Positions 1 through 64,000 of a stretch of DNA of 64,000 nt are shown one piece after another. A program made the translations under genes and the position numbers. The notes under the pieces were generated by a model. It was not told where the DNA came from. It was given only the letters and a program-made list of their open reading frames with translations, and ran no database searches. Numbering within the stretch: the stretch's first letter is position 1; every line of letters starts with the position of its first letter. The stretch covers positions 5,883,001 through 5,947,000 of the forward strand of contig NZ_CP029194.1 in the NCBI RefSeq assembly GCF_008642375.1, given 5' to 3'. The stretch comes from Streptomyces venezuelae (GTDB taxonomy: Bacteria > Actinomycetota > Actinomycetes > Streptomycetales > Streptomycetaceae).

Positions 1-519
1 CCAGATGTGCGGGTCGGTGCCGGCCTCGGTGCCGTGGTCGTGGCCTTCGTGGCCGGCTTCCTCGGCGCCGTGCTCCTCGCCGTGCGCGGCGTGCTCCTCG
101 GCGGACTCGCCCTCGTGCTCGTGGCCGACCTCGGTGCCGTGCGCTTCGAGCGTCGTGAGGGTGGCGGCGTCGACGGTGTTCTTGACGCCGGCCTGGGCTA
201 TGGCGTCGTCGACGGCGGGCTGGATGCCCTTGAGGTAGAGGATGACGTCGGCCTCGCCGAGCTCGCCGATCTGCTTCGGCTTGAGCTCCAGGTCGTGCGG
301 CTCGACGCCGGGCTTGGTGAGCGTGTCGACGGAGACGTGGCCGCCGCCTATCTGCTCGGCCAGATACTGCATGGGGTAGAACGACGCGACCACGTCCAGC
401 TTGCCGCTGCTCCCCTTGTCGGCGGCGTCGGAGGTTCCGGCGCAGGCGGACAGGGTGACGAGTCCGAGCGCGACGGCTCCGGTGACGGCGGTGGCGGGTA
501 TCAGTCGACGTACGTTCAT
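1..519 (-). CDS. znuA: Zinc ABC transporter substrate-binding lipoprotein, C-terminus cut by window edge
   Basis: Extracellular zinc-capture lipoprotein of a ZnuABC-type importer. Seen: a start near 519 (an in-frame ATG at 528 is possible), a basic N-terminus, a hydrophobic segment and a lipobox LSAC placing the lipid-anchored Cys about 26 residues in. The mature part has family motifs VASFYPMQYLAEQIGG and GVEPHDLEL, then a His/Glu-rich loop of roughly 45 residues with many H-x-H and H-E pairs, followed by DPHIW. The His-rich loop is typical of cluster 9 zinc-binding proteins. The gene reads leftward out of the window, so the C-terminal lobe and any znuC/znuB partners are not visible. No strong ribosome site precedes either start. 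Zur-type boxes overlap the start region. Specificity for zinc rather than manganese is inferred from the loop and the boxes. Confidence 0.93.
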   Translation of the reverse strand, partial: MNVRRLIPATAVTGAVALGLVTLSACAGTSDAADKGSSGKLDVVASFYPMQYLAEQIGGGHVSVDTLTKPGVEPHDLELKPKQIGELGEADVILYLKGIQPAVDDAIAQAGVKNTVDAATLTTLEAHGTEVGHEHEGESAEEHAAHGEEHGAEEAGHEGHDHGTEAGTDPHIW

Positions 520-555
520 GACACTCATTTTCAACAAAACTGGAAACGATTGTCA
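519..555 (-). promoter_or_regulatory. Two putative Zur boxes upstream of znuA-like gene
   Basis: Read on the minus strand, 519-533 is TGAAAATGAGTGTCA and 541-555 is TGACAATCGTTTCCA. Against my remembered actinobacterial Zur core TGAAAATGATTTTCA these match at about 13 and 11 of 15 positions. The first overlaps the alternative start codon at 528 and the second lies just upstream, a good arrangement for zinc-dependent repression. Binding is inferred. Confidence 0.65.
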
Positions 556-626
556 ATTGTCGTATGTGTGGTCCGGCCCACGCGGGCCCCGCGCCCGGAC
601 CTCTCGCTCCCCGCCACCGGACCGAT

Positions 627-657
627 TTGATGCGGGGGGTACGGGCGCCGGTAACCT
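627..657 (+). promoter_or_regulatory. Candidate glyS promoter
   Basis: A TTGATG at 627-632 and a TAACCT at 652-657 are separated by 19 bp, 40 bp before the chosen glyS start. The spacing is slightly long for a housekeeping promoter. This is a visual call only. Confidence 0.35.
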
Positions 658-696
658 GTGGCATTCGCACTTCGTCGTCGTAATGAAGAGAGCACC

Positions 697-2079
697 GTGG
701 CCGCCGACAAGATCGACACCATCGTCAGCCTGAGCAAGCGCCGTGGCTTCGTCTACCCGTGCAGTGAGATCTACGGCGGCCAGCGTGCCGCCTGGGACTA
801 CGGACCGCTGGGTGTCGAGCTCAAGGAGAACCTCAAGCGCCAGTGGTGGCGTTACATGGTCACCGCGCGCGAGGACGTCGTCGGCATCGACTCGTCGGTG
901 ATCCTGGCCACCGAGGTCTGGGAGGCCTCCGGTCACGTCGCCACCTTCACCGACCCGCTGACCGAGTGCACCTCCTGCCACAAGCGCTTCCGCGCGGACC
1001 ACCTGGAGGAGGCGTACGAGGCGAAGCACGGCCGCCTCCCCGAGAACGGCTTCGCCGACCTCAACTGCCCCAACTGCGGCAACAAGGGCACCTTCACCGA
1101 GCCCAAGCAGTTCTCCGGCCTGCTCTCCACGCACCTCGGCCCGACCCAGGACACCGGCTCCGTCGCCTACCTGCGTCCCGAGACCGCCCAGGGCATCTTC
1201 ACCAACTTCGGCCAGGTCCAGCAGACCTCGCGCAAGAAGCCGCCGTTCGGCATCGGCCAGATGGGCAAGTCCTTCCGGAACGAGATCACTCCGGGCAACT
1301 TCATCTTCCGCACGCGCGAGTTCGAGCAGATGGAGATGGAGTTCTTCGTCAAGCCGGGCGAGGACGAGCAGTGGCAGGAGTACTGGATGGAGCAGCGCTG
1401 GAACTGGTACACGGGTCTGGGTCTCCGTGAGGAGAACATGCGCTGGTACGAGCACCCGAAGGAGAAGCTCTCCCACTACTCGAAGCGCACCGCCGACATC
1501 GAGTACCGCTTCCAGTTCGGCGGCAACGAGTGGGGCGAGCTGGAAGGCGTCGCCAACCGCACCGACTACGACCTGAACGCCCACTCCAAGGCCTCCGGCG
1601 CCAACCTCACCTACCTGGACCAGGAGTCCGGCGAGCGCTACACGCCGTACGTCATCGAGCCCGCCGCCGGTGTCGGCCGCGCGATGCTGGCCTTCCTCCT
1701 CGACGCGTACAACGAGGACGAGGCCCCCAACGCCAAGGGCGTCATGGAGAAGCGCGTCGTGCTGAAGCTCGACCCGCGCCTGGCCCCGGTCAAGGTCGCC
1801 GTCCTGCCGCTGTCCCGCAACCCGCAGCTCTCGCCGAAGGCCAAGGGCCTCGCGGCGGACCTGCGCCAGAACTGGAACATCGAGTTCGACGACGCCGGCG
1901 CCATCGGCCGCCGCTACCGTCGCCAGGACGAGATCGGCACCCCGTTCTGCGTGACCGTCGACTTCGACACCCTCGACGACAACGCGGTGACCGTGCGCGA
2001 GCGCGACACCATGAAGCAGGAGCGCGTCTCCCTCGACCAGATCCAGAGCTACCTGGGCAGCCGCCTGCTCGGCTGCTGA
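697..2079 (+). CDS. glyS: Glycyl-tRNA synthetase (dimeric type)
   Basis: Charges tRNA-Gly with glycine in the cytoplasm. The 460-residue product is the single-chain homodimer type used by actinobacteria, not the alpha2/beta2 enzyme. Seen: class II motif 2 (FRNEITP), motif 3 ([10 protein letters not shown]), the RPETAQGIF signature, two CxxC pairs (ECTSCHKRF and CPNCG) forming a probable zinc site in the insertion, and a C-terminal anticodon-binding domain from about residue 355. The GTG at 697 is chosen over an in-frame ATG at 658 because GAAGAGAG sits 4-11 nt upstream and the protein then starts like its homologues. A strong terminator follows. The znuA-like gene is divergent upstream. Confidence 0.97.
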
Positions 2080-2092
2080 ATCTGATCGCAGA

Positions 2093-2140
2093 CACGGGAA
2101 AGCCCCCGGTTCCGTCCTCGGAACCGGGGGCTTTCCCGTG
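2093..2140. terminator. Strong intrinsic terminator after glyS
   Basis: A perfect 21-bp inverted repeat with a 6-nt loop, beginning CACGGGAAAGCCCCC and mirrored to 2140. It lies 14 nt after the glyS stop and could also stop transcription of the tetR gene converging from the right. Confidence 0.85.
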
Positions 2141-2208
2141 CGCGTCGGGGCCGTGACCGTCTTGGGGCGTGCCCGTCAGGGGGGCGTGACAATCAGGGTG
2201 CGTGACCG

Positions 2209-2799
2209 TCAGGCCCGCAGTGCCCGCTGTACCAGGGAGACCACCGCCGTGAAGGCGTCCTCGACGTCCGGGGCCGACCAGTCGGCGGCGTGGGCAGGGT
2301 TGTGGAAGCGGTCCGTGGCGTCGAAGACCGCGCGGGCCGTTGCTTTGGCGTCCGTCTCCGGGGCGGCGAACAGGCCCTCGGTGCGGCCGTCCGCCAGGAT
2401 GCGGGCGATCTGCTCGACGAGGTGGTCCTCGTGCCGGTCGACGACCGCGCTGTTCTCGCCGATCAGGACCTGGAACGTCGCCATCAGCTCCGGGTCGCCG
2501 CCCGCCTTGCGGCGCTTCAGCGTGAAGAGGGCCGTGAGCCAGCCGGTCAGCCGCTCGTCCGCGGGCTCCGCGCCCTCGACGTACGGCCGCAGCGCGACGA
2601 TCGTCCGCTCCAGCCACCGCTCGGTGACCGCCTCACGGAGGGCCGCCTTCGTGCGGAAGTGGCGGTAGACACTGCCGTGACTGACGCCGAGCACCCGGGC
2701 CACGTCGACGACGGTCGCTTTCGCGGGGCCGTAGCGCCGGAGCACCTCCTCGGTGGCTTCGAGGATGCGCTCTGCGGTCAGGGTCTCGGTGGCGGCCAT
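2209..2799 (-). CDS. TetR-family transcriptional regulator
   Basis: A 196-residue DNA-binding repressor-like protein. Seen: an N-terminal TetR helix-turn-helix (roughly residues 10-57: AERILEATEEVLRRYG, then VARVLGVSHGSVYRHFRTK) and a helical C-terminal ligand/dimer domain. It lies 16 nt downstream of the aldo/keto reductase stop on the same strand, so the two probably form an operon. A perfect 15-bp dyad lies between them, and a related, longer dyad lies upstream of the reductase. The simplest model is autoregulation plus control of the reductase. The ligand is unknown. Confidence 0.9.
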   Translation of the reverse strand: MAATETLTAERILEATEEVLRRYGPAKATVVDVARVLGVSHGSVYRHFRTKAALREAVTERWLERTIVALRPYVEGAEPADERLTGWLTALFTLKRRKAGGDPELMATFQVLIGENSAVVDRHEDHLVEQIARILADGRTEGLFAAPETDAKATARAVFDATDRFHNPAHAADWSAPDVEDAFTAVVSLVQRALRA

Positions 2800-2803
2800 G
2801 GAA

Positions 2804-2818
2804 TGACAGTACCTGTCA
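2804..2818. promoter_or_regulatory. Perfect dyad, probable TetR operator
   Basis: TGACAG-TAC-CTGTCA, a perfect 6-3-6 palindrome 5 bp upstream of the tetR start that also contains the stop codon of the aldo/keto reductase. Its position and symmetry fit an autoregulatory operator. Confidence 0.55.
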
Positions 2819-3859
2819 GTGCTCGCTGTCCAGGTGGGCCATCTGCGCGGCCGGGTAGCGGTCGCCGGAGGCGGCGCCCGCCGGGACGGCCTCCTCGATC
2901 GCCGCGAGGTCGGCGGCGTCGAGGGTGACGTCCAGGGCGCCGAGCGCCTCCGCGAGCCGGTCCCGGCGCCGGGCGCCGACCAGCGGGACGATGTCCGCGC
3001 CCTGGCGCTCGCCCTGGGCGAGGACCCAGGCGATGGCGGTCTGCGCGACCGTGACGCCCTTCGCCTCGGCGAGGGACCGCAGACGGTCCACCAGGTCGAG
3101 GTTCCGGTGGAGGTTGTCGCCCTGGAAGCGCGGGCTCATGCCCCGGAAGTCGCCCGGGGCCAGCTCGCGGTCCCGGGCGAAGTGGCCGCTGATCAGGCCG
3201 CGCGACAGCACTCCGTACGCCGTGATCCCGATGCCCAGCTCGCGCGCGGCCGGGAGGATCTTCTCCTCGATGGAGCGGGAGATCAGCGAGTACTCGATCT
3301 GGAGGTCCGCGATCGGGGCCACCGCCGCCGCCCTGCGCAGGGTGTCCGCGCCGACCTCGGAGAGGCCGATGTGCCGGACGTGGCCCGCCTCGACCAGTTC
3401 GGCGATGGCGCCGACGGTCTCCTCGATCGGCACGTCGGGGTCGACGCGGGCGATCCGGTAGATGTCGATGTGGTCCGTGCCCAGGCGCTGGAGCGAGTAC
3501 GCCGCGAAGTTCTTCACCGCGGCCGGGCGGCCGTCGTACCCGGTGAAGCCGCCCTCGACCGTGCGCAGGGCACCGAACTTCACGCTGGTCAGGGCCTGCT
3601 CGCGGGCGGCGGCGGGGGCACTGCGCAGGGCTTCGGCGATCAGGAGTTCGTTGTGCCCCATCCCGTAGAAGTCACCCGTGTCGAGCAGGGTCATCCCGGC
3701 GTCCAGCGCGGCGTGGATCGTGGCGATCGACTCGGCGCGGTCGCTCTCCCCGTACAGCGCGGACATGCCCATGCAGCCGAGACCGAGGGCGGAGACCGCG
3801 GGGCCGGTGGTGCCGAGCGGGCGGGTGGGGACGGGGGCGGGGTTCTGGTTGCTGGTCAT
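2816..3859 (-). CDS. Aldo/keto reductase
   Basis: A 347-residue NADPH-dependent oxidoreductase of the YajO/Tas-like aldo/keto reductase group, a cytosolic TIM barrel. Seen: RPLGTTGPAVSALGLGCMGMS at the N-terminus, catalytic Asp and Tyr in LDTGDFYGMGHNE, Lys in LTSVKFG, and the cofactor-loop region near the C-terminus (VPLVGARRRDRL). The usual catalytic HxD motif reads RVDPDVPIEETV here, after IYRIAR, where most relatives have YLHRVDP, so the catalytic His position may be altered. The ATG at 3859 is preferred because homologues begin near it; a longer frame extends to 3982. The substrate is unknown. Confidence 0.93.
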   Translation of the reverse strand: MTSNQNPAPVPTRPLGTTGPAVSALGLGCMGMSALYGESDRAESIATIHAALDAGMTLLDTGDFYGMGHNELLIAEALRSAPAAAREQALTSVKFGALRTVEGGFTGYDGRPAAVKNFAAYSLQRLGTDHIDIYRIARVDPDVPIEETVGAIAELVEAGHVRHIGLSEVGADTLRRAAAVAPIADLQIEYSLISRSIEEKILPAARELGIGITAYGVLSRGLISGHFARDRELAPGDFRGMSPRFQGDNLHRNLDLVDRLRSLAEAKGVTVAQTAIAWVLAQGERQGADIVPLVGARRRDRLAEALGALDVTLDAADLAAIEEAVPAGAASGDRYPAAQMAHLDSEH

Positions 3860-3881
3860 GGAACAACCATGGCATGAGCGA

Positions 3882-3903
3882 TGACAGATTTCAATATTTG
3901 TCA
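3882..3903. promoter_or_regulatory. Imperfect 22-bp dyad upstream of aldo/keto reductase
   Basis: Outer arms TGACA and TGTCA, extended to TGACAGAT / ATTTGTCA with one mismatch, centred 33 bp upstream of the reductase start. It shares the half-site TGACA/TGTCA with the dyad at 2804-2818, suggesting the same TetR protein reads both. Confidence 0.45.
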
Positions 3904-3980
3904 TTTGGATGGTGGGTGGCGGTGGGTGGTGGTGCGAAAAAGGGGTGCCGCCCTCTTGGTGCCGGGGTAGCGTCAGCGGC

Positions 3981-4010
3981 ATGTCTCTGTTCTTCCAGAT
4001 CTACGAGTGA
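3981..4010 (+). CDS. Possible 9-codon leader peptide upstream of the DUF6243-like gene
   Basis: ATG TCT CTG TTC TTC CAG ATC TAC GAG TGA encodes MSLFFQIYE, 54 nt before the next start. No clear ribosome site precedes it, so translation is uncertain. It is listed because it is unusually hydrophobic and A/T-rich for this DNA and sits where leader peptides occur. Confidence 0.2.
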   Translation: MSLFFQIYE

Positions 4011-4064
4011 GCGCGCCGCACAGGCCGTCCGACCACCGCACACCTCACTGATTGGGAGAACCCC

Positions 4065-4256
4065 ATGGGCAAGAGCCGGAACGACCTCCTCGGTGTCGGC
4101 GGACAGCGGAAGAAGCTGTCCCGCGCCGACCAGCACGGCACCGGACGGGGCCGCGGCACCGTCCGCCGCACGGCCGACGAGCAGAAGCAGGAGCTCCTGA
4201 AGAAGATGCGCGAGCGCGCGCAGGGAGCCGGGGCCGCCGAGAGCGGCCAGGAGTAG
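4065..4256 (+). CDS. Small basic protein, DUF6243-like
   Basis: A 63-residue, highly charged soluble protein (MGKSRNDLLGVGGQRKKLS at the start, acidic/Gln-rich end). I recognise the start as the Streptomyces DUF6243 type, whose function is unknown. There is no signal peptide, membrane segment or Cys. A purine-rich GGGAGA about 14 nt upstream is the likely ribosome site. A strong bidirectional hairpin follows, separating it from the convergent MFS gene. Confidence 0.75.
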   Translation: MGKSRNDLLGVGGQRKKLSRADQHGTGRGRGTVRRTADEQKQELLKKMRERAQGAGAAESGQE

Positions 4257-4265
4257 CGTCGCCGA

Positions 4266-4305
4266 CGGAAAGGGCCCGGGGTGCCGACATCCCGGGCCCT
4301 TTCCG
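4266..4305. terminator. Bidirectional hairpin between convergent genes
   Basis: Arms CGGAAAGGGCCCGGG and its exact complement with a 10-nt loop lie 9 nt after the small gene's stop and one base before the MFS stop. It can terminate both. Confidence 0.8.
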
Positions 4306-4306
4306 C

Positions 4307-5764
4307 TCACCTCAGGAGTTTCGGGAGTCGCAGCGCGAGTACCGCCGTCACCAGCGCCATCGCGAGCTGGAGGAGCAGCGTCACCGTGAGGGCCGTCCCC
4401 GAGTCCGGGCCGGCCGCGGACAGGCTCAGGAAGAGCGTGCCGAGGGTGGCGACGCCCAGGGTCAGCGCCGTCTGCTGGGTCGTCACCAGGACCCCGCTGC
4501 CCACACCCGCCCGCTCCGCCGGCACCTCCGAGAGCACCACCCGGAAGAGCACCGGAAGCTGGAGGCCCTGCCCGAGTCCCGCGAGCGCCATGCCCGGAAG
4601 CAGGCTGCCCACCGAGAGGTCCGGCCAGGAGCGCCAGGCCGTCAGGGCGAGCAGCCCCAGGCCGAGGGCCTGGAGCAGGGCGCCCGCAGGAACCACCCGG
4701 GTGCCCCAGCGCCGTACGAGCCGGGGACCCGCCAGCGAGGCGCCGAAGAAGGCCACCGCCATCGGGACGAGCGCGAGACCCGAGGCCACCGCCCCCAGGC
4801 CCAGGCCCTGCTGGAGCGCCACCGCGATCACGAACATGAAGCCGCCGAAGCCCCCCGACAGCGGCAGGACCAGGAGCAGCCCGCGCCGCAACGGGACCAG
4901 TCCGAGCAGGCTCGGCGGGACCAGCGGGGTCTTGCCCCGGGCCTCCGCCCGCCGCTCCACCCGCCAGAAGGCGGCCGCCGCGAAGGGGAACACGGCGAGC
5001 GAGACCCAGGTCCACAGCGGCCAGCCGGCCGTACGGCCCTCCGTCAGCGGGGCGAGCAGGGTGAGCAGCGCGACCGCGAGGAGCAGGGTGCCCCGTACGT
5101 CGACCTGGGCCGGCCGGTCCGAGCGGGTCTCCGGCACGGTCCGCAGGGCGAGCAGCAGGCCCACGACCGCCACCGGAACGTTCACCAGGAAGACCGACCG
5201 CCAGCCCGAGCCCGCGAGGTCGGCGGCGACGAGGACGCCGCCCAGGATCTGACCGGCCACCATCGACAGGCCGGCGGTCGCCCCGTACAGGCTCAGCGCC
5301 TTCGCGCGGCGCGGTCCCGTCGTCGAGGCGTGGATGGTCGCGAGCACCTGCGGCAGCATCAGCGCCGCCGCCGCGCCCTGTGCCACCCGGGCCGCGACGA
5401 GGGTCCACGCGTCCGGGGCGAGCCCGCAGGCCAGCGAGGTCAGGCCGAAGGCGGTCATGCCGGCGAGGAAGAGGCGCCGGCGTCCGAAGAGGTCGCCGAG
5501 GCGTCCGCCGAGGACGAGGAGGACGGCGTACGACAGGCCGTATCCGGCCACGATCAGTTCGAGGAGCGAGGGACCGGCCGCCAGGTCCCGGCCGATGGAC
5601 GGCAGGGCGACGTTGACGATGAAGAAGTCGATCAGCGGCAGCGCCGCGCCGAGGAGGACGGTGAACAGGCCCAGCGGGCCGAGCGACGCGGGACCGGGGC
5701 CGTGGGCGGGGGTCGGTGCGCCGGCTCGGGCGGAGGTGGATGTGGAGGCGGAGGTCGAAGTCAC
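4307..5764 (-). CDS. MFS drug-efflux transporter (DHA2-like, 14 TM)
   Basis: An inner-membrane proton antiporter of about 485 residues. Seen: motif A in GRLGDLFGRRRLFL, the GARVAQG-like stretch VAARVAQGAAAALMLPQ, and hydrophobic segments consistent with 14 helices. The start is taken as the GTG at 5764 (VTSTSAS...), because the upstream in-frame ATG at 5836 would put the start codon within the divergent gene's promoter. It is divergent from an XRE regulator at 5875, the common Streptomyces MmyB-like regulator/exporter pairing, so the regulator probably controls it. Substrate unknown. Confidence 0.92.
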   Translation of the reverse strand: MTSTSASTSTSARAGAPTPAHGPGPASLGPLGLFTVLLGAALPLIDFFIVNVALPSIGRDLAAGPSLLELIVAGYGLSYAVLLVLGGRLGDLFGRRRLFLAGMTAFGLTSLACGLAPDAWTLVAARVAQGAAAALMLPQVLATIHASTTGPRRAKALSLYGATAGLSMVAGQILGGVLVAADLAGSGWRSVFLVNVPVAVVGLLLALRTVPETRSDRPAQVDVRGTLLLAVALLTLLAPLTEGRTAGWPLWTWVSLAVFPFAAAAFWRVERRAEARGKTPLVPPSLLGLVPLRRGLLLVLPLSGGFGGFMFVIAVALQQGLGLGAVASGLALVPMAVAFFGASLAGPRLVRRWGTRVVPAGALLQALGLGLLALTAWRSWPDLSVGSLLPGMALAGLGQGLQLPVLFRVVLSEVPAERAGVGSGVLVTTQQTALTLGVATLGTLFLSLSAAGPDSGTALTVTLLLQLAMALVTAVLALRLPKLLR

Positions 5765-5790
5765 GCCTTCGACGATCCGCCCACCCTCAG

Positions 5791-5832
5791 CCTGGTACCA
5801 GAGTCTTCTTATCCTGGTACAAGTACTACCTG
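5791..5832. promoter_or_regulatory. Repeated CCTGGTAC motif in the MFS/XRE intergenic region
   Basis: CCTGGTAC occurs at 5791-5798 and 5813-5820, 22 bp apart (two helical turns). The first is embedded in the perfect palindrome CTGGTACCAG (5792-5801), and an inverted TACCTGG follows at 5826-5832. The block lies between the two divergent starts and is a likely operator for the XRE protein. Confidence 0.5.
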
Positions 5833-5874
5833 GCAACCGGTCGGCAAGCCCGCCACCCTGGAGGAGTGACGATC

Positions 5875-6834
5875 ATGACGACGCCCGTGGCGGCGGCTTC
5901 CTCCGTGACAGAGGCTCCCTCCGCGGCAGTGGCTTCCTCCGTGGCGGAGGCCCCCTCCGGGGCTGCGGCTTCCCCCGGGGCCCGGCGGCACGAGCTCGCC
6001 GCCTTCCTGCGCAGCCGCCGCGAGCGGATCACCCCCGAGCAGGTCGGCCTCCCGCGGGGCCGCCGCCGTCGGACCCCCGGCCTGCGCCGCGAGGAGGTCG
6101 CGCACCTCTCCGCCGTCGGCGTCACCTGGTACACCTGGCTCGAACAGGCCCGCGACATCCAGGTCTCCCCGCAGGTCCTCGACGCCCTCGCCGACGCGCT
6201 GCTCCTCGACCCGACCGAGCGGACCCACCTCTTCGCCCTCGCCGGGCAGTCCGACCCGCACCCCGGGACGAGCTCCCCGGCCGTCACGCCCGCGCTGCGC
6301 CGGATGCTCGACCAGCTGGAACCGCTGCCCGCCGCCGTCCAGAACAGCCGCTTCGACTTCCTCGCCTACAACCGCACCTTCGGGCGGCTCTTCCGCGACC
6401 TGGACTCCCTGCCCCGCGAGGACCGCAACTCCCTCTGGCTGGCCTTCACCGACGCGGACTTCCGGGCCGCCGCCACCGACCTGCCGGACCTCCTCCCGAT
6501 CCTCGCCGGGAAGCTCCGCGCCGCCATGGCCGAGCACCTGGCGGAGCCCGCCTGGAAGGCGCTCGTCCAGCGGCTCGAAGGGGCCTCGCACGAGTTCCGG
6601 GAGATCTGGGCCCGGCACGACGTGGTCGCCCCGGGCGGGCGCACCAAGGTCATCCACAACGCCCTGGTCGGGGTGCTCCGCTTCGAGCACACCAACCTGT
6701 GGCTCGGCCCGACCGCCGGTCCGTGCCTCGTGACGTACGTCCCCGTGGACGAGGCGACCCGGGCGGGCGTCGAGCGGCTCCTCGCGCTGGTCACCGAGGG
6801 GGCGGTGGCGGGGGAGGGAGCCGCGCGCGTGTGA
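5875..6834 (+). CDS. XRE/MmyB-like transcriptional regulator
   Basis: A 319-residue cytosolic DNA-binding protein. Seen: a helix-turn-helix around residues 38-105 with the family signatures RRTPGLRREEVAHL and VTWYTWLEQARDIQVS, then the MmyB-like ligand-binding domain (VQNSRFDFLAYNRTFGRLF). A GGAGGAG sits 8 nt before the ATG, which fixes the start. The first ~30 residues are a low-complexity Ala/Ser/Pro tract built from a 12-residue repeat (ASSVTEAPSA-like), absent from typical members. It probably controls the divergent MFS exporter. The ligand in such proteins is thought to be a fatty-acid-like molecule (family knowledge); here it is unknown. Confidence 0.9.
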   Translation: MTTPVAAASSVTEAPSAAVASSVAEAPSGAAASPGARRHELAAFLRSRRERITPEQVGLPRGRRRRTPGLRREEVAHLSAVGVTWYTWLEQARDIQVSPQVLDALADALLLDPTERTHLFALAGQSDPHPGTSSPAVTPALRRMLDQLEPLPAAVQNSRFDFLAYNRTFGRLFRDLDSLPREDRNSLWLAFTDADFRAAATDLPDLLPILAGKLRAAMAEHLAEPAWKALVQRLEGASHEFREIWARHDVVAPGGRTKVIHNALVGVLRFEHTNLWLGPTAGPCLVTYVPVDEATRAGVERLLALVTEGAVAGEGAARV

Positions 6835-6896
6835 GCTCCGGCATGTGCGGATAGTACGGCTAACTAATGACCGCCGCAGTGCGCGACAATGGCCCA

Positions 6897-8033
6897 ATGA
6901 CCGCGTTCTCCCCTCTCGCCATCGGGCCGCACATCGTGCAGCCGCCGGTGGTGCTCGCCCCGATGGCCGGCATCACCAACGCCCCCTTCCGTACCCTCTG
7001 CCGCGAGTTCAGCGGCGGCAAGGGGCTGTTCGTGAGCGAGATGATCACGACGCGCGCCCTGGTCGAGCGCAACGAGAAGACGATGCAGCTCATCCGGTTC
7101 GACGAGACCGAGAAGCCGCGCTCGATCCAGCTGTACGGGGTGGACCCCGTGACGGTCGGCAAGGCCGTGCGGATGATCGTCGACGAGGACCTCGCCGACC
7201 ACATCGACCTGAACTTCGGCTGCCCGGTCCCCAAGGTGACGCGGAAGGGCGGCGGCTCGGCCCTGCCCTACAAGCGGCCGCTGCTGCGCGCGATCCTCAA
7301 CGAGGCCGTGGGCAACGCGGGCGACCTGCCGGTCACGATGAAGATGCGCAAGGGCATCGACGACGACCACATCACCTACCTCGACGCGGGCCGGATCGCG
7401 GTCGAGGAGGGTGTCACGGCGATCGCCCTGCACGGGCGGACGGCGGCCCAGCACTACGGCGGTACGGCGGACTGGGACGCGATCGCGCGCCTCAAGGAGC
7501 ACGTGCCCGAGATCCCGGTGCTGGGCAACGGCGACATCTGGTCGGCCGACGACGCCCTGCGGATGATGCGGGAGACGGGCTGCGACGGTGTCGTCGTCGG
7601 GCGCGGCTGCCTGGGCCGTCCGTGGCTCTTCGGCGACCTCGTGGCGGGCTTCGAGGGCACGGGGGAGTACGCCCAGCCGGGTCTGCGTGTGGTCGCGGAC
7701 GCGATGGTGCGGCACGCGCGGCTGCTCGGCGAGTGGATCGGCGACGAGGCACGCGGTGTCATCGACTTCCGCAAGCATGTCGCCTGGTACTTGAAGGGCT
7801 TCTCGGTCGGCTCCGAGATGCGTAAGAAGCTGGCCGTCACCTCTTCGCTGGACGAGCTGCGCGCTCAGTTGAGCGAGCTCGACCTGGACCAGCCGTGGCC
7901 GGTGGGCGCGGACGGCCCTCGGGGTCGTACGTCCGGAAACAACCGAGTTGTCCTGCCGGACGGCTGGTTGAAGGACCCGTACGACTGCTCGGGTGTGAGC
8001 GAGGACGCCGAGTTGGACACGTCCGGCGGGTGA
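6897..8033 (+). CDS. dusB: tRNA-dihydrouridine synthase
   Basis: An FMN/NADPH enzyme reducing uridine in tRNA D-loops; 378 residues, a normal length. Seen: TIM-barrel start VVLAPMAGITNAPFR, catalytic Cys in DLNFGCPVPKVTRKGGGSAL, FMN-phosphate motifs GNGDIW and GRGCLGRPWLF, and the C-terminal helical domain containing VIDFRKHVAWYLKGF. The ATG at 6897 is preferred because homologues start with similar spacing to LAPMAG. An ATG 30 nt upstream (6867) is in frame, and neither has a good ribosome site. It stands alone, with a terminator after it. Confidence 0.95.
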   Translation: MTAFSPLAIGPHIVQPPVVLAPMAGITNAPFRTLCREFSGGKGLFVSEMITTRALVERNEKTMQLIRFDETEKPRSIQLYGVDPVTVGKAVRMIVDEDLADHIDLNFGCPVPKVTRKGGGSALPYKRPLLRAILNEAVGNAGDLPVTMKMRKGIDDDHITYLDAGRIAVEEGVTAIALHGRTAAQHYGGTADWDAIARLKEHVPEIPVLGNGDIWSADDALRMMRETGCDGVVVGRGCLGRPWLFGDLVAGFEGTGEYAQPGLRVVADAMVRHARLLGEWIGDEARGVIDFRKHVAWYLKGFSVGSEMRKKLAVTSSLDELRAQLSELDLDQPWPVGADGPRGRTSGNNRVVLPDGWLKDPYDCSGVSEDAELDTSGG

Positions 8034-8131
8034 GATCCGTGCGGGAATCGGCCTTTCCGGAGGAGTGATCCTCGCCACCCCTGAGGGGGGTGGCGCTCAC
8101 ATGAGCAGGTAACGGACGGCTGCACAGCCTG

Positions 8132-8159
8132 AAGGGTGGCACTGGGTGCCACCCTTTTT
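8132..8159 (+). terminator. Intrinsic terminator after dusB
   Basis: A stem AAGGGTGGCA / TGCCACCCTT closed by a short loop and followed by a run of five T. A second, weaker GC hairpin lies about 50 nt upstream. Confidence 0.8.
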
Positions 8160-8178
8160 GCGTTCAAGACTTGAACGC
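8160..8178. promoter_or_regulatory. Perfect 19-bp palindrome upstream of ppdK
   Basis: GCGTTCAAG-A-CTTGAACGC, a perfect 9-1-9 dyad 222 bp before the ppdK start. TTGAAC in its right half could act as a -35, with TACGCT at 8192-8197 as a weak -10 (15-bp spacer). It looks like an operator for a dimeric regulator. The remaining ~200 bp leader holds only the short A/T-rich stretch around 8205-8230 and no ORF I can support. Confidence 0.5.
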
Positions 8179-8399
8179 AAGTGCTCGGATGTACGCTCAT
8201 CTGAGCGTCAAACCTCAATAATGAGTCATGTGAGCTTCGGGGCCTGAAAGCGGAAGCTACCTCTCAGTTACTTTCGATGTGCTGGCGGACGGGTGGTTAA
8301 GACCATGTGACCGGCAGGCGTACCTCCACAGACGCCTTCGATCTGGGTATGTTCCTCGCCGTCAGGGCAGCCAACCGAGTCATCGAGGAGTCGGGACCC

Positions 8400-11111
<2,712 letters not shown>

Positions 11112-11114
11112 GTC

Positions 11115-11239
11115 CTGCTGAACCGGTGTTCAGGAGCGGCGGTCGGGCCCTCCTGAACGCCGGTTCAGCAGCGGTGCCGATCCTTGCTGAACCCCTGTTC
11201 AGCAGCGGTACCGGTCCCTGCTGAACCCCTGTTCAGCAG
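11115..11239. repeat. Four tandem GAAC-N4-GTTC dyads after ppdK
   Basis: TGAACnnnnGTTCA occurs at 11119-11132, 11154-11167, 11188-11201 and 11222-11235, a regular 34-35 bp spacing. Flanking bases extend each dyad (CTGCTGAAC / GTTCAGCAG in the last copy, a 9-bp stem with a 4-nt loop). The core equals the Gram-positive LexA box GAACnnnnGTTC, but four hairpins in RNA are equally possible. The array starts 4 nt after the ppdK stop. Confidence 0.8.
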
Positions 11240-11319
11240 CGGAATCGCGGAACCACCGGGGCCGCCGTCGGTCACTTTCGACCCTCACCGGCGGGCGGCG
11301 GCCCCGGGCACCAAAGAGA

Positions 11320-11359
11320 GACGGGGCGGACACCTTTGTGCGGAGGTGTCCGCCCCGTC
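11320..11359. terminator. Intrinsic terminator downstream of ppdK
   Basis: A 16-bp perfect stem (GACGGGGCGGACACCT and complement) with an 8-nt loop. It is the probable end of the ppdK transcript. Confidence 0.75.
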
Positions 11360-11767
11360 GTATATCATCCCGGTCGAGGCCGCTCATTTTGCTTGATCGT
11401 CGATCAGATGTGAGTTCCTGTTCAATTTCGGCCGATTGAATTATTGGCCATTGAACTTTTCTGTTTCCTCGACGCAAAGAACGGGGCGGGCGCGACCCCC
11501 GGATCCCCACCCAGGGGCCGCGCCCTTTACCGATGTCGGGCAGGTGAGCCGCAACCTCGCCGACCGCCGCCGGACGCGCAAAGCCCCCCACGGTCTTCGC
11601 CACGTCACCTCGGTCCTGAAGGTTTCCTGCCCGACCCGCACAGCTTTTCGTTTCCCCCCTGATTGCCGCGATGCTTTTCAACTGTGGCTGAAACACCCTG
11701 GTAACGTGCTGTGATGCTGTGCATACTCGTCGTCGGGGGTGGTTGCGAGTGCACAGGTGGGGACGTC
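11360..11767. other. Non-coding stretch with A/T-rich inverted repeat and a GC hairpin
   Basis: About 400 bp with no supportable gene. It contains a perfect inverted pair GTTCAAT (11420-11426) / ATTGAAC (11450-11456) with an extra ATTGAA between, in unusually A/T-rich DNA, then a hairpin at 11488-11527 (GGGCGCGACCCC / GGGGCCGCGCCC) ending in TTT. It may carry the promoter and leader of the winged-helix regulator that follows. Confidence 0.45.
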
Positions 11768-12802
11768 ATGCTGCGGATTCATTTCACCGGAAACGACTTG
11801 GCGGGGGTGCGGACGGCAGCCCGGCCGGATGTTCTATGGGAAACCATTCTCAGCTTTCACCGCTTAAGGGACCGGCGCGGATCGGTCGTCTACCGGGAAT
11901 GGCGTACGGCGGCCCGGACACGGCTCGGTGGTGAGACCCGGCTGCTGGCCGCGCTCGTTCCCAGCCGCGGCTATTTTCCCGACTTCCTGACGCCCGCCGA
12001 AGGCGTCCACGGCCTCGACGAGGGCCTCCAGGCGATCCGTGCGACCGACTCCGGCCGGCTCCGCGACGAGCTCTCCCTGCTCGCCGCCGACCGCTCCGGC
12101 GCCCGGACCGTGCCCCACTCGCTGCGCGCCCTCGCCGACGGCGGCGCGGAGCCCTTCGACCGGCTCGTGGGGGCTCTGCGCAGCTATCACCGGGCCGCGA
12201 TCGAGCCGTACTGGCCGCACATCCGGGCCCGCGTCGAGGCCGACCGGGCGCGCCGCGGCCGGGCCCTGCTCGACGGCGGCGCCGACGAACTCCTCGCCTC
12301 GCTGCCGCCGATGCTGCGCTGGCGCGCGCCCGTCCTGGAGGCCGACTACCCGGTCGACCGGGACGTCCACCTCGACGGGCGGGGGCTGCTGCTCCAGCCG
12401 TCGTACTTCTGCCGGGGGACACCGGTGGTGCTGCGCGACCCCGCGCTGCCGCCGGTCCTCGTCTACCCCGTCACCCACGGCGAGGCGCCGACCGTCCGCG
12501 AGCCGGGCGGCTCCTCGCTGGCCAAGCTGGTCGGCCAGACCCGCTCGACGGTCCTGCACGCCATCGGGGACGGCGGCACGACCAGCGAGCTCGCGCGCCG
12601 CGCCGGGGTCTCGCTCGCCTCCGCCAGCCAGCACGCGGGCGTGCTCCGGGAGGCCGGGCTCATCGCGACCCTGCGCCACGGGAACGCGGTCCTGCACACA
12701 CTGACGCCGTTGGGCGCCGCCCTGCTCGGCGGCGCCCAACGGACGGTGGAGCTGCGCTGTCACACGGGGAGCTACGCGCGGAACGGGCCGGTCACCTCGT
12801 AG
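11768..12802 (+). CDS. DUF5937/ArsR-like winged-helix regulator
   Basis: A 344-residue cytosolic protein. The N-terminal two thirds (LRIHFTGNDLAGVRTA...) match what I recall as the DUF5937 domain common in actinobacterial regulators. The C-terminal ~80 residues are an ArsR-type winged helix (TTSELARRAGVSLASASQHAGVLREAGL, then a beta wing). No metal-binding CxC motif is visible. The start at 11768 is chosen because GGGGAC lies upstream and the domain begins at once; 19 extra codons from 11711 look non-native. Its 3' end overlaps the convergent PhoX-like gene by 31 bp. Target genes are unknown. Confidence 0.85.
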   Translation: MLRIHFTGNDLAGVRTAARPDVLWETILSFHRLRDRRGSVVYREWRTAARTRLGGETRLLAALVPSRGYFPDFLTPAEGVHGLDEGLQAIRATDSGRLRDELSLLAADRSGARTVPHSLRALADGGAEPFDRLVGALRSYHRAAIEPYWPHIRARVEADRARRGRALLDGGADELLASLPPMLRWRAPVLEADYPVDRDVHLDGRGLLLQPSYFCRGTPVVLRDPALPPVLVYPVTHGEAPTVREPGGSSLAKLVGQTRSTVLHAIGDGGTTSELARRAGVSLASASQHAGVLREAGLIATLRHGNAVLHTLTPLGAALLGGAQRTVELRCHTGSYARNGPVTS

Positions 12803-13932
12803 GTGATACCGCCCGAGGAGCTGCCGCTCGTGCCCCGCTGGCTGGAGAAGTACAGGCGCGAGCCGTCGGGGGAGAAGGCGGGGCCGCAGATCTCGGAGGA
12901 GGACTGGCCGGTGATCCGCAGGAAGGGCGCCACGACGTCGTCCGGCGTGATGATGCAGATCTCCATGTTGCCGCCGTCCTCGGCGACGAAGAGGTCACCG
13001 GAGGAGGCGCCGGTGACGTTGTCGACGCCGGTGAGCGGGGCGCCCCCGCCGGAGACCAGCGAGTCGTCGTAGGCCAGCTCGTAGGTGCTGTTCGCCAGAT
13101 TGAGCTGCCACAGCCGGTTGTCGCCCTTGGTGGTGAACCAGACGGTGTCGTTGGCGTAGTGGCAGCCCTCGCCGCCGCTGAACTTCTTGGCGGCCGAGAC
13201 CTGGTAGCGGGTGGCGGTGGGGGAGCCGTCCACGTCGGGCACGTTCTGCCAGCTGAACGAGCCGGAGGTGGCGGTGCCGGCCACCAGTACCTGGAGGGTG
13301 CCGGAGGAGAGGTTGCCCCAGGTGGACGGCACGAAGCGGTAGAAACAGCCGTCGGACTTGTCCTCGGTCAGATAGATCACCCGGCGGACGGGGTCGGCGG
13401 CCGCGGCCTCGTGGTTGAACCGGCCCATCGCGGCCCGGCGGACGGAGGGGTTCACACCCCACGGGTCGGTCTCGTAGACGTACCCCGTGTCGACCTCCTC
13501 ACAGGAGAGCCAGGTGTTCCACGGGGTCTTGCCGCCCGCGCAGTTGCGGTTGGTGTTGGAGAGGATGCGGTACGCCGAGGTGACGGTGCCCGAGGAGTTG
13601 AACTTGACCGCGCTCGCGCCGCCGGTGCTGGAGATCTCCGAGTTGGAGACGTAGATCCAGCCGGTGCCGTCGGCGAAGCAGGCGCCGCCGTCGGGGGCGT
13701 TGTGCCAGGTGTACGAGGTGCCGGCCACGGTCTGGCCGGACCGGGCGATGATCCGGCTGGTGAACCCGGCCGGCAGCTGGATGCCGTTGGCGTTCGCGGC
13801 GCCGAGCGCCCCGTACGGGCCCGCGCCCGGCTGGGCGGGGGCCGCATAGGCGGCCCCGCGCATCAGGGTGCCGCCGAAGGCCGCCGCCGACGTGCCGATG
13901 ACCGCTCCACGCAGGAAACTGCGTCGCTCCAC
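12772..13932 (-). CDS. Tat-exported PhoX-like protein (DUF839)
   Basis: A 386-residue secreted protein. It begins MERRSFLRGAVIGTSAAAFGG, a twin-arginine signal with an Ala-rich cleavage region near AYAAP. The mature part resembles the DUF839/PhoX beta-propeller: WNTWLSCEE, GRFNHEAAAADP, YLTEDKSDGCFYRFVP, FAEGC-like GGEGCHYANDTVWFTTKGDN and LFVAEDGGNME. In PhoX these acidic and Cys positions hold iron and calcium. It is shorter than classical PhoX phosphatases, so phosphatase activity is only inferred. The GTG at 13932 has GGGAG 6 nt upstream. A partial PHO-box-like GTTCATC lies about 30 bp upstream but is too weak to call. It overlaps the neighbour's 3' end. Confidence 0.88.
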   Translation of the reverse strand: MERRSFLRGAVIGTSAAAFGGTLMRGAAYAAPAQPGAGPYGALGAANANGIQLPAGFTSRIIARSGQTVAGTSYTWHNAPDGGACFADGTGWIYVSNSEISSTGGASAVKFNSSGTVTSAYRILSNTNRNCAGGKTPWNTWLSCEEVDTGYVYETDPWGVNPSVRRAAMGRFNHEAAAADPVRRVIYLTEDKSDGCFYRFVPSTWGNLSSGTLQVLVAGTATSGSFSWQNVPDVDGSPTATRYQVSAAKKFSGGEGCHYANDTVWFTTKGDNRLWQLNLANSTYELAYDDSLVSGGGAPLTGVDNVTGASSGDLFVAEDGGNMEICIITPDDVVAPFLRITGQSSSEICGPAFSPDGSRLYFSSQRGTSGSSSGGITYEVTGPFRA

Positions 13933-14099
13933 GTCTCACTCCCGAGAAGGGTGATGAACCGCCCCGCCAGGCCGGTCGGCGGCGGGGTCGCGCGCTTCCG
14001 GAACTTAGGAGTACGGAGTTGACTGTGCATCAACAAGCGGTGAAGGGGAAGCGGCGGGCACCGGGCAAAGGGCCGCACCGCTGTCCGGGGGCCGGCGGC

Positions 14100-14134
14100 G
14101 GCGCAGGGTCTCGCCCACGAAAGAGACCTGCGCC
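14100..14134. repeat. Hairpin upstream of truncated haemoglobin gene
   Basis: GGCGCAGG(G)TCTC and GAGACCTGCGCC form a 12-bp stem with one bulged G and a 10-nt loop, 50 bp before the globin start. It could be a terminator for upstream transcription or a leader structure. Confidence 0.4.
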
Positions 14135-14184
14135 GGGACGTTCGGCACTGGGGGAACGGGGGCCGGGCGGGCAGACTGGGAGGC

Positions 14185-14640
14185 ATGAGCGCCAGCACCC
14201 GGGACATCGGCGACCGCGACGACCTCGACGTCGTCCTGCGCCGTTTCTACACGGCCGCCTTCGTGGACCCGCTCATCGGGCCCTTCTTCACCGAGATCGC
14301 CGGCACGGACCTGGAGGTCCACCTGCCGCGGATCACCGACTTCTGGGAGCGCGCCCTCTTCCGTACCGCCGACTACGGCCGGGACGCCTTCGCGCCGCAC
14401 GCCGCCCTCCACTCCGCGCGCCCGCTCACCGCCGCCCACTTCGGGCGCTGGACGCAGCTCTGGCGGGCCGCCGTCGACGGCCTCCACCAGGGCCCGCGGG
14501 CCGAGCGGGCCAAGGCGCAGGGCGAGCGGATCGCCGTCGCGATGCTGCGGCGGCTGGCCGGGCCGGACGCCGCGACCGACGGCGGGGGCGGCGGGGGATT
14601 CGTCCCGTTGGCGGCGTTCGAGCTGCGCTCGGTGGCCTGA
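14185..14640 (+). CDS. Group III truncated haemoglobin
   Basis: A 151-residue haem protein of the 2-over-2 globin fold. Seen: DLDVVLRRFYTAAFVDPLIGPFFTE, PRITDFWERALF and LTAAHFGRWTQLW, whose His fits the proximal haem ligand; helix arrangement and Phe/Tyr/Trp placement fit group III. The C-terminus adds a Gly-rich tail. Proposed roles for the family are O2, NO or peroxide chemistry; nothing here decides between them. The nitrite-reduction genes are 4 kb away and not in an operon with it. Confidence 0.88.
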   Translation: MSASTRDIGDRDDLDVVLRRFYTAAFVDPLIGPFFTEIAGTDLEVHLPRITDFWERALFRTADYGRDAFAPHAALHSARPLTAAHFGRWTQLWRAAVDGLHQGPRAERAKAQGERIAVAMLRRLAGPDAATDGGGGGGFVPLAAFELRSVA

Positions 14641-14762
14641 CCGAAGAAACCTTCGGAGAATTTCCGGGAGAGCGATGAGTTCCGGGCGGGACGCCCGTCT
14701 TACCTCTCGACAGCGCCGGAACGCACCGAGCACCCCGGCCGCCCGACGGAAGAGAGCGCGTC

Positions 14763-15176
14763 ATGGCCCCGCAGATGATCTTCGTGAACCTGCCCGTGAA
14801 GGACCTCGACACCAGCAAGGCCTTCTACGAGAAGCTCGGCTACTCCATCAACCCGCAGTTCAGCGACGAGACCGCCGCCTGTGTCGTCATCAGCGACACG
14901 ATCTTCGCGATGCTGCTCACCGAGGAGAAGTTCAAGAGCTTCACCGCCCCGGGCAAGACGATCTCCGACGCCACGAAGGCCACCGAGGTGCTCATCACGC
15001 TGAGCGCCGAGAGCAAGGCGAAGGCCGACGAGCTGGCCGACGCGGCCCTCGCCGCCGGCGGCTCCCCGGCGAAGGAGCCGATGGACATGGGCTTCATGTA
15101 CGGCCGCTCCTTCGCCGACCCGGACGGCCACCACTGGGAGGTCTTCTGGATGGACCCGAAGGCCGCCCAGGGCTGA
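14763..15176 (+). CDS. VOC-superfamily (glyoxalase/dioxygenase-fold) protein
   Basis: A 137-residue cytosolic protein made of two beta-alpha-beta-beta-beta units. Seen: MIFVNLPVKDLDTSKAFYEKLGY at the start and SFADPDGHHWEVFWMD at the end, where the Glu is the conserved metal-site position. It is of the PhnB/YaeR-like type with unknown substrate. GAAGAGAG 5 nt before the ATG is a good ribosome site. Confidence 0.9.
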   Translation: MAPQMIFVNLPVKDLDTSKAFYEKLGYSINPQFSDETAACVVISDTIFAMLLTEEKFKSFTAPGKTISDATKATEVLITLSAESKAKADELADAALAAGGSPAKEPMDMGFMYGRSFADPDGHHWEVFWMDPKAAQG

Positions 15177-15224
15177 GCCCCGACCGGCCCCGGCGTCGCT
15201 CCGGCCCCCGCGCCGCTCCGTACG

Positions 15225-15986
15225 TCAGGCGGAGACCCCGCCGTCGATCACCAGGTCGGTGCCGACGGCGGAGCCCGCAGCGTCCGAGGCGAGGTACAGG
15301 ACCGCCGCCGCGATCTCGGCGGCCGACGAGATCCGGCCCAGCGGGGACTGCTCCTTCATCCGGACCTCCCGCTCGGCCTCGGTCTCGCCGGGCAGCAGCG
15401 ACATCGAGGACTCCGAGGCGCCCGGGCTGACCGCGTTGATCCGGACCCCGTCGGCGATGTGGTCCAGGGCCGCGGCCCGGGTGAGGGCCGAGACGGCCGC
15501 CTTCGAGACCTGGTAGCCGAAGACCCCGGGGATCCGGACGTGCGGGCCCAGGTTGGACGAGATGTTCACGATCGCCCCGCCGCCGTGCGCCCGCATGTGC
15601 GCCACCTCGGCCTGGAGGGCGTGCAGCACCCCCGTCACGTTGATGTCGAGCAGCGTGTGCCAGTCCTCCAGGGGGAAGTCGGCCGCGCTGTGGCCGCCCC
15701 GGAAGACCCCGGCGTTGTTGACGGCGACGTCGAGACCCCCGAAGAGCTCGACCGTGCGCCGGACCAGCTCCCGCGTGGACTCGGCGCCGGACACGTCGGC
15801 CGGCACCGCGGCCGCGGTGCCTCCGGCGGCCTCGATCAGGGCGACCGTCTCGTCGAGCGGCCCGGCGGTCCGGCCGGCGACGACGACCTGCGCGCCCTCG
15901 GCGGCGAAGGCGAGCGCGATGACCCGGCCGAGACCGGAGCCGGCGCCGGTGACGAGGACGGTGCGGCCGGTGAAGCGTTCGGACAT
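15225..15986 (-). CDS. Short-chain dehydrogenase/reductase
   Basis: A 253-residue NAD(P)-dependent SDR of classical type. Seen: cofactor motif TGAGSGLG (residues 14-21), NNAG, catalytic Ser in VNISSN, YQVSK with catalytic Tyr/Lys, and the PG motif in AVSPGASES. AGGGAG lies 8 nt before the ATG. The upstream MFS stop is 46 nt away on the same strand, so it probably belongs to the MFS-SDR operon governed by the TetR at 17505-18089. Confidence 0.94.
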   Translation of the reverse strand: MSERFTGRTVLVTGAGSGLGRVIALAFAAEGAQVVVAGRTAGPLDETVALIEAAGGTAAAVPADVSGAESTRELVRRTVELFGGLDVAVNNAGVFRGGHSAADFPLEDWHTLLDINVTGVLHALQAEVAHMRAHGGGAIVNISSNLGPHVRIPGVFGYQVSKAAVSALTRAAALDHIADGVRINAVSPGASESSMSLLPGETEAEREVRMKEQSPLGRISSAAEIAAAVLYLASDAAGSAVGTDLVIDGGVSA

Positions 15987-16032
15987 GGTAGTGAACTCCC
16001 TTGTAAATGCTTCTACTTGGTTGTCAATGCTG

Positions 16033-17418
16033 TCACTTGGTGCGGATCGTGGTGAGCGCGAGGGTGGTGAAGAGGACGGCGGCGGCCGCCAGCGACACCG
16101 CGTCGCCGCCGAGGGTGAGCAGTGCGGCGAAGAGCACGGTCGGCCCGAGCTCCATCGCCGTGTTCAGGACGCCGCCCGCGAGCCCCGCGCGGTGCGCCGG
16201 GACGCCGTCGGTGGCGAGGACGGCGGCGCCCGCGAAGGACAGGGCGCCACCGGCCGGCAGCAGCAGGAGGCCGGGCAGCAGCCCGTACGCGTACGGGACG
16301 GAGCTGTCGAAGCCGGTCGCGGCGAGCAGCCCGAGCCCGGCGGCGGCCGTGGCGAGCCCGGCGCCGGTCACCCGGCCGGGGCCGTACCGCCCGATCAGTG
16401 GGCTCGCGAGGCGGCCCGAGCCGAGCAGGGCGACCGCGAAGGGCACGAAGGCGGCGGAGGTGAGGAGCGCCGACCAGCCGCGTCCTTCCTGGAGGGCGAG
16501 GGACAGCAGGACGAAGACCGTCGCCGTCCCCGCGGCCGTCAGACCGATCGCCGCGAGCCCCAGGAGACGTCGGCCGTCGCGCAGGAAGTCCGGCGGCAGG
16601 AGCGGGTCGGCCGTCCGCCGCTCCACGGCCGCGAAGGCGGCGAGGAGGGCGAGGCCGGTGAGCAGCGGGACGAGCACCGGGGCGGAGCCCCAGGGGTGGG
16701 CGTCGGTGAGGACGAGCCCGAAGCTGGCGAGCGTGATGCCGGCGGTCGCGAGCAGCGCGCCGGGCAGGTCCAGGGCCCGTCCCGTACCGGGCGGGGTCGC
16801 GGGCAGCAGCCGGGGCGCGAGGAGCAGTGCGGCGAGGGCCACGGCGACCGGTACGGCGAAGGTGCCGCGCCAGGAGGAGGCGGCCGCGATCACGCCCGAG
16901 AGCAGGTTCCCGGCGGTCGCGCCGAGCACGGAGAGCCCGCCCCAGGTGGCCATCGCCCTGCCGTACGTGGCCGGTGCCGGGAACAGTGCCCGGAGCACGG
17001 CCATCGCGGCCGGGGCGACGAGCGCCGCGCCGACGCCCTGCCCGAAGCGGGCGGCGAGCAGTGCCTCGTACCCGGGGGCGAGGGGTGCCACGGCGGAGGC
17101 CGCACCGAAGACCAGGAGGCCGGCGGTGAGGATCCGGCGTCCGCCGAAGCGGTCGGCGAGCCGGCCGCCGAGCAGGAGCAGCCCGGCGAAGGTCAGGCCG
17201 TAGGCGGCGCTCAGCAGGATCAGGTCGGCGCGGTCGAGCCGGAACTCGGCGCCGATGCGGGGGAGGGGGACGGCGAGGGCGGCGAGCGTGAAGATGAGCG
17301 TCATCTGTACGCCGCCGAGCAGGAGGAACCCGCCGCGGGTGCGGGGACTTCGGCCGGTCGCACCCTCCGGCTCCCCGGCCGGTGCCCCCGCCGTACCGGC
17401 TGTCCTCGTCGCGTGCAT
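16033..17418 (-). CDS. MFS transporter (14-TM efflux type)
   Basis: A 461-residue inner-membrane transporter. Seen: motif A variant GRLADRFGGRRILTAG, AARFGQGVGAALVAPAAMAVL, and hydrophobic stretches consistent with up to 14 helices. The start at 17418 has GGGGGATGAG upstream. A 16-bp dyad 23 bp upstream, and the tetR gene beyond it, suggest control by that TetR. Substrate unknown. Confidence 0.92.
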   Translation of the reverse strand: MHATRTAGTAGAPAGEPEGATGRSPRTRGGFLLLGGVQMTLIFTLAALAVPLPRIGAEFRLDRADLILLSAAYGLTFAGLLLLGGRLADRFGGRRILTAGLLVFGAASAVAPLAPGYEALLAARFGQGVGAALVAPAAMAVLRALFPAPATYGRAMATWGGLSVLGATAGNLLSGVIAAASSWRGTFAVPVAVALAALLLAPRLLPATPPGTGRALDLPGALLATAGITLASFGLVLTDAHPWGSAPVLVPLLTGLALLAAFAAVERRTADPLLPPDFLRDGRRLLGLAAIGLTAAGTATVFVLLSLALQEGRGWSALLTSAAFVPFAVALLGSGRLASPLIGRYGPGRVTGAGLATAAAGLGLLAATGFDSSVPYAYGLLPGLLLLPAGGALSFAGAAVLATDGVPAHRAGLAGGVLNTAMELGPTVLFAALLTLGGDAVSLAAAAVLFTTLALTTIRTK

Positions 17419-17440
17419 GACTCATCCCCCCGCGTAGTGC

Positions 17441-17456
17441 TGTACTTGACCGTACA
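17441..17456. promoter_or_regulatory. Dyad operator upstream of MFS gene
   Basis: TGTACTTGACCGTACA: perfect 5-bp arms (TGTAC / GTACA) around a 6-bp centre, 23 bp from the MFS start. It shares the 9-mer CGGTCAAGT with the region upstream of tetR (near 18119-18127). Confidence 0.45.
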
Positions 17457-17479
17457 TTCCAATATGAGCCCCGAAGAAA

Positions 17480-17499
17480 GGGCGCCCCTGCGGGCGCCC
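17480..17499 (-). terminator. Terminator of the tetR gene
   Basis: A GGGCGCC / GGCGCCC stem beginning 5 nt after the tetR stop and followed, on the minus strand, by TTTCTT. It implies the MFS-SDR pair has its own promoter. Confidence 0.65.
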
Positions 17500-17504
17500 G
17501 CTCC

Positions 17505-18089
17505 TCAGTCCAGCAGTCCCAGTGCCTGCTCCGCCGCGTCCAGGACCCTGCCCGGGTCCGTCGAGGCCTTGCCGACCACCCTGATCCCCTGGAGCAGGAC
17601 CAGCAGCATCCGGGCCAGGGCGCGCGGGTCCCGGTCCGCCGGGAGCTCGCCCCCGGCGCGGGCCCGGGTGAGCGCCCCGTACAGGAGCGTCTCGATCTGC
17701 TCCCAGCTGAGCTCCACCCGGCGTGCGACGGCCGTGTCGTGCGGGGCCAGCTCCGCCGCCGAGTTGGTGACGAAGCAGCCGTTCAGCCGCTCGCCCTCCG
17801 TCGCCGCCTCCGCGGCGAAGCGGCGGACGAGCGCCCGGACCGCCGGCAGGGCAGGGCCCGGCGAGGACAGCTCCTCGACGAGCTCCGGGTCGCGGGTCTC
17901 CAGGTAGCGGTCCATCGCCTTCATGTACAGGTCGTGCTTGTTCCCGAAGGTCGCGTAGATGCTGGCGCGGCCGACGCCGAGGTGCTCCACGAGGTCCGAC
18001 ATCGTCGTCGCCTCGTAGCCGCGCGCCCAGAACAGGTCGAGAGCGGCCTGGAGCGCGGCGTCGGGATCGAATTCCTTGGTCCTGGCCAC
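17505..18089 (-). CDS. TetR-family transcriptional regulator
   Basis: A 194-residue repressor-like protein. Seen: an N-terminal HTH (AALQAALDLFWARGYEATTMSDLV, then LGVGRASIYATFGNKHDLY) and a C-terminal domain with the NGCFVTNSAAEL signature of the TetR_C group found near oxidoreductase/efflux genes. On the minus strand just upstream, TTGACC and a TAGACG precede the start, overlapping AGACGTACGTTCT, a near-palindrome suited to autoregulation. It likely controls the MFS and SDR genes downstream. Confidence 0.92.
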   Translation of the reverse strand: MARTKEFDPDAALQAALDLFWARGYEATTMSDLVEHLGVGRASIYATFGNKHDLYMKAMDRYLETRDPELVEELSSPGPALPAVRALVRRFAAEAATEGERLNGCFVTNSAAELAPHDTAVARRVELSWEQIETLLYGALTRARAGGELPADRDPRALARMLLVLLQGIRVVGKASTDPGRVLDAAEQALGLLD

Positions 18090-18139
18090 GAACAGAACGT
18101 ACGTCTATCTGGAACGCCCGGTCAAGTTATCCGGTCGTG

Positions 18140-18499
18140 TCAGATGCTGCGGACCGGATAGACCGCCACCGAGACCTCGTCGTCGTCCAGGCAGCGGCCC
18201 GTCTCCAGGTCGAAGCGCTGCTTCAGGAGCGGCGAGGCCACGAACGGCCGCCCGTCCACCGAGCCGACCAGCCCCCGGGACAGCACCTGCGCCCCGGTGA
18301 ACGGGTCGCGGTTGTCGATCGCGTACGTCCGTCCCGCCCGGTCCCGGAAGACCGCCGCCTGCCGGCCGTCCGGCAGCAGCGCCGCCACGCCCCGGCCCGG
18401 CGTCAGCCGGGACTCCTCGCAGACCGTCATCCAGGAGCCGGGGGAAGGGGAGAGTTCGAGCGTCGTCGTGGTGAGCGCGTTCGTGGTGAGCGTCGTCAT
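18140..18499 (-). CDS. nirD: Nitrite reductase small subunit
   Basis: A 119-residue Rieske-like-fold partner of NirB in assimilatory NAD(P)H-nitrite reductase. Seen: WMTVCEESRLTPGRGVAALL, QAAVFRD, YAIDNRDPFTGAQVLSRGLVG and SPLLKQRFDLETGRCLDDDE. The Rieske Cys/His ligands are absent, as in other NirD proteins. Its ATG overlaps the nirB TGA (ATGA), so the two are translationally coupled. The stop lies 50 nt from the tetR gene transcribed in the same direction upstream of another unit. Confidence 0.95.
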   Translation of the reverse strand: MTTLTTNALTTTTLELSPSPGSWMTVCEESRLTPGRGVAALLPDGRQAAVFRDRAGRTYAIDNRDPFTGAQVLSRGLVGSVDGRPFVASPLLKQRFDLETGRCLDDDEVSVAVYPVRSI

Positions 18500-21009
18500 C
18501 GGGAGGTGACCCCTTCCAGGGTGAGGAACGTGAGATCCGGCTTGATCTGGTCGCGCTCCGGCATGAACCGGACCGACGGGTCCGGTGCCTCCGGTGCGTT
18601 CACGAAGGAGACGAAGCGCCGCAGCCGGTCCGGGTCGTCCAGCGTCTGCGCCCACTCGTCCTGGTAGTCCGCGACGTGGGCCGCCATCAGCGCCTCCAGC
18701 TCCTCGCACAGCCCGAGCGAGTCGTGCACCACCACGTCCTTGAGGTGGTCGAGCCCGCCCTCCAGGCGCTCCAGCCAGGTCGACGTCCGCTCCAGGCGGT
18801 CCGCCGTCCGGATGTAGAACATCAGGAACCGGTCGATCAGCCGGACGAGTTCGGCGTCCGAGAGGTCCTGCGCGAGCAGGTCCGCGTGGCGCGGGGTCGC
18901 GCCGCCGTTCCCGCCGACGTACAGGTTCCAGCCGCTCGCCGTCGCGATGATCCCGAAGTCCTTCGACTGGGCCTCCGCGCACTCACGGGCGCAGCCCGAG
19001 ACCGCCGACTTGAGCTTGTGCGGGGAGCGCAGGCCCCGGTAGCGCAGCTCCAGCTGGATCGCCATCTTCACCGAGTCCTGCACGCCGTAGCGGCACCAGG
19101 TCTGTCCCACGCAGGACTTCACGGTGCGCAGCGACTTGCCGTACGCGTGCCCCGACTCGAAGCCGGCGTCGACGAGCCGGGTCCAGATCGCCGGCAGCTG
19201 CTCGACCCGGGCGCCGAACATGTCGATCCGCTGGCCGCCGGTGATCTTCGTGTAGAGCCCGAAGTCCCTGGCCACCTCGCCGATCACGATCAGCCCGTCC
19301 GGGGTGATCTCGCCGCCGGGGATGCGCGGCACGACCGAGTACGAGCCGTTGCGCTGCAGGTTGGCGAGGAAGTGGTCGTTGGTGTCCTGGAGGGAGGCCT
19401 GCTCGCCGTCGAGGATGTAGCCGTTGTTGAGGGAGGCCAGGATGGAGCCGACGGTCGGCTTGCAGACCTCGCAGCCCTCCCCGCCCCTCGCCCCGTCCCG
19501 GCCGTGCGAGTCGAGCAGCGCGGCGAAGGAGGTGATCCGGAGCGTGCGGGCGATCTCGTACAGCTCGCTGCGGGTGTACGAGAAGTCGCGGCACAGGCCC
19601 TTGTCGGTGGGGGCCGGCAGGAGCTTCTCGATCACCTTGACGCAACTGCCGCAGCCCGTACCGGCCTTGGTGCACTTCTTCACCTCGGCGAGCGATTCGC
19701 ACTGGCCGATCGCGTGCTTCGTGACGTTGTGGCAGGAGCAGATCACCGCGTCGTCCGGCAGCGCCGAGGGGCCGAGCGCCACCGGCGCGCCCGCACCCGC
19801 AGGGAGCACCAACTGCTCGGCGGAGACGGGCGGTACGGAACCGGTGAGCGGCCGGAGGAGCCCGTACTGCTCGGCATCGCCGACCAGGACGCCGCCGAGC
19901 AGCCGGCCCTCGCCGTCGATCACCAGCTTCTTGTAGACGCCCGAGCGGGAGTCGGAGTAGACGACGTCGAGGCAGCCCTCGGTCGCGCCGTGCGCGTCGC
20001 CGAAGGAGGCCACGTCCACGCCGAGGAGCTTCAGCTTCGTCGACATGTCGGCACCGGTGAAGCCCTCGTCGTCCCCGGCCTCGTCGGCGATCGTCGCCGC
20101 CACCGTCTGCGCCATCTCGTAGCCCGGCGCCACCAGGCCGTACACCCGGCCGTCGGAGGCGAGCGCGCACTCGCCGATCGCGAAGACCGCCGGGTCGGAC
20201 GTGCGGCACCGCTCGTCGACCGCGATGCCGCCGCGCTCGCCGACGTCCAGACCGCAGTCCCGGGCCAGCTGGTCCCTGGGCCGCACGCCTGCCGAGAACA
20301 CGACCATGTCCGTGGCCAGTTCGGAGCCGTCCGAGAGCTTCATCCCGGTCACGGCGCCGTCCGTCGTCACGACCTCCTGCGTGCCCGTCCCCGTGTGGAC
20401 GCTCAGGCCCATCCGCTCGATCGTGCGGAGCAGGGCCGCGCCGCCGCCCTCGTCGACCTGCACCGGCATCAGGCGCGGCGCGAACTCCACGACGTGCGTC
20501 TCGAGTCCGAGCCCCTTGAGCGCGCCCGCCGCCTCCAGGCCGAGCAGCCCGCCGCCGACGACCGCGCCGGTCGTCGCCGTCTTCGCGTACTCCTCGATCG
20601 CGAGCAGGTCCTCGATCGTGCGGTAGACGAAGCAGCCGCGGGCGTCCTTGCCGGGGACCGGCGGGACGAAGGGGTACGAGCCGGTGGCGAGGACGAGCGT
20701 GTCGTACGCGAACACCTGCCCGGAGCGGGCGGTGACCGTGCGGGCCGCCCGGTCCACCGACTCCGCCGGGTCGCCCACGTACAGCTCGATGCCGTGCTTC
20801 TCCATGAAGCCCGCCTCGACCATCGACAGGTCGTCCGGGGTCTTCCCGGAGAAGTACGAGGTCAGCTGGACGCGGTCGTAGGCCGGGCGCGGCTCCTCGC
20901 AGAGGACCACGACGCGGGCCCGCTCGGTGACGCCACGGTCGGCGAGCGCCTCAAGGAACCGCTGGCCGACCATTCCGTGGCCGACCAGGACGATGGTGGG
21001 GGTGGTCAT
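18496..21009 (-). CDS. nirB: Nitrite reductase (NAD(P)H) large subunit
   Basis: Six-electron reduction of nitrite to ammonium in the cytoplasm; 837 residues. Domains in order: FAD/NAD(P)-binding module (residues ~1-330; IVLVGHGMVGQRFLE, LVLATGS, VVGGGLLGLEAAGAL); BFD-like [2Fe-2S] domain (VICSCHNVTKHAI, then GTGCGSC, ~residues 425-470); a ferredoxin-like half domain; then the sirohaem/[4Fe-4S] core with CVGQTWC and CARECAEAQSKDFG supplying the cluster Cys. It overlaps the FAD reductase upstream (ATGA) and nirD downstream (ATGA), a three-gene operon. A GlnR-like box precedes the operon. Confidence 0.97.
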   Translation of the reverse strand: MTTPTIVLVGHGMVGQRFLEALADRGVTERARVVVLCEEPRPAYDRVQLTSYFSGKTPDDLSMVEAGFMEKHGIELYVGDPAESVDRAARTVTARSGQVFAYDTLVLATGSYPFVPPVPGKDARGCFVYRTIEDLLAIEEYAKTATTGAVVGGGLLGLEAAGALKGLGLETHVVEFAPRLMPVQVDEGGGAALLRTIERMGLSVHTGTGTQEVVTTDGAVTGMKLSDGSELATDMVVFSAGVRPRDQLARDCGLDVGERGGIAVDERCRTSDPAVFAIGECALASDGRVYGLVAPGYEMAQTVAATIADEAGDDEGFTGADMSTKLKLLGVDVASFGDAHGATEGCLDVVYSDSRSGVYKKLVIDGEGRLLGGVLVGDAEQYGLLRPLTGSVPPVSAEQLVLPAGAGAPVALGPSALPDDAVICSCHNVTKHAIGQCESLAEVKKCTKAGTGCGSCVKVIEKLLPAPTDKGLCRDFSYTRSELYEIARTLRITSFAALLDSHGRDGARGGEGCEVCKPTVGSILASLNNGYILDGEQASLQDTNDHFLANLQRNGSYSVVPRIPGGEITPDGLIVIGEVARDFGLYTKITGGQRIDMFGARVEQLPAIWTRLVDAGFESGHAYGKSLRTVKSCVGQTWCRYGVQDSVKMAIQLELRYRGLRSPHKLKSAVSGCARECAEAQSKDFGIIATASGWNLYVGGNGGATPRHADLLAQDLSDAELVRLIDRFLMFYIRTADRLERTSTWLERLEGGLDHLKDVVVHDSLGLCEELEALMAAHVADYQDEWAQTLDDPDRLRRFVSFVNAPEAPDPSVRFMPERDQIKPDLTFLTLEGVTSR

Positions 21010-22241
21010 GAGGAGCCTCCGTCGTGGGTGAGCAGGTGCAGCAGGGGGGCCTCGTCGGGGAGGGCTTCATCGCCCTCCCAGGCCCGGGCGAGCGCGCCGA
21101 CCGCGGCCAGATCGCCGAGGAGGACGCCCCCGACGAGCCGGTCACCGCGGACGACGACCTTGCGGTAGGCGCCTCGGCTCGCGTCGGTCAGCTGGACGAC
21201 GTCGTCGCCCGGCCGGGCGGTCGCCTCGCCGAAGGCGGCGAGATCGAGCGGCTGCGCGCCGCCGAGGGTGAGACGGGTGAGGGCGCGGGTGCCGGTGTAG
21301 CGGGGGCCGGGGTCCGAGGGGAGCGCCGGGACGGGAGTGCCGGTCGTGGCCGTCTCCGCCGACAGCAGATCCGCCAGGACGTCGGCCTGTTCCAGAGCCG
21401 GGCCGGCCAGGCCGTACACCCGGCCGGCGTGCTCCGCGCAGTCGCCGATCGCGTGGATGTACGGGTCGGAGGTGCGGAGTTCGTCGTCGACGACGATGCC
21501 CGTGGCGATGTCGAGCCCCGCCTCGCGGGCGAGGGCGACCCGGGGCCGGACCCCGCAGGCCAGGACCACGACCTGGGCGTCGAGGACGAAGCCGTCGGCC
21601 AGTTCGACCGCCGTCACCGCCCCGTCCCGCTGCCGCAGACCGCTCACCCGGCACTCCGTGTGCACCTCGACGCCGAGGGACTCGACGTGCTCGCGCAGCA
21701 GGGCCGATGCCTGGACGTCCAGCTGGCGCTCCATCAGGCGCTCGCCCTGCTGGGTCAGGACGACCTCCGCGCCCAGCGCCGCGAGCGCCCGGGCCGCCGA
21801 GACGCCGAGGAGGCCGCCGCCGATGACCACCGCCCGCACCCCGGGCCGGACGACGGAGCGCAGCTCCAGGCAGTCGTCGAGCGTACGGAAGGGGTGGACG
21901 CCCGCCGGCAGCGGCGCCCCGCGCAGTCCGCGCAGCGGCGGCAGCACCGGGTTGGAGCCCGTCGCCAGGACCAGCCGGTCGTAGCCGACGAGGGAGCCGT
22001 CCGCGCACTCCACCGTCCGCGCCGCCCGGTCGATCCGCACCGCCCGCACCCCGAGCCGCACCGGCTCCCGGGTCCCGGGCAGGGCGACGACCTCGGGGGC
22101 GTACCGCCCGGCGAGGACGTCGGCGAGCAGCACCCGGTTGTACGGGGCGTGCGACTCCTCGCCGAGGAGGGTGACGGGCAGGCGCTGGGCGAGCCGGGCG
22201 CCCGCCGTTCCGCCCCCGACCACCACGATCCGTGTACTCAT
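21006..22241 (-). CDS. NirB-type FAD/NAD(P)H reductase
   Basis: A 411-residue flavoprotein resembling the N-terminal module of NirB. Seen: FAD motif IVVVGGGTAGARLAQRL, YDRLVLATGSNP, NAD motif VVIGGGLLGVSAARAL, and the C-terminal FAD signature IHAIGDCAEH. It lacks the iron-sulfur and sirohaem domains. It leads the operon with nirB and nirD, overlapping nirB by 4 nt, so it probably feeds electrons to nitrite or nitrate reductase (compare NasB/NasC reductases). The start at 22241 lies 24 bp downstream of the GlnR-like box. Confidence 0.9.
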   Translation of the reverse strand: MSTRIVVVGGGTAGARLAQRLPVTLLGEESHAPYNRVLLADVLAGRYAPEVVALPGTREPVRLGVRAVRIDRAARTVECADGSLVGYDRLVLATGSNPVLPPLRGLRGAPLPAGVHPFRTLDDCLELRSVVRPGVRAVVIGGGLLGVSAARALAALGAEVVLTQQGERLMERQLDVQASALLREHVESLGVEVHTECRVSGLRQRDGAVTAVELADGFVLDAQVVVLACGVRPRVALAREAGLDIATGIVVDDELRTSDPYIHAIGDCAEHAGRVYGLAGPALEQADVLADLLSAETATTGTPVPALPSDPGPRYTGTRALTRLTLGGAQPLDLAAFGEATARPGDDVVQLTDASRGAYRKVVVRGDRLVGGVLLGDLAAVGALARAWEGDEALPDEAPLLHLLTHDGGSS

Positions 22242-22264
22242 ACCGGGAAGCGTGCGCGGCCGGT

Positions 22265-22302
22265 GTTACCCGGCGGCATCCCGACTGTTTCCCGTACGGA
22301 AC
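22265..22302 (-). promoter_or_regulatory. GlnR-like box upstream of the nir operon
   Basis: On the minus strand: GTTCC-n6-GAAAC-n6-GATGC-n6-GTAAC, four pentamers in strict 11-bp phase, as in the actinobacterial GlnR pattern gTnAC-n6-GaAAC repeated. The first two match well (4/5, 5/5), the third poorly, the fourth 4/5. It begins 24 bp upstream of the reductase ATG. Confidence 0.6.
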
Positions 22303-22447
22303 GCTGATCTCCGCCCCCGGTCCCGGGCGCTGTGAGGCCCCGGCGGGATTAACCCGCAGTGAGCCTCGGCTCAAGCCCGCCTTAAGGATCCCGGGGACGG
22401 GGCCGAGCCGCGGATTCCCGTATACGGGCGGACCTAGGGTGCCGGAT

Positions 22448-23881
22448 GTGACCACCGAGGCCAGCCACCACCCTCTCTACGTGCCGCTCCCCAGCCAGCC
22501 GGCCCCCACCCCTCCTGCCGCTCCACCGGCACCCGCACCCACGCCCGCGTCCGCGCCCGTCCCCGCCCTCCGGCTCGCCCCCGAGCGGCTGCGGACCGGG
22601 ATCGTCGCCGGCGCCGGAGCGGTCGCGCTCCTCTGGGGGCTCCAGGCCCGGCCCTCCGCCCACCTCGACGCCTTCTTCGCGACCGGTGCCCACCTCACCG
22701 GGCTCCTCGCCGGGTACGGCGTCCTCGTGCTCCTCCTGCTCATGGCCCGCGTCCCGGCCGTCGAGCACGGTGTCGGCGCCGACCGGCTCGCCCGCTGGCA
22801 CTCCCTCGGCGGCCGGTACGTCCTCGGTCTCATCGCCGCCCACGCCGTCCTCGCCCTCTGCGGGTACGCCGTGCACACCCGTACCGACCTCGTCACCGCC
22901 ACCGGGGACCTCCTCTCCTACGGGGCCATCGCCGCCGCCACCGCCGGCACCGCCCTCCTCGCCGCCGTCGGCGTCACCTCGGCCCGGGCCGTCCGCCGCC
23001 GCCTCCGGCACGAGACCTGGCGGGCCGTCCACCTGAGCGGCCTCCTCGCCGCCGCGCTCGGCTTCGTCCACCAGCTCGCGGGCCCCGACGTCGCCGGGAG
23101 CCTCCTCACGGTGTGGCTCTGGTCGATGGCCCACGCGACCGTCGGCGTCCTCCTCGTCTGGTACCGGATCGTCGTTCCCGTCCGCGCCGCCCTCCGGCAC
23201 GAGCTGCGGGTCGCCGAGGTCCGCGACGAGGGCCCCGGCGTCGTCTCCGTCCTCGTCCTCGTCCAGGGCAGGGGAGTGGCCCGGCTGTGCGCCGAACCCG
23301 GCCAGTTCTTCCGCTGGCGCTTCCTCCGGCGCGGGCTCTGGGCGACCGCCCTGCCCTTCTCCCTCTCCGCGCCCGTCCGCGACGACACCCTGCGGATCAC
23401 CGTCAAGGCGCTCGGCGACCACACCCGCCGGATCCGGCGCCTCCGCCCCGGCACGCGGGTCCTCGCCTCCGGCCCCTTCGGCGCGCTCACCGCCCACCGC
23501 CGCACCCGCCGCAAGGTCCTGCTTCTCGCGGGCGGCGTGGGCATCACCCCGCTGCGTGCCCTCTTCGAGACCCTGCCCGGCGGCCCCGGCGACATCACCC
23601 TCCTCTACCGGGCCTCCGACGCGGGCGGCCTGGTCCTGCGCGAGGAGCTGGAGGCCATCGCCCGCGAACGGCGGGCGGCCCTCCACTACCTCCTCGGCCC
23701 CTCGGACGGCTCCTTCGACCCCCTCGCGCCGCGCGCCCTGCGCGAGCTCGTGCCGGATCTCGCCGCCCATGACGTGTACCTGTGCGGCCCGCCCGCGATG
23801 GCCCGGGCCGCGACCGACTCCCTGGGCCGGGCCGGGGTGCCCGCCTCCCGTATCCACAGCGAGGACTTCGACCATGGCTAG
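22448..23881 (+). CDS. Ferric-reductase-like flavocytochrome
   Basis: A 477-residue membrane oxidoreductase. A Pro/Ala-rich cytosolic N-tail (~50 residues) is followed by about six TM helices of the ferric reductase-like type with haem-ligand candidates (WHSLGGRYVLGLIAAHAV, WRAVHLSGLLAAALGFVHQ), then a ferredoxin-NADP reductase-like module: PFSLSAP (FAD), LLAGGVGITPLRALF and YLCGPPAMA (NAD(P)). The start at GTG 22448 has no ribosome site, but TAGGGT 8 nt upstream may be a -10, making it leaderless. Relatives are usually followed by an FMN-binding protein; here only a fragment of one follows. Confidence 0.88.
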   Translation: MTTEASHHPLYVPLPSQPAPTPPAAPPAPAPTPASAPVPALRLAPERLRTGIVAGAGAVALLWGLQARPSAHLDAFFATGAHLTGLLAGYGVLVLLLLMARVPAVEHGVGADRLARWHSLGGRYVLGLIAAHAVLALCGYAVHTRTDLVTATGDLLSYGAIAAATAGTALLAAVGVTSARAVRRRLRHETWRAVHLSGLLAAALGFVHQLAGPDVAGSLLTVWLWSMAHATVGVLLVWYRIVVPVRAALRHELRVAEVRDEGPGVVSVLVLVQGRGVARLCAEPGQFFRWRFLRRGLWATALPFSLSAPVRDDTLRITVKALGDHTRRIRRLRPGTRVLASGPFGALTAHRRTRRKVLLLAGGVGITPLRALFETLPGGPGDITLLYRASDAGGLVLREELEAIARERRAALHYLLGPSDGSFDPLAPRALRELVPDLAAHDVYLCGPPAMARAATDSLGRAGVPASRIHSEDFDHG

Positions 23882-24062
23882 ACACCGCGCGCCACACCCC
23901 CCGGTGGAGCTCGCCCGCCGTCGCCTCGCCGCCGCCCTCCTGGGCGTCGGCGCGCTCGCCGCGACCCTGCTCACGGCCGCCGTCGCCCCGGCCGCCCCGC
24001 CCGCGCCCGACCGCGAACCGGGGGCGGCCAGCTCAGAGCTTGCTCAACGATCACAGGATTGA
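23874..24062 (+). pseudogene. Truncated secreted/anchored protein, likely remnant of FMN-binding partner
   Basis: A 62-codon frame overlapping the flavocytochrome stop by 8 nt (ATGGCTAG). It encodes a basic start, one hydrophobic segment (LAAALLGVGALAATLLTAAVAP) and about 20 further residues before stopping. In Streptomyces the gene at this position usually encodes an FMN-binding-domain protein with the same kind of N-terminus (family knowledge), and that domain is missing here. I read it as a deletion remnant; a genuine small membrane protein is possible. Confidence 0.5.
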
Positions 24063-24099
24063 TGGACGGGGCAACGATCGTCTCCCTAGGCTCTCGGGC

Positions 24100-24885
24100 A
24101 TGCCCGAGATCACGCTGACCACCCTCGTCCTGCTCTGCCTCGCCGCGCTCGTGGCGGGCTGGATCGACGCCGTGGTGGGCGGCGGGGGACTGCTCCTGCT
24201 CCCCGCTCTCCTGCTCGGACTGCCCCATGTCCCGGCCGCGCACATCCTCGGCACCAACAAGGCCGTCGCGATCGTGGGCACCACCGGGGCCGCCGTCACC
24301 TATGTCCGCAAGGCGCCCGTCCAGGTCTGGACGGCGGTACGGATCGGGCTCGCGGCGCTCGCGGGCTCCATGGCGGGCGCCTTCTTCGCCGCCGGGATCA
24401 GCAGCGACGTCCTGCGCCCGGTGATCATGGTGGTGCTGCTCGCCGTGGCGGCCTTCGTGATGCTGCGGCCCTCCTTCGGCGCCAAGGCCGAGGGGGAGGA
24501 CCGGGCGCCGCTGACCCGGGCCCGGGTCGTGACGGCGATCGTGGTCGTCGGCGGCGGCATCGGCCTCTACGACGGCCTGTTCGGGCCGGGCACCGGCACC
24601 TTCCTCGTCCTCGCGCTGACCGCCGTGCTCCACCTGGACCTGGTGACCGCCTCCGCCACCGCGAAGATCGTCAACGTCTGCACGAACGCGGGCGCGCTCG
24701 CCATGTTCGCCCACCAGGGCAGCGTGTACTGGCAGCTGGCGGCCGTCATGGCCGTCTTCAACCTGGCGGGCGGCCTGGTCGGGGCGCGGATGGCGCTGAG
24801 CAAGGGGGCCGAGTTCGTCCGCGGAGTGCTGCTGTTCGTGGTCTTCTCGCTGGTCGCGAAGCTCGCCTTCGACCAGTGGGCCTGA
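24100..24885 (+). CDS. TSUP/TauE-SafE family membrane transporter
   Basis: A 261-residue inner-membrane protein with about eight hydrophobic segments. Seen: the duplicated family motif, AGWIDAVVGGGGLLLLPALL and GLYDGLFGPGTGTFLVLAL, plus HILGTNKAVAIVGT and ASATAKIVNVCTNAGAL. The family exports or imports sulfite, sulfonates, sulfoacetate and related anions; the substrate here is unknown, although nearby nir genes make a nitrogen or sulfur oxyanion conceivable. TAGGCT 8 nt upstream of the ATG may be a -10 for a leaderless transcript. It converges on the sortase gene with a 4-nt gap. Confidence 0.92.
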   Translation: MPEITLTTLVLLCLAALVAGWIDAVVGGGGLLLLPALLLGLPHVPAAHILGTNKAVAIVGTTGAAVTYVRKAPVQVWTAVRIGLAALAGSMAGAFFAAGISSDVLRPVIMVVLLAVAAFVMLRPSFGAKAEGEDRAPLTRARVVTAIVVVGGGIGLYDGLFGPGTGTFLVLALTAVLHLDLVTASATAKIVNVCTNAGALAMFAHQGSVYWQLAAVMAVFNLAGGLVGARMALSKGAEFVRGVLLFVVFSLVAKLAFDQWA

Positions 24886-24889
24886 GGTC

Positions 24890-25507
24890 TCAGCGCACCC
24901 CGATGAGGTGGCCGAAGGCGACCACGTTCCCCTGGTAGCCGTTCTTCTTCGAGAAGCCGCCGCCGCAGGTGATGACCCGGATCTCGGCGCGGTCGGTCTC
25001 CCCGTAGACCTTCTTGTCGGGGAAGTCCTCGTTCGCGTACACCTCGACCGCGTCGACCGTGAAGACGGCGGTACGGCCGTCCTGCCGGTCCACCTCGATC
25101 CGGTGGCCCTTCTTCAGGGCGCCCAGCGTGTAGAAGACGGCCGGCCCCTGGGCGTTGTCCACGTGGCCCGCGACGATCGCCGTGCCCTTGGCGCCGGGCG
25201 TGATGCCGTCCGCGTACCAGCCGGCGAGGTTCCGGTCCCCGGCGGGCGGCACGTCGAGCGAGCCGTCCGCCGCCAGGCCGAGCCGCGTCATCGGGGTGTC
25301 CACGTCGGTCTCGGGGATCCGGAGCCGCACGGGCGCCGAGGACGGCAGCGGGTCGGCGGCGGCGTCGGTGTGCACGCTCGGCCCGGCCGCGAACGCCTGG
25401 GCGGCGGACGGTACGGGCGGGGTGACGTCCTGCGAGCCGTTCTGGACGAGCCAGAGCCCGACGCACGCGGCCACGGCTATGCCCCAGCCCTTGCTCCTGT
25501 TGCTCAC
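24890..25507 (-). CDS. Class F sortase
   Basis: A 205-residue membrane-anchored transpeptidase that cleaves cell-wall sorting signals. Seen: a short N-terminal TM anchor (WGIAVAACVGLWLV), RLRIPETDVDTPMTRLGL, catalytic His in AIVAGHVDN, catalytic Cys in VITCGGGF, and a basic C-terminal region that should supply the Arg (YQGNVVAFGHLIGVR). The GTG at 25507 fits the TM anchor. It follows the secreted protein gene at 25601-26140 by 93 nt on the same strand, its likely partner. Confidence 0.9.
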   Translation of the reverse strand: MSNRSKGWGIAVAACVGLWLVQNGSQDVTPPVPSAAQAFAAGPSVHTDAAADPLPSSAPVRLRIPETDVDTPMTRLGLAADGSLDVPPAGDRNLAGWYADGITPGAKGTAIVAGHVDNAQGPAVFYTLGALKKGHRIEVDRQDGRTAVFTVDAVEVYANEDFPDKKVYGETDRAEIRVITCGGGFSKKNGYQGNVVAFGHLIGVR

Positions 25508-25600
25508 CTGGATTCCCTTGGATTCCCTCGGTCGGATCGTGGAGTGGCCCTGCCCCCGCCGGCCCGTGCGGGCGCGCGGCGGGAGCAGGGCGGGCGGGTC

Positions 25601-26140
25601 TCAGTGGCCCTGCGCGCCGCTCGCCCGGCGGCGCAGGAGCCAGACACCGCCCACGGCAGCCGCGGCCAGCACCGCCGCGCCCGCCGTGACCTGGGTGGAG
25701 TCGGGGCCGATGCTGCCGCCGACGCCGGTCTGGACATGGCCGCTCGGATTCCGGTGCTTGACGGTCAGGTCTCCCCGGGCCGTCTTGCCGTTGTCACAGG
25801 CGACACTGATGCCGTAGGTGCCCGGCTTGACGTGCTCCGGCACCCGGAACTGGCCGACCACGACCTCCTTGTGCGTGCTCGGCTCCAGCTTGAAGTCACC
25901 GGCGCCCAGCGAGTTCGCGTCGCCGATGCCGCGGCCGTGCTTGCCGCAGGCCAGGGTGTTGACCGTCACGGTCGTACCCGGCGAGGCGGAGGACGGATAG
26001 ATCTCCAGCGACTGGAAGCTGTGGTCGTTGTTGTTCTCGCGGTCGTTCTCGTTGCCGGCGTACGCCGCGGGGGCGGCGAACGCCCCGATCGCGGCGACCG
26101 TCAGCGCGGTACCGGTGAACAGGCGGGCAAGGGTGCGCAT
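25601..26140 (-). CDS. Secreted protein with C-terminal anchor, probable sortase F substrate
   Basis: A 179-residue protein: signal peptide MRTLARLFTGTALTVAAIGAFA with cleavage near AYAG, an Asn/Asp-rich start, a beta-rich Ig-like body with two Cys (LACGKHGRG, VACDNGKT), then VQTGVGG, a hydrophobic stretch (AAVLAAAAVGGVWLL) and RRR. This C-terminus is organised like a sorting signal (motif, TM, basic tail), although VQTG deviates from LPxTG/LAxTG. GGAGGA lies 5 nt before the ATG. It is in one transcription unit with the sortase. Function unknown, presumably surface-attached. Confidence 0.8.
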   Translation of the reverse strand: MRTLARLFTGTALTVAAIGAFAAPAAYAGNENDRENNNDHSFQSLEIYPSSASPGTTVTVNTLACGKHGRGIGDANSLGAGDFKLEPSTHKEVVVGQFRVPEHVKPGTYGISVACDNGKTARGDLTVKHRNPSGHVQTGVGGSIGPDSTQVTAGAAVLAAAAVGGVWLLRRRASGAQGH

Positions 26141-26600
26141 GGGGTCCTCCGGAGGCGCGCGAGCGGTCATGCCGGTCATGCCGGGGGGTCCTCCCGGGAG
26201 GGACTTCCCAGGACGGACCTTCTATGACCGAGATAAGAGCGGCCCCGCGCCCCCCGCCTGCTGATGGGGCATCAGGATTGCGCCGTCCGGTGCGGCGTGT
26301 CGGCTGGATTTCCGATGTTTACGCAGGTCGGGGCGGGTTTCGTCGCGTCAGCTGACGACCCGTGCCGAACGGGTGACCCGGCGTGTCGCACCCCCTGGGG
26401 TGCCTCCGGGCGGGCGTGCGGCGTCCTGGCGGTCCGCCCGGCCTCCCCGGGGGCGGCCGTTCGGGTGATCTCCTGGAGGGGCCTCCATGCACAGTGCCCG
26501 GGCCGCGCCCGGAGCCCGCCACGCACCGAGCCCGGAGCCCGCCACGTACCGAGCCCCGGACCGGTCCCCGGACCGGGCCCGGACCGAACCCCGACCGCGG
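26141..26600. other. Non-coding, low-complexity stretch with dyad and tandem repeats
   Basis: No gene supported. It contains CTGATG-GGG-CATCAG, a perfect dyad at 26261-26275 upstream of the secreted-protein gene, and low-complexity GC sequence, including two 23-bp near-identical tandem copies (26508-26530 and 26531-26553, one mismatch) followed by degenerate CCCGGACCG repeats to about 26600. Weak frames here are compositionally driven. Confidence 0.6.
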
Positions 26601-27380
26601 CTAGAGCGCCTCCCACTCCACCGACCCGTACGCCGCGTGGACCCGCTCCATCAGCTCCTCGTCCACGGCGAAGTCGACCGCGTCGATCCCCGAAACCGGC
26701 GCGATCCCGCGGGAGTTCGTCACGAAGGCCGCGCGGTACGCGCCCAGGTCCGCGAGCGTCACCCGTCGCCGCACCGAGCCGAGCGGGCCTTCGAGGAGGG
26801 CCATCGTGATGCCCGTCAGGCAGGGCGCCGACGGCCAGACGACCGAAGTGCCGTCCCAGAAGGCGATGTTGGTGACCGCACCCTCGGCGATCTCGCCGGT
26901 CGAGGAGGTCAGCAGCGCCTCGTCGTAGCCGTCCCGCCGGGCCGCCTCGCCGTGGTAGCTCTGGCCGAAGCCGCCCAGGTGCTTGAGGTGCGCGGCGGGG
27001 CGCAGGTAGTCGACGCTCCTCAGGCGCTGCGGCGCACCGGGCCCGTCCGGGGCGGCCTCGCGAACGACGACCGCGACGCGGACGCCGTCGTACACGTACA
27101 CCCGGGCCGAGGAGTCCCGCAGTCCGGCGGCCGTCACGGCACCGGTGAGCAGCGCGCGGACCCGGTCCCCGGGCAGCTCCTCCCCGAAGAGCTCGCGGGT
27201 GGCGAGGTCGAGCCGTTCGAGGTGGCGGCCGAGTCCCTTCACGCGCCCGTCCCGCACCTGCATCGCCGTGAAGTGGCCGAAGCCGCTCATGAGGGTCGTG
27301 AGGAGCCCGGGGTCGCCCGCCGGGACTCCGTCGATCTCGACGTGGGCGGGCGGGGTGGGGGGAACGTGCGCGGTGGTCAT
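26601..27380 (-). CDS. Class IV aminotransferase / aminodeoxychorismate lyase-like
   Basis: A 259-residue PLP enzyme of fold type IV. Seen: a Lys in RPAAHLKHLGGFGQSYHGEAA suited to PLP binding, the phosphate/Glu motif TGEIAEGAVTNIAFW, and PCLTGITMALLE. The branched-chain aminotransferase signature is absent, so aminodeoxychorismate lyase or a D-amino acid aminotransferase-like role is possible. It is divergent from the SoxR-box FMN reductase gene. Often annotated simply as aminotransferase class IV in Streptomyces. Confidence 0.85.
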   Translation of the reverse strand: MTTAHVPPTPPAHVEIDGVPAGDPGLLTTLMSGFGHFTAMQVRDGRVKGLGRHLERLDLATRELFGEELPGDRVRALLTGAVTAAGLRDSSARVYVYDGVRVAVVVREAAPDGPGAPQRLRSVDYLRPAAHLKHLGGFGQSYHGEAARRDGYDEALLTSSTGEIAEGAVTNIAFWDGTSVVWPSAPCLTGITMALLEGPLGSVRRRVTLADLGAYRAAFVTNSRGIAPVSGIDAVDFAVDEELMERVHAAYGSVEWEAL

Positions 27381-27434
27381 GCCTTCACCGTACGTGCCGG
27401 GAAAGGCCTTTCGGGAAGTCCCCGGAATCGGCGC

Positions 27435-27465
27435 TTGACCTCAACCAAGCTTGAGGTAGCACGAT
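27435..27465 (+). promoter_or_regulatory. SoxR box within a long-spacer promoter
   Basis: CCTCAACCAAGCTTGAGG (27439-27456) matches the SoxR box CCTCAAGnnnnCTTGAGG except for minor centre changes. It overlaps a -35 TTGACC (27435-27440), and CACGAT at 27460-27465 gives a 19-bp spacer, the MerR/SoxR promoter geometry. The start codon of the FMN reductase follows 7 nt later, so the mRNA would be almost leaderless. Confidence 0.85.
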
Positions 27466-27472
27466 CATCGGC

Positions 27473-28096
27473 ATGGACCTCACGAACTCCACCTCGCCCG
27501 CCGTTCCTTCTGCCCAGGCCGCCCCGCTGAGCCTCGCCCTGATCGTCGCGAGCGACCGCGAAGGCCGCTTCGCCCCCGTCATCACCGACTGGCTCCGCAC
27601 CCGGTTCGCCGAGCGCGAGGACTTCGCCGTGACGGTCGTCGACCTCGCCGAGACCGACCTCCCCACCTCCCTCTCCCGTAACCCCTCCCCGGCCGTCCGC
27701 GCCGAACTCGCCAAGGTCTCCCCGGTGCTGGCCGAGGCCGACGCCTTCGTCGTCCTCACCCCCGAGTACAACCACTCCTTCCCCGCCGCCCTCAAGAACC
27801 TCATCGACTGGCACTTCACCGAATGGCAGGCCAAGCCCGTCGGCTTTGTCTCCTACGGCGGCATCTCCGGCGGCCTGCGGGCCGTCGAGCAGCTCCGCCA
27901 GATCTTCGCCGAGGTGCACGCCGTCACCGTCCGCGACTCCGTCTCCTTCCACTCCGCCTGGGGGCTCTTCGACGACGAGGGGCGGCACAAGGACCCCGCC
28001 GGCGCCGAGGGCGCGGTCAAGGTCCTCCTCGACCAGCTCGCCTGGTGGGCGCTCGCGCTCAAGGAAGCCAAGTCCGTCCGCCCCTACGCCGCGTGA
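27473..28096 (+). CDS. NADPH-dependent FMN reductase-like protein
   Basis: A 207-residue flavodoxin-like reductase. Seen: LALIVASDREGRFAPVI (phosphate loop region), the family signature TPEYNHSFPAALKNLIDW, and GFVSYGGISGGLRAVEQL. The SoxR box in its promoter indicates induction by redox-cycling compounds; I recall SCO2478, a known SoxR target in S. coelicolor, as the same kind of gene. It is followed after 12 nt by an ABC exporter pair, suggesting a redox-induced detoxification operon. Confidence 0.94.
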   Translation: MDLTNSTSPAVPSAQAAPLSLALIVASDREGRFAPVITDWLRTRFAEREDFAVTVVDLAETDLPTSLSRNPSPAVRAELAKVSPVLAEADAFVVLTPEYNHSFPAALKNLIDWHFTEWQAKPVGFVSYGGISGGLRAVEQLRQIFAEVHAVTVRDSVSFHSAWGLFDDEGRHKDPAGAEGAVKVLLDQLAWWALALKEAKSVRPYAA

Positions 28097-28108
28097 GGGA
28101 CCGTCACC

Positions 28109-29842
28109 ATGCTGCTGAGACTCCTCGCTCCCCGCCTCAGGCCGTACCGGGCCCTCCTCGTCCTCCTCGTCCTGCTCCAGCTCGTCCAGTCCTTAGCCTC
28201 GCTCGCCCTGCCCGCCCTCAACGCCGGAGTCATCGACGAGGGCGTCCTCCGCGGGGACACCGATCGTGTCCTCGGCGGCGGCGCCACGATGCTCGGCGTC
28301 ACCCTCCTCCAGGCCGCGGCGGCCGCCGCCGCCACCTACACCGGCGCCAGGATCGCCATGGGAGTCGCCCGCGACCTGCGCTCCGAGGTCTTCCGCCGCG
28401 TCCAGGACTTCTCCGCCCAGGAGCGGGGCCGCTTCGGCACCGCCTCCCTCATCACCCGTACGACCAACGACGTCCAGCAGGTCCAGACGTTCACCGTCCT
28501 CGTCCTGACGATGCTGGTCTCCGCGCCCCTGCTGTGCGTCGGCGGACTCGCCATGGCGCTGCGCCAGGACGTGCCGCTCGCCCTCGTCCTGCTCCTCTTC
28601 GTGCCCGTCATGACCGGTGCCGTCGGCACCGTCGTCCTGCGGATGCGGCCCCTCTTCCGGGGCATGCAGGAGCGCGTCGACCGGGTCAACCGCGTGCTGC
28701 GCGAACAGATCACCGGAGTCCGCGTGGTCCGCGCCTTCGTCCGCGACCGCCACGAGCGGGAACGGTTCGGCGCCGCCAACGACGAACTCCTCGCCGTCGG
28801 GCTCCGGGCCGGCCGGCTCCAGGCGCTCATGTTCCCGACGGTGCTCATCGTCTGGGAGGCGACGGCCGTCCTCCTCGTCTACGTCGGCGCCCACCGCATC
28901 GACAGCGGCGCCCTCCAGCCCGGCGGGCTCGTCGCCTTCCTCGGCTACCTGCTCCAGACCGCCATGTCCGTGATGATGGTCCTCTTCCTCCTCATGCACA
29001 TGCCGCGCGCCGAGGTCGGCGCCGAGCGCATCCGCGAGGTCCTCGACACCCCGCTCTCCGTCACCCCGCCGGCCGACCCCGTCCGCGTCCTCAGGGGACC
29101 CGGACGCCTCGACCTCACGGGCGTCGACTTCCGGTACCCGGGCGCCGAGGAGCCGGTCCTCAAGGACGTCGACCTCGTCGCCCGCCCCGGGGAGACCACC
29201 GCGATCATCGGCTCCACCGGCAGCGGCAAGTCGACGCTCCTCGGCCTCGTGCCCCGGCTCTTCGACGCCACCGACGGCGAGGTCCTCGTCGACGGCGTGG
29301 ACGTCCGCGCGCTCGACCCCGCCCTGATGGCCAGGACCGTCGGCCTCGTCTCCCAGAAGCCCTACCTCTTCTCGGGGACGGTGGCCTCGAACCTGCGGTA
29401 CGGAAAGCCCGACGCGACCGACGAGGAGCTCTGGCACGCCCTGGAGACCGCCCAGGCCGCCGACTTCGTCCGGGCCCTCGACGACGGCCTGGACGCCCCG
29501 GTCACCCAGGGCGGCGGCAACTTCTCCGGCGGCCAGCGGCAGCGGCTCGCCATCGCCCGGGTCCTCGTCGCCCGCCCCCGCCTCTACCTCTTCGACGACT
29601 CCTTCTCCGCCCTCGACGCCCGCACCGACGCCCGGCTCCGCGAGGCGCTCCGCCGGGAGACGGCCGACGCGACCGTGGTGATCGTCGCCCAGCGGGTCTC
29701 CACCATCCGGCACGCCGACCGGATCGTCGTCCTCGACCGGGGCCGGACCGCCGGCACCGGCACCCACGAGTCCCTCATGCGGGACAGCGCCACCTACCGG
29801 GAGATCGTCCTCTCCCAGCTCACCGAGGAGGAAGCCGCATGA
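28109..29842 (+). CDS. ABC exporter half-transporter, degenerate-site subunit
   Basis: A 577-residue fused permease-ATPase. Six TM helices (residues ~1-310) contain EVFRRVQDFS and LITRTTNDVQQVQ. The NBD has Walker A GSTGSGKST, signature NFSGGQRQRL and Walker B LYLFDDSFSALD, where the catalytic Glu is Asp. This is the mark of the non-canonical subunit of heterodimeric exporters (TM287/288, BmrCD type). It starts 12 nt after the FMN reductase, and its stop overlaps the second subunit's ATG (ATGA). With the SoxR box upstream, it may pump redox-active compounds. Confidence 0.93.
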   Translation: MLLRLLAPRLRPYRALLVLLVLLQLVQSLASLALPALNAGVIDEGVLRGDTDRVLGGGATMLGVTLLQAAAAAAATYTGARIAMGVARDLRSEVFRRVQDFSAQERGRFGTASLITRTTNDVQQVQTFTVLVLTMLVSAPLLCVGGLAMALRQDVPLALVLLLFVPVMTGAVGTVVLRMRPLFRGMQERVDRVNRVLREQITGVRVVRAFVRDRHERERFGAANDELLAVGLRAGRLQALMFPTVLIVWEATAVLLVYVGAHRIDSGALQPGGLVAFLGYLLQTAMSVMMVLFLLMHMPRAEVGAERIREVLDTPLSVTPPADPVRVLRGPGRLDLTGVDFRYPGAEEPVLKDVDLVARPGETTAIIGSTGSGKSTLLGLVPRLFDATDGEVLVDGVDVRALDPALMARTVGLVSQKPYLFSGTVASNLRYGKPDATDEELWHALETAQAADFVRALDDGLDAPVTQGGGNFSGGQRQRLAIARVLVARPRLYLFDDSFSALDARTDARLREALRRETADATVVIVAQRVSTIRHADRIVVLDRGRTAGTGTHESLMRDSATYREIVLSQLTEEEAA

Positions 29843-31781
29843 GTACGGCCACGGAGACCCGGCACGAGAACGACGGCCCCGACCGCCCCGCCCCGACGGC
29901 GCGGTCTCCGACCGCCCGGCCCACCGGAGCACCGCCCCGATCCCCACCGCCCCCGCCCGCAGCGGCCCCCCGGCCAAGGAGCGCACCCCCGGCCCCGGCC
30001 TGTCCACCCCCGCCCTCGAACGCTCCCTGGCCTTCCGCGCCTCCGGCCTCCGCCTCCTGCGCACCCTCGCCCCCGACCGGGCCAGCCTGATCGCCGTCCT
30101 CGCCGTCGGCGCCACCGCCGTCACCCTCGGCGTCCTCAGCCCCCTGCTCCTCGGCCGCGCCACCGACCTCGTCGTCACCGGCGCCACCGGCCCGGCCGGG
30201 GTCGACTTCGCGGCCGTCGGCCGGCTCCTCGCCCTCTCCGTCGTGGTCGTCGCCGGCTCGTCCCTCTTCACCTGGGTCCAGCTGCGGATCGCCACCACCG
30301 TCGTCCAGCGGGCCGGCCGGCGCCTGCGCGAGCAGGCCCAGCACAAGCTGGCGCGGCTGCCCCTCACGTACTTCGACCGGCAGCCGCGCGGCGAGGTCCT
30401 CTCCCGCACCACGAACGACATCGACAACATCACCCAGACCCTCCAGCAGGCCTTCAGCCAGATGGTCCGCGCCCTGCTCACCCTCATCGGCGTCCTCGCG
30501 ATGATGTTCTGGATCTCCCCGCTGCTCGCCCTCGTCGCCCTGGCCTCCGTGCCCGTCTCGGTCGCCGTCGCCACCTTCGTCGGAAAGCGCGCCCAGCCGC
30601 AGTTCGTGAAGCAGTGGGCGGTCACCGGGCGGCTCGGCAGCCACGTCGAGGAGATGATCACCGGCCACACCGAGGTCGTCGCCTTCGGCCGCCGCGCCGA
30701 GGCCGTGGACCGCTTCGACGAGCTCGGCGAGGAGCTGTACCGGGCGAGCTTCCGCGCCCAGTTCGTGTCCGGCTTCATCCAGCCCGCGCTGACCCTGGTC
30801 GGCAACCTCAACTACGTCGTCCTCGCGGTCGTCGGCGGCCTGCGGGTGGCGAGCGGCACCCTCACCGTCGGCGACGTGCAGGCCTTCATCCAGTACTCGT
30901 ACGAGTTCAACGGCCCGATCAACCAGGTCGCCGCCATGGCCAACCTCCTCCAGTCCGGAGTGGCCTCCGCCGAGCGGGTCTTCGACCTCCTCGACGCCGA
31001 CGAGGAGTCCGCGGACCCGGCGGAGCCCGAGCGCCCCGCCCAGGTCAGGGGCCGGGTCTCCTTCGAGAAGGTCGCCTTCCGCTACGAGCCCGACAAGCCG
31101 CTCGTCGAGGACCTGTCGCTCACGGTCGAACCGGGCAGGACGGTCGCGATCGTCGGCCCGACGGGCGCCGGCAAGACGACCCTCGTCAACCTCCTCATGC
31201 GGTTCCACGAGGTCACCGGCGGCCGGATCACCCTGGACGGCACGGACATCGCGAAGATGTCCCGCGAGGAGCTGCGGGCCGGGATCGGCATGGTCCTCCA
31301 GGACACCTGGCTCTTCGGCGGCACCATCGCCGACAACATCGCCTACGGCCTGCCCGGCGAGGTCTCCCGGGAGCGGATCGTGGAGGCCGCCAGGGCCGCG
31401 CACGCCGACCGCTTCGTCCGGACCCTCCCCGACGGGTACGACACGGTCCTCGACGAGGACGGGGGAGGCCTCAGCGCCGGCGAGAAGCAGCTGGTCACCC
31501 TCGCCAGGGCGTTCCTCTCCGAGCCGGTGATCCTCGTCCTCGACGAGGCCACCAGCTCCGTCGACACCCGCACCGAGCTCCTCGTCCAGCAGGCCATGTC
31601 GTCCCTCCGCGCGGGCCGCACCAGCTTCGTCGTCGCCCACCGGCTCTCCACGATCCGGGACGCGGACACGATCCTGGTCATGGACAGCGGGTCCATCGCC
31701 GAGCAGGGCACCCACGAGGAACTGCTCGCCGCCGGCGGCGCGTACGCCCGGCTGTACGAAGCCCAGTTCGCCGGAGCGTGA
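29839..31781 (+). CDS. ABC exporter half-transporter, canonical-site subunit (apparent frameshift near N-terminus)
   Basis: Second subunit of the exporter. From about 29892 the frame encodes an extended Pro/Ala N-tail, six TM helices, LARLPLTYFDRQPRGEVLSRTTNDIDN, Walker A GPTGAGKTT, signature LSAGEKQ and Walker B LVLDEATSSVD with the Glu intact. That frame has no ATG/GTG before the TM region, whereas the coupled ATG at 29839 is in another frame that stops at 30090. Inserting one C in the CCCC runs around 29885-29894 would join them into a 647-residue protein of normal length. Either a true lesion, recoding, or a base-call/assembly error; the remainder of the gene is intact and under normal codon use. 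Confidence 0.85.
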
Positions 31782-31801
31782 AGGCTCAGTACGGTGAGGG
31801 C

Positions 31802-32128
31802 GTGACCACTCTCGCCCTCACCGTCCTCACGACCACCGACAGCCCCGAGAAGGCCGAGACGCTCGCGCGCGGCGCCGTCGAGGCGCGGCTCGCCGCCTGC
31901 GCCCAGGTCTCCGGTCCCGTCACCTCCGTCTACCACTGGCAGCGGGCCATCGAGACCGCCGAGGAGTGGCAGGTGGTGTTCAAGACCACCGAGGCCCGCT
32001 ACGAGGACCTGGAGGCCCACATCCTCGCCGCCCACGACTACGAGACGCCGGAGATCATCGCCACCCCCGTCGTCCGGGCCTCCTCCGCCTACCTGGCGTG
32101 GCTCGGCAGGGAGGTGGCGCACCCGTGA
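31802..32128 (+). CDS. cutA: CutA1 divalent-ion tolerance protein
   Basis: A 108-residue trimeric ferredoxin-fold protein linked to copper/divalent metal tolerance. Seen: LTVLTTTDSPEKAETLARG, RLAACAQVSGPVTSVYHWQ and ETPEIIATPV, all family hallmarks. The GTG start is 20 nt after the ABC gene and the stop overlaps the next GTG (gTGA), so it is probably the tail of the same operon. Confidence 0.94.
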   Translation: MTTLALTVLTTTDSPEKAETLARGAVEARLAACAQVSGPVTSVYHWQRAIETAEEWQVVFKTTEARYEDLEAHILAAHDYETPEIIATPVVRASSAYLAWLGREVAHP

Positions 32129-32601
32129 CCGCACCGGCCGGCCTCATACCCCTGCCGTTCTTCGTGTACGGGACACTGCGCCCCGGCGCGTACAACCACG
32201 ACCGGCTCCTCCTCGGCCGGACGGCCGCCGAGGAGGCGGCCCGGCTCCCGGGCGCCCTCCTCCACGACGGCCCCGGCTACCCGTACGCGGTGCCGGGGGA
32301 GGGCACGGTCGAGGGGACCCTCGTGACGGCGGCGCCCGACGCGTACGGCGAACTGCTCGGGGCGCTGGACCGGATGGAGGGCGACGCCGGGTACGAGCGG
32401 GCCGTCGTCGAGGCGGTCCGGCTCCGCGACGGCGGGACCGTCCGGGCCTGGACCTACCTCGCGGCCCCCGGGACGGCGCTCGGCCCGCTCATCCCCACCG
32501 GTGACTGGTTCAGGGCCTGTCCGGCGGATCATGGCCGGGGTCGCGGGGTCTGGCACGGCACCTCGCCGCGTTGCCGAAACGCCCCCATAGCTCCGCCATG
32601 A
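32125..32601 (+). CDS. Gamma-glutamylcyclotransferase-like (GGCT/AIG2) protein with repeat-derived tail
   Basis: A 158-residue protein. Residues 1-~130 are a GGCT fold: FFVYGTLRPGAYNHD (glycine-rich binding loop), VEGTLVT, LDRMEGDAGYERAVV (catalytic Glu position) and AWTYLA. The last ~29 residues (from about 32513) are encoded by the 163-bp inverted repeat element and end in low-complexity Arg/Gly/Pro sequence, so the original C-terminus has been replaced. Activity on gamma-glutamyl peptides is inferred from fold only. It is coupled to cutA. Confidence 0.85.
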   Translation: MTAPAGLIPLPFFVYGTLRPGAYNHDRLLLGRTAAEEAARLPGALLHDGPGYPYAVPGEGTVEGTLVTAAPDAYGELLGALDRMEGDAGYERAVVEAVRLRDGGTVRAWTYLAAPGTALGPLIPTGDWFRACPADHGRGRGVWHGTSPRCRNAPIAPP

Positions 32602-32675
32602 GGGCGCTCCGGCGCCTTGCGATGCACCGTGCCAGACCCCGCGCCCTATCCGGCCCTGATCCGCCGGACAGGCCC
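32513..32675. mobile_element. MITE-like 163-bp inverted-repeat element
   Basis: The ends are GGGCCTGTCCGGCGGATCA and its complement. Arms of about 46-49 bp match almost perfectly (including GCGGGGTCTGGCACGG) around a ~68-bp centre that itself contains a smaller stem (GCCCCCAT / ATGAGGGC). There is no ORF of its own. It sits exactly between the GGCT gene, whose end it supplies, and the nasA stop codon (2 bp away). I recall similar sequences repeated through Streptomyces genomes but cannot verify this. It would also act as a strong bidirectional terminator. Confidence 0.75.
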
Positions 32676-32676
32676 C

Positions 32677-34761
32677 CTAGCCGTCCCGCTCCAGACGCAC
32701 CGCGCACACCTTGAACTCGGGCATCCGGGAGACCGGGTCGAGCGCCGGGTTCACGAGCGTGTTCGCCCGGCCCTCGCCCGCCCAGTGGAACGGCATGAAG
32801 ACGGTGTCCGGCCGGATCGCCGTCGTGATCCGGGCCGGGGCGACGGCGCGGCCCCGCCGCGAGACCACCGCGAGCCGCTCGCCCTCGGCCACCCCGAGCC
32901 GCTCGGCGAGCCGCGGGTGCAGCTCGACGAAGGGGCCGGGCGCCGCCGCGTTCAGCTCGGCGACCCGCCGGGTCTGCGCGCCCGACTGGTACTGGGACAC
33001 GACCCGGCCCGTGGTGAGGACGACCGGGTACTCGGCGTCGGTCTCCTCCGCCGCCGCCCGGTGCACCACCGGCACGAACCGGGCCCGCCCGTCGGGCGTC
33101 GCGAACCGGTCGAGGAAGAGCCGGGGCGTACCGGCGTGCTCCTCGTCGGGGCAGGGCCAGAAGACGCCCTGCTCCTCCTCGATGCGCCGGTAGTCGATGC
33201 CCGCGTAGTCGGCGGGGCCGCCGGCGGAGGCCCGCCGCAGCTCCTCGAAGACCTCCTCGGCATCCGTCGGGAAGCCCTTCTCCCAGCCGAGCAGCCCGGC
33301 GAGCCCGTGCAGCACCTCCAGGTCGCTGCGTACGCCCTCCGGCGGGGTGAGGGCGCGGCGCCGCAACAGCACCCTGCCCTCCAGGTTGGTCATGGTGCCG
33401 GTCTCCTCTGCCCACTGGGTGACGGGCAGGACGACGTCGGCGAGCGCGGCGGTCTCGGAGAGGACGACGTCGGCGACGGCGAGGAAGTCGAGCGAGCGCA
33501 GCCGCCCCTCGACGTGCGCGGCGTGCGGCGCGGAGACGACCGGGTTGGAGCCCATGAGGAGCAGGGCCTTCACGTCGCCGCCGAGCGCGTCGAGGAGTTC
33601 GTACGCGCTGCGCCCCGGCCCCGGCAGCGTATCGGGGTCGACGCCCCACACCCCGGCGACGTGCGCGCGGGCGGCCGGGTCGTCGAGCTTGCGGTAGCCG
33701 GGCAGCTGGTCGGCCTTCTGGCCGTGCTCGCGGCCGCCCTGGCCGTTGCCCTGGCCGGTGAGGCAGCCGTAGCCGCTCAGCGGCCGGCCCGCCCTGCCGG
33801 TGGCGAGGCAGAGGTTGATCCAGGCGCCGACGGTGTCCGTGCCCTTGGACTGCTGCTCGGGGCCGCGCGCGGTCAGCACCATGCCGCTGCCGGCGTCGCA
33901 GAACATCGCGACGGCCTCGCGGAGCTCGGGTACGGACACACCGGTGATCCGCTCGACCTGCTCGGGCCAGTGGGACATGGCCCCGGCCCGGGCCGCCGCC
34001 CAGCCGTCGGTGCGAGCCGCCACGAACTCCTCGTCCACGCGTCCTTCGGCGACGACGAGGTGGAGCATGCCGAGGGCGAGCGCGAGGTCGGTCCCGGGGC
34101 GGGGCGCGAGGTGGAGGTCGGCCTGCTCGGCGGTGCGGGTGCGGCGCGGGTCGACGACGATCAGCTTCCCGCCGTTCTCCCGCAGCTCGGTGAGGTAGCG
34201 CAGGGCGGGCGGCATGGTCTCGGCGAGGTTGGAGCCGACGAGGATCACGCACCCGGTCCTCGGGATGTCGTCCAGGGGGAAGGGGAGTCCCCGGTCGAGG
34301 CCGAAGGCCCGCTGGTGCGCGGCGGCGGCGGACGACATGCAGAAGCGGCCGTTGTAGTCGATCTGCGAGGTGCCGAGCACGAGCCGGGCGAACTTTCCCA
34401 GCGTGTACGCCTTCTCGTTGGTGAGCCCGCCGCCGCCGAAGACCCCCACGGCATCGGCACCGTGGTCGGCGCGGGTCCTGTGCAGTCCGTCGGCGACGGC
34501 GGCGAGCGCCTCCTCCCAGGTCGCGGGCCGCAGATCCCCCGTGTCAGGGCATCGGACCAGGGGCTCGGTGAGCCGGACCCGGGAGGAGAGTACGGAGGGA
34601 GCGGTGCGGCCCTTGCCGCACAGGGCGCCCCGGTTGACGGGGAAGTCGGTCCGCTCGACCACCTCGGCGGGCAGCTCCGGGGCGCCGGTGGGGCGGAGCG
34701 ACATGCCGCACTGCAGGGCGCAGTAGGGGCAGTGGGTCGGGACGGCGGTGGCGTCGGACAT
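32677..34761 (-). CDS. nasA: Assimilatory nitrate reductase, molybdopterin catalytic subunit
   Basis: Reduces nitrate to nitrite in the cytoplasm; 694 residues of the NasA/NapA branch. Seen: an N-terminal [4Fe-4S] motif CPYCALQC with a fourth Cys in GALCGKG, Mo-bis-MGD contacts (GFGLTNEK-like GGGGLTNEKAYTLGKFAR, YNGRFCMSSAAAAHQRAFG with the Cys that ligates Mo, GSNLAETMP, LTARGPEQQSKGTDTV), and the C-terminal MGD-binding barrel (TGRVVSQYQSGAQTRR). No signal peptide, as expected for an assimilatory enzyme. Its product feeds the nirBD operon 12 kb away; both have GlnR-like boxes. Confidence 0.95.
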   Translation of the reverse strand: MSDATAVPTHCPYCALQCGMSLRPTGAPELPAEVVERTDFPVNRGALCGKGRTAPSVLSSRVRLTEPLVRCPDTGDLRPATWEEALAAVADGLHRTRADHGADAVGVFGGGGLTNEKAYTLGKFARLVLGTSQIDYNGRFCMSSAAAAHQRAFGLDRGLPFPLDDIPRTGCVILVGSNLAETMPPALRYLTELRENGGKLIVVDPRRTRTAEQADLHLAPRPGTDLALALGMLHLVVAEGRVDEEFVAARTDGWAAARAGAMSHWPEQVERITGVSVPELREAVAMFCDAGSGMVLTARGPEQQSKGTDTVGAWINLCLATGRAGRPLSGYGCLTGQGNGQGGREHGQKADQLPGYRKLDDPAARAHVAGVWGVDPDTLPGPGRSAYELLDALGGDVKALLLMGSNPVVSAPHAAHVEGRLRSLDFLAVADVVLSETAALADVVLPVTQWAEETGTMTNLEGRVLLRRRALTPPEGVRSDLEVLHGLAGLLGWEKGFPTDAEEVFEELRRASAGGPADYAGIDYRRIEEEQGVFWPCPDEEHAGTPRLFLDRFATPDGRARFVPVVHRAAAEETDAEYPVVLTTGRVVSQYQSGAQTRRVAELNAAAPGPFVELHPRLAERLGVAEGERLAVVSRRGRAVAPARITTAIRPDTVFMPFHWAGEGRANTLVNPALDPVSRMPEFKVCAVRLERDG

Positions 34762-34783
34762 GCCGCCAGCGTGGGTCAGGCGT

Positions 34784-34810
34784 GTTACGCGGGGCGGCGC
34801 CCCGTATTAC
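34784..34810 (-). promoter_or_regulatory. GlnR-like box upstream of nasA
   Basis: On the minus strand: GTAAT-n6-CGCCG-n6-GTAAC. The outer pentamers fit gTnAc, are 22 bp apart and are in the same 11-bp phase as the nir-operon box; the middle one does not match. It begins 23 bp upstream of the nasA ATG, almost the same offset as in the nir operon. Confidence 0.5.
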
Positions 34811-34833
34811 GGGCGCGGTGCTCTCCGCTCAGC

Positions 34834-35523
34834 TCACGGCAGGTGCCGAGGTGAGGCGAGGGCCTCGGTGACGCCGGTCTCCTCCGGCCCGAGGAACTGC
34901 GGATCGGGGCGCAGGCCCGCGTCGAGGGCGGCCTTGCCCGCCGCGAAGAGCTCCCGGGTGGTGCCGTAGTACCAGGTGCCGTCGCGGGGTTCGGCGACCC
35001 CGACGCCGTACGCGTCGACGCCCGCCCGCCCGCACAGCGCGACGGCCCGCTTGATGTGGAAGTCCTGGGTGACGAGGACGGCCCGGTCGACGCCGAAGAC
35101 CTTCTTGGCCCGGACGCAGGAGTCCCAGGTGTCGAAGCCCGCGTAGTCGCTGACGATCCGCCCGTCGGGCACCCCGCGCTCGGTGAGGTAGGTGCGCATG
35201 GCGCTGGGCTCGTCGTACGCGGTCCTGCTGTTGTCGCCGGTGACGAGCAGGACCCGGACCCTGCCCTCGCGGTACAGCTCGGCGGCCGTGTCGAGCCGGT
35301 GCGCGAGATACGGGGTGGGGCGCCCCTTCCACAGCCCGGCGCCGAACACGACGGCGACGTCCCGGGCGGGCACGTCGGCGGTGGTACGGAGCTTCCCGGC
35401 GGCGGCGGTGTGCATCCAGGTCATCGGGGTGAGCGCGAGGACCGCTCCCAGCATGACGGCCTGGACGGTCCGGCGGCGCGCCCGGGTGGTGCGGGGTATC
35501 AGCCGGGTGAGCCGTGCCGTCAT
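34834..35523 (-). CDS. SanA/YdcF-like (DUF218) membrane-anchored protein
   Basis: A 229-residue protein with one N-terminal TM segment (VQAVMLGAVLALTPMTWM) and a DUF218 domain facing out. Seen: VAVVFGAGLWKGRPTPYLAHRLDTAAELYREGRVRVLLVTGDN, then DYAGFDTWDSCVRAKKVFGV and LVTQDFHIKRAVALC. In E. coli, SanA affects envelope barrier function; the reaction is unknown. AGGAGG lies 7 nt upstream of the ATG. Confidence 0.88.
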   Translation of the reverse strand: MTARLTRLIPRTTRARRRTVQAVMLGAVLALTPMTWMHTAAAGKLRTTADVPARDVAVVFGAGLWKGRPTPYLAHRLDTAAELYREGRVRVLLVTGDNSRTAYDEPSAMRTYLTERGVPDGRIVSDYAGFDTWDSCVRAKKVFGVDRAVLVTQDFHIKRAVALCGRAGVDAYGVGVAEPRDGTWYYGTTRELFAAGKAALDAGLRPDPQFLGPEETGVTEALASPRHLP

Positions 35524-35561
35524 GCGGAAACCTCCTGGGGGTGTGGACCGGTGGCGGTCTG

Positions 35562-36284
35562 TCACCCCGTCCGACGCGCTTCGGCGCCGTTCGGTTCGCC
35601 GGACGCCCGGAGTGTTCCGTACAGCACACCGGAGAGGACCAGGCCGATGACCATGCCGAGGAGCTGGGCGGCGGCGAAGGCGGGCACCGAGCCGGGGGCG
35701 ATCCCGGTGAAGGAGTCGGAGAAGGAGCGGCCGAGGGTGGCGGCCGGGTTGGCGAAGGAGCCGGAGGAGGTGAACCAGATCGCCGCCCCGATGTATCCGG
35801 CGACGGCGACCGGGGCGAGCCCGGGGCGGCCGATGTGGCGCAGTCCTTGCACGACGAGGACGAGCCCGGCGGTGGCGACGGCCTCGCCGAGGAGGAGGTG
35901 GAGCGCCCCGCGGGGCTCGGTGGCCCAGGCGCCGGGGGCCCGGCCGAACATCGCCTCGGCGAGCAGGGCGCCGGTGACGGCCCCGGCGAGCTGGGCGCCG
36001 ATGTAGGCGAGGGCTTCGCGCCCGCCGCGCTCGTGGCGACGGGACCACCACTCCGAGAGGGTCACGACGGGGTTGAAGTGGGCCCCGGAGAGCGGGCCGA
36101 TGAGGGCGATGAGCAGACCGAGGCCGAGGGCGGAGGCGGCGGCGTTGGCGAGCAGGCGGACGCCGATGTCCTGGCTGAGGGAGTCGGCGCGGATGCCGGA
36201 GCCGACGATGACGGCGACGAGCGAGGCGGTGCCGATGAACTCGGCGGCGGTGCGGCGGGGGAGAGAGGGCGGGGACATTCTCAT
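35562..36284 (-). CDS. Aquaporin/MIP family channel
   Basis: About 240 residues, six TM helices with both pore motifs, the first intact as NPVV (GAHFNPVVTL) and the second as NPAA (GSFANPAATLG), with no Arg after the second motif. It resembles the AqpS-like actinobacterial branch often found with arsenic genes (family knowledge), so solute rather than pure water passage is plausible. No arsR neighbour is present here. TATCTT 7 nt before the ATG at 36284 suggests a leaderless transcript; ATG 36278 is the alternative. A perfect palindrome lies just upstream. Confidence 0.88.
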   Translation of the reverse strand: MRMSPPSLPRRTAAEFIGTASLVAVIVGSGIRADSLSQDIGVRLLANAAASALGLGLLIALIGPLSGAHFNPVVTLSEWWSRRHERGGREALAYIGAQLAGAVTGALLAEAMFGRAPGAWATEPRGALHLLLGEAVATAGLVLVVQGLRHIGRPGLAPVAVAGYIGAAIWFTSSGSFANPAATLGRSFSDSFTGIAPGSVPAFAAAQLLGMVIGLVLSGVLYGTLRASGEPNGAEARRTG

Positions 36285-36296
36285 AGTGGAAAAGAT

Positions 36297-36313
36297 ATTC
36301 CGTGATTCGGAAT
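36297..36313. promoter_or_regulatory. Perfect palindrome between aquaporin and GNAT genes
   Basis: ATTCCGTGATTCGGAAT: 6-bp arms and a 5-bp centre. It abuts the putative -10 of the aquaporin gene (minus strand 36297-36292) and lies 22 bp from the divergent GNAT start, so a dimeric repressor could control both. Confidence 0.5.
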
Positions 36314-36334
36314 GAAAAAAGAGGGGAGGGGTAG

Positions 36335-36832
36335 GTGCGCGGGTCCGTACGATTCCGAGTCGTGAAGATCGAGAACGTTGACATCCGCCGTGCGGCCGAC
36401 TCCGATGCCGCCGCGGTGGCCGACGTCTGGCTGCGCTCGTACACGGCCGCGCTCCCGAGCGTGCGCCGCGCGCACACGGACGACGAGGTCCGGTACTGGC
36501 TCCGGGAGATCGTCGTGCCGCACCACGAGACATGGGTGGCGACGGTCGAAGGCACGGTCGTCGCCATGATGGTCCTGGACGACGAAGACCTGGACCAGCT
36601 CTACGTCGACCCGCCGTGGCGCGGCCAGGGCATCGGCGACCGGCTCGTGGAGGTGGCCAAGCAGAGCCGTCCGGCCGGGCTGACGCTGTGGACGTTCCAG
36701 GTCAACGCCCCGGCGTGCCGCTTCTACGAACGGCACGGCTTCGTCGCCGCCGAGCGCACCGACGGGCAGCGCAACGAGGAACGCGAGCCGGACGTCCGGT
36801 ACGTGTGGAGTCCGGCGAGGACGGCGGTCTGA
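36335..36832 (+). CDS. GNAT-family N-acetyltransferase
   Basis: A 165-residue acetyl-CoA-dependent transferase. Seen: [43 protein letters not shown] (acetyl-CoA pyrophosphate loop R-G-Q-G-I-G) and [15 protein letters not shown]. The GTG at 36335 is favoured by the GAGGGGAGGGG tract 5 nt upstream; GTG 36362 would remove nine residues. The substrate is unknown. Divergent from the aquaporin gene. Confidence 0.9.
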
Positions 36833-36921
36833 CAGCGCCGCGAGCACGCCCGTGAGGTCACGGAAAACAGTCGTGACCCCCGCGCAACGGGCAGGCAACC
36901 TCGCGCCCTCAGGATCGGTGC

Positions 36922-37875
36922 ATGACGGATCCGGACAGCACGTTCGACAGCGCCGCCGGGCTGCTCGGGAGGATCACCGAGCAGCTCGCGGAGCGGCTCG
37001 CCCAGGTGCATCCGGACGGCCGTCGGCAGCGGAAGCACGACGAGGAGGCACGCCCGCCCATGAACGTCCCCACCCTCGCCGGACGGCGCCGCACGAGGCT
37101 CGCCACCGCCGCCCCGGCCATGTCCGCCCCCGCACCCACCCTCGTCGCCGTCGGCCACGGCAGCCGCGACCCCCGCGCCCGGGCCACCCTCGGCCGACTC
37201 CTCGAACGGGTCCGCGAGCTCCGCCCCGGGCTCGACGTGCGCCTCGCCCACATAGAACTGAACGCCCCGCTGCTCGACGACACCCTCGCGGACCTCGCCG
37301 CCGAAGGCCGGGACGCCGTCCTCGTACCCCTGCTCTTCGCCCCCGGCCACCACGTCACCCACGACCTGCCAGCCGCCCTCGCCGCCGTACCCGCCCTCCG
37401 GGCCCGGATCGCCGAGCCGCTCGGCGCGCACCCCCTCCTCGTCGAGGCCCTCGCCGGCCGGCTCACCGAGGCCGGCTGGACCGCCCGGGACGGCGCCTCC
37501 CGCGCCACCGGCGTCGTCCTCGCCTCCGCCGGCTCCCGCGACCCCCGGTCCGGCGCCGAGATCCGCCGGATCGCCGCCCTCCTCGGCGAGCGGCTCGGCG
37601 GGGTCCCCGTCGTCCCCGCCTACGCCTCCGCCGCCGCCCCCACCGTCCTCGACGCCGTCAGCGCCCTCGCCGCCCGGGGCCGCCACCGCGTGGCCGTCGC
37701 CTCCTGCTTCACCGCCCCCGGCCTCTTCGCGACCCGCGCCGCCGCCCACGCCCCCTGGCTCGCCGCCGCCCCGCTCGGCGCCCACCCCGCCCTCGCCCGC
37801 CTGGTCCTCCACCGCTACGAACAGGCCCGCACGGCCCGCACCACCACCCCCGTGCGGGAACTCGCCGCCATCTGA
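36922..37875 (+). CDS. Sirohydrochlorin chelatase (CbiX/SirB-like)
   Basis: Two CbiX half-domains in one 317-residue chain after an N-tail of about 65 residues. Seen: [17 protein letters not shown] with the first metal-site His, [18 protein letters not shown] with the second, and weaker repeats in the C-terminal half ([33 protein letters not shown]). It inserts Fe2+ (sirohaem) or Co2+ (cobalamin) into sirohydrochlorin. Sirohaem is needed by NirB encoded in this window, so iron is a sensible guess. The start could be internal (ATG 37060 or 37120), as the first 45 residues are not family-like. Confidence 0.87.
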
Positions 37876-37910
37876 GCACTTCTGTCGGTCCCTCCGGTTA
37901 CCGTCGAGGC

Positions 37911-39248
37911 ATGGAAGGCATCGCAGACAGCGCAGACACCAAGGACGGCACGGGCATCACCGACCTCACCGACACTCCCGGCTACGACTCCGCCGCGACC
38001 GAGCGCTGGGCCGCCGAGCCCGACAAACGCCCCGGCCGCACCGCCTTCCAGCGCGACCGCGCCCGCGTGCTGCACTCCGCCGCACTGCGCAGGCTCGCCG
38101 GCAAGACCCAGGTCGTCACCCCCGGCACCCGCAGCCACGCCTGGGACGCCAGCCCCCGCACCCGGCTCACCCACTCCCTGGAGTGCGCCCAGGTCGGCCG
38201 CGAGCTCGGCGCCGCCCTCGGCTGCGACCCCGACCTCGTCGAGGCCGCCTGCCTCTCCCACGACATGGGCCACCCGCCCTTCGGGCACAACGGCGAGCAG
38301 GCGCTCAACGACGTCGCCAAGGACTGCGGCGGCTTCGAGGGCAACGCCCAGTCGCTCCGCCTCCTCACCCGCATCGAGCCCAAGCGCTTCGTGAAGGACG
38401 CCGACGGGGAGCTCGTCAGCGTCGGCCTCAACCTCACCCGCGCCGCCCTCGACGCCGCCACCAAGTACCCCTGGCCGCGCGCCGGCCACCCCACCGACCC
38501 CGGCTCGCCCAAGTTCGGCGTGTACGAGGACGACCTCCCCGTCTTCGAATGGATCCGGGAGGGCGCCCCCACCCACCGCAAGTGCTTCGAGGCCCAGGTC
38601 ATGGACTGGTCCGACGACGTGGCCTACTCGGTCCACGACTTCGAGGACGGCCTGCACGCCGGACACATCGACCCCAACATGCTGTTCGCCGAGCCCGAGC
38701 GCGCCGACATCTGGACCGTCGCCATCGGGCGGTACGTTCCCGAGGACACCGACCCGCAGGAGCTCGCCGAAGCCCTCGACCGGCTCGTCGACCAGGAGTG
38801 GTGGCCCCACGGCTACGACGGCTCGGCCGTCGCCCAGGCCCGCCTCAAGGACGCCACCAGCCAGCTCATCGGCCGCTTCTGCCTCGCCGCCGAGAGCGCC
38901 ACCCGCGAGGCCTTCGGATCAGGACCCCTCACCCGCTACGGCGTCGAGCTCGTCGTCCCCCGCGGCACGCGCAACGAATGCGCCGTCCTCAAGGCCGTCG
39001 CCGACCGGTACGTCATGCAGCGCGCCGAGCAGGAGGTCCTCCGCGCCGACCAGCGCGTCGTCGTCGCCGAGCTCGCCGAGGCCCTCGTCGCCCGCGCCCC
39101 CGACGGCCTCGAACCGCAGTTCCGCGCCGCCTTCGACGCCGCGCGCGACGACCGGGCCCGCAAGCGCGTCATCGTCGACCAGATCGCCAACCTCACCGAC
39201 GCCTCCGCCCGGGCCCTCCACCACCGGCTCCGCCCCCACCACGCGTAG
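37911..39248 (+). CDS. dgt: Deoxyguanosinetriphosphate triphosphohydrolase-like protein
   Basis: A 445-residue HD-domain enzyme that hydrolyses dNTPs to nucleoside and triphosphate. Seen: [21 protein letters not shown], metal ligands H...HD in [14 protein letters not shown] and [17 protein letters not shown], then [14 protein letters not shown]. It belongs to the actinobacterial Dgt type-2 group. TACCGT about 7 nt upstream of the ATG suggests a leaderless mRNA. In Streptomyces it lies upstream of dnaG, consistent with a DNA-replication neighbourhood. Confidence 0.94.
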
Positions 39249-39380
39249 GGAGTGTCTCGCCGGGTCCTCTTCCGTCACCCGGCTCCGTGCGGGACGCTCG
39301 CATGCACGCCCCGAGGCGGTACGGCCGGACGAACGCCGGGGGGCGTAGGTTGGAACCGGTCGCAACGAGGAGGAATCGAC

Positions 39381-40643
39381 GTGGTCGACGCAGATCAGAC
39401 CTTTGTCATCGTCGGCGGAGGACTGGCAGGGGCCAAGGCGGCGGAGACACTGCGCTCCGAGGGGTTCAACGGCCGGGTGATCCTCATCGGCGACGAGCGC
39501 GACCACCCCTACGAGCGCCCACCCCTCTCCAAGGGCTACCTCACGGGTGCCAAGGAGCGGGACTCGGTCTTCGTCCACGAGGCCGCCTGGTACGCGGCGC
39601 ACGACATCGAGCTCCACCTCAACCAGTCCGTCACCGCCGTCGACCGCGAGGCCCGCACGGTCCGCCTCGGCGACGGCACCGTCATCCGCTACGACAAGCT
39701 GCTCCTCGCCACCGGCGCCGAGCCGCGCCGCCTCGACGTCCCCGGCACCGAACTCGCCGGCGTCCACCACCTGCGCCGGCTCGCCCACGCCGACCGGCTC
39801 CGCCAGGTCCTCGCCTCCCTCGGCCGGGACAACGGCCACCTGGTGATCGCCGGCGCCGGCTGGATCGGCCTGGAGGTCGCCGCCGCAGCCCGCGGCTACG
39901 GCGCCGAGGTCACCGTCGTCGAGTACGAGCCCACCCCGCTCCACCGCGTCCTCGGCCCCGAGCTCGGCCAGCTCTTCGCCGACCTCCACAGCGACCACGG
40001 CGTCCGCTTCCACTTCGGTGTGAAGCTCACCGAGATCGTCGGCCAGGACGGCATGGTCCTCGCCGTCCGCACCGACGACGGTGAGGAGCACCCCGCGCAC
40101 GCCGTGCTCGCCGCGATCGGCGCCGCGCCCCGTACCGCCCTCGCCGAGAACTCGGGGCTCGCCCTCGTCGACCGGGCCGATGGCGGCGGCATCGCCGTCG
40201 ACGAGTCGCTGCGCACCTCCGACCCCGACATCTACGCCGCGGGGGACGTGGCCGCCGCCCACCACCCGTCGCTCCACACCCGGCTCCGCGTCGAGCACTG
40301 GGCCAACGCCCTCAACGGCGGCCCGGCCGCCGCCCGCGCCATGCTCGGGCAGCTCGTCTCCTACGACCGGGTGCCCTACTTCTTCTCCGACCAGTACGAC
40401 CTGGGCATGGAGTACTCCGGCTGGGCGCCCCCCGGCACCTATGACCAGGTCGTGGTCCGCGGCGACACCGGCAAGCGCGAGTTCATCGCCTTCTGGCTGA
40501 AGGAGGGCCGGGTCCTCGCGGGCATGAACGTGAATGTGTGGGACGTCACAGAGCCGATCCAGCAGCTCATCCGTTCCCGGGCGGCCGTGGACCCCCAGGC
40601 CCTCGCCGACCCCTCCGTACCCCTGGAGAGCCTGGTCGGGTAA
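39381..40643 (+). CDS. FAD-dependent ferredoxin reductase-like oxidoreductase
   Basis: A 420-residue pyridine-nucleotide reductase of the rubredoxin/ferredoxin reductase type. Seen: [18 protein letters not shown] (FAD), [35 protein letters not shown] (NAD), [13 protein letters not shown], and a C-terminal domain with [17 protein letters not shown]. The GTG at 39381 is fixed by GAGGAGGA 6 nt upstream; longer frames have no support. It probably reduces ferredoxins for P450s or other oxygenases; the partner is unknown. Confidence 0.92.
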
Positions 40644-40708
40644 CCCGCCCGCCCCCGACGCCGACATTCCCCCGGGGGGCGACCCCCGGATCCCCGTACA
40701 CTTCATGC

Positions 40709-42601
40709 GTGGCAGGCAGGATCAACGAAGACGACGTGAAGGCGGTACGGGACGCGGTCCCGATCGACGCCGTCGTGTCCGAGTACCTCCAGCTGCGCAA
40801 CGCGGGCGGCGGAAACCTCAAAGGCCTCTGCCCCTTCCACGACGAGAAGTCGCCCTCCTTCCAGGTCAGCCCCAGCAAGGGACTGTTCCACTGCTTCGGC
40901 TGCCAGGAGGGCGGCGACACCATCGCCTTCGTGATGAAGATCGACCACCTCTCCTTCTCGGAGACGGTCGAGCGACTCGCCGCGAAGGCGGGCATCACCC
41001 TGCGGTACGAGGAAGGCGGCTACAACCCCGGCCACCAGCGCGGGGAGCGCATCCGCCTGGTCGAGGCGCACAAGGTCGCCACCCAGTTCTACATCGACCA
41101 ACTCGACTCGCCCGAGGCCGAGATCGGCCGCAAGTTCCTCGCCGAGCGCGGCTTCGACCAGGCCGCCGCCGCCCACTTCGGCGTCGGCTACTCGCCGGCC
41201 GGCTGGGACCACCTCACCCGCTTCCTGCGCGGCAAGGGCTTCTCCGACAAGGAACTGATCCTCTCCGGCCTCTCCCAGGACGGCCGCCGCGGCCCCATCG
41301 ACCGCTTCCGCGGCCGCCTCATGTGGCCCATCAGGGACGTCGGCGGCGACGTCGTCGGCTTCGGCGCGCGCAAGCTCCGCGACGACGACAACGGCCCCAA
41401 GTACCTCAACACGCCCGAGACGCCGATCTACAAGAAGTCCCAGGTGCTCTACGGCATCGACCTGGCCAAGAAGGACATCGCCAAGGTCAGCCGGGCCGTC
41501 GTCGTCGAGGGCTACACCGACGTCATGGCCTGCCACCTCGCCGGCGTCACCACCGCCATCGCCACCTGCGGCACCGCCTTCGGCGGCGACCACATCAAGA
41601 TCCTCCGCCGCCTCCTGATGGACAACGGCTCGGCCCGCGTCATCTTCACCTTCGACGGCGACGCCGCCGGCCAGAAGGCCGCCCTGCGCGCCTTCGAGGA
41701 CGACCAGAAGTTCGCCGCCGAGACGTACATCGCCATCGCCCCCGACGGCATGGACCCCTGCGAGCTGCGGCTCGCCAAGGGCGACGCGGCCGTCGCCGAA
41801 CTCGCCGAGCCGCGTACCCCGCTCTTCGAGTTCGCGCTCCGCCAGATCGTGAAGCGGTACGACCTGGAGACCCCGGCCGGCCGCGCCGCCGCACTCGACG
41901 AGGCCGCCCCCGTCGTCGCCCGCATCAAGAACATCGGCGCCCAGCACGAGGTCGCCGTCCAGCTCGCCGGCATGCTCGGCATCCTCGACACCCAGTTCGT
42001 CGTCAAGCGCGTCGCCCAGCTCGCCCGCTGGGCCCGCGACCGCGGCGGCAAGGGCCCCGCGCAGCAGCAGCCCGCGCAGCGCGGCTACGACACCCCGGCC
42101 CCGTCGGCCGCACCCTCCGGGCCCGCGCTCAACCTGCGCAGCCCCGCCCACCGCACCGAGCGCGAGCTCCTCAAGCTCGCCCTCCAGCGCCCCGAACTGG
42201 TCTCGCCGGCCTTCGACGCGTACGGCATCGACGAGTTCACCGCCCCGCCCTACGCGGCCGTCCGCCAGTGCGTCCAGGACGCCGGCGGCGCCACCGGCGC
42301 ACCCTCCGACTACCTCGACACCGTCCGCGAGGCCGCCCCCAACGACACCGTCCGCGCCCTCGTCACCGAACTCGCCGTCGAGACGATCTTCGCCAAGACG
42401 ATCGACGAGGTCTACGCCGGCGCCCAGCTCGTCCAGGTCCGGCTCCGCGCCGTCGACCGCCGCATCCGCGACGTCCAGGGCACCCTGGCCCGGCTCGGCG
42501 CCCACGGCGACCCGGAACAGCTCGCGGCCGTGCAGAACGAACTGTGGGTGCTCACCCAGTACGGCCAGTCCCTGCGGAACAACGGCGCCGACGCACTCTG
42601 A
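40709..42601 (+). CDS. dnaG: DNA primase
   Basis: Synthesises RNA primers at replication forks; 630 residues. Seen: an N-terminal zinc finger CPFH(DEKSPSFQV)...HCFGC, RNA polymerase-like core with [19 protein letters not shown] motifs [11 protein letters not shown] (Glu) and [13 protein letters not shown] (DxD), and a C-terminal DnaB-interaction region after a Pro/Ala/Gln linker around residue 450. A TACACT -10 ending 7 nt before the GTG implies a leaderless mRNA. It precedes a sigma factor gene, like the dnaG-rpoD order in other bacteria. Confidence 0.96.
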
Positions 42602-42714
42602 CCGTCGGTCACGGTCCGGACTCAAAAAGTCACCGCACGCCCCTCGTGGCGGCGATGTGTCGTACCCCACACTGGATGACGGTGCCGTTCCGCCCCTCCT
42701 GGAGGTCGCCCGCC

Positions 42715-43728
42715 GTGCAGACCGAGATCCAGACCACCGAACAGGACGAGCCGGCCGGACTCCCCGAGGCCCCGGAGGTCCCGCCGCAGCGCCGCCGCAC
42801 CGACCTCGGCGGCAACGGACCCTCCTCCGACCTGTTCCGCCAGTACCTCCGGGAGATCGGCCGCATCCCGCTCCTCAGCGCCGAGGAGGAGGTCGAACTG
42901 GCCCGGCGCGTCGAGGCCGGACTCTTCGCCGAGGAGAAACTCGCCACCACCCCCGACCTCGACAGCCGCCTCGCGAGCGACCTGGACCGGCTCGTGGTCC
43001 TCGGCCGCATCGCCAAGCGCAAGCTCATCGAGGCCAACCTCCGCCTCGTCGTCTCCGTCGCCAAACGGTACGTCGGCCGCGGCCTCACCATGCTCGACCT
43101 CGTCCAGGAGGGGAACCTCGGCCTCATCCGGGCCGTCGAGAAGTTCGACTACGCGCGCGGCTACAAGTTCTCCACGTACGCGACCTGGTGGATCCGCCAG
43201 GCCATGTCCCGGGCCCTCGCCGACCAGGCCCGGACCATCCGCGTCCCCGTCCACGTCGTCGAACTCATCAACCGGGTCATCCGCGTCCAGCGCCGCATGC
43301 TCCAGGAGCGGGGCTACGAACCCACCGCCGAAGAGGTCGCCGCCCAGCTCGACCTGGCCCCCGAACGGGTCGGCGAGGTCCTCCGCCTCGCCCAGGAACC
43401 GGTCTCCCTGCACGCCCCCGTCGGCGAGGAGGAGGACGTCGCGCTCGGCGACCTCATCGAGGACGGCGACGCCGCCTCACCCGTCGAGTCCGCCGCCTTC
43501 CTGCTGCTCCGCCGCCACCTGGAGGACGTGCTCTCCACCCTCGGCGAGCGAGAACGGAAGGTCGTCCAGCTCCGCTACGGCCTCGACGACGGCAGGCCCC
43601 GCACCCTGGAGGAGATAGGACGGATCTTCGGCGTGACGCGCGAACGCATCCGCCAGATCGAGTCCAAGACCCTCAACAAACTGCGGGACCACGCCTACGC
43701 GGACCAGCTGCGCGGCTATCTGGACTAG
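42715..43728 (+). CDS. hrdA: RpoD-family (group 2) sigma factor, HrdA-like
   Basis: A 337-residue sigma-70-family RNA polymerase subunit. Seen: region 1.2 ([22 protein letters not shown]), region 2 ([44 protein letters not shown]), region 3 and region 4 with the DNA-binding HTH ([29 protein letters not shown]). It lacks the long acidic N-terminus of the principal HrdB, and its position after dnaG matches hrdA as I remember it in S. coelicolor; the paralogue name is therefore inferred. GGAGGT 8 nt upstream of the GTG decides the start. Its stop codon is inside the palindromic terminator. Confidence 0.85.
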
Positions 43729-43755
43729 GGCCTGTCCGCCGGACAGGCCCTAGTC
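43723..43755. terminator. 33-bp perfect palindrome shared by two convergent genes
   Basis: GACTAGGGCCTGTCC-GCC-GGACAGGCCCTAGTC. It contains the stop codons of both the sigma factor gene (43726-43728) and the TerD gene (43750-43752). Its arms match both ends of the MITE-like element at 32513-32675, so it may be a deletion derivative that now serves as a bidirectional terminator. Confidence 0.8.
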
Positions 43756-45048
43756 GATCTCCCGCACCGTGAGCGTCCACGGTCCGTCCGCACTGAAGAG
43801 CAGCAGCAGCGGCCCCGGCGGGATCGGGACGGTGTGCACCAGCGGACCGGTGGCATTCATGATCAGGTCGGGGTGGGTCAGGAGAGTCGTGCGCCCGGCG
43901 ACCTCGTGGCACCACATGCCGACGTACCCGCTGCCGTCCTCCTTGCCTTCGAAGTGCACCCGGAGGTCGGCCGCGCCGCCCGTGAACAGCAGGGCCTCGG
44001 GGCCGTACCCGCGCAGCGTGCCCGTCAGACGCCGGGCGGCGGCGATGGGGCTCACGCGCAGGGCCCAGCGGTTGCGCGCATCGACGCGCAGCCGCAGAGA
44101 GCGGTCCCCGGGGGCCCGGATGACCGAACTCCCCGTGAAGTGCGGGAGGGTGGTGTTGAAGACGTGGTCGTCGTCCTTGTTGAACTTGTTCAGCGGAAAG
44201 ACGCCGAAATAGCCCTTGCCCTCGTGCGCGGCCTCGACCAGGACGGGACCGGGCGGGACGCGGCCGTCCGCGGTGACCACCCCGCCGCCCTTGCCGGAGG
44301 CCGTGAAGGGCTCGAAGAGCGGCCCGAACTCCCAGCCCTCGACGAGCTCGTACGGCCGCTCGACGGGCGGGTACGCGCTGGGGACGGGCGACGGTGCGGG
44401 GACGGGCCACGGTGTGGGGACGGGCGCGGTGGTGGGGGCGGGCGACGCCGTCGGGGCGGGCGTGCGGCCTGCTTCCCCGGCCTTTCGGGCGGGCGCGATT
44501 GGGGCCGCGAGTGCCTGCCACGGCGACTGGGCCAGTGACCGACTCGGCGTCTGGCCCGGCGCCTTGGCCACGCCGGTCAGCGGGACGGGCCCGTTGGCAG
44601 GAGCCGCGACCGGCTGCTCCGCTTCCTTCTCGGCCTCGACCTCGACCCCGTACGCCGTGACGAGCTCCGCGAGCCCGGACGCGTACCCCTTGCCGATCCC
44701 GGTGAACTTCCAGCCGCCCGACTCGCGGAAGAACTCGCCGTACACGACGGCCTCCGCGTCGTCCGGACGCGCGATCAGCCAGGCGACGACCACTGCCCTG
44801 TCCGGGGCCATGGCGGCCAGCGAGCCGGACGTCGCCGGACCGGCGATCACGATGCGCTCGACCTCGGGCTCCACCTCGTGCAGCGCGAGGACCAGCGACT
44901 TCTCCTTGTGCCGTACCGCGCCGGACGGGTGAACGGGCTGCCCCTCGAAGACCATGTCCGCGTCTCCGCGGACCCGGCCGTCCGCGCCGAGCAGCAGCGC
45001 CGCCATGTCGGCCTTTCCGGTGCCGACCAACAGGGTGACCGAAGGCAC
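43750..45048 (-). CDS. TerD-family protein with C-terminal beta-sandwich domain
   Basis: About 432 residues. The N-terminal ~150 residues are a TerD/TerZ domain (VTLLVGTGKADMAALLLGADGRVRGDADMVFEG, HEVEPEVERIVIAG, YGEFFRESGGWKFTGIGKGYASGLAEL). A repetitive Ala/Pro/Thr linker (about residues 150-235) joins a C-terminal all-beta domain seen in other Streptomyces TerD fusions. Ter proteins bind calcium and are linked to tellurite and general stress responses; the exact role is unknown. The GTG at 45048 is chosen to begin directly at the domain, with no good ribosome site. Cytosolic. Confidence 0.88.
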   Translation of the reverse strand: MPSVTLLVGTGKADMAALLLGADGRVRGDADMVFEGQPVHPSGAVRHKEKSLVLALHEVEPEVERIVIAGPATSGSLAAMAPDRAVVVAWLIARPDDAEAVVYGEFFRESGGWKFTGIGKGYASGLAELVTAYGVEVEAEKEAEQPVAAPANGPVPLTGVAKAPGQTPSRSLAQSPWQALAAPIAPARKAGEAGRTPAPTASPAPTTAPVPTPWPVPAPSPVPSAYPPVERPYELVEGWEFGPLFEPFTASGKGGGVVTADGRVPPGPVLVEAAHEGKGYFGVFPLNKFNKDDDHVFNTTLPHFTGSSVIRAPGDRSLRLRVDARNRWALRVSPIAAARRLTGTLRGYGPEALLFTGGAADLRVHFEGKEDGSGYVGMWCHEVAGRTTLLTHPDLIMNATGPLVHTVPIPPGPLLLLFSADGPWTLTVREID

Positions 45049-45064
45049 CCAGGAACTCTCGGTT

Positions 45065-45103
45065 GTGTGACCCGTGCCGCACATCATGCGGCACGGGTCA
45101 CAC
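45065..45103. terminator. Strong terminator hairpin after the second ABC pair
   Basis: A perfect 17-bp stem (GTGTGACCCGTGCCGCA and complement) with a 5-nt loop, 16 nt beyond the stop of the ABC gene at 45120. It isolates that operon from the TerD gene downstream. Confidence 0.85.
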
Positions 45104-45119
45104 CGCGGTCAGGGCCGGG

Positions 45120-47048
45120 TCAGTCGACCTCGGCCACCGCCTGCGCGAACTGCGCCGCGTACAGCCGGGCATAGGCCCCGCCGGACAGCAACAGCTCCTC
45201 GTGCGTGCCCTGTTCGACGATCGAGCCGCTCTCCATCACCAGGATCACGTCCGCGTCCCGGATCGTGGAGAGCCGGTGCGCGATCACGAACGACGTACGC
45301 CCGTGGGCCAGTCGGGCCATCGCCTTCTGGATCAGCACCTCGGTGCGGGTGTCGACCGAGCTGGTGGCCTCGTCGAGGACCAGGATCACCGGATCGGACA
45401 GGAACGCCCGGGCGATGGTGATCAGCTGCTTCTCGCCCGCGCTGACCCCGGCCCCGTCGTCGTCGATGACCGTGTCGTACCCCTCGGGGAGCGTACGGAC
45501 GAAGCGGTCGGCGTGCGCGGCCCGCGCCGCCTCCTCGATCTCCTCCCGGGTCACCTTCCGCGTCGTGCCGTAGGCGATGTTGTCCGCGATGGTGCCGCCG
45601 AAGAGCCAGGTGTCCTGGAGGACCATGCCGATGCCCTTCCGCAGGTCCTCGCGGGACATCTTCGCGATGTCCGTCCCGTCCAGCGTGATCCGGCCGCCCG
45701 TGACCTCGTAGAACCGCATCAGCAGGTTCACCAGGGTCGTCTTGCCGGCGCCCGTCGGGCCGACGATCGCGACCGTCTGGCCCGGCTCCACCGTGAGCGA
45801 CAGGTCCTCGATGAGCGGCTTGTCCGCCTCGTAGCGGAAGGACACGCCCTCCAGGGCGACCTTGCCCTTGAGGTCCGCCGGGTGCTCGCTCCTCGGGGCG
45901 TCCGGCTCCTGCTCCTCCGCGTCGAGGAGTTCGAAGATCCGCTCCGCCGAGGCCACGCCCGACTGCACCAGGTTCGCCATCGACGCGACCTGCGTCAGCG
46001 GCATCGAGAACTGGCGCGAGTACTGGATGAAGGCCTGTACGTCACCGATGGAGAGCGTGCCGCTCGCCACCCGCAGACCGCCGACGACGGCCACCAGGAC
46101 GTAGTTGATGTTCGAGACGAAGAACATCACCGGCTGCATCACACCGCTGTTGAACTGCGCCTTGAAGCCGGCCTCGTACAGCGCCTCGTTCTGCTCGCGG
46201 AAGTCCTTCGCGGACTCCTCCTGCCGGCCGAAGACCTTCACCAGGTTGTGCCCGGTGTACATCTCCTCGACGTGCGCGTTGAGCGTGCCCGTGGACTTCC
46301 ACTGCTGTACGAAGTGCGGCTGCGAGCGCTTGCCGATCTTCGCCGCGACGAAGACCGACACCGGCACCGTCACCAGGGCCACCAGGGCGAGCAGCGGCGA
46401 GATCCAGAACATCATCGCGAGGACGCCGACGATCGTGAGCAGCGAGTTGATCAGCTGGCCCATCGACTGCTGGAGCGTCTGCGAGATGTTGTCGATGTCG
46501 TTGGTCGCCCGGGACAGCACCTCGCCGCGCTTCGCCTTGTCGAAGTACGACAGCGGCAGCCGCGCCAGCTTCGTCTGGACGTCCTCCCGCATGCGGAAGA
46601 CCGTCCGGTTGATCACCTTGATCGACAGGCGGGTGGAGACCAGCATCAGCAGGCCCGCCGCCACGTAGATCGCGAGGACCCACAGCAGGACCTCGCCGAC
46701 CTCGCCGAAGTCGATGCCCTGCCCGGGGGTGAAGTCGACCCCGGACAGCATGTCGGCCATGCCGGAGTCGCCCGCCGCGCGGAGCCCCGCGATCGCGTCC
46801 GCCTTCGAGGAGGCCTCGGCCGTCTGCCGCCCGACGACACCCGCGAAGACGAGGTCGGTCGCCTTGCCGAGGATCTTCGGCCCGACCACGGAGGCCGCCA
46901 CCGACAGCACCATCGCGAGCAGCATCACCCAGAGCGTGGCGCGCTCGGGCGCCAGCTGCTTGACCAGCCGCTTGCCCGAGCCCTTGAAGTCCATCGACCG
47001 CTGGTCGGGGCCGCCACCGGCCATCATGCGTCCGCCAGGACCGGCCAT
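45120..47048 (-). CDS. ABC exporter half-transporter, canonical-site subunit (second pair)
   Basis: A 642-residue fused TM-NBD protein. N-tail MAGPGGRMMAGGG, TM domain with a long loop rich in Gly/Asp after TM1, LARLPLSYFDKAKRGEVLSRATNDIDN, Walker A GPTGAGKTT, signature VSAGEKQ, Walker B LVLDEATSSVD with Glu. It is a clear paralogue of the protein encoded at 29839-31781. It overlaps the upstream subunit by one base (TGATG). The partner carries the degenerate site. Substrate unknown; I recall these as SCO2463/SCO2464-type exporters. Confidence 0.93.
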   Translation of the reverse strand: MAGPGGRMMAGGGPDQRSMDFKGSGKRLVKQLAPERATLWVMLLAMVLSVAASVVGPKILGKATDLVFAGVVGRQTAEASSKADAIAGLRAAGDSGMADMLSGVDFTPGQGIDFGEVGEVLLWVLAIYVAAGLLMLVSTRLSIKVINRTVFRMREDVQTKLARLPLSYFDKAKRGEVLSRATNDIDNISQTLQQSMGQLINSLLTIVGVLAMMFWISPLLALVALVTVPVSVFVAAKIGKRSQPHFVQQWKSTGTLNAHVEEMYTGHNLVKVFGRQEESAKDFREQNEALYEAGFKAQFNSGVMQPVMFFVSNINYVLVAVVGGLRVASGTLSIGDVQAFIQYSRQFSMPLTQVASMANLVQSGVASAERIFELLDAEEQEPDAPRSEHPADLKGKVALEGVSFRYEADKPLIEDLSLTVEPGQTVAIVGPTGAGKTTLVNLLMRFYEVTGGRITLDGTDIAKMSREDLRKGIGMVLQDTWLFGGTIADNIAYGTTRKVTREEIEEAARAAHADRFVRTLPEGYDTVIDDDGAGVSAGEKQLITIARAFLSDPVILVLDEATSSVDTRTEVLIQKAMARLAHGRTSFVIAHRLSTIRDADVILVMESGSIVEQGTHEELLLSGGAYARLYAAQFAQAVAEVD

Positions 47049-48781
47049 CAGGCTGCCTCCGCCTCGGTCAGCTGGGAGAGCACGATCTCCCGGTACGTCT
47101 CGTTCTGCGCCATCAGCTCCCCGTGCCGGCCCGTGCCGACGACCCGGCCCTCGTCGAGGACGACGATCCGGTCGGCGTCCCGGATGGTCGCCACCCGCTG
47201 GGCGACGATCACCACCGTCGAGTCCGCCGTCTCCCGGCGGAGCGCCTCGCGCAGCAGGGCGTCCGTCTCGTAGTCGAGCGCCGAGAACGAATCGTCGAAG
47301 AGATAGATCTCCGGCTTCTGCACCAGCGTCCGCGCGATCGCGAGCCGCTGCCGCTGACCGCCGGAGACGTTCGTGCCGCCCTGTGCGATCGGCGCGTTCA
47401 GCCCGTTCTCCAGCTTCCGTACGAAGTCGGCGGCCTGGGCCACCTCCAGGGCGTGCCAGAGCTCCTCGTCGCTCGCGTCGGGCTTCCCGTACCGCAGGTT
47501 CGTCGCCACCGTCCCGGAGAAGAGGTACGGCTTCTGCGGCACCAGGCTCACGGTCCTCGCCATCAGCGCGGGATCGAGCTTCCGCACATCCACACCGTCG
47601 ACGAGGACCTCGCCGCCGGTGGCATCGAAGAGCCGCGGCACGAGCCCGAGCAGCGTCGACTTGCCGCTGCCGGTGGACCCGATGATCGCGGTGGTCTCCC
47701 CGGGCCGGGCGACGAGCCCGACCTCCTTCAGCACCGACTCCTCGGCGCCCGGGTACCGGAAGTCCGCGCTCCTGACCTCCAGGTGCCCGCGCCGGTCGAG
47801 GGCCGTCACCGGCTCGGCCGGCGGTACGACGCTGGACTCGGTCGCGAGGACCTCCTCGATGCGCTCGGCGCACACCTCGGCACGCGGCACCATCATGAAC
47901 ATGAAGGTGGCCATCATGACGGCCATCACGATCTGCATCAGATAGGCGAGGAAGGCGGTCAGCGCGCCGATCTCCATCCCGCCGCTGTCGATGCGGTGCG
48001 CGCCGAACCAGACGACGGCCACGCTGGAGACGTTCACGACGGTCATCACGACCGGGAACATCAGCGCCATCAGCCGCCCGGTCGCCATCGACACGTCCGT
48101 CAGATCGGTGTTGGCGCGGCGGAAGCGCTCCTCCTCGTACCCGTCCTTCACGAAGGCCCGGATGACGCGGTTGCCGGTGATCTGCTCGCGCAGCACCCGG
48201 TTCACGGTGTCGAGGCGCTCCTGCATCGTCCGGAAGAGCGGCCGCATCCTCCGCACGATCAGGGTCACGGAGACACCGAGGACCGGCACGACCGCGAGCA
48301 GCACGGCCGACAGCGGCACGTCCTGGCCGAGGGCCATCACGATGCCGCCGACACACATGATCGGCGCCGACACCATCAGGGTGAACGCCATCAGGACCAG
48401 CATCTGGACCTGCTGCACGTCATTGGTCGTACGGGTGATCAGCGAGGGCGCGCCGAAGTGTCCGAGCTCCCGGGCGGAGAAGGACTGCACCCGGTCGAAG
48501 ATCGCGCCGCGGACGTCCCGGCCCAGCGCGGAAGCCGTCCGCGCGCCGTAGTAGACGGCGCCGATGTTGCACACGACCTGCACGACGGAGACGCCGACCA
48601 TCAGCGCGCCGAAACGCAGGATGTAGCCGGTGTCCCCGTTCACGACACCGTTGTCGATGATGTCGGCGTTCAGGGTCGGCAGGTAGAGGCTCGCGCAGGT
48701 CTGCAGGAACTGGAGCAGGACGAGCAGGGCGATGGGTTTTCGGTAGGGCCGGAGGTGGGTTCGGAGAAGTCTTATGAGCAC
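47048..48781 (-). CDS. ABC exporter half-transporter, degenerate-site subunit (second pair)
   Basis: A 577-residue fused TM-NBD protein starting at GTG 48781 (no ribosome site; GATAGT about 7 nt upstream may be a -10 of a leaderless mRNA). Seen: LITRTTNDVQQVQ, Walker A GSTGSGKST, signature NVSGGQRQRL, and Walker B IYLFDDSFSALD with Asp replacing the catalytic Glu. Same length and architecture as the protein at 28109-29842, its paralogue. It forms a heterodimer with the downstream gene product. Confidence 0.93.
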   Translation of the reverse strand: MLIRLLRTHLRPYRKPIALLVLLQFLQTCASLYLPTLNADIIDNGVVNGDTGYILRFGALMVGVSVVQVVCNIGAVYYGARTASALGRDVRGAIFDRVQSFSARELGHFGAPSLITRTTNDVQQVQMLVLMAFTLMVSAPIMCVGGIVMALGQDVPLSAVLLAVVPVLGVSVTLIVRRMRPLFRTMQERLDTVNRVLREQITGNRVIRAFVKDGYEEERFRRANTDLTDVSMATGRLMALMFPVVMTVVNVSSVAVVWFGAHRIDSGGMEIGALTAFLAYLMQIVMAVMMATFMFMMVPRAEVCAERIEEVLATESSVVPPAEPVTALDRRGHLEVRSADFRYPGAEESVLKEVGLVARPGETTAIIGSTGSGKSTLLGLVPRLFDATGGEVLVDGVDVRKLDPALMARTVSLVPQKPYLFSGTVATNLRYGKPDASDEELWHALEVAQAADFVRKLENGLNAPIAQGGTNVSGGQRQRLAIARTLVQKPEIYLFDDSFSALDYETDALLREALRRETADSTVVIVAQRVATIRDADRIVVLDEGRVVGTGRHGELMAQNETYREIVLSQLTEAEAA

Positions 48782-48884
48782 GGGACCTACTATCGCCCGC
48801 CCCCCTGTGCGGGACGACTCGGTTTTACGGGCGCGCCCCGAGCCCTGGCGAAGACTTTACGAAGAGAGTGTTTCGGCCCCTGCT

Positions 48885-50351
48885 CTACGCACCGAACGCC
48901 CCGGGATGGATCTGCTCCCGGGTGGCCACGTACTGCTGCCGCACGGCCTGCCCCACCGCCAGCTCTCCCCCTGACTCCGTCGGGGGGACCCCCACGCCGG
49001 CCTCCAGGACCTGCGCCGCGGCTCCCTGCCAGGCCGGGGGAGCGGACGGCGAGAGGGTGCCCCGGGCCACCCCGAGGGCCCAGGCGGCCTGCCGGGCGGC
49101 ACCGAGCGCCGCGTAGTCGGCCGGCTGGGGGACGACGACCTGCGCGCCGAACAGCGCGGGCGCGAGCGCCTGCACGGCCGGCAGCGCGGCCGCCGCGCCC
49201 AGCAGGAAGACCCGCCGCACCTCGACGCCCCGCCCGCGCAGGACGTCCATGGCGTCGGTGAGCGCGCAGAGCATCCCCTCGAACGCGGCCCGCGCGAGGT
49301 GCTCGGGCTTCATCGACTCGCGCCGCAGCCCGCTGAGCGTGCCCGCGGAGTGCGGCAGGTTCGGGGTCCGCTCGCCCTCCAGGTAGGGCAGCAGGACGAG
49401 CCCGGAGGCGCCGGGCGTCGACTTCAGCGCGAGCGCGGAGAGCTCGTCGAGCGAGTCCAGGCCCAGCATCTCGGCGGTCCCGCGCAGCGCCCGTACGGCA
49501 TTGGAGGTGGAGACGACCGGCAGGTGCATGCCGGCGGCGTCGGCGAAGGAGGTGATCATGCCGCTCGGGTCGGCGAGGGCCTCGTGGTGCACGGCCATCA
49601 CGGACCCGGAGGCGCCGAGCGAGACGACCGCGTCGCCGAGCCCGAGGCCGAGCCCGAGGGCGGCGGCCATCGTCTCGCCCGTACCGGCGGAGATGAGGAG
49701 CCCCTCGGGGGTGGTGCCGGCGGCCTCGGCCGGGCCGAGGACCTCGGGCAGCACGGCCTGGTGGCCGAGCGCGAGCTCGACGAGATCGGGGCGGTAGGCG
49801 CCGGTGCGGGCCGACCAGTAACCGGTGCCGGAGGCGGCGCCGCGGTCGGTGGTGCGCCGCGCGGGCCGTCCGAGGAGCTGCCAGACGAGCCAGTCATGAG
49901 GCTGGAGGACCATCGAGACCCGCTGCGCGTTCTCGGACTCCGTACGGGCCAGCCAGCGCAGCTTGGCCACCGGCTGCCCGGAGCTCGGCACACAGCCGAC
50001 GGCCTCGGCCCACGCCTGGCGCCCGCCCAGCGACTCGACGAGATCGGCGGCGGCGACCTGCGCCCGCTTGTCGTTCCCGACGAGCGCGGGCCGCACGAGG
50101 GCGCCCTGCGCGTCCAGCGGCACGAGCCCGTGCTGCTGGGCGGAGACGCCGATGGCCTGCACACCCTCCAGGAGCCCGCCGGTGGCGGCCTCCCCGAGCG
50201 AGAGCAGCCAGGTCTGCGGATCGACCTCGGCAGCCTTCGGATCGCCCTGGTGGGGGGCGTACCCCTGGCGCAGCACGGCGCCCGTGTCCGCGTCGCAGAC
50301 GACGATGCGTGTGAATCCGGCAGAGCTGTCGAGTCCGGCGACTATCCCCAT
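48885..50351 (-). CDS. FGGY-family carbohydrate kinase (xylulokinase-like)
   Basis: A 488-residue ATP-dependent sugar kinase. Seen: the N-terminal phosphate motif VAGLDSSAGFTRIVVCD, QQHGLVPLD, NDKRAQ, catalytic-region TDRGAASGTGYWS, the adenosine-binding GASGSVMAVHH and the FGGY signature 2-like stretch AAFEGMLCALTDAMD. It is closest in feel to XylB, although no xylA or transporter is adjacent, so the substrate is not certain. The ATG at 50351 begins exactly at the conserved domain; the longer frame from 50450 is unsupported. Confidence 0.86.
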   Translation of the reverse strand: MGIVAGLDSSAGFTRIVVCDADTGAVLRQGYAPHQGDPKAAEVDPQTWLLSLGEAATGGLLEGVQAIGVSAQQHGLVPLDAQGALVRPALVGNDKRAQVAAADLVESLGGRQAWAEAVGCVPSSGQPVAKLRWLARTESENAQRVSMVLQPHDWLVWQLLGRPARRTTDRGAASGTGYWSARTGAYRPDLVELALGHQAVLPEVLGPAEAAGTTPEGLLISAGTGETMAAALGLGLGLGDAVVSLGASGSVMAVHHEALADPSGMITSFADAAGMHLPVVSTSNAVRALRGTAEMLGLDSLDELSALALKSTPGASGLVLLPYLEGERTPNLPHSAGTLSGLRRESMKPEHLARAAFEGMLCALTDAMDVLRGRGVEVRRVFLLGAAAALPAVQALAPALFGAQVVVPQPADYAALGAARQAAWALGVARGTLSPSAPPAWQGAAAQVLEAGVGVPPTESGGELAVGQAVRQQYVATREQIHPGAFGA

Positions 50352-50388
50352 GAGACGTGATTCTGCCGCACAAGGGGGCGGTGTGGCA

Positions 50389-50700
50389 TCAGGTGTTGCT
50401 GGTGCCCCAGTCGTCGTCCTCGACGCGTCCGTTGCTCCGGCCGCGGTCACGCAGCGCGTGGACCCGGTCGGTCACCGACGACGGCAGCCTGTCGCCCACC
50501 GTGTCGCCCACGGCGTGCATCGCCTTGCCCGCGACCTGGCGCCCGGTCTGGGCGGCGGACTCGGCGGCGTTGCGCACGGCCGGGTTCTGCGCGAAGTCCC
50601 TCGCGGACTTCTTCATCTGCTCGTAGCGCTCGCGTCCGGCCCGTGTGCCGATCACGTAACCGAGGGCGAGGCCCACGACGAACGTCAGCTTGTACCGCAC
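50389..50700 (-). CDS. YtxH-domain-like small membrane-associated protein
   Basis: 103 residues: MRYKLTFVVGLALGYVIGTRAGRERY (one TM helix with a GxxxG-like face, then Arg-rich), followed by an amphipathic alanine-rich helix (NAAESAAQTGRQVAGKAMHAV) and a charged tail. This is the pattern of YtxH/apolipophorin-like stress proteins. It lies 37 nt upstream of the FGGY kinase gene on the same strand. Function unknown. The 135 bp to the first tRNA holds no gene I can support. Confidence 0.8.
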   Translation of the reverse strand: MRYKLTFVVGLALGYVIGTRAGRERYEQMKKSARDFAQNPAVRNAAESAAQTGRQVAGKAMHAVGDTVGDRLPSSVTDRVHALRDRGRSNGRVEDDDWGTSNT

Positions 50701-50835
50701 GGCTGCGATCCTTCCCTGGAGGCCCTGGGGATACCGATTGGCGGAGCACCCCCCTGCTTGCGCTAATGTATGTCTCGCAGCGAGCGAGCGCCCTCCCGGT
50801 CAGCCGGACTGGGTCCGTTCGGTGCAACGCAGCAA

Positions 50836-50908
50836 TCCCCTGTAGCTCAATTGGCAGAGCAGCCGGCTGTTAACCGGCAGGTTACTGGTTCGAGTCCAGT
50901 CGGGGGAG
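50836..50908 (+). tRNA. tRNA-Asn (GTT)
   Basis: A 73-nt cloverleaf: 7-bp acceptor (TCCCCTG / CGGGGGA, one G-U), D-loop AGCTCAATTGGCAGAGC, anticodon loop CTGTTAA with GTT, and T-loop GGTTCGAGTCC. CCA is not encoded. It is followed 5 nt later by a second, nearly identical copy. Confidence 0.97.
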
Positions 50909-50913
50909 CGCGA

Positions 50914-50986
50914 TCCCCTGTAGCTCAATTGGCAGAGCATTCGGCTGTTAACCGGAGGGTTACTGGTTCGAGTCCAGTCGGGGGAG
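50914..50986 (+). tRNA. tRNA-Asn (GTT), second copy
   Basis: A tandem duplicate of the preceding tRNA with changes only around the anticodon arm and variable loop (ATTCGG and CCGGAGG instead of AGCCGG and CCGGCAG). In this copy the first anticodon-stem pair is weakened. Confidence 0.96.
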
Positions 50987-50997
50987 CGGAACGGAAG

Positions 50998-51018
50998 AGG
51001 ACCCTTCGGGGTCCTTTT
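50998..51018 (+). terminator. Terminator after the tRNA-Asn pair
   Basis: AGGACCC-TTCG-GGGTCCT followed by a T run, 12 nt after the second tRNA: a classical intrinsic terminator. Confidence 0.85.
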
Positions 51019-51151
51019 TCGCGTCTCAGGGAACCATGCGGGCCGGTGCGAGGTCTTCATGGTCAGCAGAGCCGATCTTCCGGAGCAGGAGATCGTATGA
51101 GCGGCTATGCTGCGGCAGACGGCGCGCACACATGTACGCGCCTCACCGTAC

Positions 51152-51228
51152 GGGGCGGTAGCTCAGCCGGTTAGAGCAGCGGACTCATAATCCGTCGGCC
51201 GTGGGTTCGAGTCCCACCCGCCCCACCA
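51152..51228 (+). tRNA. tRNA with CAT anticodon (Met elongator or Ile2), CCA encoded
   Basis: Acceptor GGGGCGG pairs with CCGCCCC, A73 then CCA (51226-51228); anticodon loop CTCATAA; T-arm GTGGGTTCGAGTCCCAC. CAT can be elongator Met or lysidine-modified Ile2, which I cannot separate by eye; the initiator is excluded because the first acceptor base pairs. Relics of an integrase module follow directly, so its 3' end is a plausible attachment site. Confidence 0.93.
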
Positions 51229-51247
51229 TAGAAAAACGTTCTGACCT

Positions 51248-51277
51248 GCGGAAACGCCCTGGAGGGGGTGTTTCCGC
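51248..51277 (+). terminator. Hairpin after the CAT tRNA
   Basis: GCGGAAACGCCC and GGGTGTTTCCGC form a 12-bp stem (one G-T pair), 20 nt after the tRNA. Probable terminator. Confidence 0.65.
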
Positions 51278-51697
51278 GTTAGGCGTTCGCCTCGCGCTGG
51301 TTAGGCGAAGCCAGTGCCCTCGACCGACCTCACCGGGCCCCTGACCTTGTGACCTGGGTTTTCGGCGGAACCCGGTTCTGGAGGTCACGACGATGATCCC
51401 ACGGCGATCCCACGTCTCCCGCGTGTGACACGCCGCACACAACGCCGGATTCCCGCGTCTACTCCCCATCACACTCGACCCCCTCCGGGTCGCACGCGCC
51501 GTATGGCGGCGACGCCACACCCCTCCGCCCTCACCGACCGCCCTCCTCCCTGGCCGCCGGGCCTACGACGGCACCGGCCTCACCCTCGACCTCGAACGCC
51601 TCGCCGCACTCATAGGCGGCGGCCCGGCGCGCGACCAAGTTGGTGACGGCTCGTGCGTGACGACGACTCCTCACCGTCCCCGGGGCCATGATCCGGC

Positions 51698-51835
51698 CTC
51701 AAGATCGGTGGCGCCGCCCTCTACGACCTCCTGTGCAGCCGCCGCCTGGCCTCCCTCACCGTCGGCCGTGCCCGCCGCATCCCCGCCCAAGCCCTGGACG
51801 ACTACGTCCAGCGCCACCTGGAAGAGGCCGCTTGA
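51698..51835 (+). pseudogene. Excisionase (Xis-like HTH) remnant
   Basis: A frame reading LKIGGAALYDLLCSRRLASLTVGRARRIPAQALDDYVQRHLEEAA then stop. This is the winged-HTH of actinomycete ICE/phage excisionases, but the N-terminal ~20-30 residues are missing and no start is present. The stop overlaps the ATG of the integrase remnant (TGATG), the usual xis-int coupling. The preceding ~420 bp (51278-51697) shows no supportable gene, only fragments such as RAYDGTGLTLDLERLAALIGGG that look like decayed coding DNA. Confidence 0.7.
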
Positions 51836-52416
51836 TGGCAGCCCCTAAGCGTAAGAAGGCCCGCGCCAACGGCGAAGGCACCAGTTACCAGCGCAAGACC
51901 GGCCGACGGGAAGCCGCCGGCTACGTCCTCACCGTCTACGGCACCCGCAAATAGGTCCGCATCTATGGCGCCACGCGCAAGAATGCGGCCGACAAGCTCG
52001 CCAAGAGCAACCAGCGTCGCCGTCCACCGGCTCCGCGAGAAACACACCCATACCCGCTACGTCACCGGCGTCCGCCGTCACCGCATCCCCGGCCTCGGCG
52101 CCAAGCCGGTTCCTCGACGTGGGCCACGCCGACCGGCTCCACGTGCTGTACGAACGAACCAGGCGCACCGGACTCCGCAAGGGAACTCCGGCACATCTGC
52201 TTCCACGACCTCCGCCACTCAACCGCCTCCCTGCTCCTGGAACAAGGCGTTGATCTCATAGCCGTCAAGGAACTCCTCGGCCACGCCCGCATCGGCGTCA
52301 CCGCTGGCGTCTACGCCAACCCTCAGGAATTGCATCAGATGGGCGAGAAGCCGCAGGTGGCGCGGTCAGATCGGCATCCGACGGGGGCTCGGTCCTCCTA
52401 CAACTTGGTGGCTTGA
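51835..52416 (+). pseudogene. Degenerate tyrosine integrase of an AICE/phage type
   Basis: It opens with ATG and a typical start (KARANGEGTSYQRKTGRREA, YVLTVYGTRK) but hits TAG at 51952. A short related stretch (VRIYGATRKNAADKLAK) follows. Most of the middle is deleted or frame-shifted. The C-terminal catalytic part survives at about 52190-52416: FHDLRHSTASLLLEQGVDLIAVKELLGHARIGVT, then the Tyr region AGVYANPQELHQMG. It cannot encode an active recombinase. With the xis remnant and the adjacent tRNA, it marks an old integration event. Confidence 0.85.
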
Positions 52417-52450
52417 TCAGGGAGTTTGGTGATCAGATCCCATCTGATGC
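52332..52450. repeat. 12-bp inverted pair and 17-bp dyad upstream of the intact recombinase
   Basis: GCATCAGATGGG (52332-52343) and its exact complement CCCATCTGATGC (52439-52450) are 95 bp apart. The right copy overlaps a perfect dyad ATCAGAT-CCC-ATCTGAT (52432-52448), 33 bp before the recombinase GTG. The pair may be an element end or operators for the XRE protein encoded next door. Confidence 0.6.
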
Positions 52451-52480
52451 AGGATTTGCCCTCTGGAAGGGAGGGCTGGA

Positions 52481-53605
52481 GTGGGGCAACAGCGACGTGC
52501 CGACCTGGCCGGGGCGGCTCATCTGGAACTCGCCTCCGGGGTGGTCCAGCTGCGTCCGCAGGACGCGATGGTCGAGGCGATGCTGCGGGGCTGGCGGGCC
52601 CAGCAGGCCGCCCGCGGGCTGCGCGAGGACACGGTCACCGCCAGGGAACGGCTTGTGCGCCGGTTTCTGGAGCACACCAACGAGTACCCGTGGGCCTGGG
52701 CGCCGGGGCATGTGGACGAGTGGTCCCTCGGGCTGACCAGCGAGAAGCACTTGGCGCCATCCACGATCCGCAGCTACCAGAGCAGTCTGCGGCTGTTCAG
52801 CGAGTTCCTGATCGACGGCCGCTACGGCTGGGCGGTGGCCTGCGAGGACGCCTTCGGCACCCATCCGGTGGCGATCTGCCATGAGTGGAACACCATCGCC
52901 CACCTCAATGACTACGAGGGCAGGCCGGAGGCGAGGCCGTTCGCACGGGAGGAGATCCAGCGGTTCCTCGACTACGCCGACGACCAGGTCGACCGCGCGG
53001 TGCGCGCGAAGCGCAAGGGAGCCCTCGCTGCCAACCGGGACGCCACCCTCTTCAAGGTCATCTGCGGGTGGGGCCTGCGCCGCACCGAGGCGGCCAAGCT
53101 TGATCTGGTGGACTTCGGCCGCAACGCCTCGGCTCCGCAGTTCGGCCGGTACGGCACGCTCAACGTCCGCTACGGCAAGGCAAAGAAGGGCCAGCCGCCC
53201 CGGCGTCGGAGCGTGCTGTCAGTGATGGACTGGGCGGTGGAGGCCGTCGCCGACTACGTCGAGAACGTCCGGCCGCGGTTCGGCTGTGAGGACCACCCCG
53301 CGCTCTGGGTGACCGAGCGAGGCGGAAGGATCAAGCCCGCCGAGATCAATGCCCGGTTCGTCGCCTACCGCGACGCGCTGAAGCTCCCGAAGGAGCTGGT
53401 CGTCCACTCAGCCCGCCACGCCTACATCACCCACCTCACCGAGGACGGCGTCGACCGCCGCTTCATCCAGCAGCAGGTCGGTCACGAGAACGACAGCTCC
53501 ACCGCCATCTACACCCACGTCAGCGACGACTTCATGAAAACCATGCTCCACAAGGCGCTCGCGCCCGTGCTCGCCTCGACCACCTTCGCAGACAAGGACC
53601 GCTGA
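52481..53605 (+). CDS. Tyrosine recombinase/integrase
   Basis: A 374-residue site-specific recombinase that appears intact. N-terminal SAM-like core-binding domain (MLRGWRAQQAARGLREDTVTARE, STIRSYQSSLRLFSEFL) and C-terminal catalytic domain with Arg I in CGWGLRRTEAAKLDL, the Lys beta-hairpin region (YGKAKKGQPPRRR), HxxR as VHSARHAYITHL, a Gly-His motif GHEN, and nucleophile Tyr in STAIYTHVSDDFM. The GTG at 52481 has GGGAGGGC upstream. It overlaps the next gene by one base (TGATG) and leads a four-gene cassette. It is distinct from the decayed integrase immediately upstream. Confidence 0.93.
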   Translation: MGQQRRADLAGAAHLELASGVVQLRPQDAMVEAMLRGWRAQQAARGLREDTVTARERLVRRFLEHTNEYPWAWAPGHVDEWSLGLTSEKHLAPSTIRSYQSSLRLFSEFLIDGRYGWAVACEDAFGTHPVAICHEWNTIAHLNDYEGRPEARPFAREEIQRFLDYADDQVDRAVRAKRKGALAANRDATLFKVICGWGLRRTEAAKLDLVDFGRNASAPQFGRYGTLNVRYGKAKKGQPPRRRSVLSVMDWAVEAVADYVENVRPRFGCEDHPALWVTERGGRIKPAEINARFVAYRDALKLPKELVVHSARHAYITHLTEDGVDRRFIQQQVGHENDSSTAIYTHVSDDFMKTMLHKALAPVLASTTFADKDR

Positions 53606-53946
53606 TGGCCGCCAAGCTCGACTATCACTGGCACCTGCGCAAGGTCATGGCCGACCGGGGGCTGTTCTCCACCACCGACCTCATCCCGCTGCTGGACAAA
53701 CGCGGCATCACCCTGTCCTCCAGTCAGGTCTACCGGCTCGTCGTCGAACGCCCCGAACGGCTCAGCCTGAGAATCCTCATGGCTCTGCTCGACATCCTCG
53801 ACTGCACCATGGACGACCTCATCGAACCCGTGGCCGCGGTCGGCGCCGCAGCAACCAGCGGGACGAAGAAAGCAGTTGGCGCCGAGGCCGGTGTCGGTGA
53901 CCTCCGACCCAAGCGGGCCCGCATCCGTGGTGCCGAGCGACCGTGA
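53605..53946 (+). CDS. Small XRE/Cro-type HTH protein of the recombinase cassette
   Basis: 113 residues. An HTH of the XRE type (LRKVMADRGLFSTTDLIPLLDKRGITLSSSQVYRLV, then MALLDILDCTMDDLIEP) and a basic Ala/Lys tail. It starts within the recombinase stop (TGATG) and ends over the next gene's start (GTGA-type overlap), so it is translated with both. It may regulate the cassette or act as a directionality factor. Confidence 0.88.
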   Translation: MAAKLDYHWHLRKVMADRGLFSTTDLIPLLDKRGITLSSSQVYRLVVERPERLSLRILMALLDILDCTMDDLIEPVAAVGAAATSGTKKAVGAEAGVGDLRPKRARIRGAERP

Positions 53947-56349
53947 CCACACCGGGACACCCAGACCGGGCCATCTCCGACCCGATCGGAACGATCGTGG
54001 ACCTGGTCGCGGCCATCGAACCTCAGCTGGCAATCGAGCAGATCCGCACCATGGTCACCAACCTCGCGGGCGGCCGGGCGAAGGCCCGCCGCCTCGCCTC
54101 ACACCTGGCCGAGCGTCCCGGCGTGCTGACCGACGGCCGCTCCCCGGCGCCCAGGGCCATCGGCGACCTGCTCATCGCGCTCCGCGAGGCTGGCGCCTCG
54201 CACATCTCGCCCCCGTGTTGCGCCGACTGCGGCAGTCCGATGCGAACCCTCAAGCGCCGCGGGCAGGACTGGTACTGCTGGAGGTGCGGACGGCAGCTCG
54301 AACCCTGCGCTGCCTGCGGAAACACCCGCCGCATCGCGAAGCGGGACCGCGCTGGGCGACCGCGCTGCAAGATGTGTCCGGATGTCGACGGCCGGGATCC
54401 GATCACCGTCATCCACAGGGTGGTCACCGCTCTGGACCCGGCCGCCGATCGCGAAGTGATAGCCGATGCGGTCCGCCGGTCGGCAGCACGCCCCTCCGAC
54501 CAGCAGAAACTCGCCTGGGCCCTGGAAACCGACCCTGGCCTGCTCGCCGGGGACGGGCACCTCTCACCCCTTCGCGCCATTCTGCGACTGATCGACCTCC
54601 TGCACACCGCGGGAGTCGCCGGAGTCGTCCAACCCGCCTGCCCCGGCTGCCACAGAGTCGTCCGCATCGACAAACCACTCAACGGACAGCGGGTGTGCCG
54701 CACCTGCATCGCCCACAGCCGCCTTGAGGACTGCTCGCGCTGCGGAGCCCGCCACCCGCGACGACCAGGGCCGGCCACTGTGCCCGAACTGCCTGATCAC
54801 CGACCCCGCGAACCTCGAACCCTGCATCAACTGCGGCCGCCGACGCCTGGTGGATACCCGCACGCCAGACGGCCCGATCTGCCCGAGCTGCCCCGCTCTC
54901 CGCACCGCGACCTGCTCCGTATGCGGCGAGAACAGGCCCTGCGGCACTTCCCGCACCACCGGTCGCCCGTGGTGTCCTACCTGTCAACACCGCACCGCCT
55001 CCTGCTCGGCCTGCGGCCGCATCGCGGCGGTCGTCTCCGGCACCCTCGCCGAACCCCTCTGCATCGACTGCACCGCCCCCGAGGTCTGGCACACCTGCCC
55101 CACCTGCACCGATCCCGACCATCCGCACCCAGGCCAGTGCGCCCGCTGCCTGATCAACCAGCGCCTCAACGAGCTGCTGGGGCCTTCGACGGAGACGCTC
55201 CACCCCGGGCTCCAGGCCCTCCGGCACGACATCGCCACCGCCGAATACCCTCTCACCGCCAACCGCTGGCTGAACAAGCCGTCCATCGCCCCGGTGCTCG
55301 CCGATCTCGCCGCCGGCCGCCGGCCGCTCACCCACCAGGCCCTCGACGAACTGCCCGACAGCCAGCCCCTCGCACATCTGCGTCAAGTACTCGTCAGCGT
55401 CGGCGCCCTGCCCGAACGCGACGAGCACATGGTCCGCATCGAACGCTTCCTCGCTGGTCTCCTCGCATCCCAGCAAGACCCTGACCGGCGCAGCCTCCTC
55501 CACCGCTATACGACCTGGCACCTCGTCAGACGCCTACGTAGCAGGAATAACGGCCGACCCTCCACTCCGCAGCAGTTCAACTCCATTCGTCAGCACACCC
55601 ACGCGGCCGTCGCCTTCCTGGGCTGGCTCGCCACCCATAACCTCACCCTGGTCACCTGCGGACAGGGCGACCTCGACCGCTGGCTCACCGACGACTCCGC
55701 CACCTATCGCTGGACCGCCGGCCACTTCATCCGCTGGGCCCGCACCAACAAGCTGACCAGCGTCCACGCCCCCGCCCACCGCTGGAGCGGCCCGACCCAA
55801 CCCCTAGACGACCAGCACCGATGGGACAACGCACGCCGACTCCTGCACGACAAGACCCTCAAATCCGAAGACCGGCTGGCCGGCCTGCTTCTCCTCCTCT
55901 ATGCCCAAAGACCGGCAGCGATCAGCCGTCTGACCACCGCAGACGTCGAAGCCGACGATCAAGGAGTGCGCGTCCACCTCGGCCAGGCCCCCATCCGGCT
56001 ACCCGACCCAGTAGCCGCGCTCGCCCGCGCCGTCGCTGCCAGCCGCAAGGGCCACGCGACTATCGGGGCACTGGCGCCATCGCCCTGGCTCTTCCCCGGC
56101 GGCCAGCCCGGACGCCCGATCAGCACCACGCAGCTCACCCAGCGGCTCAACAACCTCGGGATCCGCCCCAACCAGGCCCGCAGCACCGCACTGTTCCAAC
56201 TCGCCACCGAAATCCCCGCCGCGATCCTCGCCCGCACCCTGGGCATCCACACTGACGTCGCCGTCGCCTGGCAGCGCCTCTCCGCAGGCGACTGGGCCAA
56301 CTACGCCGCCGAAGTCAGCCGCCGCTCTCGAAAGGCCCCCGCGCCGTGA
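53943..56349 (+). CDS. Multi-zinc-ribbon protein fused to a degenerate tyrosine recombinase domain (one apparent frameshift)
   Basis: Unusual protein of about 801 residues if one shift is repaired. Order: helical N-terminus with an HTH-like stretch (~residues 1-90); seven CxxC knuckles up to about 54743; then, in the next frame, nine more (CPNC, CINC, CPSC, CSVC, CPTC, CSAC, CIDC, CPTC, CARC), totalling sixteen, about eight zinc ribbons; then a recombinase-like C-half: core-binding region (PQQFNSIRQHTHAAVAFLGWL), Arg in YAQRPAAISRLT, and QARSTALFQLATEIPAAILARTLGIH. The catalytic HxxR reads NxxR, and Trp stands where Tyr is expected, so catalysis is unlikely. The shift lies near 54745-54755 in a GAGCCCGCC run and falls between two knuckles that should pair. 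The stop overlaps the next GTG. I infer an accessory DNA-binding partner of the active recombinase. Confidence 0.8.
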
Positions 56350-57185
56350 CCTTCCAGGACCATCTCCGATCCCTCGCCACGCAAGCAATCACCTCGATCT
56401 CGGCTGCCGAGGCGGCGGACATCTATGTCATCTCGTTCTTCATCGACAACGAGAGGGACGACCTGCGACAGCCCACCCTGACCATCGGATACAACACCGA
56501 AGCCCAGTTCCGAAGCACCATCGCGGACGCCTCCGACGAGGCGGAAGCCCGCTGGAACTACGCCTTCTGGCTACAGAACGAGCTCACGATCATCGGCGAC
56601 CTCACCCGGGACCCCGACGGAGCCGCAGCACGCCACCAATGGATCAGCGAACTCGGACTTTGGTACGACGAGCCCACGCACCCCGAGGACTGGATGACAA
56701 CCGTCGGGCCGACCGCCGAGCTGATCGAGGCCAACTTCAACCAGGCATGCGTCCAGCTCGCTCGCGACCTCCACAAGGAGGGCGTCATCAAGAGTGCCAT
56801 CGGTAAGCCAGTTCCCGTGATCCTCCACGAGCTGGAGTACTACGAGGGGATTGCTCGCCGGACCGAGGCGGCCAACCCGCCCGGGGCTCGCCGACGACTT
56901 CACGATCTGGGTCCACACCGGCTGAGGCATTCAGGCAGTTCCAATACCCGACTCCACCATTACACGTCCGACTCCGCCTGCAACGCCAAGCCGTCGACAC
57001 CCTGGGCGGCGCGCTCGGCCCGACCGACGACGACCCCCTTGACCCACCTGCTGCATCCGTCGTCCGCCGACGTTGCCGTCACGGTTGTCGTCAAACCCGA
57101 AGATGCCCTCTCCTCAATACGCCGAGGAAAGGGCATCTTCGTTCTACAGAGAAAGTTCAACATCGCAAAGCTAGATCATCTGTAA
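56346..57185 (+). CDS. Uncharacterised fourth cassette protein (possible DUF4303-like; C-terminus probably frameshifted)
   Basis: Coupled to the zinc-ribbon gene (gTGA). Residues 1-~180 look like a real soluble alpha/beta protein: AAEAADIYVISFFIDNERDD, LTIGYNTEAQFR, WNYAFWLQNE, QACVQLARDLHKEGVI and PVILHELEYYEGIA. It vaguely recalls DUF4303, which I would not insist on. After NPPG the open frame turns Arg/Ser/Thr-rich; removing one G near 56881-56886 instead gives LADDFTIWVHTG and a stop at 56923-56925, a far more natural end (about 192 residues). From 56926 to about 57098, a different frame resembles decayed coding DNA. Confidence 0.55.
   Translation: MTFQDHLRSLATQAITSISAAEAADIYVISFFIDNERDDLRQPTLTIGYNTEAQFRSTIADASDEAEARWNYAFWLQNELTIIGDLTRDPDGAAARHQWISELGLWYDEPTHPEDWMTTVGPTAELIEANFNQACVQLARDLHKEGVIKSAIGKPVPVILHELEYYEGIARRTEAANPPGARRRLHDLGPHRLRHSGSSNTRLHHYTSDSACNAKPSTPWAARSARPTTTPLTHLLHPSSADVAVTVVVKPEDALSSIRRGKGIFVLQRKFNIAKLDHL
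57099..57140. terminator. Hairpin closing the recombinase cassette
   Basis: GAAGATGCCCT and AGGGCATCTTC form an 11-bp stem with an inner CCTC/GAGG pair, followed by GTTCT. It is placed between the cassette and the convergent immunity-like gene, so it may end both transcripts. Confidence 0.6.
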
Positions 57186-57205
57186 TTAGATCCAGCCATG
57201 GTTAC

Positions 57206-57862
57206 TTAAAGCCTGTTGAGTTTATGCTTGCGCACCTGTCCGCTGACGATGGATTCCAAAGCCGCGGGGTCACCTGCCTTGGCAGCTAGACCCTCAAGCC
57301 ATGCCTCCGCTGAGACCCAGTCGAGAGGAAGCCTACCCTTTGGCCATCTGGTAGCAAGATCCTCGGCGAGTGCGATACCAGCTCTAACCAGGGCGCCTCT
57401 GCCGGCTGCCGCAGCAATGAGGATACTGTCCTCCATCTCCAGCACAGCCGGAGGGAGTCCCTTCTCTTGGCGATCCGAACAGGCCGAGTGATACTCCCCC
57501 ACGATCTCGTCTAGCGATGGCGGCTCGCTGAGGGAAAGTCGGCACTGCTCGTTCAGGGTTCTGACCGCATCGTGGAATTCATCTTCGTGACGAGAGAAGA
57601 GCACAGTTTCCGGCTGCCCCGAAGAGCGCTCCAGGCGGTGGCTCAAGGTTAGGGAGATCGCTGGGAACTCCCGGGTCAGCGCGTGCACGTGTGCGGTCGG
57701 GGTGTACCCGTCTCCAGAGGTCGAGCGGTCAAGGCAAATGCCCTGTAGGACCGGCCCAATCCGCCGCAGCAGATGCATCGGACGCCAGGGGGCAAACTCA
57801 GGGAACGCTGAGGCCCAGTCCGACGTCACGCGCCGTGCCGTAGCGGGACCCGACTTTGTCAC
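57206..57862 (-). CDS. Putative immunity protein for the RHS toxin
   Basis: A 218-residue soluble protein of no family I recognise. It begins at GTG 57862, overlapping the RHS stop by 4 nt (GTGA), with GAGG 7 nt upstream; an earlier ATG (57886) is less likely. Mostly helical and mildly acidic (FSRHEDEFHDAVRTLNEQCR, SLDEIVGEYHSACSD), with HYP-like C-terminal region AEAWLEGLAAKAGDPAAL. Visibly A/T-richer than flanking core genes, with AGA/CTA codons rare in Streptomyces. Its position immediately behind a polymorphic toxin tip is the main argument for immunity. Confidence 0.65.
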   Translation of the reverse strand: MTKSGPATARRVTSDWASAFPEFAPWRPMHLLRRIGPVLQGICLDRSTSGDGYTPTAHVHALTREFPAISLTLSHRLERSSGQPETVLFSRHEDEFHDAVRTLNEQCRLSLSEPPSLDEIVGEYHSACSDRQEKGLPPAVLEMEDSILIAAAAGRGALVRAGIALAEDLATRWPKGRLPLDWVSAEAWLEGLAAKAGDPAALESIVSGQVRKHKLNRL

Positions 57863-60800
57863 GGATTCACCTCGATTGTGAGCCACGCTCCCGGAACGTG
57901 GCGGGCGTTCAGATTGGCCTGCCGCTGGCCGATTCCCCGGCCTGGATGCAAGAGGAACTTATAGTCGTAAATGATTCCCTCTGCCGGATCATAGACGTCT
58001 GGCCGGGCACTTCCTGCGGTCCCATGCGGCACGACAGCCCCATTCAGATAGCTCTGCTCCGTAACCAGGCCACGCGAGCCGTAGATCCCCTGGTAGCGGG
58101 TCAGCAGTTTATCGGCGTACGCGTGCTTCTTGGTGCCAGCGACTGCACCACTTCCACCAACCTTAGCCTCAGCTCGCGTTGCAATGGCCTGTATGAGTTC
58201 CAGGTTGGATGGGTCGGTGGAACCGTTGCATGCACAAGGCTGACCATTGGGTGCTACTCCGCCACTGCAGTTGTGAACCAGGACCGGCGTGGCGTCTGCG
58301 AACACATAGTACGCGTGGATGTCTTCGATGGTGAGGTCATGCGTGCGCTGGCGCTTTGTGTAGTGGTCGAGTGCTGCGATCTGGACCAACGTGCCCGCGT
58401 TTGTGCGGAGCCATTGGCCAGTGCTGAGGCTCCCTGCCGGGACCCACTCCTCAAGGGTTGGGACCCAGAAGGGGTGCGTGTCGGTAGCTACGATGCTCGA
58501 TCGAGTCTTACCTGTTGCGAGGGTGATCTTGGTGAAGTTCTTGTCGTCCTCGGTCAAAATGGTATCGAGGACCTTTTTATCCGCCTCTTTGCCCGTCTCG
58601 ACTTCGGTTGTGGCAACAATGTCGCCGACTTCGATGTCCTCTATCTTCTTGCGTGTACCGTCCGCCATGAGGACTTCGGTCTTAGGCAAGAATGAGTGGC
58701 AATCGGGGAGTTTCTTGGCGCTTGCCTCTACTCCCTCGCTGAGAGTCGATGACGCTGCCTTACTGATTGCCTTTCCGGCGGCAGGAGCCTTTGTCGCCGC
58801 TTTGCCCGCAGCGCTAATTGCCATGCCGGCGCCGGGAAGAATTGGCATCATGAACTGAGTGAGCCAATAGGATGTGTGATAGGCGGATGAATTCGGCTCC
58901 GGCTTGCCGAATAGATTCTTCAGGAACGTGTGTCCGTTGCCAGGACCCGGGTTCTCCCGGTCGTGCCTGATCTTGGCGGCCTCGTCACTGTCACCCGTCA
59001 GGATGTTCCATCCCTCAGCCGTTTCCGAAGCCCAGTCGATTGTTCCATGAATTGCGCCCTTGACGGCGTCTGCGGCGCCTTCGAAGAAGTCGTCCAGGAA
59101 CAGTCCGGTGGGGTCGGCGTGCGAGATGGGACTGTTATTGGCGTACGCATACCCGTTCATTTGGAGCGGGTCTGCGATGTCGATGATGGGGTCGGCGGAG
59201 ATGAATCGACCGGTGTTCTGGTCGTATTCGCGGGCGCCGATGTGGGTGAGGAGGGTGCTCTTGTCGTCGATGCCGACGCCGAGGTAGCTGCGCTTGTTGG
59301 GCCAGTCGGTGACTTTGGTGCCACGGGTTTCGCCGTAGGGCTTGAAGGCTCGGCGGGTTACGGGCTGGTTGTCGGTGGCTGCGACGGTGGTGTGAGCGGT
59401 GCCGAGGTGGTCGGTGAGCAGGACGTGGACGCCGCTGGCTCCGTCGGTGCGTACGACGGTGGGTGTGCCGGCCTGGCTGTAGGCGCGGGAGACGCTCGTG
59501 ATGGCGGTGCCGTTTGTGGTGAGTTCGGTTTCGCCGAGGTAGAGGGTGCTGCCCGTGGGACTGTTCTCGAGGATGCGGTTGCCCTCGGCGTCGTAGACGT
59601 AGGTGGTCTTGTTAGTGCCTACGGTGTTCGACGCGAGCTTTTGCTCAGGGGTCCATGCGAGGGCCTGGTTGGCGGCCATTCCCGGGGGGTTGCGGGTCGC
59701 GGTCGTCCCTGTGGCGTTGTACGTGTAATAGCTGGTGGCGAGCTCCGTGGGGGAAGTCACGGAGGTGAGGGTGTGGGGTTGGGAGGCGCTGTACTTGTAG
59801 GTGTAGTTGACGTTTTCGGCCGCGACGCCCTCGGGATCGAACTCGGTCATGGTGGCGCGGTTGCCGAGCCAGTCGTAGGTGAACGCCTGGCGGTAGGCCG
59901 CCTGGCCGGTGACGCCGCTGGTGGCGACCGTGCCGGCGTAGGGAGCGGCCTGGGAAAGGTTGCCTGGCGTGGTGCTCGCCTCGGAGACGGCGTCGACGAC
60001 GGGGCCGCTGGAGGGCGCGCCGGTGCTGTCGTAGCCCCAGGTGGCTCCGGAGGCGGCCTTGCAGCCGACGCCGGCTCCGGTGGGCTTGATGTTGGAGGTC
60101 CAGGCGTTGACCAGTTCACCCATGACGTCGTAGGTGAAGCACTGGTTGTCCCAGGTCGTCGTGGTGTTCGTGATCGCGTCCTGGCGGGCGCTGGCGGTGA
60201 TCACGCCGGCTTTGTCGTAGGCGTATCCGGTGTCGGAGATGCGGTGCGGGCCGGCCTTCTCGCGGTCGGTCACGGTGCGCATCAGGCGGCCGGTGTGTTC
60301 GTCGACGAAGTTGGTCGTCCAGACGCGGTAGGGCTGTGCGCTGGAGACGGAACGGAGGACTTCGCCGTAGGGGGAGTAGGTGACGTCGGAGGTGTACCAG
60401 GCCTTGCCGGAGGTGGATTCGGGCAGGCCGTCCTCGTTGTAGCGGGTGATGACCTTCTCGGCCGGCAGGCCGCCCTTGGCGGGCAGGGTGACGGAGAGGG
60501 GCTTGCCGGTGAGGGTGTAGGTGTAGCCGTAGGTGTAGGTGCCGGACAGGCCGGTCGTCATGGGACTGACCGGGATGATCACCTGGCGGCCGGTGGGTCG
60601 GTACTCGGTGTCGTAGCCGGTGATCTTGGTGATGTAGTCGGCGTCGGCGCCGGCGGGCGTGGTGGTGTGGCGCTTGGACTCGGCCAGGAGGCCGATCCAG
60701 CCGGCCTTGTTCGGCTGCGCGACGTCGTTGGAGTCGTACGTGAACGCCTTGACAGGCGTGGAGCCGGCGGATCCCTCGCGTACGGCGGTGACACGGCCGA

Positions 60801-63800
60801 GCGTGTCGTAGGTGGTGTGGATGGACTGGCCGAGTGCGTCGGTGACGGTGGTGGGGCGGTCGGCGTTGTCGTACTGCGTCTGGGTGATGCCGGTGTCCGG
60901 GTCGCTGACCGAGGTCACGCGGCCACGAGTGTCGTAGAGGTAGCGCCAGGCGTTGCCGGCGGTGTCGGTGACGGTGTCGCGGTTGCCGCGCTTGTCGTAG
61001 CCGTACTTCGTCGAGCGGTACTTGCCGGAGGCGACGTGATGCCTGAGCTCGGTGACGCGGCCCAGGGCGTCGGTGACCGTGGTGGTCGCGGGGACGCTGG
61101 ATCCCGCGGGGTCGACGAGGGTGGAGGTGTCGCCGTAGGTGGTCGTGGTCGGGTCTTGGCGGGTCTGCCCGTGGTAGGGGATCTGGTGGACGGGGCGTTC
61201 CATGCCGTCGTAGACGGTCCTGACGCGGTACTTGACGAGGGTGGCGGACTTGACCTTGAACAGGTCGGTGGTCGGTTCGCCCTTGACGAGGTAGCCGTTG
61301 GCCTGTTCGGCGACGAGGCCGTGGTCGTTGTAGGAGGTGTCGGTGACGATACGGCCGGGGCCGTGTGCTTCAGACTGGGTCTGGACCTGGCGCATCAGGC
61401 CGTCGTAGAGCGTGACCTGGCGGGCGTAGCCGCCGTCGTCCTTGAGGGTCTTGACGGTGACGGCCGCGGGGTTGGTCAGGCCGTTGGAGGCGACGGCGGC
61501 TGTCTGGTAGGAGATCTCGACGTTCGGGGTCTGGGTTCCGGCGGATCGGGAGGGGGACCAGCCCTTGACGAGCCGGCCGAGGGCGTCGTACTGGCTGCGG
61601 GTGACGCGACCGTTGGGGTCGGTGACCGTCAGTGCCAGGGCGCGCCCAGGGTCGAAGGTCGTGGTGGACGCGTGGCCCTTGGCATTGGTCGTCTTGACCG
61701 AGGTGACGGGGCCGCCCGTGGAGGGTGTGTAGGCGGTCTTGGCCTGGCCGGTCGAGGGCGTGACGACGCTGGTGACGCGGCCGAGGTCGTCGTAGTCGGT
61801 GCTGCTGGTGGTGATGAAGTGGCCGGCGTCGTTGTCGGTGCCGGTTCCGTCGACCTCGTCCAGCTCGGTCACGAGGCCCTTGGTGGGCGTGGCGCCGTGG
61901 GCGAGGTGGTCGTAGCGGATCTTGACCGAGCCCTTGAGGTCATTGGAGGGGGTGGGGTCGGTGTAGTTGGCACAGCTAGTGGCGGTGGATCGGACCTTGT
62001 TGGGCAGGCCGATCAGCCAGGCGTTGGTGTTGTGGACGTAGGACGTCTTGGTACACGTCTGCTGGGAGAGGGTTTCCCCGGTGCCGTTGTGGGTGACGAC
62101 AGCGGTCTCGCCGACGGTGGGCAGGCCGTAGCCGTCCCGCTCGAGGGTGGTGGTGCGGACGCCTCGCCAGTTGGCCCCGTCGGCCTGAATGCTGTCGGTC
62201 TTCTTGATGCCCGTGCGGTAGGCGCGTAGAGCGGGCAGGTCCGTGCCGTCCTCGGCCTGGCGGGCGCGCGACGCGGTCTCGACGGACGCGTCGGGGAAGG
62301 TCCGGGTCCGGGTCTTGAACGCGGGCTTCGTGGCCGGGTCGTTGTCGAAGTAGGTCTTGGAGGTGTCGGAGTTGAGGAAGGTGAGGGTTTCGGCGGTCAT
62401 GCCGGCGTACTGGGGGGCGTCATCGGCGAGGAGAACGGTGCCGTCGACGGAGTCCTTGACCGCACCCCCTGTTCCCTGGAAGTAGAGCGTCGTGGACCGT
62501 GACTGGGAAGGCGGTGTGGAGAGCGGGGCCGTCTTCGCCGGTGTGGTCTTGTCACCCTTCGTGACCGTGACGCGGCGGTAGCCGCGCCAGTCGCTGTAGG
62601 TGCGCAGGGCGGGGCGGAGGAACTCGTCGTCGTTCTTGGAGTAGGCCGGACCCGAGTAGTCGTAGGTGGTCTTGACGGGCTTGCCGAAGATGTTGGCGAT
62701 CTTGTCGGTCTCGGTGACCGAGTGGACGACGTACCTGTTGAACCACGCCTTCTTGGGTGACTTGTCCTCGCCGTCAGGGGACCAGCGGACGGGGAAGCAG
62801 GGACCGTTGACTTCGCCCTTGTCGGTGGCGGGTTCGTACTGGCAGCCGCCGATGTACTCGACCTCGATGTCGGCGCCAGCTTCGGTGGCGACGGTTCCGA
62901 TGCGGGGCCGGGTGAAGTCGGGGCGCTTGTCGCCTGGTGCGCTGGCGACGAGGTTGGGAAGCTGCTTGTCGAGGAGGTACTTGCGCAGCGATGCGGGGGA
63001 CCGCTTGCCCACCGTGTAGGGGGCGAAGCTGACGCCGTCCTTCGACTGGAGGGTGCCGGCGGTGTCACCCGGGGCGAAACCCCTGCGGGTGATCGAGTTG
63101 AGCCACAGGCCCGGGGCGGTGTCGTACAACTCCTCGGGGAAGGAGTGGTTCAGGGTGTACGTGTCGACCTTGGCGAGCCCGGTCTGGCCGGGGCGGGCGG
63201 CATTGGTGGTGACGGTCCTGAGACGGAGCTGGGTCCAGAAGGACGGGAAGCCTGGGCAGAGCTTGGAGCCGGAAGCGCAGTTGAGGCTGCCGGGAGTGTC
63301 CCACCAGGGTCGGTAAGAGGTGGGATTGCCGGGCTTGAAGTTCGCCGCGTCACAGCCGGTCGTCTTCAGGCAGCGTTGGGCGGTGCCGAAGACGACGGTC
63401 GCGGACGGCTTGGTCAGATCGGCCGCGCGCATGCCGTACTCGATGCTGACCGGGTACGCGGCGCGTTCGTACGCTTCGGGCTTGACGCCGTCCTTGCGCT
63501 GGCCTCGGACGGCGTAGTAGTTCGTCTCCTGGTTCCAGTTGACGACCATGACGTTGCCGTTGACGTCCTCGACCTTGTCCAGGCCCCAGCGCCAGGCCTG
63601 CTGCTTGCCGGCACCGCAGCGGGAGGACGCGAAGGTGGTGGCGTAGCAGGGCTCGTCGGGGTGGTTGCCGAAGACGGGGACGGTGGAGACGGAGTTGGTC
63701 TCGGCGTGACCGCCGCCCACCTTGTTGAGGCCGAAGTGGTACCGGGTTCCGTCGGTGGTGGTCACCTTCCAGTGCTCACCGTTGTCGTCACCGTTCGTAT

Positions 63801-64000
63801 CGGCGGTGACGATGCGCTCGATGCGGGTGCCGTCGTCCTTCAGGGGACGGTAGACCTCGGTGTCGGTCTCGGGCTTGCCGTCCACCGCGGCGTCACGGAC
63901 GAGCTCGGTGGTGGTGCCGCCGAGAGACATGACCGCGTTGTAGGAAACCCAGCACAGGTCGCTTGTTTTATCGGCCTTGGCGGTGTTGTTGGGCGTCTTG
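57859..64000 (-). CDS. RHS/YD-repeat polymorphic toxin with Hint domain and PD-(D/E)XK nuclease-like tip (N-terminus beyond window)
   Basis: At least 2,046 residues are visible and the frame stays open to the window edge. From N to C: a beta-rich shell region with EHWKVTTTDGTRYHFGL; many YD repeats (YDALGRLVKG, YDTRGRVTSV, YNEDGLPEST); the RHS core (LLTDHLGTAHTTV, GAREYDQNTGRFISADP, YAYANNSPISHADPTGL, near 59100-59450); a linker with hydrophobic helices; a Hint domain from Cys at 58699-58701 (CHSFLPKTEVLMADGTRKKI, DTHPFWV) to HN-C at 58267-58275 (VLVHNC); and a 136-residue tip (57862-58269) with RPDVYD, IIYDYKF and a later GQRQ, fitting a PD-(D/E)XK nuclease. The tip would be released by Hint cleavage. 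Export route not visible. The tip is A/T-richer than the repeat body. Confidence 0.92.
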   Translation of the reverse strand, partial: KTPNNTAKADKTSDLCWVSYNAVMSLGGTTTELVRDAAVDGKPETDTEVYRPLKDDGTRIERIVTADTNGDDNGEHWKVTTTDGTRYHFGLNKVGGGHAETNSVSTVPVFGNHPDEPCYATTFASSRCGAGKQQAWRWGLDKVEDVNGNVMVVNWNQETNYYAVRGQRKDGVKPEAYERAAYPVSIEYGMRAADLTKPSATVVFGTAQRCLKTTGCDAANFKPGNPTSYRPWWDTPGSLNCASGSKLCPGFPSFWTQLRLRTVTTNAARPGQTGLAKVDTYTLNHSFPEELYDTAPGLWLNSITRRGFAPGDTAGTLQSKDGVSFAPYTVGKRSPASLRKYLLDKQLPNLVASAPGDKRPDFTRPRIGTVATEAGADIEVEYIGGCQYEPATDKGEVNGPCFPVRWSPDGEDKSPKKAWFNRYVVHSVTETDKIANIFGKPVKTTYDYSGPAYSKNDDEFLRPALRTYSDWRGYRRVTVTKGDKTTPAKTAPLSTPPSQSRSTTLYFQGTGGAVKDSVDGTVLLADDAPQYAGMTAETLTFLNSDTSKTYFDNDPATKPAFKTRTRTFPDASVETASRARQAEDGTDLPALRAYRTGIKKTDSIQADGANWRGVRTTTLERDGYGLPTVGETAVVTHNGTGETLSQQTCTKTSYVHNTNAWLIGLPNKVRSTATSCANYTDPTPSNDLKGSVKIRYDHLAHGATPTKGLVTELDEVDGTGTDNDAGHFITTSSTDYDDLGRVTSVVTPSTGQAKTAYTPSTGGPVTSVKTTNAKGHASTTTFDPGRALALTVTDPNGRVTRSQYDALGRLVKGWSPSRSAGTQTPNVEISYQTAAVASNGLTNPAAVTVKTLKDDGGYARQVTLYDGLMRQVQTQSEAHGPGRIVTDTSYNDHGLVAEQANGYLVKGEPTTDLFKVKSATLVKYRVRTVYDGMERPVHQIPYHGQTRQDPTTTTYGDTSTLVDPAGSSVPATTTVTDALGRVTELRHHVASGKYRSTKYGYDKRGNRDTVTDTAGNAWRYLYDTRGRVTSVSDPDTGITQTQYDNADRPTTVTDALGQSIHTTYDTLGRVTAVREGSAGSTPVKAFTYDSNDVAQPNKAGWIGLLAESKRHTTTPAGADADYITKITGYDTEYRPTGRQVIIPVSPMTTGLSGTYTYGYTYTLTGKPLSVTLPAKGGLPAEKVITRYNEDGLPESTSGKAWYTSDVTYSPYGEVLRSVSSAQPYRVWTTNFVDEHTGRLMRTVTDREKAGPHRISDTGYAYDKAGVITASARQDAITNTTTTWDNQCFTYDVMGELVNAWTSNIKPTGAGVGCKAASGATWGYDSTGAPSSGPVVDAVSEASTTPGNLSQAAPYAGTVATSGVTGQAAYRQAFTYDWLGNRATMTEFDPEGVAAENVNYTYKYSASQPHTLTSVTSPTELATSYYTYNATGTTATRNPPGMAANQALAWTPEQKLASNTVGTNKTTYVYDAEGNRILENSPTGSTLYLGETELTTNGTAITSVSRAYSQAGTPTVVRTDGASGVHVLLTDHLGTAHTTVAATDNQPVTRRAFKPYGETRGTKVTDWPNKRSYLGVGIDDKSTLLTHIGAREYDQNTGRFISADPIIDIADPLQMNGYAYANNSPISHADPTGLFLDDFFEGAADAVKGAIHGTIDWASETAEGWNILTGDSDEAAKIRHDRENPGPGNGHTFLKNLFGKPEPNSSAYHTSYWLTQFMMPILPGAGMAISAAGKAATKAPAAGKAISKAASSTLSEGVEASAKKLPDCHSFLPKTEVLMADGTRKKIEDIEVGDIVATTEVETGKEADKKVLDTILTEDDKNFTKITLATGKTRSSIVATDTHPFWVPTLEEWVPAGSLSTGQWLRTNAGTLVQIAALDHYTKRQRTHDLTIEDIHAYYVFADATPVLVHNCSGGVAPNGQPCACNGSTDPSNLELIQAIATRAEAKVGGSGAVAGTKKHAYADKLLTRYQGIYGSRGLVTEQSYLNGAVVPHGTAGSARPDVYDPAEGIIYDYKFLLHPGRGIGQRQANLNARHVPGAWLTIEVNP

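Follow-up and report, generated by a model that had tools for sequence, protein, structure and literature searches.

On the forward strand of the Streptomyces venezuelae window analysed here, a stretch of 64,000 nucleotides from contig NZ_CP029194.1 to whose first letter all positions refer, lies a compact series of overlapping genes. Gene 1 (52481..53605, +) encodes a tyrosine recombinase of 374 amino acids (PF00589, 3.4e-18). Its catalytic residues are intact, as an earlier sequence-only reading of this DNA had stated, and R, K, HxxR, H and Y are invariant in 24 of 24 aligned homologues; within the operon, only this protein keeps an intact RHRY motif. Gene 2 (53605..53946, +) encodes an XRE/HTH_26 protein of 113 amino acids (PF13443, 2e-14), again in line with the earlier assignment. 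Gene 3 (53943..56349, +) starts with GTG, is frameshifted near 54.74 kb and codes for 16 CxxC motifs (eight predicted zinc ribbons) joined to a dead tyrosine-recombinase domain. A further gene starts with GTG at 56346 (56346..56925, +); its end is approximate, and the listed ORF, judged by eye, leaves the native frame before the right end of the element described below. The reported head-to-tail overlaps are present and amount to 1 nt between genes 1 and 2 (TGATG), 4 nt between genes 2 and 3 and 4 nt between gene 3 and the next ORF. A promoter and terminator scan displayed nothing above chance.

Counting bore out the sixteen CxxC motifs claimed for gene 3, seven in the first reading frame and nine in the second. 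Intact homologues of about 800 amino acids exist elsewhere; the window copy is distributed over two frames. The catalytic Tyr is replaced by Trp in all 25 aligned homologues. In the same alignment the His of HxxR is lost and its Arg kept, and the first catalytic Arg is missing from these 25 and retained in some distant relatives. Eight more distant relatives likewise lack the catalytic Tyr. The proposal of a catalytically dead recombinase is thereby confirmed, and the active-site loss is fixed. In the second half of gene 3, PF00589 matched at 0.0071, which is below Pfam's cut-off. Absence of a recombinase fold from the C-terminal half, named beforehand as the result that would speak against the reading, was not found. 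The C-terminal 321 residues of one homologue, modelled alone, gave a moderate model that resembles tyrosine recombinases: the best 33 Foldseek rows were all tyrosine recombinases, with E-values of only 0.001-0.07 and low TM-scores, and in the VIA comparison XerA reached Z 10.2, with topoisomerase IB domains about as good (Z 8.6-8.7). The structural matches included YopR, MrpR and SroF, proteins of tyrosine-recombinase-like fold that are phage regulators and not transposon parts. When PDB sequences were compared with the gene 3 profile, no hit fell below E 0.025 and most hits were zinc-finger proteins; the sole match in a scan of viral_contigs with the A3 profile was the contig of L141, which was already known.

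The unit originally delimited as 52481-57185 is a real cassette with incorrect limits. The true unit (52318..56962, +; 4645 bp) starts further left, ends inside that interval and splits an integrase pseudogene, one half of which lies on either side. Both of its ends were recognised, and homology with other copies begins and stops there. The right end (56926..56962, +; GGCATTCAGGCAGTTCCAATACCCGACTCCACCATTA), defined by this homology, has 0 mismatches to the right-end consensus. With these sharp ends, the cassette is a transposon, a compact mobile element of actinobacteria that is most probably Tsy-like. It separates codon Tyr+1 of the target integrase from codon Tyr+2. According to its translation, the left part of the interrupted target (51955..52317, +) has a last in-frame stretch ending in GHARIGVTAGVYA and matches PF00589 (1.7e-9) up to residue 120 of 121; the catalytic Tyr codon TAC occupies 52312-52314 (+). 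The left end (52318..52416, +) continues in frame with the target and supplies a 32-codon replacement tail, NPQELHQMGEKPQVA...LVA, followed by a stop codon. It contains the first arm of an inverted repeat (52331..52343, +; TGCATCAGATGGG), to which the second arm (52439..52451, -) is 100% complementary. The right part of the integrase resumes at 56963 (56963..57190, +; HVRLRLQRQAVDTL..., end approximate).

Some other genomes contain several near-identical copies each. Those of G158 are 4,897 bp long and 99.88 and 99.94% identical; of its three copies, two are located in integrases that are homologous to each other and one is not. The G090 copies (4,966-5,007 bp, 99.72-99.98%) reside in three different integrases. 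Matches to gene 3 occurred in 254 records, many of them plasmids. Comparison of the copies indicates that the core of the element is three genes, encoding the active tyrosine recombinase, the XRE/HTH protein and the zinc-ribbon protein with the dead recombinase domain, accompanied by one variable cargo gene. The fourth gene had been counted among the core; we rejected this assignment because it is cargo that varies between copies and is absent from some, and the listed ORF overruns the right end at 56962. Across copies the cargo was SDR, GNAT, nucleotidyltransferase-like, DUF3626, Imm21, HAD (from annotation), a protein with no Pfam match among those scanned, or none; that of the window copy had no Pfam, PHROG or NCBIfam match. 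Where 4.5 kb or more of sequence follows the left end (47 sites), 42 sites have both genes 1 and 3; where 2 kb or more follows (64 left ends), gene 1 was missing or short in six. Gene 1 was also present in 7/7 divergent gene 3 relatives fetched. These counts bear, from the left-end side, on the other result named as adverse, gene 3 homologues without an adjacent recombinase. In none of seven divergent trios on plasmids (L187-L193) does a truncated recombinase lie directly upstream of gene 1; in L192 a recombinase ORF ends about 560 bp before the frame of gene 1. L187 and L188 have an NPGELH-type left end in common and are inserted in another plasmid gene, and at least seven records match L187 only as far as the base preceding its left end.

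The position in the window turned out to be the most common one. The left flank could be read for 77 copies. In 56 of them the insertion lies, in frame, at the Tyr codon within the active-site motif that another tyrosine-recombinase gene encodes; the other 21 comprise five in the same motif off register, six in ISL3 transposase genes and ten unassigned. The targets of the element are tyrosine-recombinase genes and ISL3/IS3 transposase genes, and some copies are inserted in gene 1 of a relative. Five of the ten remaining sites come from two Pseudonocardia MAGs, where TAC is kept outside any recombinase active site. The count includes L107 and L132, scored as in register by eye, and L103 and L115, in which the Tyr follows directly on another Tyr. 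It leaves out L070, L081 and L104, which have no left-end continuation and were judged not to be the element (L070 and L104 stem from deltaproteobacterial and Treponema MAGs), L096 with a run of N in the flank, and eight sites with less than 45 bp before the Tyr codon. A total of 54 sites are not independent of each other, since the profile built from 33 motif-defined sites retrieved the further 21; an independent check by Pfam on the upstream frames found Phage_integrase in 48/71 and DDE_Tnp_ISL3 in 4/71.

Uninterrupted target genes show that insertion is precise, with no gain, loss or duplication of target sequence, at the two loci tested. The joined flanks of L046 correspond to uninterrupted integrases in five genomes (L165-L168 and L170), without a gap and with all 71 nt around the junction identical. 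Those of L108 aligned with two uninterrupted ISL3 genes over 360/360 positions, again without a gap. The joined L038 flanks had no match among plasmids.

The replacement tail was examined for coding selection in 44 copies of the 32-codon type. A pN/pS of 0.73 in frame, compared with 0.93 and 1.05 in the other frames, indicates weak coding selection. Variation over the first 12 codons is lowest at third positions, a sign of constraint at the DNA level. We therefore make no claim of a function for the tail. Repeats of one place (L047 = L056 and L052 = L060) are contained in this tail-selection set, in the 101-locus end set and in the Mantel and gene-content set.

We regard it as highly probable that the element is a Tsy-like transposon in which gene 1 carries out joining and the dead selector encoded by gene 3 reads recombinase active-site codons. 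In this mechanism gene 1, the active recombinase, would cut and join, the XRE protein may act as an accessory or regulator, and the product of gene 3 would be a catalytically dead, TnsF-like target selector. A complex containing it would bind a motif of roughly 35-40 bp written by the conserved active-site codons (GGNCAC ... ACSAC ... TAC). A circular intermediate would then be joined by gene 1 into the target one codon past the Tyr codon, without duplication or loss of target sequence. The target recombinase would retain its Tyr and have its natural C-terminus swapped for the element-encoded tail. The 'heteromeric integration machine' envisaged by the sequence-only reading is well supported by a conserved three-gene unit, defined ends, near-identical copies, precise empty sites at two loci and a known relative in Tsy. 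Its other suggestion, a domesticated host system for DNA recognition or defence whose insertions are old scars, can appeal to the decayed window copy with gene 3 in two frames. It has a negligible probability and was rejected in view of near-identical multi-copy elements and of the lack of a PADLOC match for the six proteins scanned; the precise empty sites and the 254 matching records with their many plasmids likewise argue against it.

How strongly the target is specified bears on a simpler explanation, ordinary hitch-hiking, in which a short motif of low specificity is used and copies are met in recombinase genes because these are carried on mobile DNA and tolerate insertion. Single-base information at the target is indeed modest outside TAY (75 flanks), ten of the 77 copies reside elsewhere and the Pseudonocardia subfamily retains TAC only. 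Hitch-hiking is nevertheless improbable in view of the exact codon register and of a His-Tyr spacing specific to the class of left end. Type A left ends insert at His+10 (21 vs 6) and type B at His+9 (38 vs 5; Fisher 2.6e-8; 92 distinct sites, with 22 sites lacking His at either spacing left out), and in all 11 exceptions the match counts of the left end to the two type references lie no more than 9 of 99 apart. Type B (L062) and type A (L103, L115) enter targets of the DHxxxxTTxxYY class at positions that differ by one codon. Moreover, scores of the whole DNA motif pick out recombinase motifs: with the leave-one-out median as threshold, every non-site match (5 for type A, 17 for type B) in 2.34 Mb, drawn from loci already rich in recombinases, was an in-frame recombinase motif, and at the lower-quartile score 2/70 type B matches were not.

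A recognition step through gene 3 also has to be weighed against gene 1 alone fixing target and reaction, with gene 3 structural or regulatory and the match of its tree due to chance linkage. Tyrosine recombinases normally recognise their own core site, and target distance correlated equally with gene 3 (Mantel 0.19) and gene 1 distances (0.20), so that this test did not separate the two genes. Against this stands the distribution of targets over the trees. To account for the four target classes takes three changes with the gene 3 tree, the lowest number possible, and six with the gene 1 tree; this comparison involves few swaps, and the 'off register' and 'ISL3' classes were assigned by hand. 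Those elements in the trees that target ISL3, four in number, group as a single gene 3 clade (support 1.0) and occupy two places in the gene 1 tree. In elements with other targets, identity to L004 is about 75-82% for gene 1 and about 43-60% for gene 3. On these trees, the class of target goes with gene 3 more closely than with gene 1. In addition, TnsF of Tsy and of Tn6022 binds target DNA, as described in PMC10293859. Targeting by gene 1 alone is thus also unlikely, and a selector role of the gene 3 product remains the preferred reading.

If the selector reading is true, this would be a transposon directed at recombinase active-site codons, which would thus bring along, as gene 1, a member of the class that it targets and would track mobile DNA across actinobacteria. 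The gene 3 clades that differ in target, together with the one-codon shift, would represent a natural set of re-aimed selectors, and TnsF-type target selection by a dead recombinase would become directly testable and possibly programmable. The finding would also bear on how mobile elements police one another. A more far-reaching proposal, which we put forward tentatively and consider somewhat doubtful, is a self-referential hyperparasite. Its selector would read recombinase active-site DNA, and the integration genes of phages, ICEs, plasmids and related transposons would thereby become its prey. Each recombinase hit would receive the encoded tail of the element in place of its C-terminus, which would lock or rewire the mobility of the victim element. 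Exchange of gene 3 would re-aim lineages to ISL3 transposases or a DUF3307-type plasmid gene.

The novelty lies in the target, insertion at the recombinase Tyr codon; the architecture itself is known from Tsy (Faure et al. 2023, PMC10293859). None of the papers listed by searches of the open-licence PMC literature was seen, from its listing, to report elements inserting at recombinase active-site codons. As excerpts of PMC10214605, PMC5385486 and PMC3414803 describe them, SE, GInt, RIT and Tn554-like elements share with the present element several proteins of tyrosine-recombinase fold, one of them without catalytic residues (Tfp, GinC), site specificity and cargo after the operon. Unlike it, they have at least two active recombinases and other target sites, no zinc-ribbon selector was seen in these excerpts, and SE, GInt and Tn554 have a TnpC/Srap/GinD-type protein. 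Membership in RIT, GInt or SE was rejected, since at least two RHRY-intact recombinases per operon are required there and only gene 1 qualifies here. Identity with the actinobacterial Tn554-like Famint36/41 elements was also rejected: FB24 plasmid 1 and pREL1 (NC_008537, NC_007491), two plasmids of Table 2 in PMC3414803, had no gene 3 match, while the positive controls NC_010494 and NZ_CP050438 both matched. Tn6022, a Tn7-like element, has a TnsF that combines zinc fingers with an inactivated tyrosine-recombinase domain as target selector, as proposed here (PMC10293859). That protein has TnsABC/TniQ as partners and the target site is duplicated, whereas the partner here is a tyrosine recombinase and duplication is absent at the two loci tested. 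Closest is Tsy, represented by ZooTsy, in which YRec, HTH and TnsF are all required for transposition (PMC10293859). In both, YRec is followed by a small HTH protein and then by a TnsF-like protein that combines zinc fingers at its N-terminus with a tyrosine-recombinase domain. Both also have a long end beside YRec (135 bp in Tsy, about 160 bp here), one short end and cargo downstream, and both interrupt a protein gene within a conserved catalytic motif, in Tsy the Walker B motif of comM. In contrast to Tsy, the present element does not insert into comM; its targets are tyrosine-recombinase genes, entered at the Tyr codon, or transposase genes of the ISL3/IS3 kind. Its TnsF-like protein has 16 CxxC in about 800 amino acids, none of 14 cargo proteins scanned contains a GIY-YIG domain, and it is actinobacterial. 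By analogy, membership in Tsy would be based on architecture, with operon order and the combination of zinc fingers and recombinase fold in agreement, and an active TnsF and the comM target not shared. Because catalysis by TnsF is essential in ZooTsy (PMC10293859) and has been lost in all 25 aligned gene 3 homologues, the division of labour must differ from that in ZooTsy.

Comparison of copies at the DNA level identifies the cassette as a mobile element. Similarity between the window copy and other copies begins at about 52311-52318; apart from the genes it covers an isolated stretch of some 39 bp near 56925-56963. The window element (52318-56962) is 4,645 bp long. Genome G158 of the genus carries three copies; two pairs agree at 99.88% and 99.94% over 4,897 bp, and the third, lying in homologous integrases, aligns over 6,114 bp including flanks at 97.4%. 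The three copies of genome G090 hit three different integrases and agree at 99.72-99.98% over 4,966-5,007 bp. Where both ends were recognised (32 of 101 loci, a few of these being repeats of the same place), elements measured 3.7-6.4 kb. Relatives of the second half of gene 3 were found in 152 of 295 genus genomes (E up to 0.001); among 72,556 plasmid records, 254 contain one.

The ORF coordinates in the window bear out the head-to-tail overlap of four ORFs described in the sequence-only reading. Gene 1 encodes a tyrosine recombinase and gene 2 an XRE/HTH_26 protein. The sixteen CxxC motifs claimed for gene 3 are likewise present, spread in the window copy across two reading frames; the frame shifts near 54.74 kb. 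The fourth gene, previously taken as a member of the cassette, proved to be cargo, since it is missing from some copies and differs between others. In the cargo-free copies (L008, L105, L108, L041-L043) the right end lies 11-43 bp past gene 3; most other copies listed have space for about one cargo gene, often overlapping gene 3 by 4 nt. The cargo ORFs scanned encode an SDR oxidoreductase, a GNAT acetyltransferase, a nucleotidyltransferase-like protein, DUF3626, Imm21 or treble-clef repeats, or have no match. Five left ends with at least 2 kb downstream lack gene 1 (L058, L061, L085, L095, L127) and are candidates for non-autonomous or decayed elements.

Insertion sites were collected with a left-end pattern, CTCNGGAATTGCATCNNNYGGGCG, which carries no target information. 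It matched 87 stretches in genome_contigs and one in viral_contigs, making 89 sites with the window. Eight had too little flank, and from the 81 sites read we dropped three judged to be chance matches (L070, L081, L104) and one with a flank of N (L096). In this convenience sample with shared ancestry, 56 of the remaining 77 upstream frames end, at one codon register, in the tyrosine-recombinase motif [GDK]H...TT..(x)Y-x (33 assigned by motif, two by eye, and 21 at E <0.001 by a profile built on the 33). In five more the insertion point falls in this motif but is shifted from the register by a few bases (L078, L094, L097, L130 and, with less clarity, L111). Another six interrupt ISL3 transposase genes at CRD...YA, an assignment made by eye (L058, L086, L087, L105, L108, L112). 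The other ten have no target class. Five of these ten come from two Pseudonocardia MAGs; this subfamily (L071, L075, L080, L090, L118) has a distinct type of left end and enters TAC away from recombinase active sites. Pfam alone assigned Phage_integrase to 48 and DDE_Tnp_ISL3 to four of the 71 upstream frames of at least 20 aa. By eye, the copy on a Rhodococcus sp. WAY2 plasmid (L008) sits inside an apparent IS3-type transposase. Elements also nest, as the targets include gene 1 of relatives: in alignments those at L067 and L133 are 81% and 49% identical to gene 1 of L004, the joined flanks of L049 are similar in DNA to gene 1 of other elements, and L055 was recognised by eye.

Insertion is precise at the two loci compared. 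The joined flanks of L046 align without gaps to uninterrupted integrases from five other genomes (L165-L168, L170), all 71 bases shown at the junction being identical; L169, L171 and L172 also span this junction and have gaps elsewhere. For L108, all 360 of 360 positions aligned gaplessly to two Rhodococcus ISL3 genes at 95%. At both loci, therefore, the target is neither duplicated nor shortened: the element enters between codons Tyr+1 and Tyr+2, or at the corresponding point of the ISL3 gene. Of 76 sites that have TAY at this position and 900 bp or more of flank, 50 have an upstream frame open for at least 250 aa to the junction; across the joined flanks the frame mostly continues into an integrase-like C-terminus. 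The interrupted gene gains an element-encoded tail; its commonest length is 32 codons, seen at 53 of 98 sites. In the window the left end (52318-52416) enters in the victim frame; tails are mostly of 32 or 15-16 codons. A pN/pS of 0.73 in frame versus 0.93-1.05 out of frame gives weak signs of coding selection on the tail.

The two types of left end differ in the motif entered. Type A ends (like L004) lie at motifs with the conserved His 10 residues before the Tyr (21 vs 6), and type B ends (like L110) at those with 9 residues (38 vs 5; Fisher 2.6e-8). Another 22 distinct sites show neither spacing, and in the 11 exceptions the left end is close to neither type reference. In Tyr-Tyr targets the first Tyr was used by type B (L062) and the second by type A (L103, L115). 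A 39-column DNA matrix for each type was run on both strands of 2.34 Mb of fetched, recombinase-rich DNA. At the leave-one-out median score of true sites every match was an insertion site or another in-frame recombinase motif (16 sites and 5 motifs for A, 32 and 17 for B); at the lower quartile the counts were 21 sites and 9 motifs for A, and 35 sites, 33 motifs and two of neither kind for B. A DNA motif can thus suffice within DNA of this composition, a result that stops short of genome-wide specificity because the searched DNA is rich in recombinases.

Which protein selects the target was approached through the two recombinase-like genes. The catalytic residues of gene 1 are kept in 24 of 24 sequences. 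In all 25 gene 3 sequences aligned, Trp takes the place of the catalytic Tyr and the His of HxxR is missing; the Tyr is also missing in eight more distant relatives, so its loss is old and fixed. Among 47 elements with both genes, the four ISL3-targeting elements form one clade in the gene 3 tree (support 1.0); in the tree of gene 1 they split into two pairs that stand apart. A fifth, L087, has too little gene 1 sequence for placement there; its gene 3 belongs to the ISL3 group, with 71% identity to L108 (others 62-75%). When 44 elements were labelled as His+10, His+9, off register or ISL3, the last two by hand, target class changed three times on the gene 3 tree, the minimum, and six times on the gene 1 tree. 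With His+9 split further there were six versus ten changes (minimum 4, shuffled mean 24.8). A Mantel distance test on 51 elements could not tell the two genes apart (0.19 and 0.20). In the ISL3-targeting L105 and L108, the match of gene 3 to its L004 counterpart begins only at residues 166 and 154, respectively. Taken as a whole, these results point to gene 3 as the likely target selector.

The C-terminus of gene 3 gave a weak recombinase match in sequence, and structure models were consistent with it. The full-length model was moderate (pLDDT 79, pTM 0.35), its best structural matches being recombinases with weak E-values. For the C-terminal 321 residues modelled alone (pLDDT 74, pTM 0.47), the first 33 Foldseek rows were tyrosine recombinases (best E 0.0011, low TM-scores). 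Superposition on XerA gave a VIA Z of 10.2 over 199 residues with an rmsd of 14.4, which reflects two domains in an altered relative position. Superposed on Cre, the catalytic-like domain alone fitted about 120 residues at 3.4-4.0 angstrom (Z 8.0-8.7); the fit to type IB topoisomerases, which have this fold too, was about as good.

The window copy itself is probably a fossil, as suggested by its frameshifted gene 3, the single occurrence of the left-end pattern in its genome (one contig of 8,558,202 bases, with the window at 5883001-5947000) and a further gene 3 remnant of 41 residues elsewhere in it. Intact relatives are present on plasmids and in other genomes; on plasmids, gene 3 homologues span about 800 aa in one ORF and are 70-90% identical to the first of five aligned. 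The integrase pseudogene holding the window element adjoins a tRNA-Met (51152-51228), the last in a row of two tRNA-Asn and one tRNA-Met (50836-51228) where another element may once have integrated. On the other side, a 2,023-aa ORF on the minus strand (57859-63930) that carries YD-type repeats and, towards its end, a Hint-like region is followed by a 226-aa ORF (57206-57886); by eye, the former looks like a polymorphic-toxin-type gene and the latter like a possible partner.

More divergent trios were also seen. L187 (3290-3303) and L188 carry a related trio (gene 1 about 56% identical, 16 CxxC) with an NPGELH-type left end, and they interrupt a different gene of the plasmid, annotated as DUF3307 or hypothetical; element-free records match L187 only as far as the base preceding the left end. 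Short-form trios (L189-L193), with 6 CxxC and a gene 3 of about 490-610 aa from stop to stop, occur on plasmids of Streptomyces, Arthrobacter, Rhodococcus and Mycobacterium. No recombinase fragment was found directly upstream of the trios at these five loci, which possibly represent a resident ancestor of the transposons.

In the open-licence literature searched, we found no paper describing homing to the active-site codons of recombinases. The descriptions of SE, GInt, RIT and Tn554-like elements (PMC10214605, PMC5385486, PMC3414803) have the many-recombinase design in common with the present element but, in the portions available, no zinc-ribbon selector. The closest parallel is Tsy, which according to Faure et al. 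2023 (PMC10293859) encodes a YRec, a small HTH protein, a TnsF-like protein that joins zinc fingers at its N-terminus to an active recombinase domain, and sometimes a GIY-YIG nuclease. As given there, Tsy requires YRec, HTH and TnsF, forms a circle, needs only ends of 135 bp and 20 bp with 12 bp of flank, and targets comM at its Walker B region; in the Tn7-like Tn6022, comM is selected by an inactivated TnsF (PMC10293859). Two features of Tsy, an active TnsF and insertion into comM, are absent from the present element, whose TnsF-like protein is dead and whose target is another. The operon order and the layout of the ends are alike, and on this likeness, drawn here from sequence, the element would work like Tsy.
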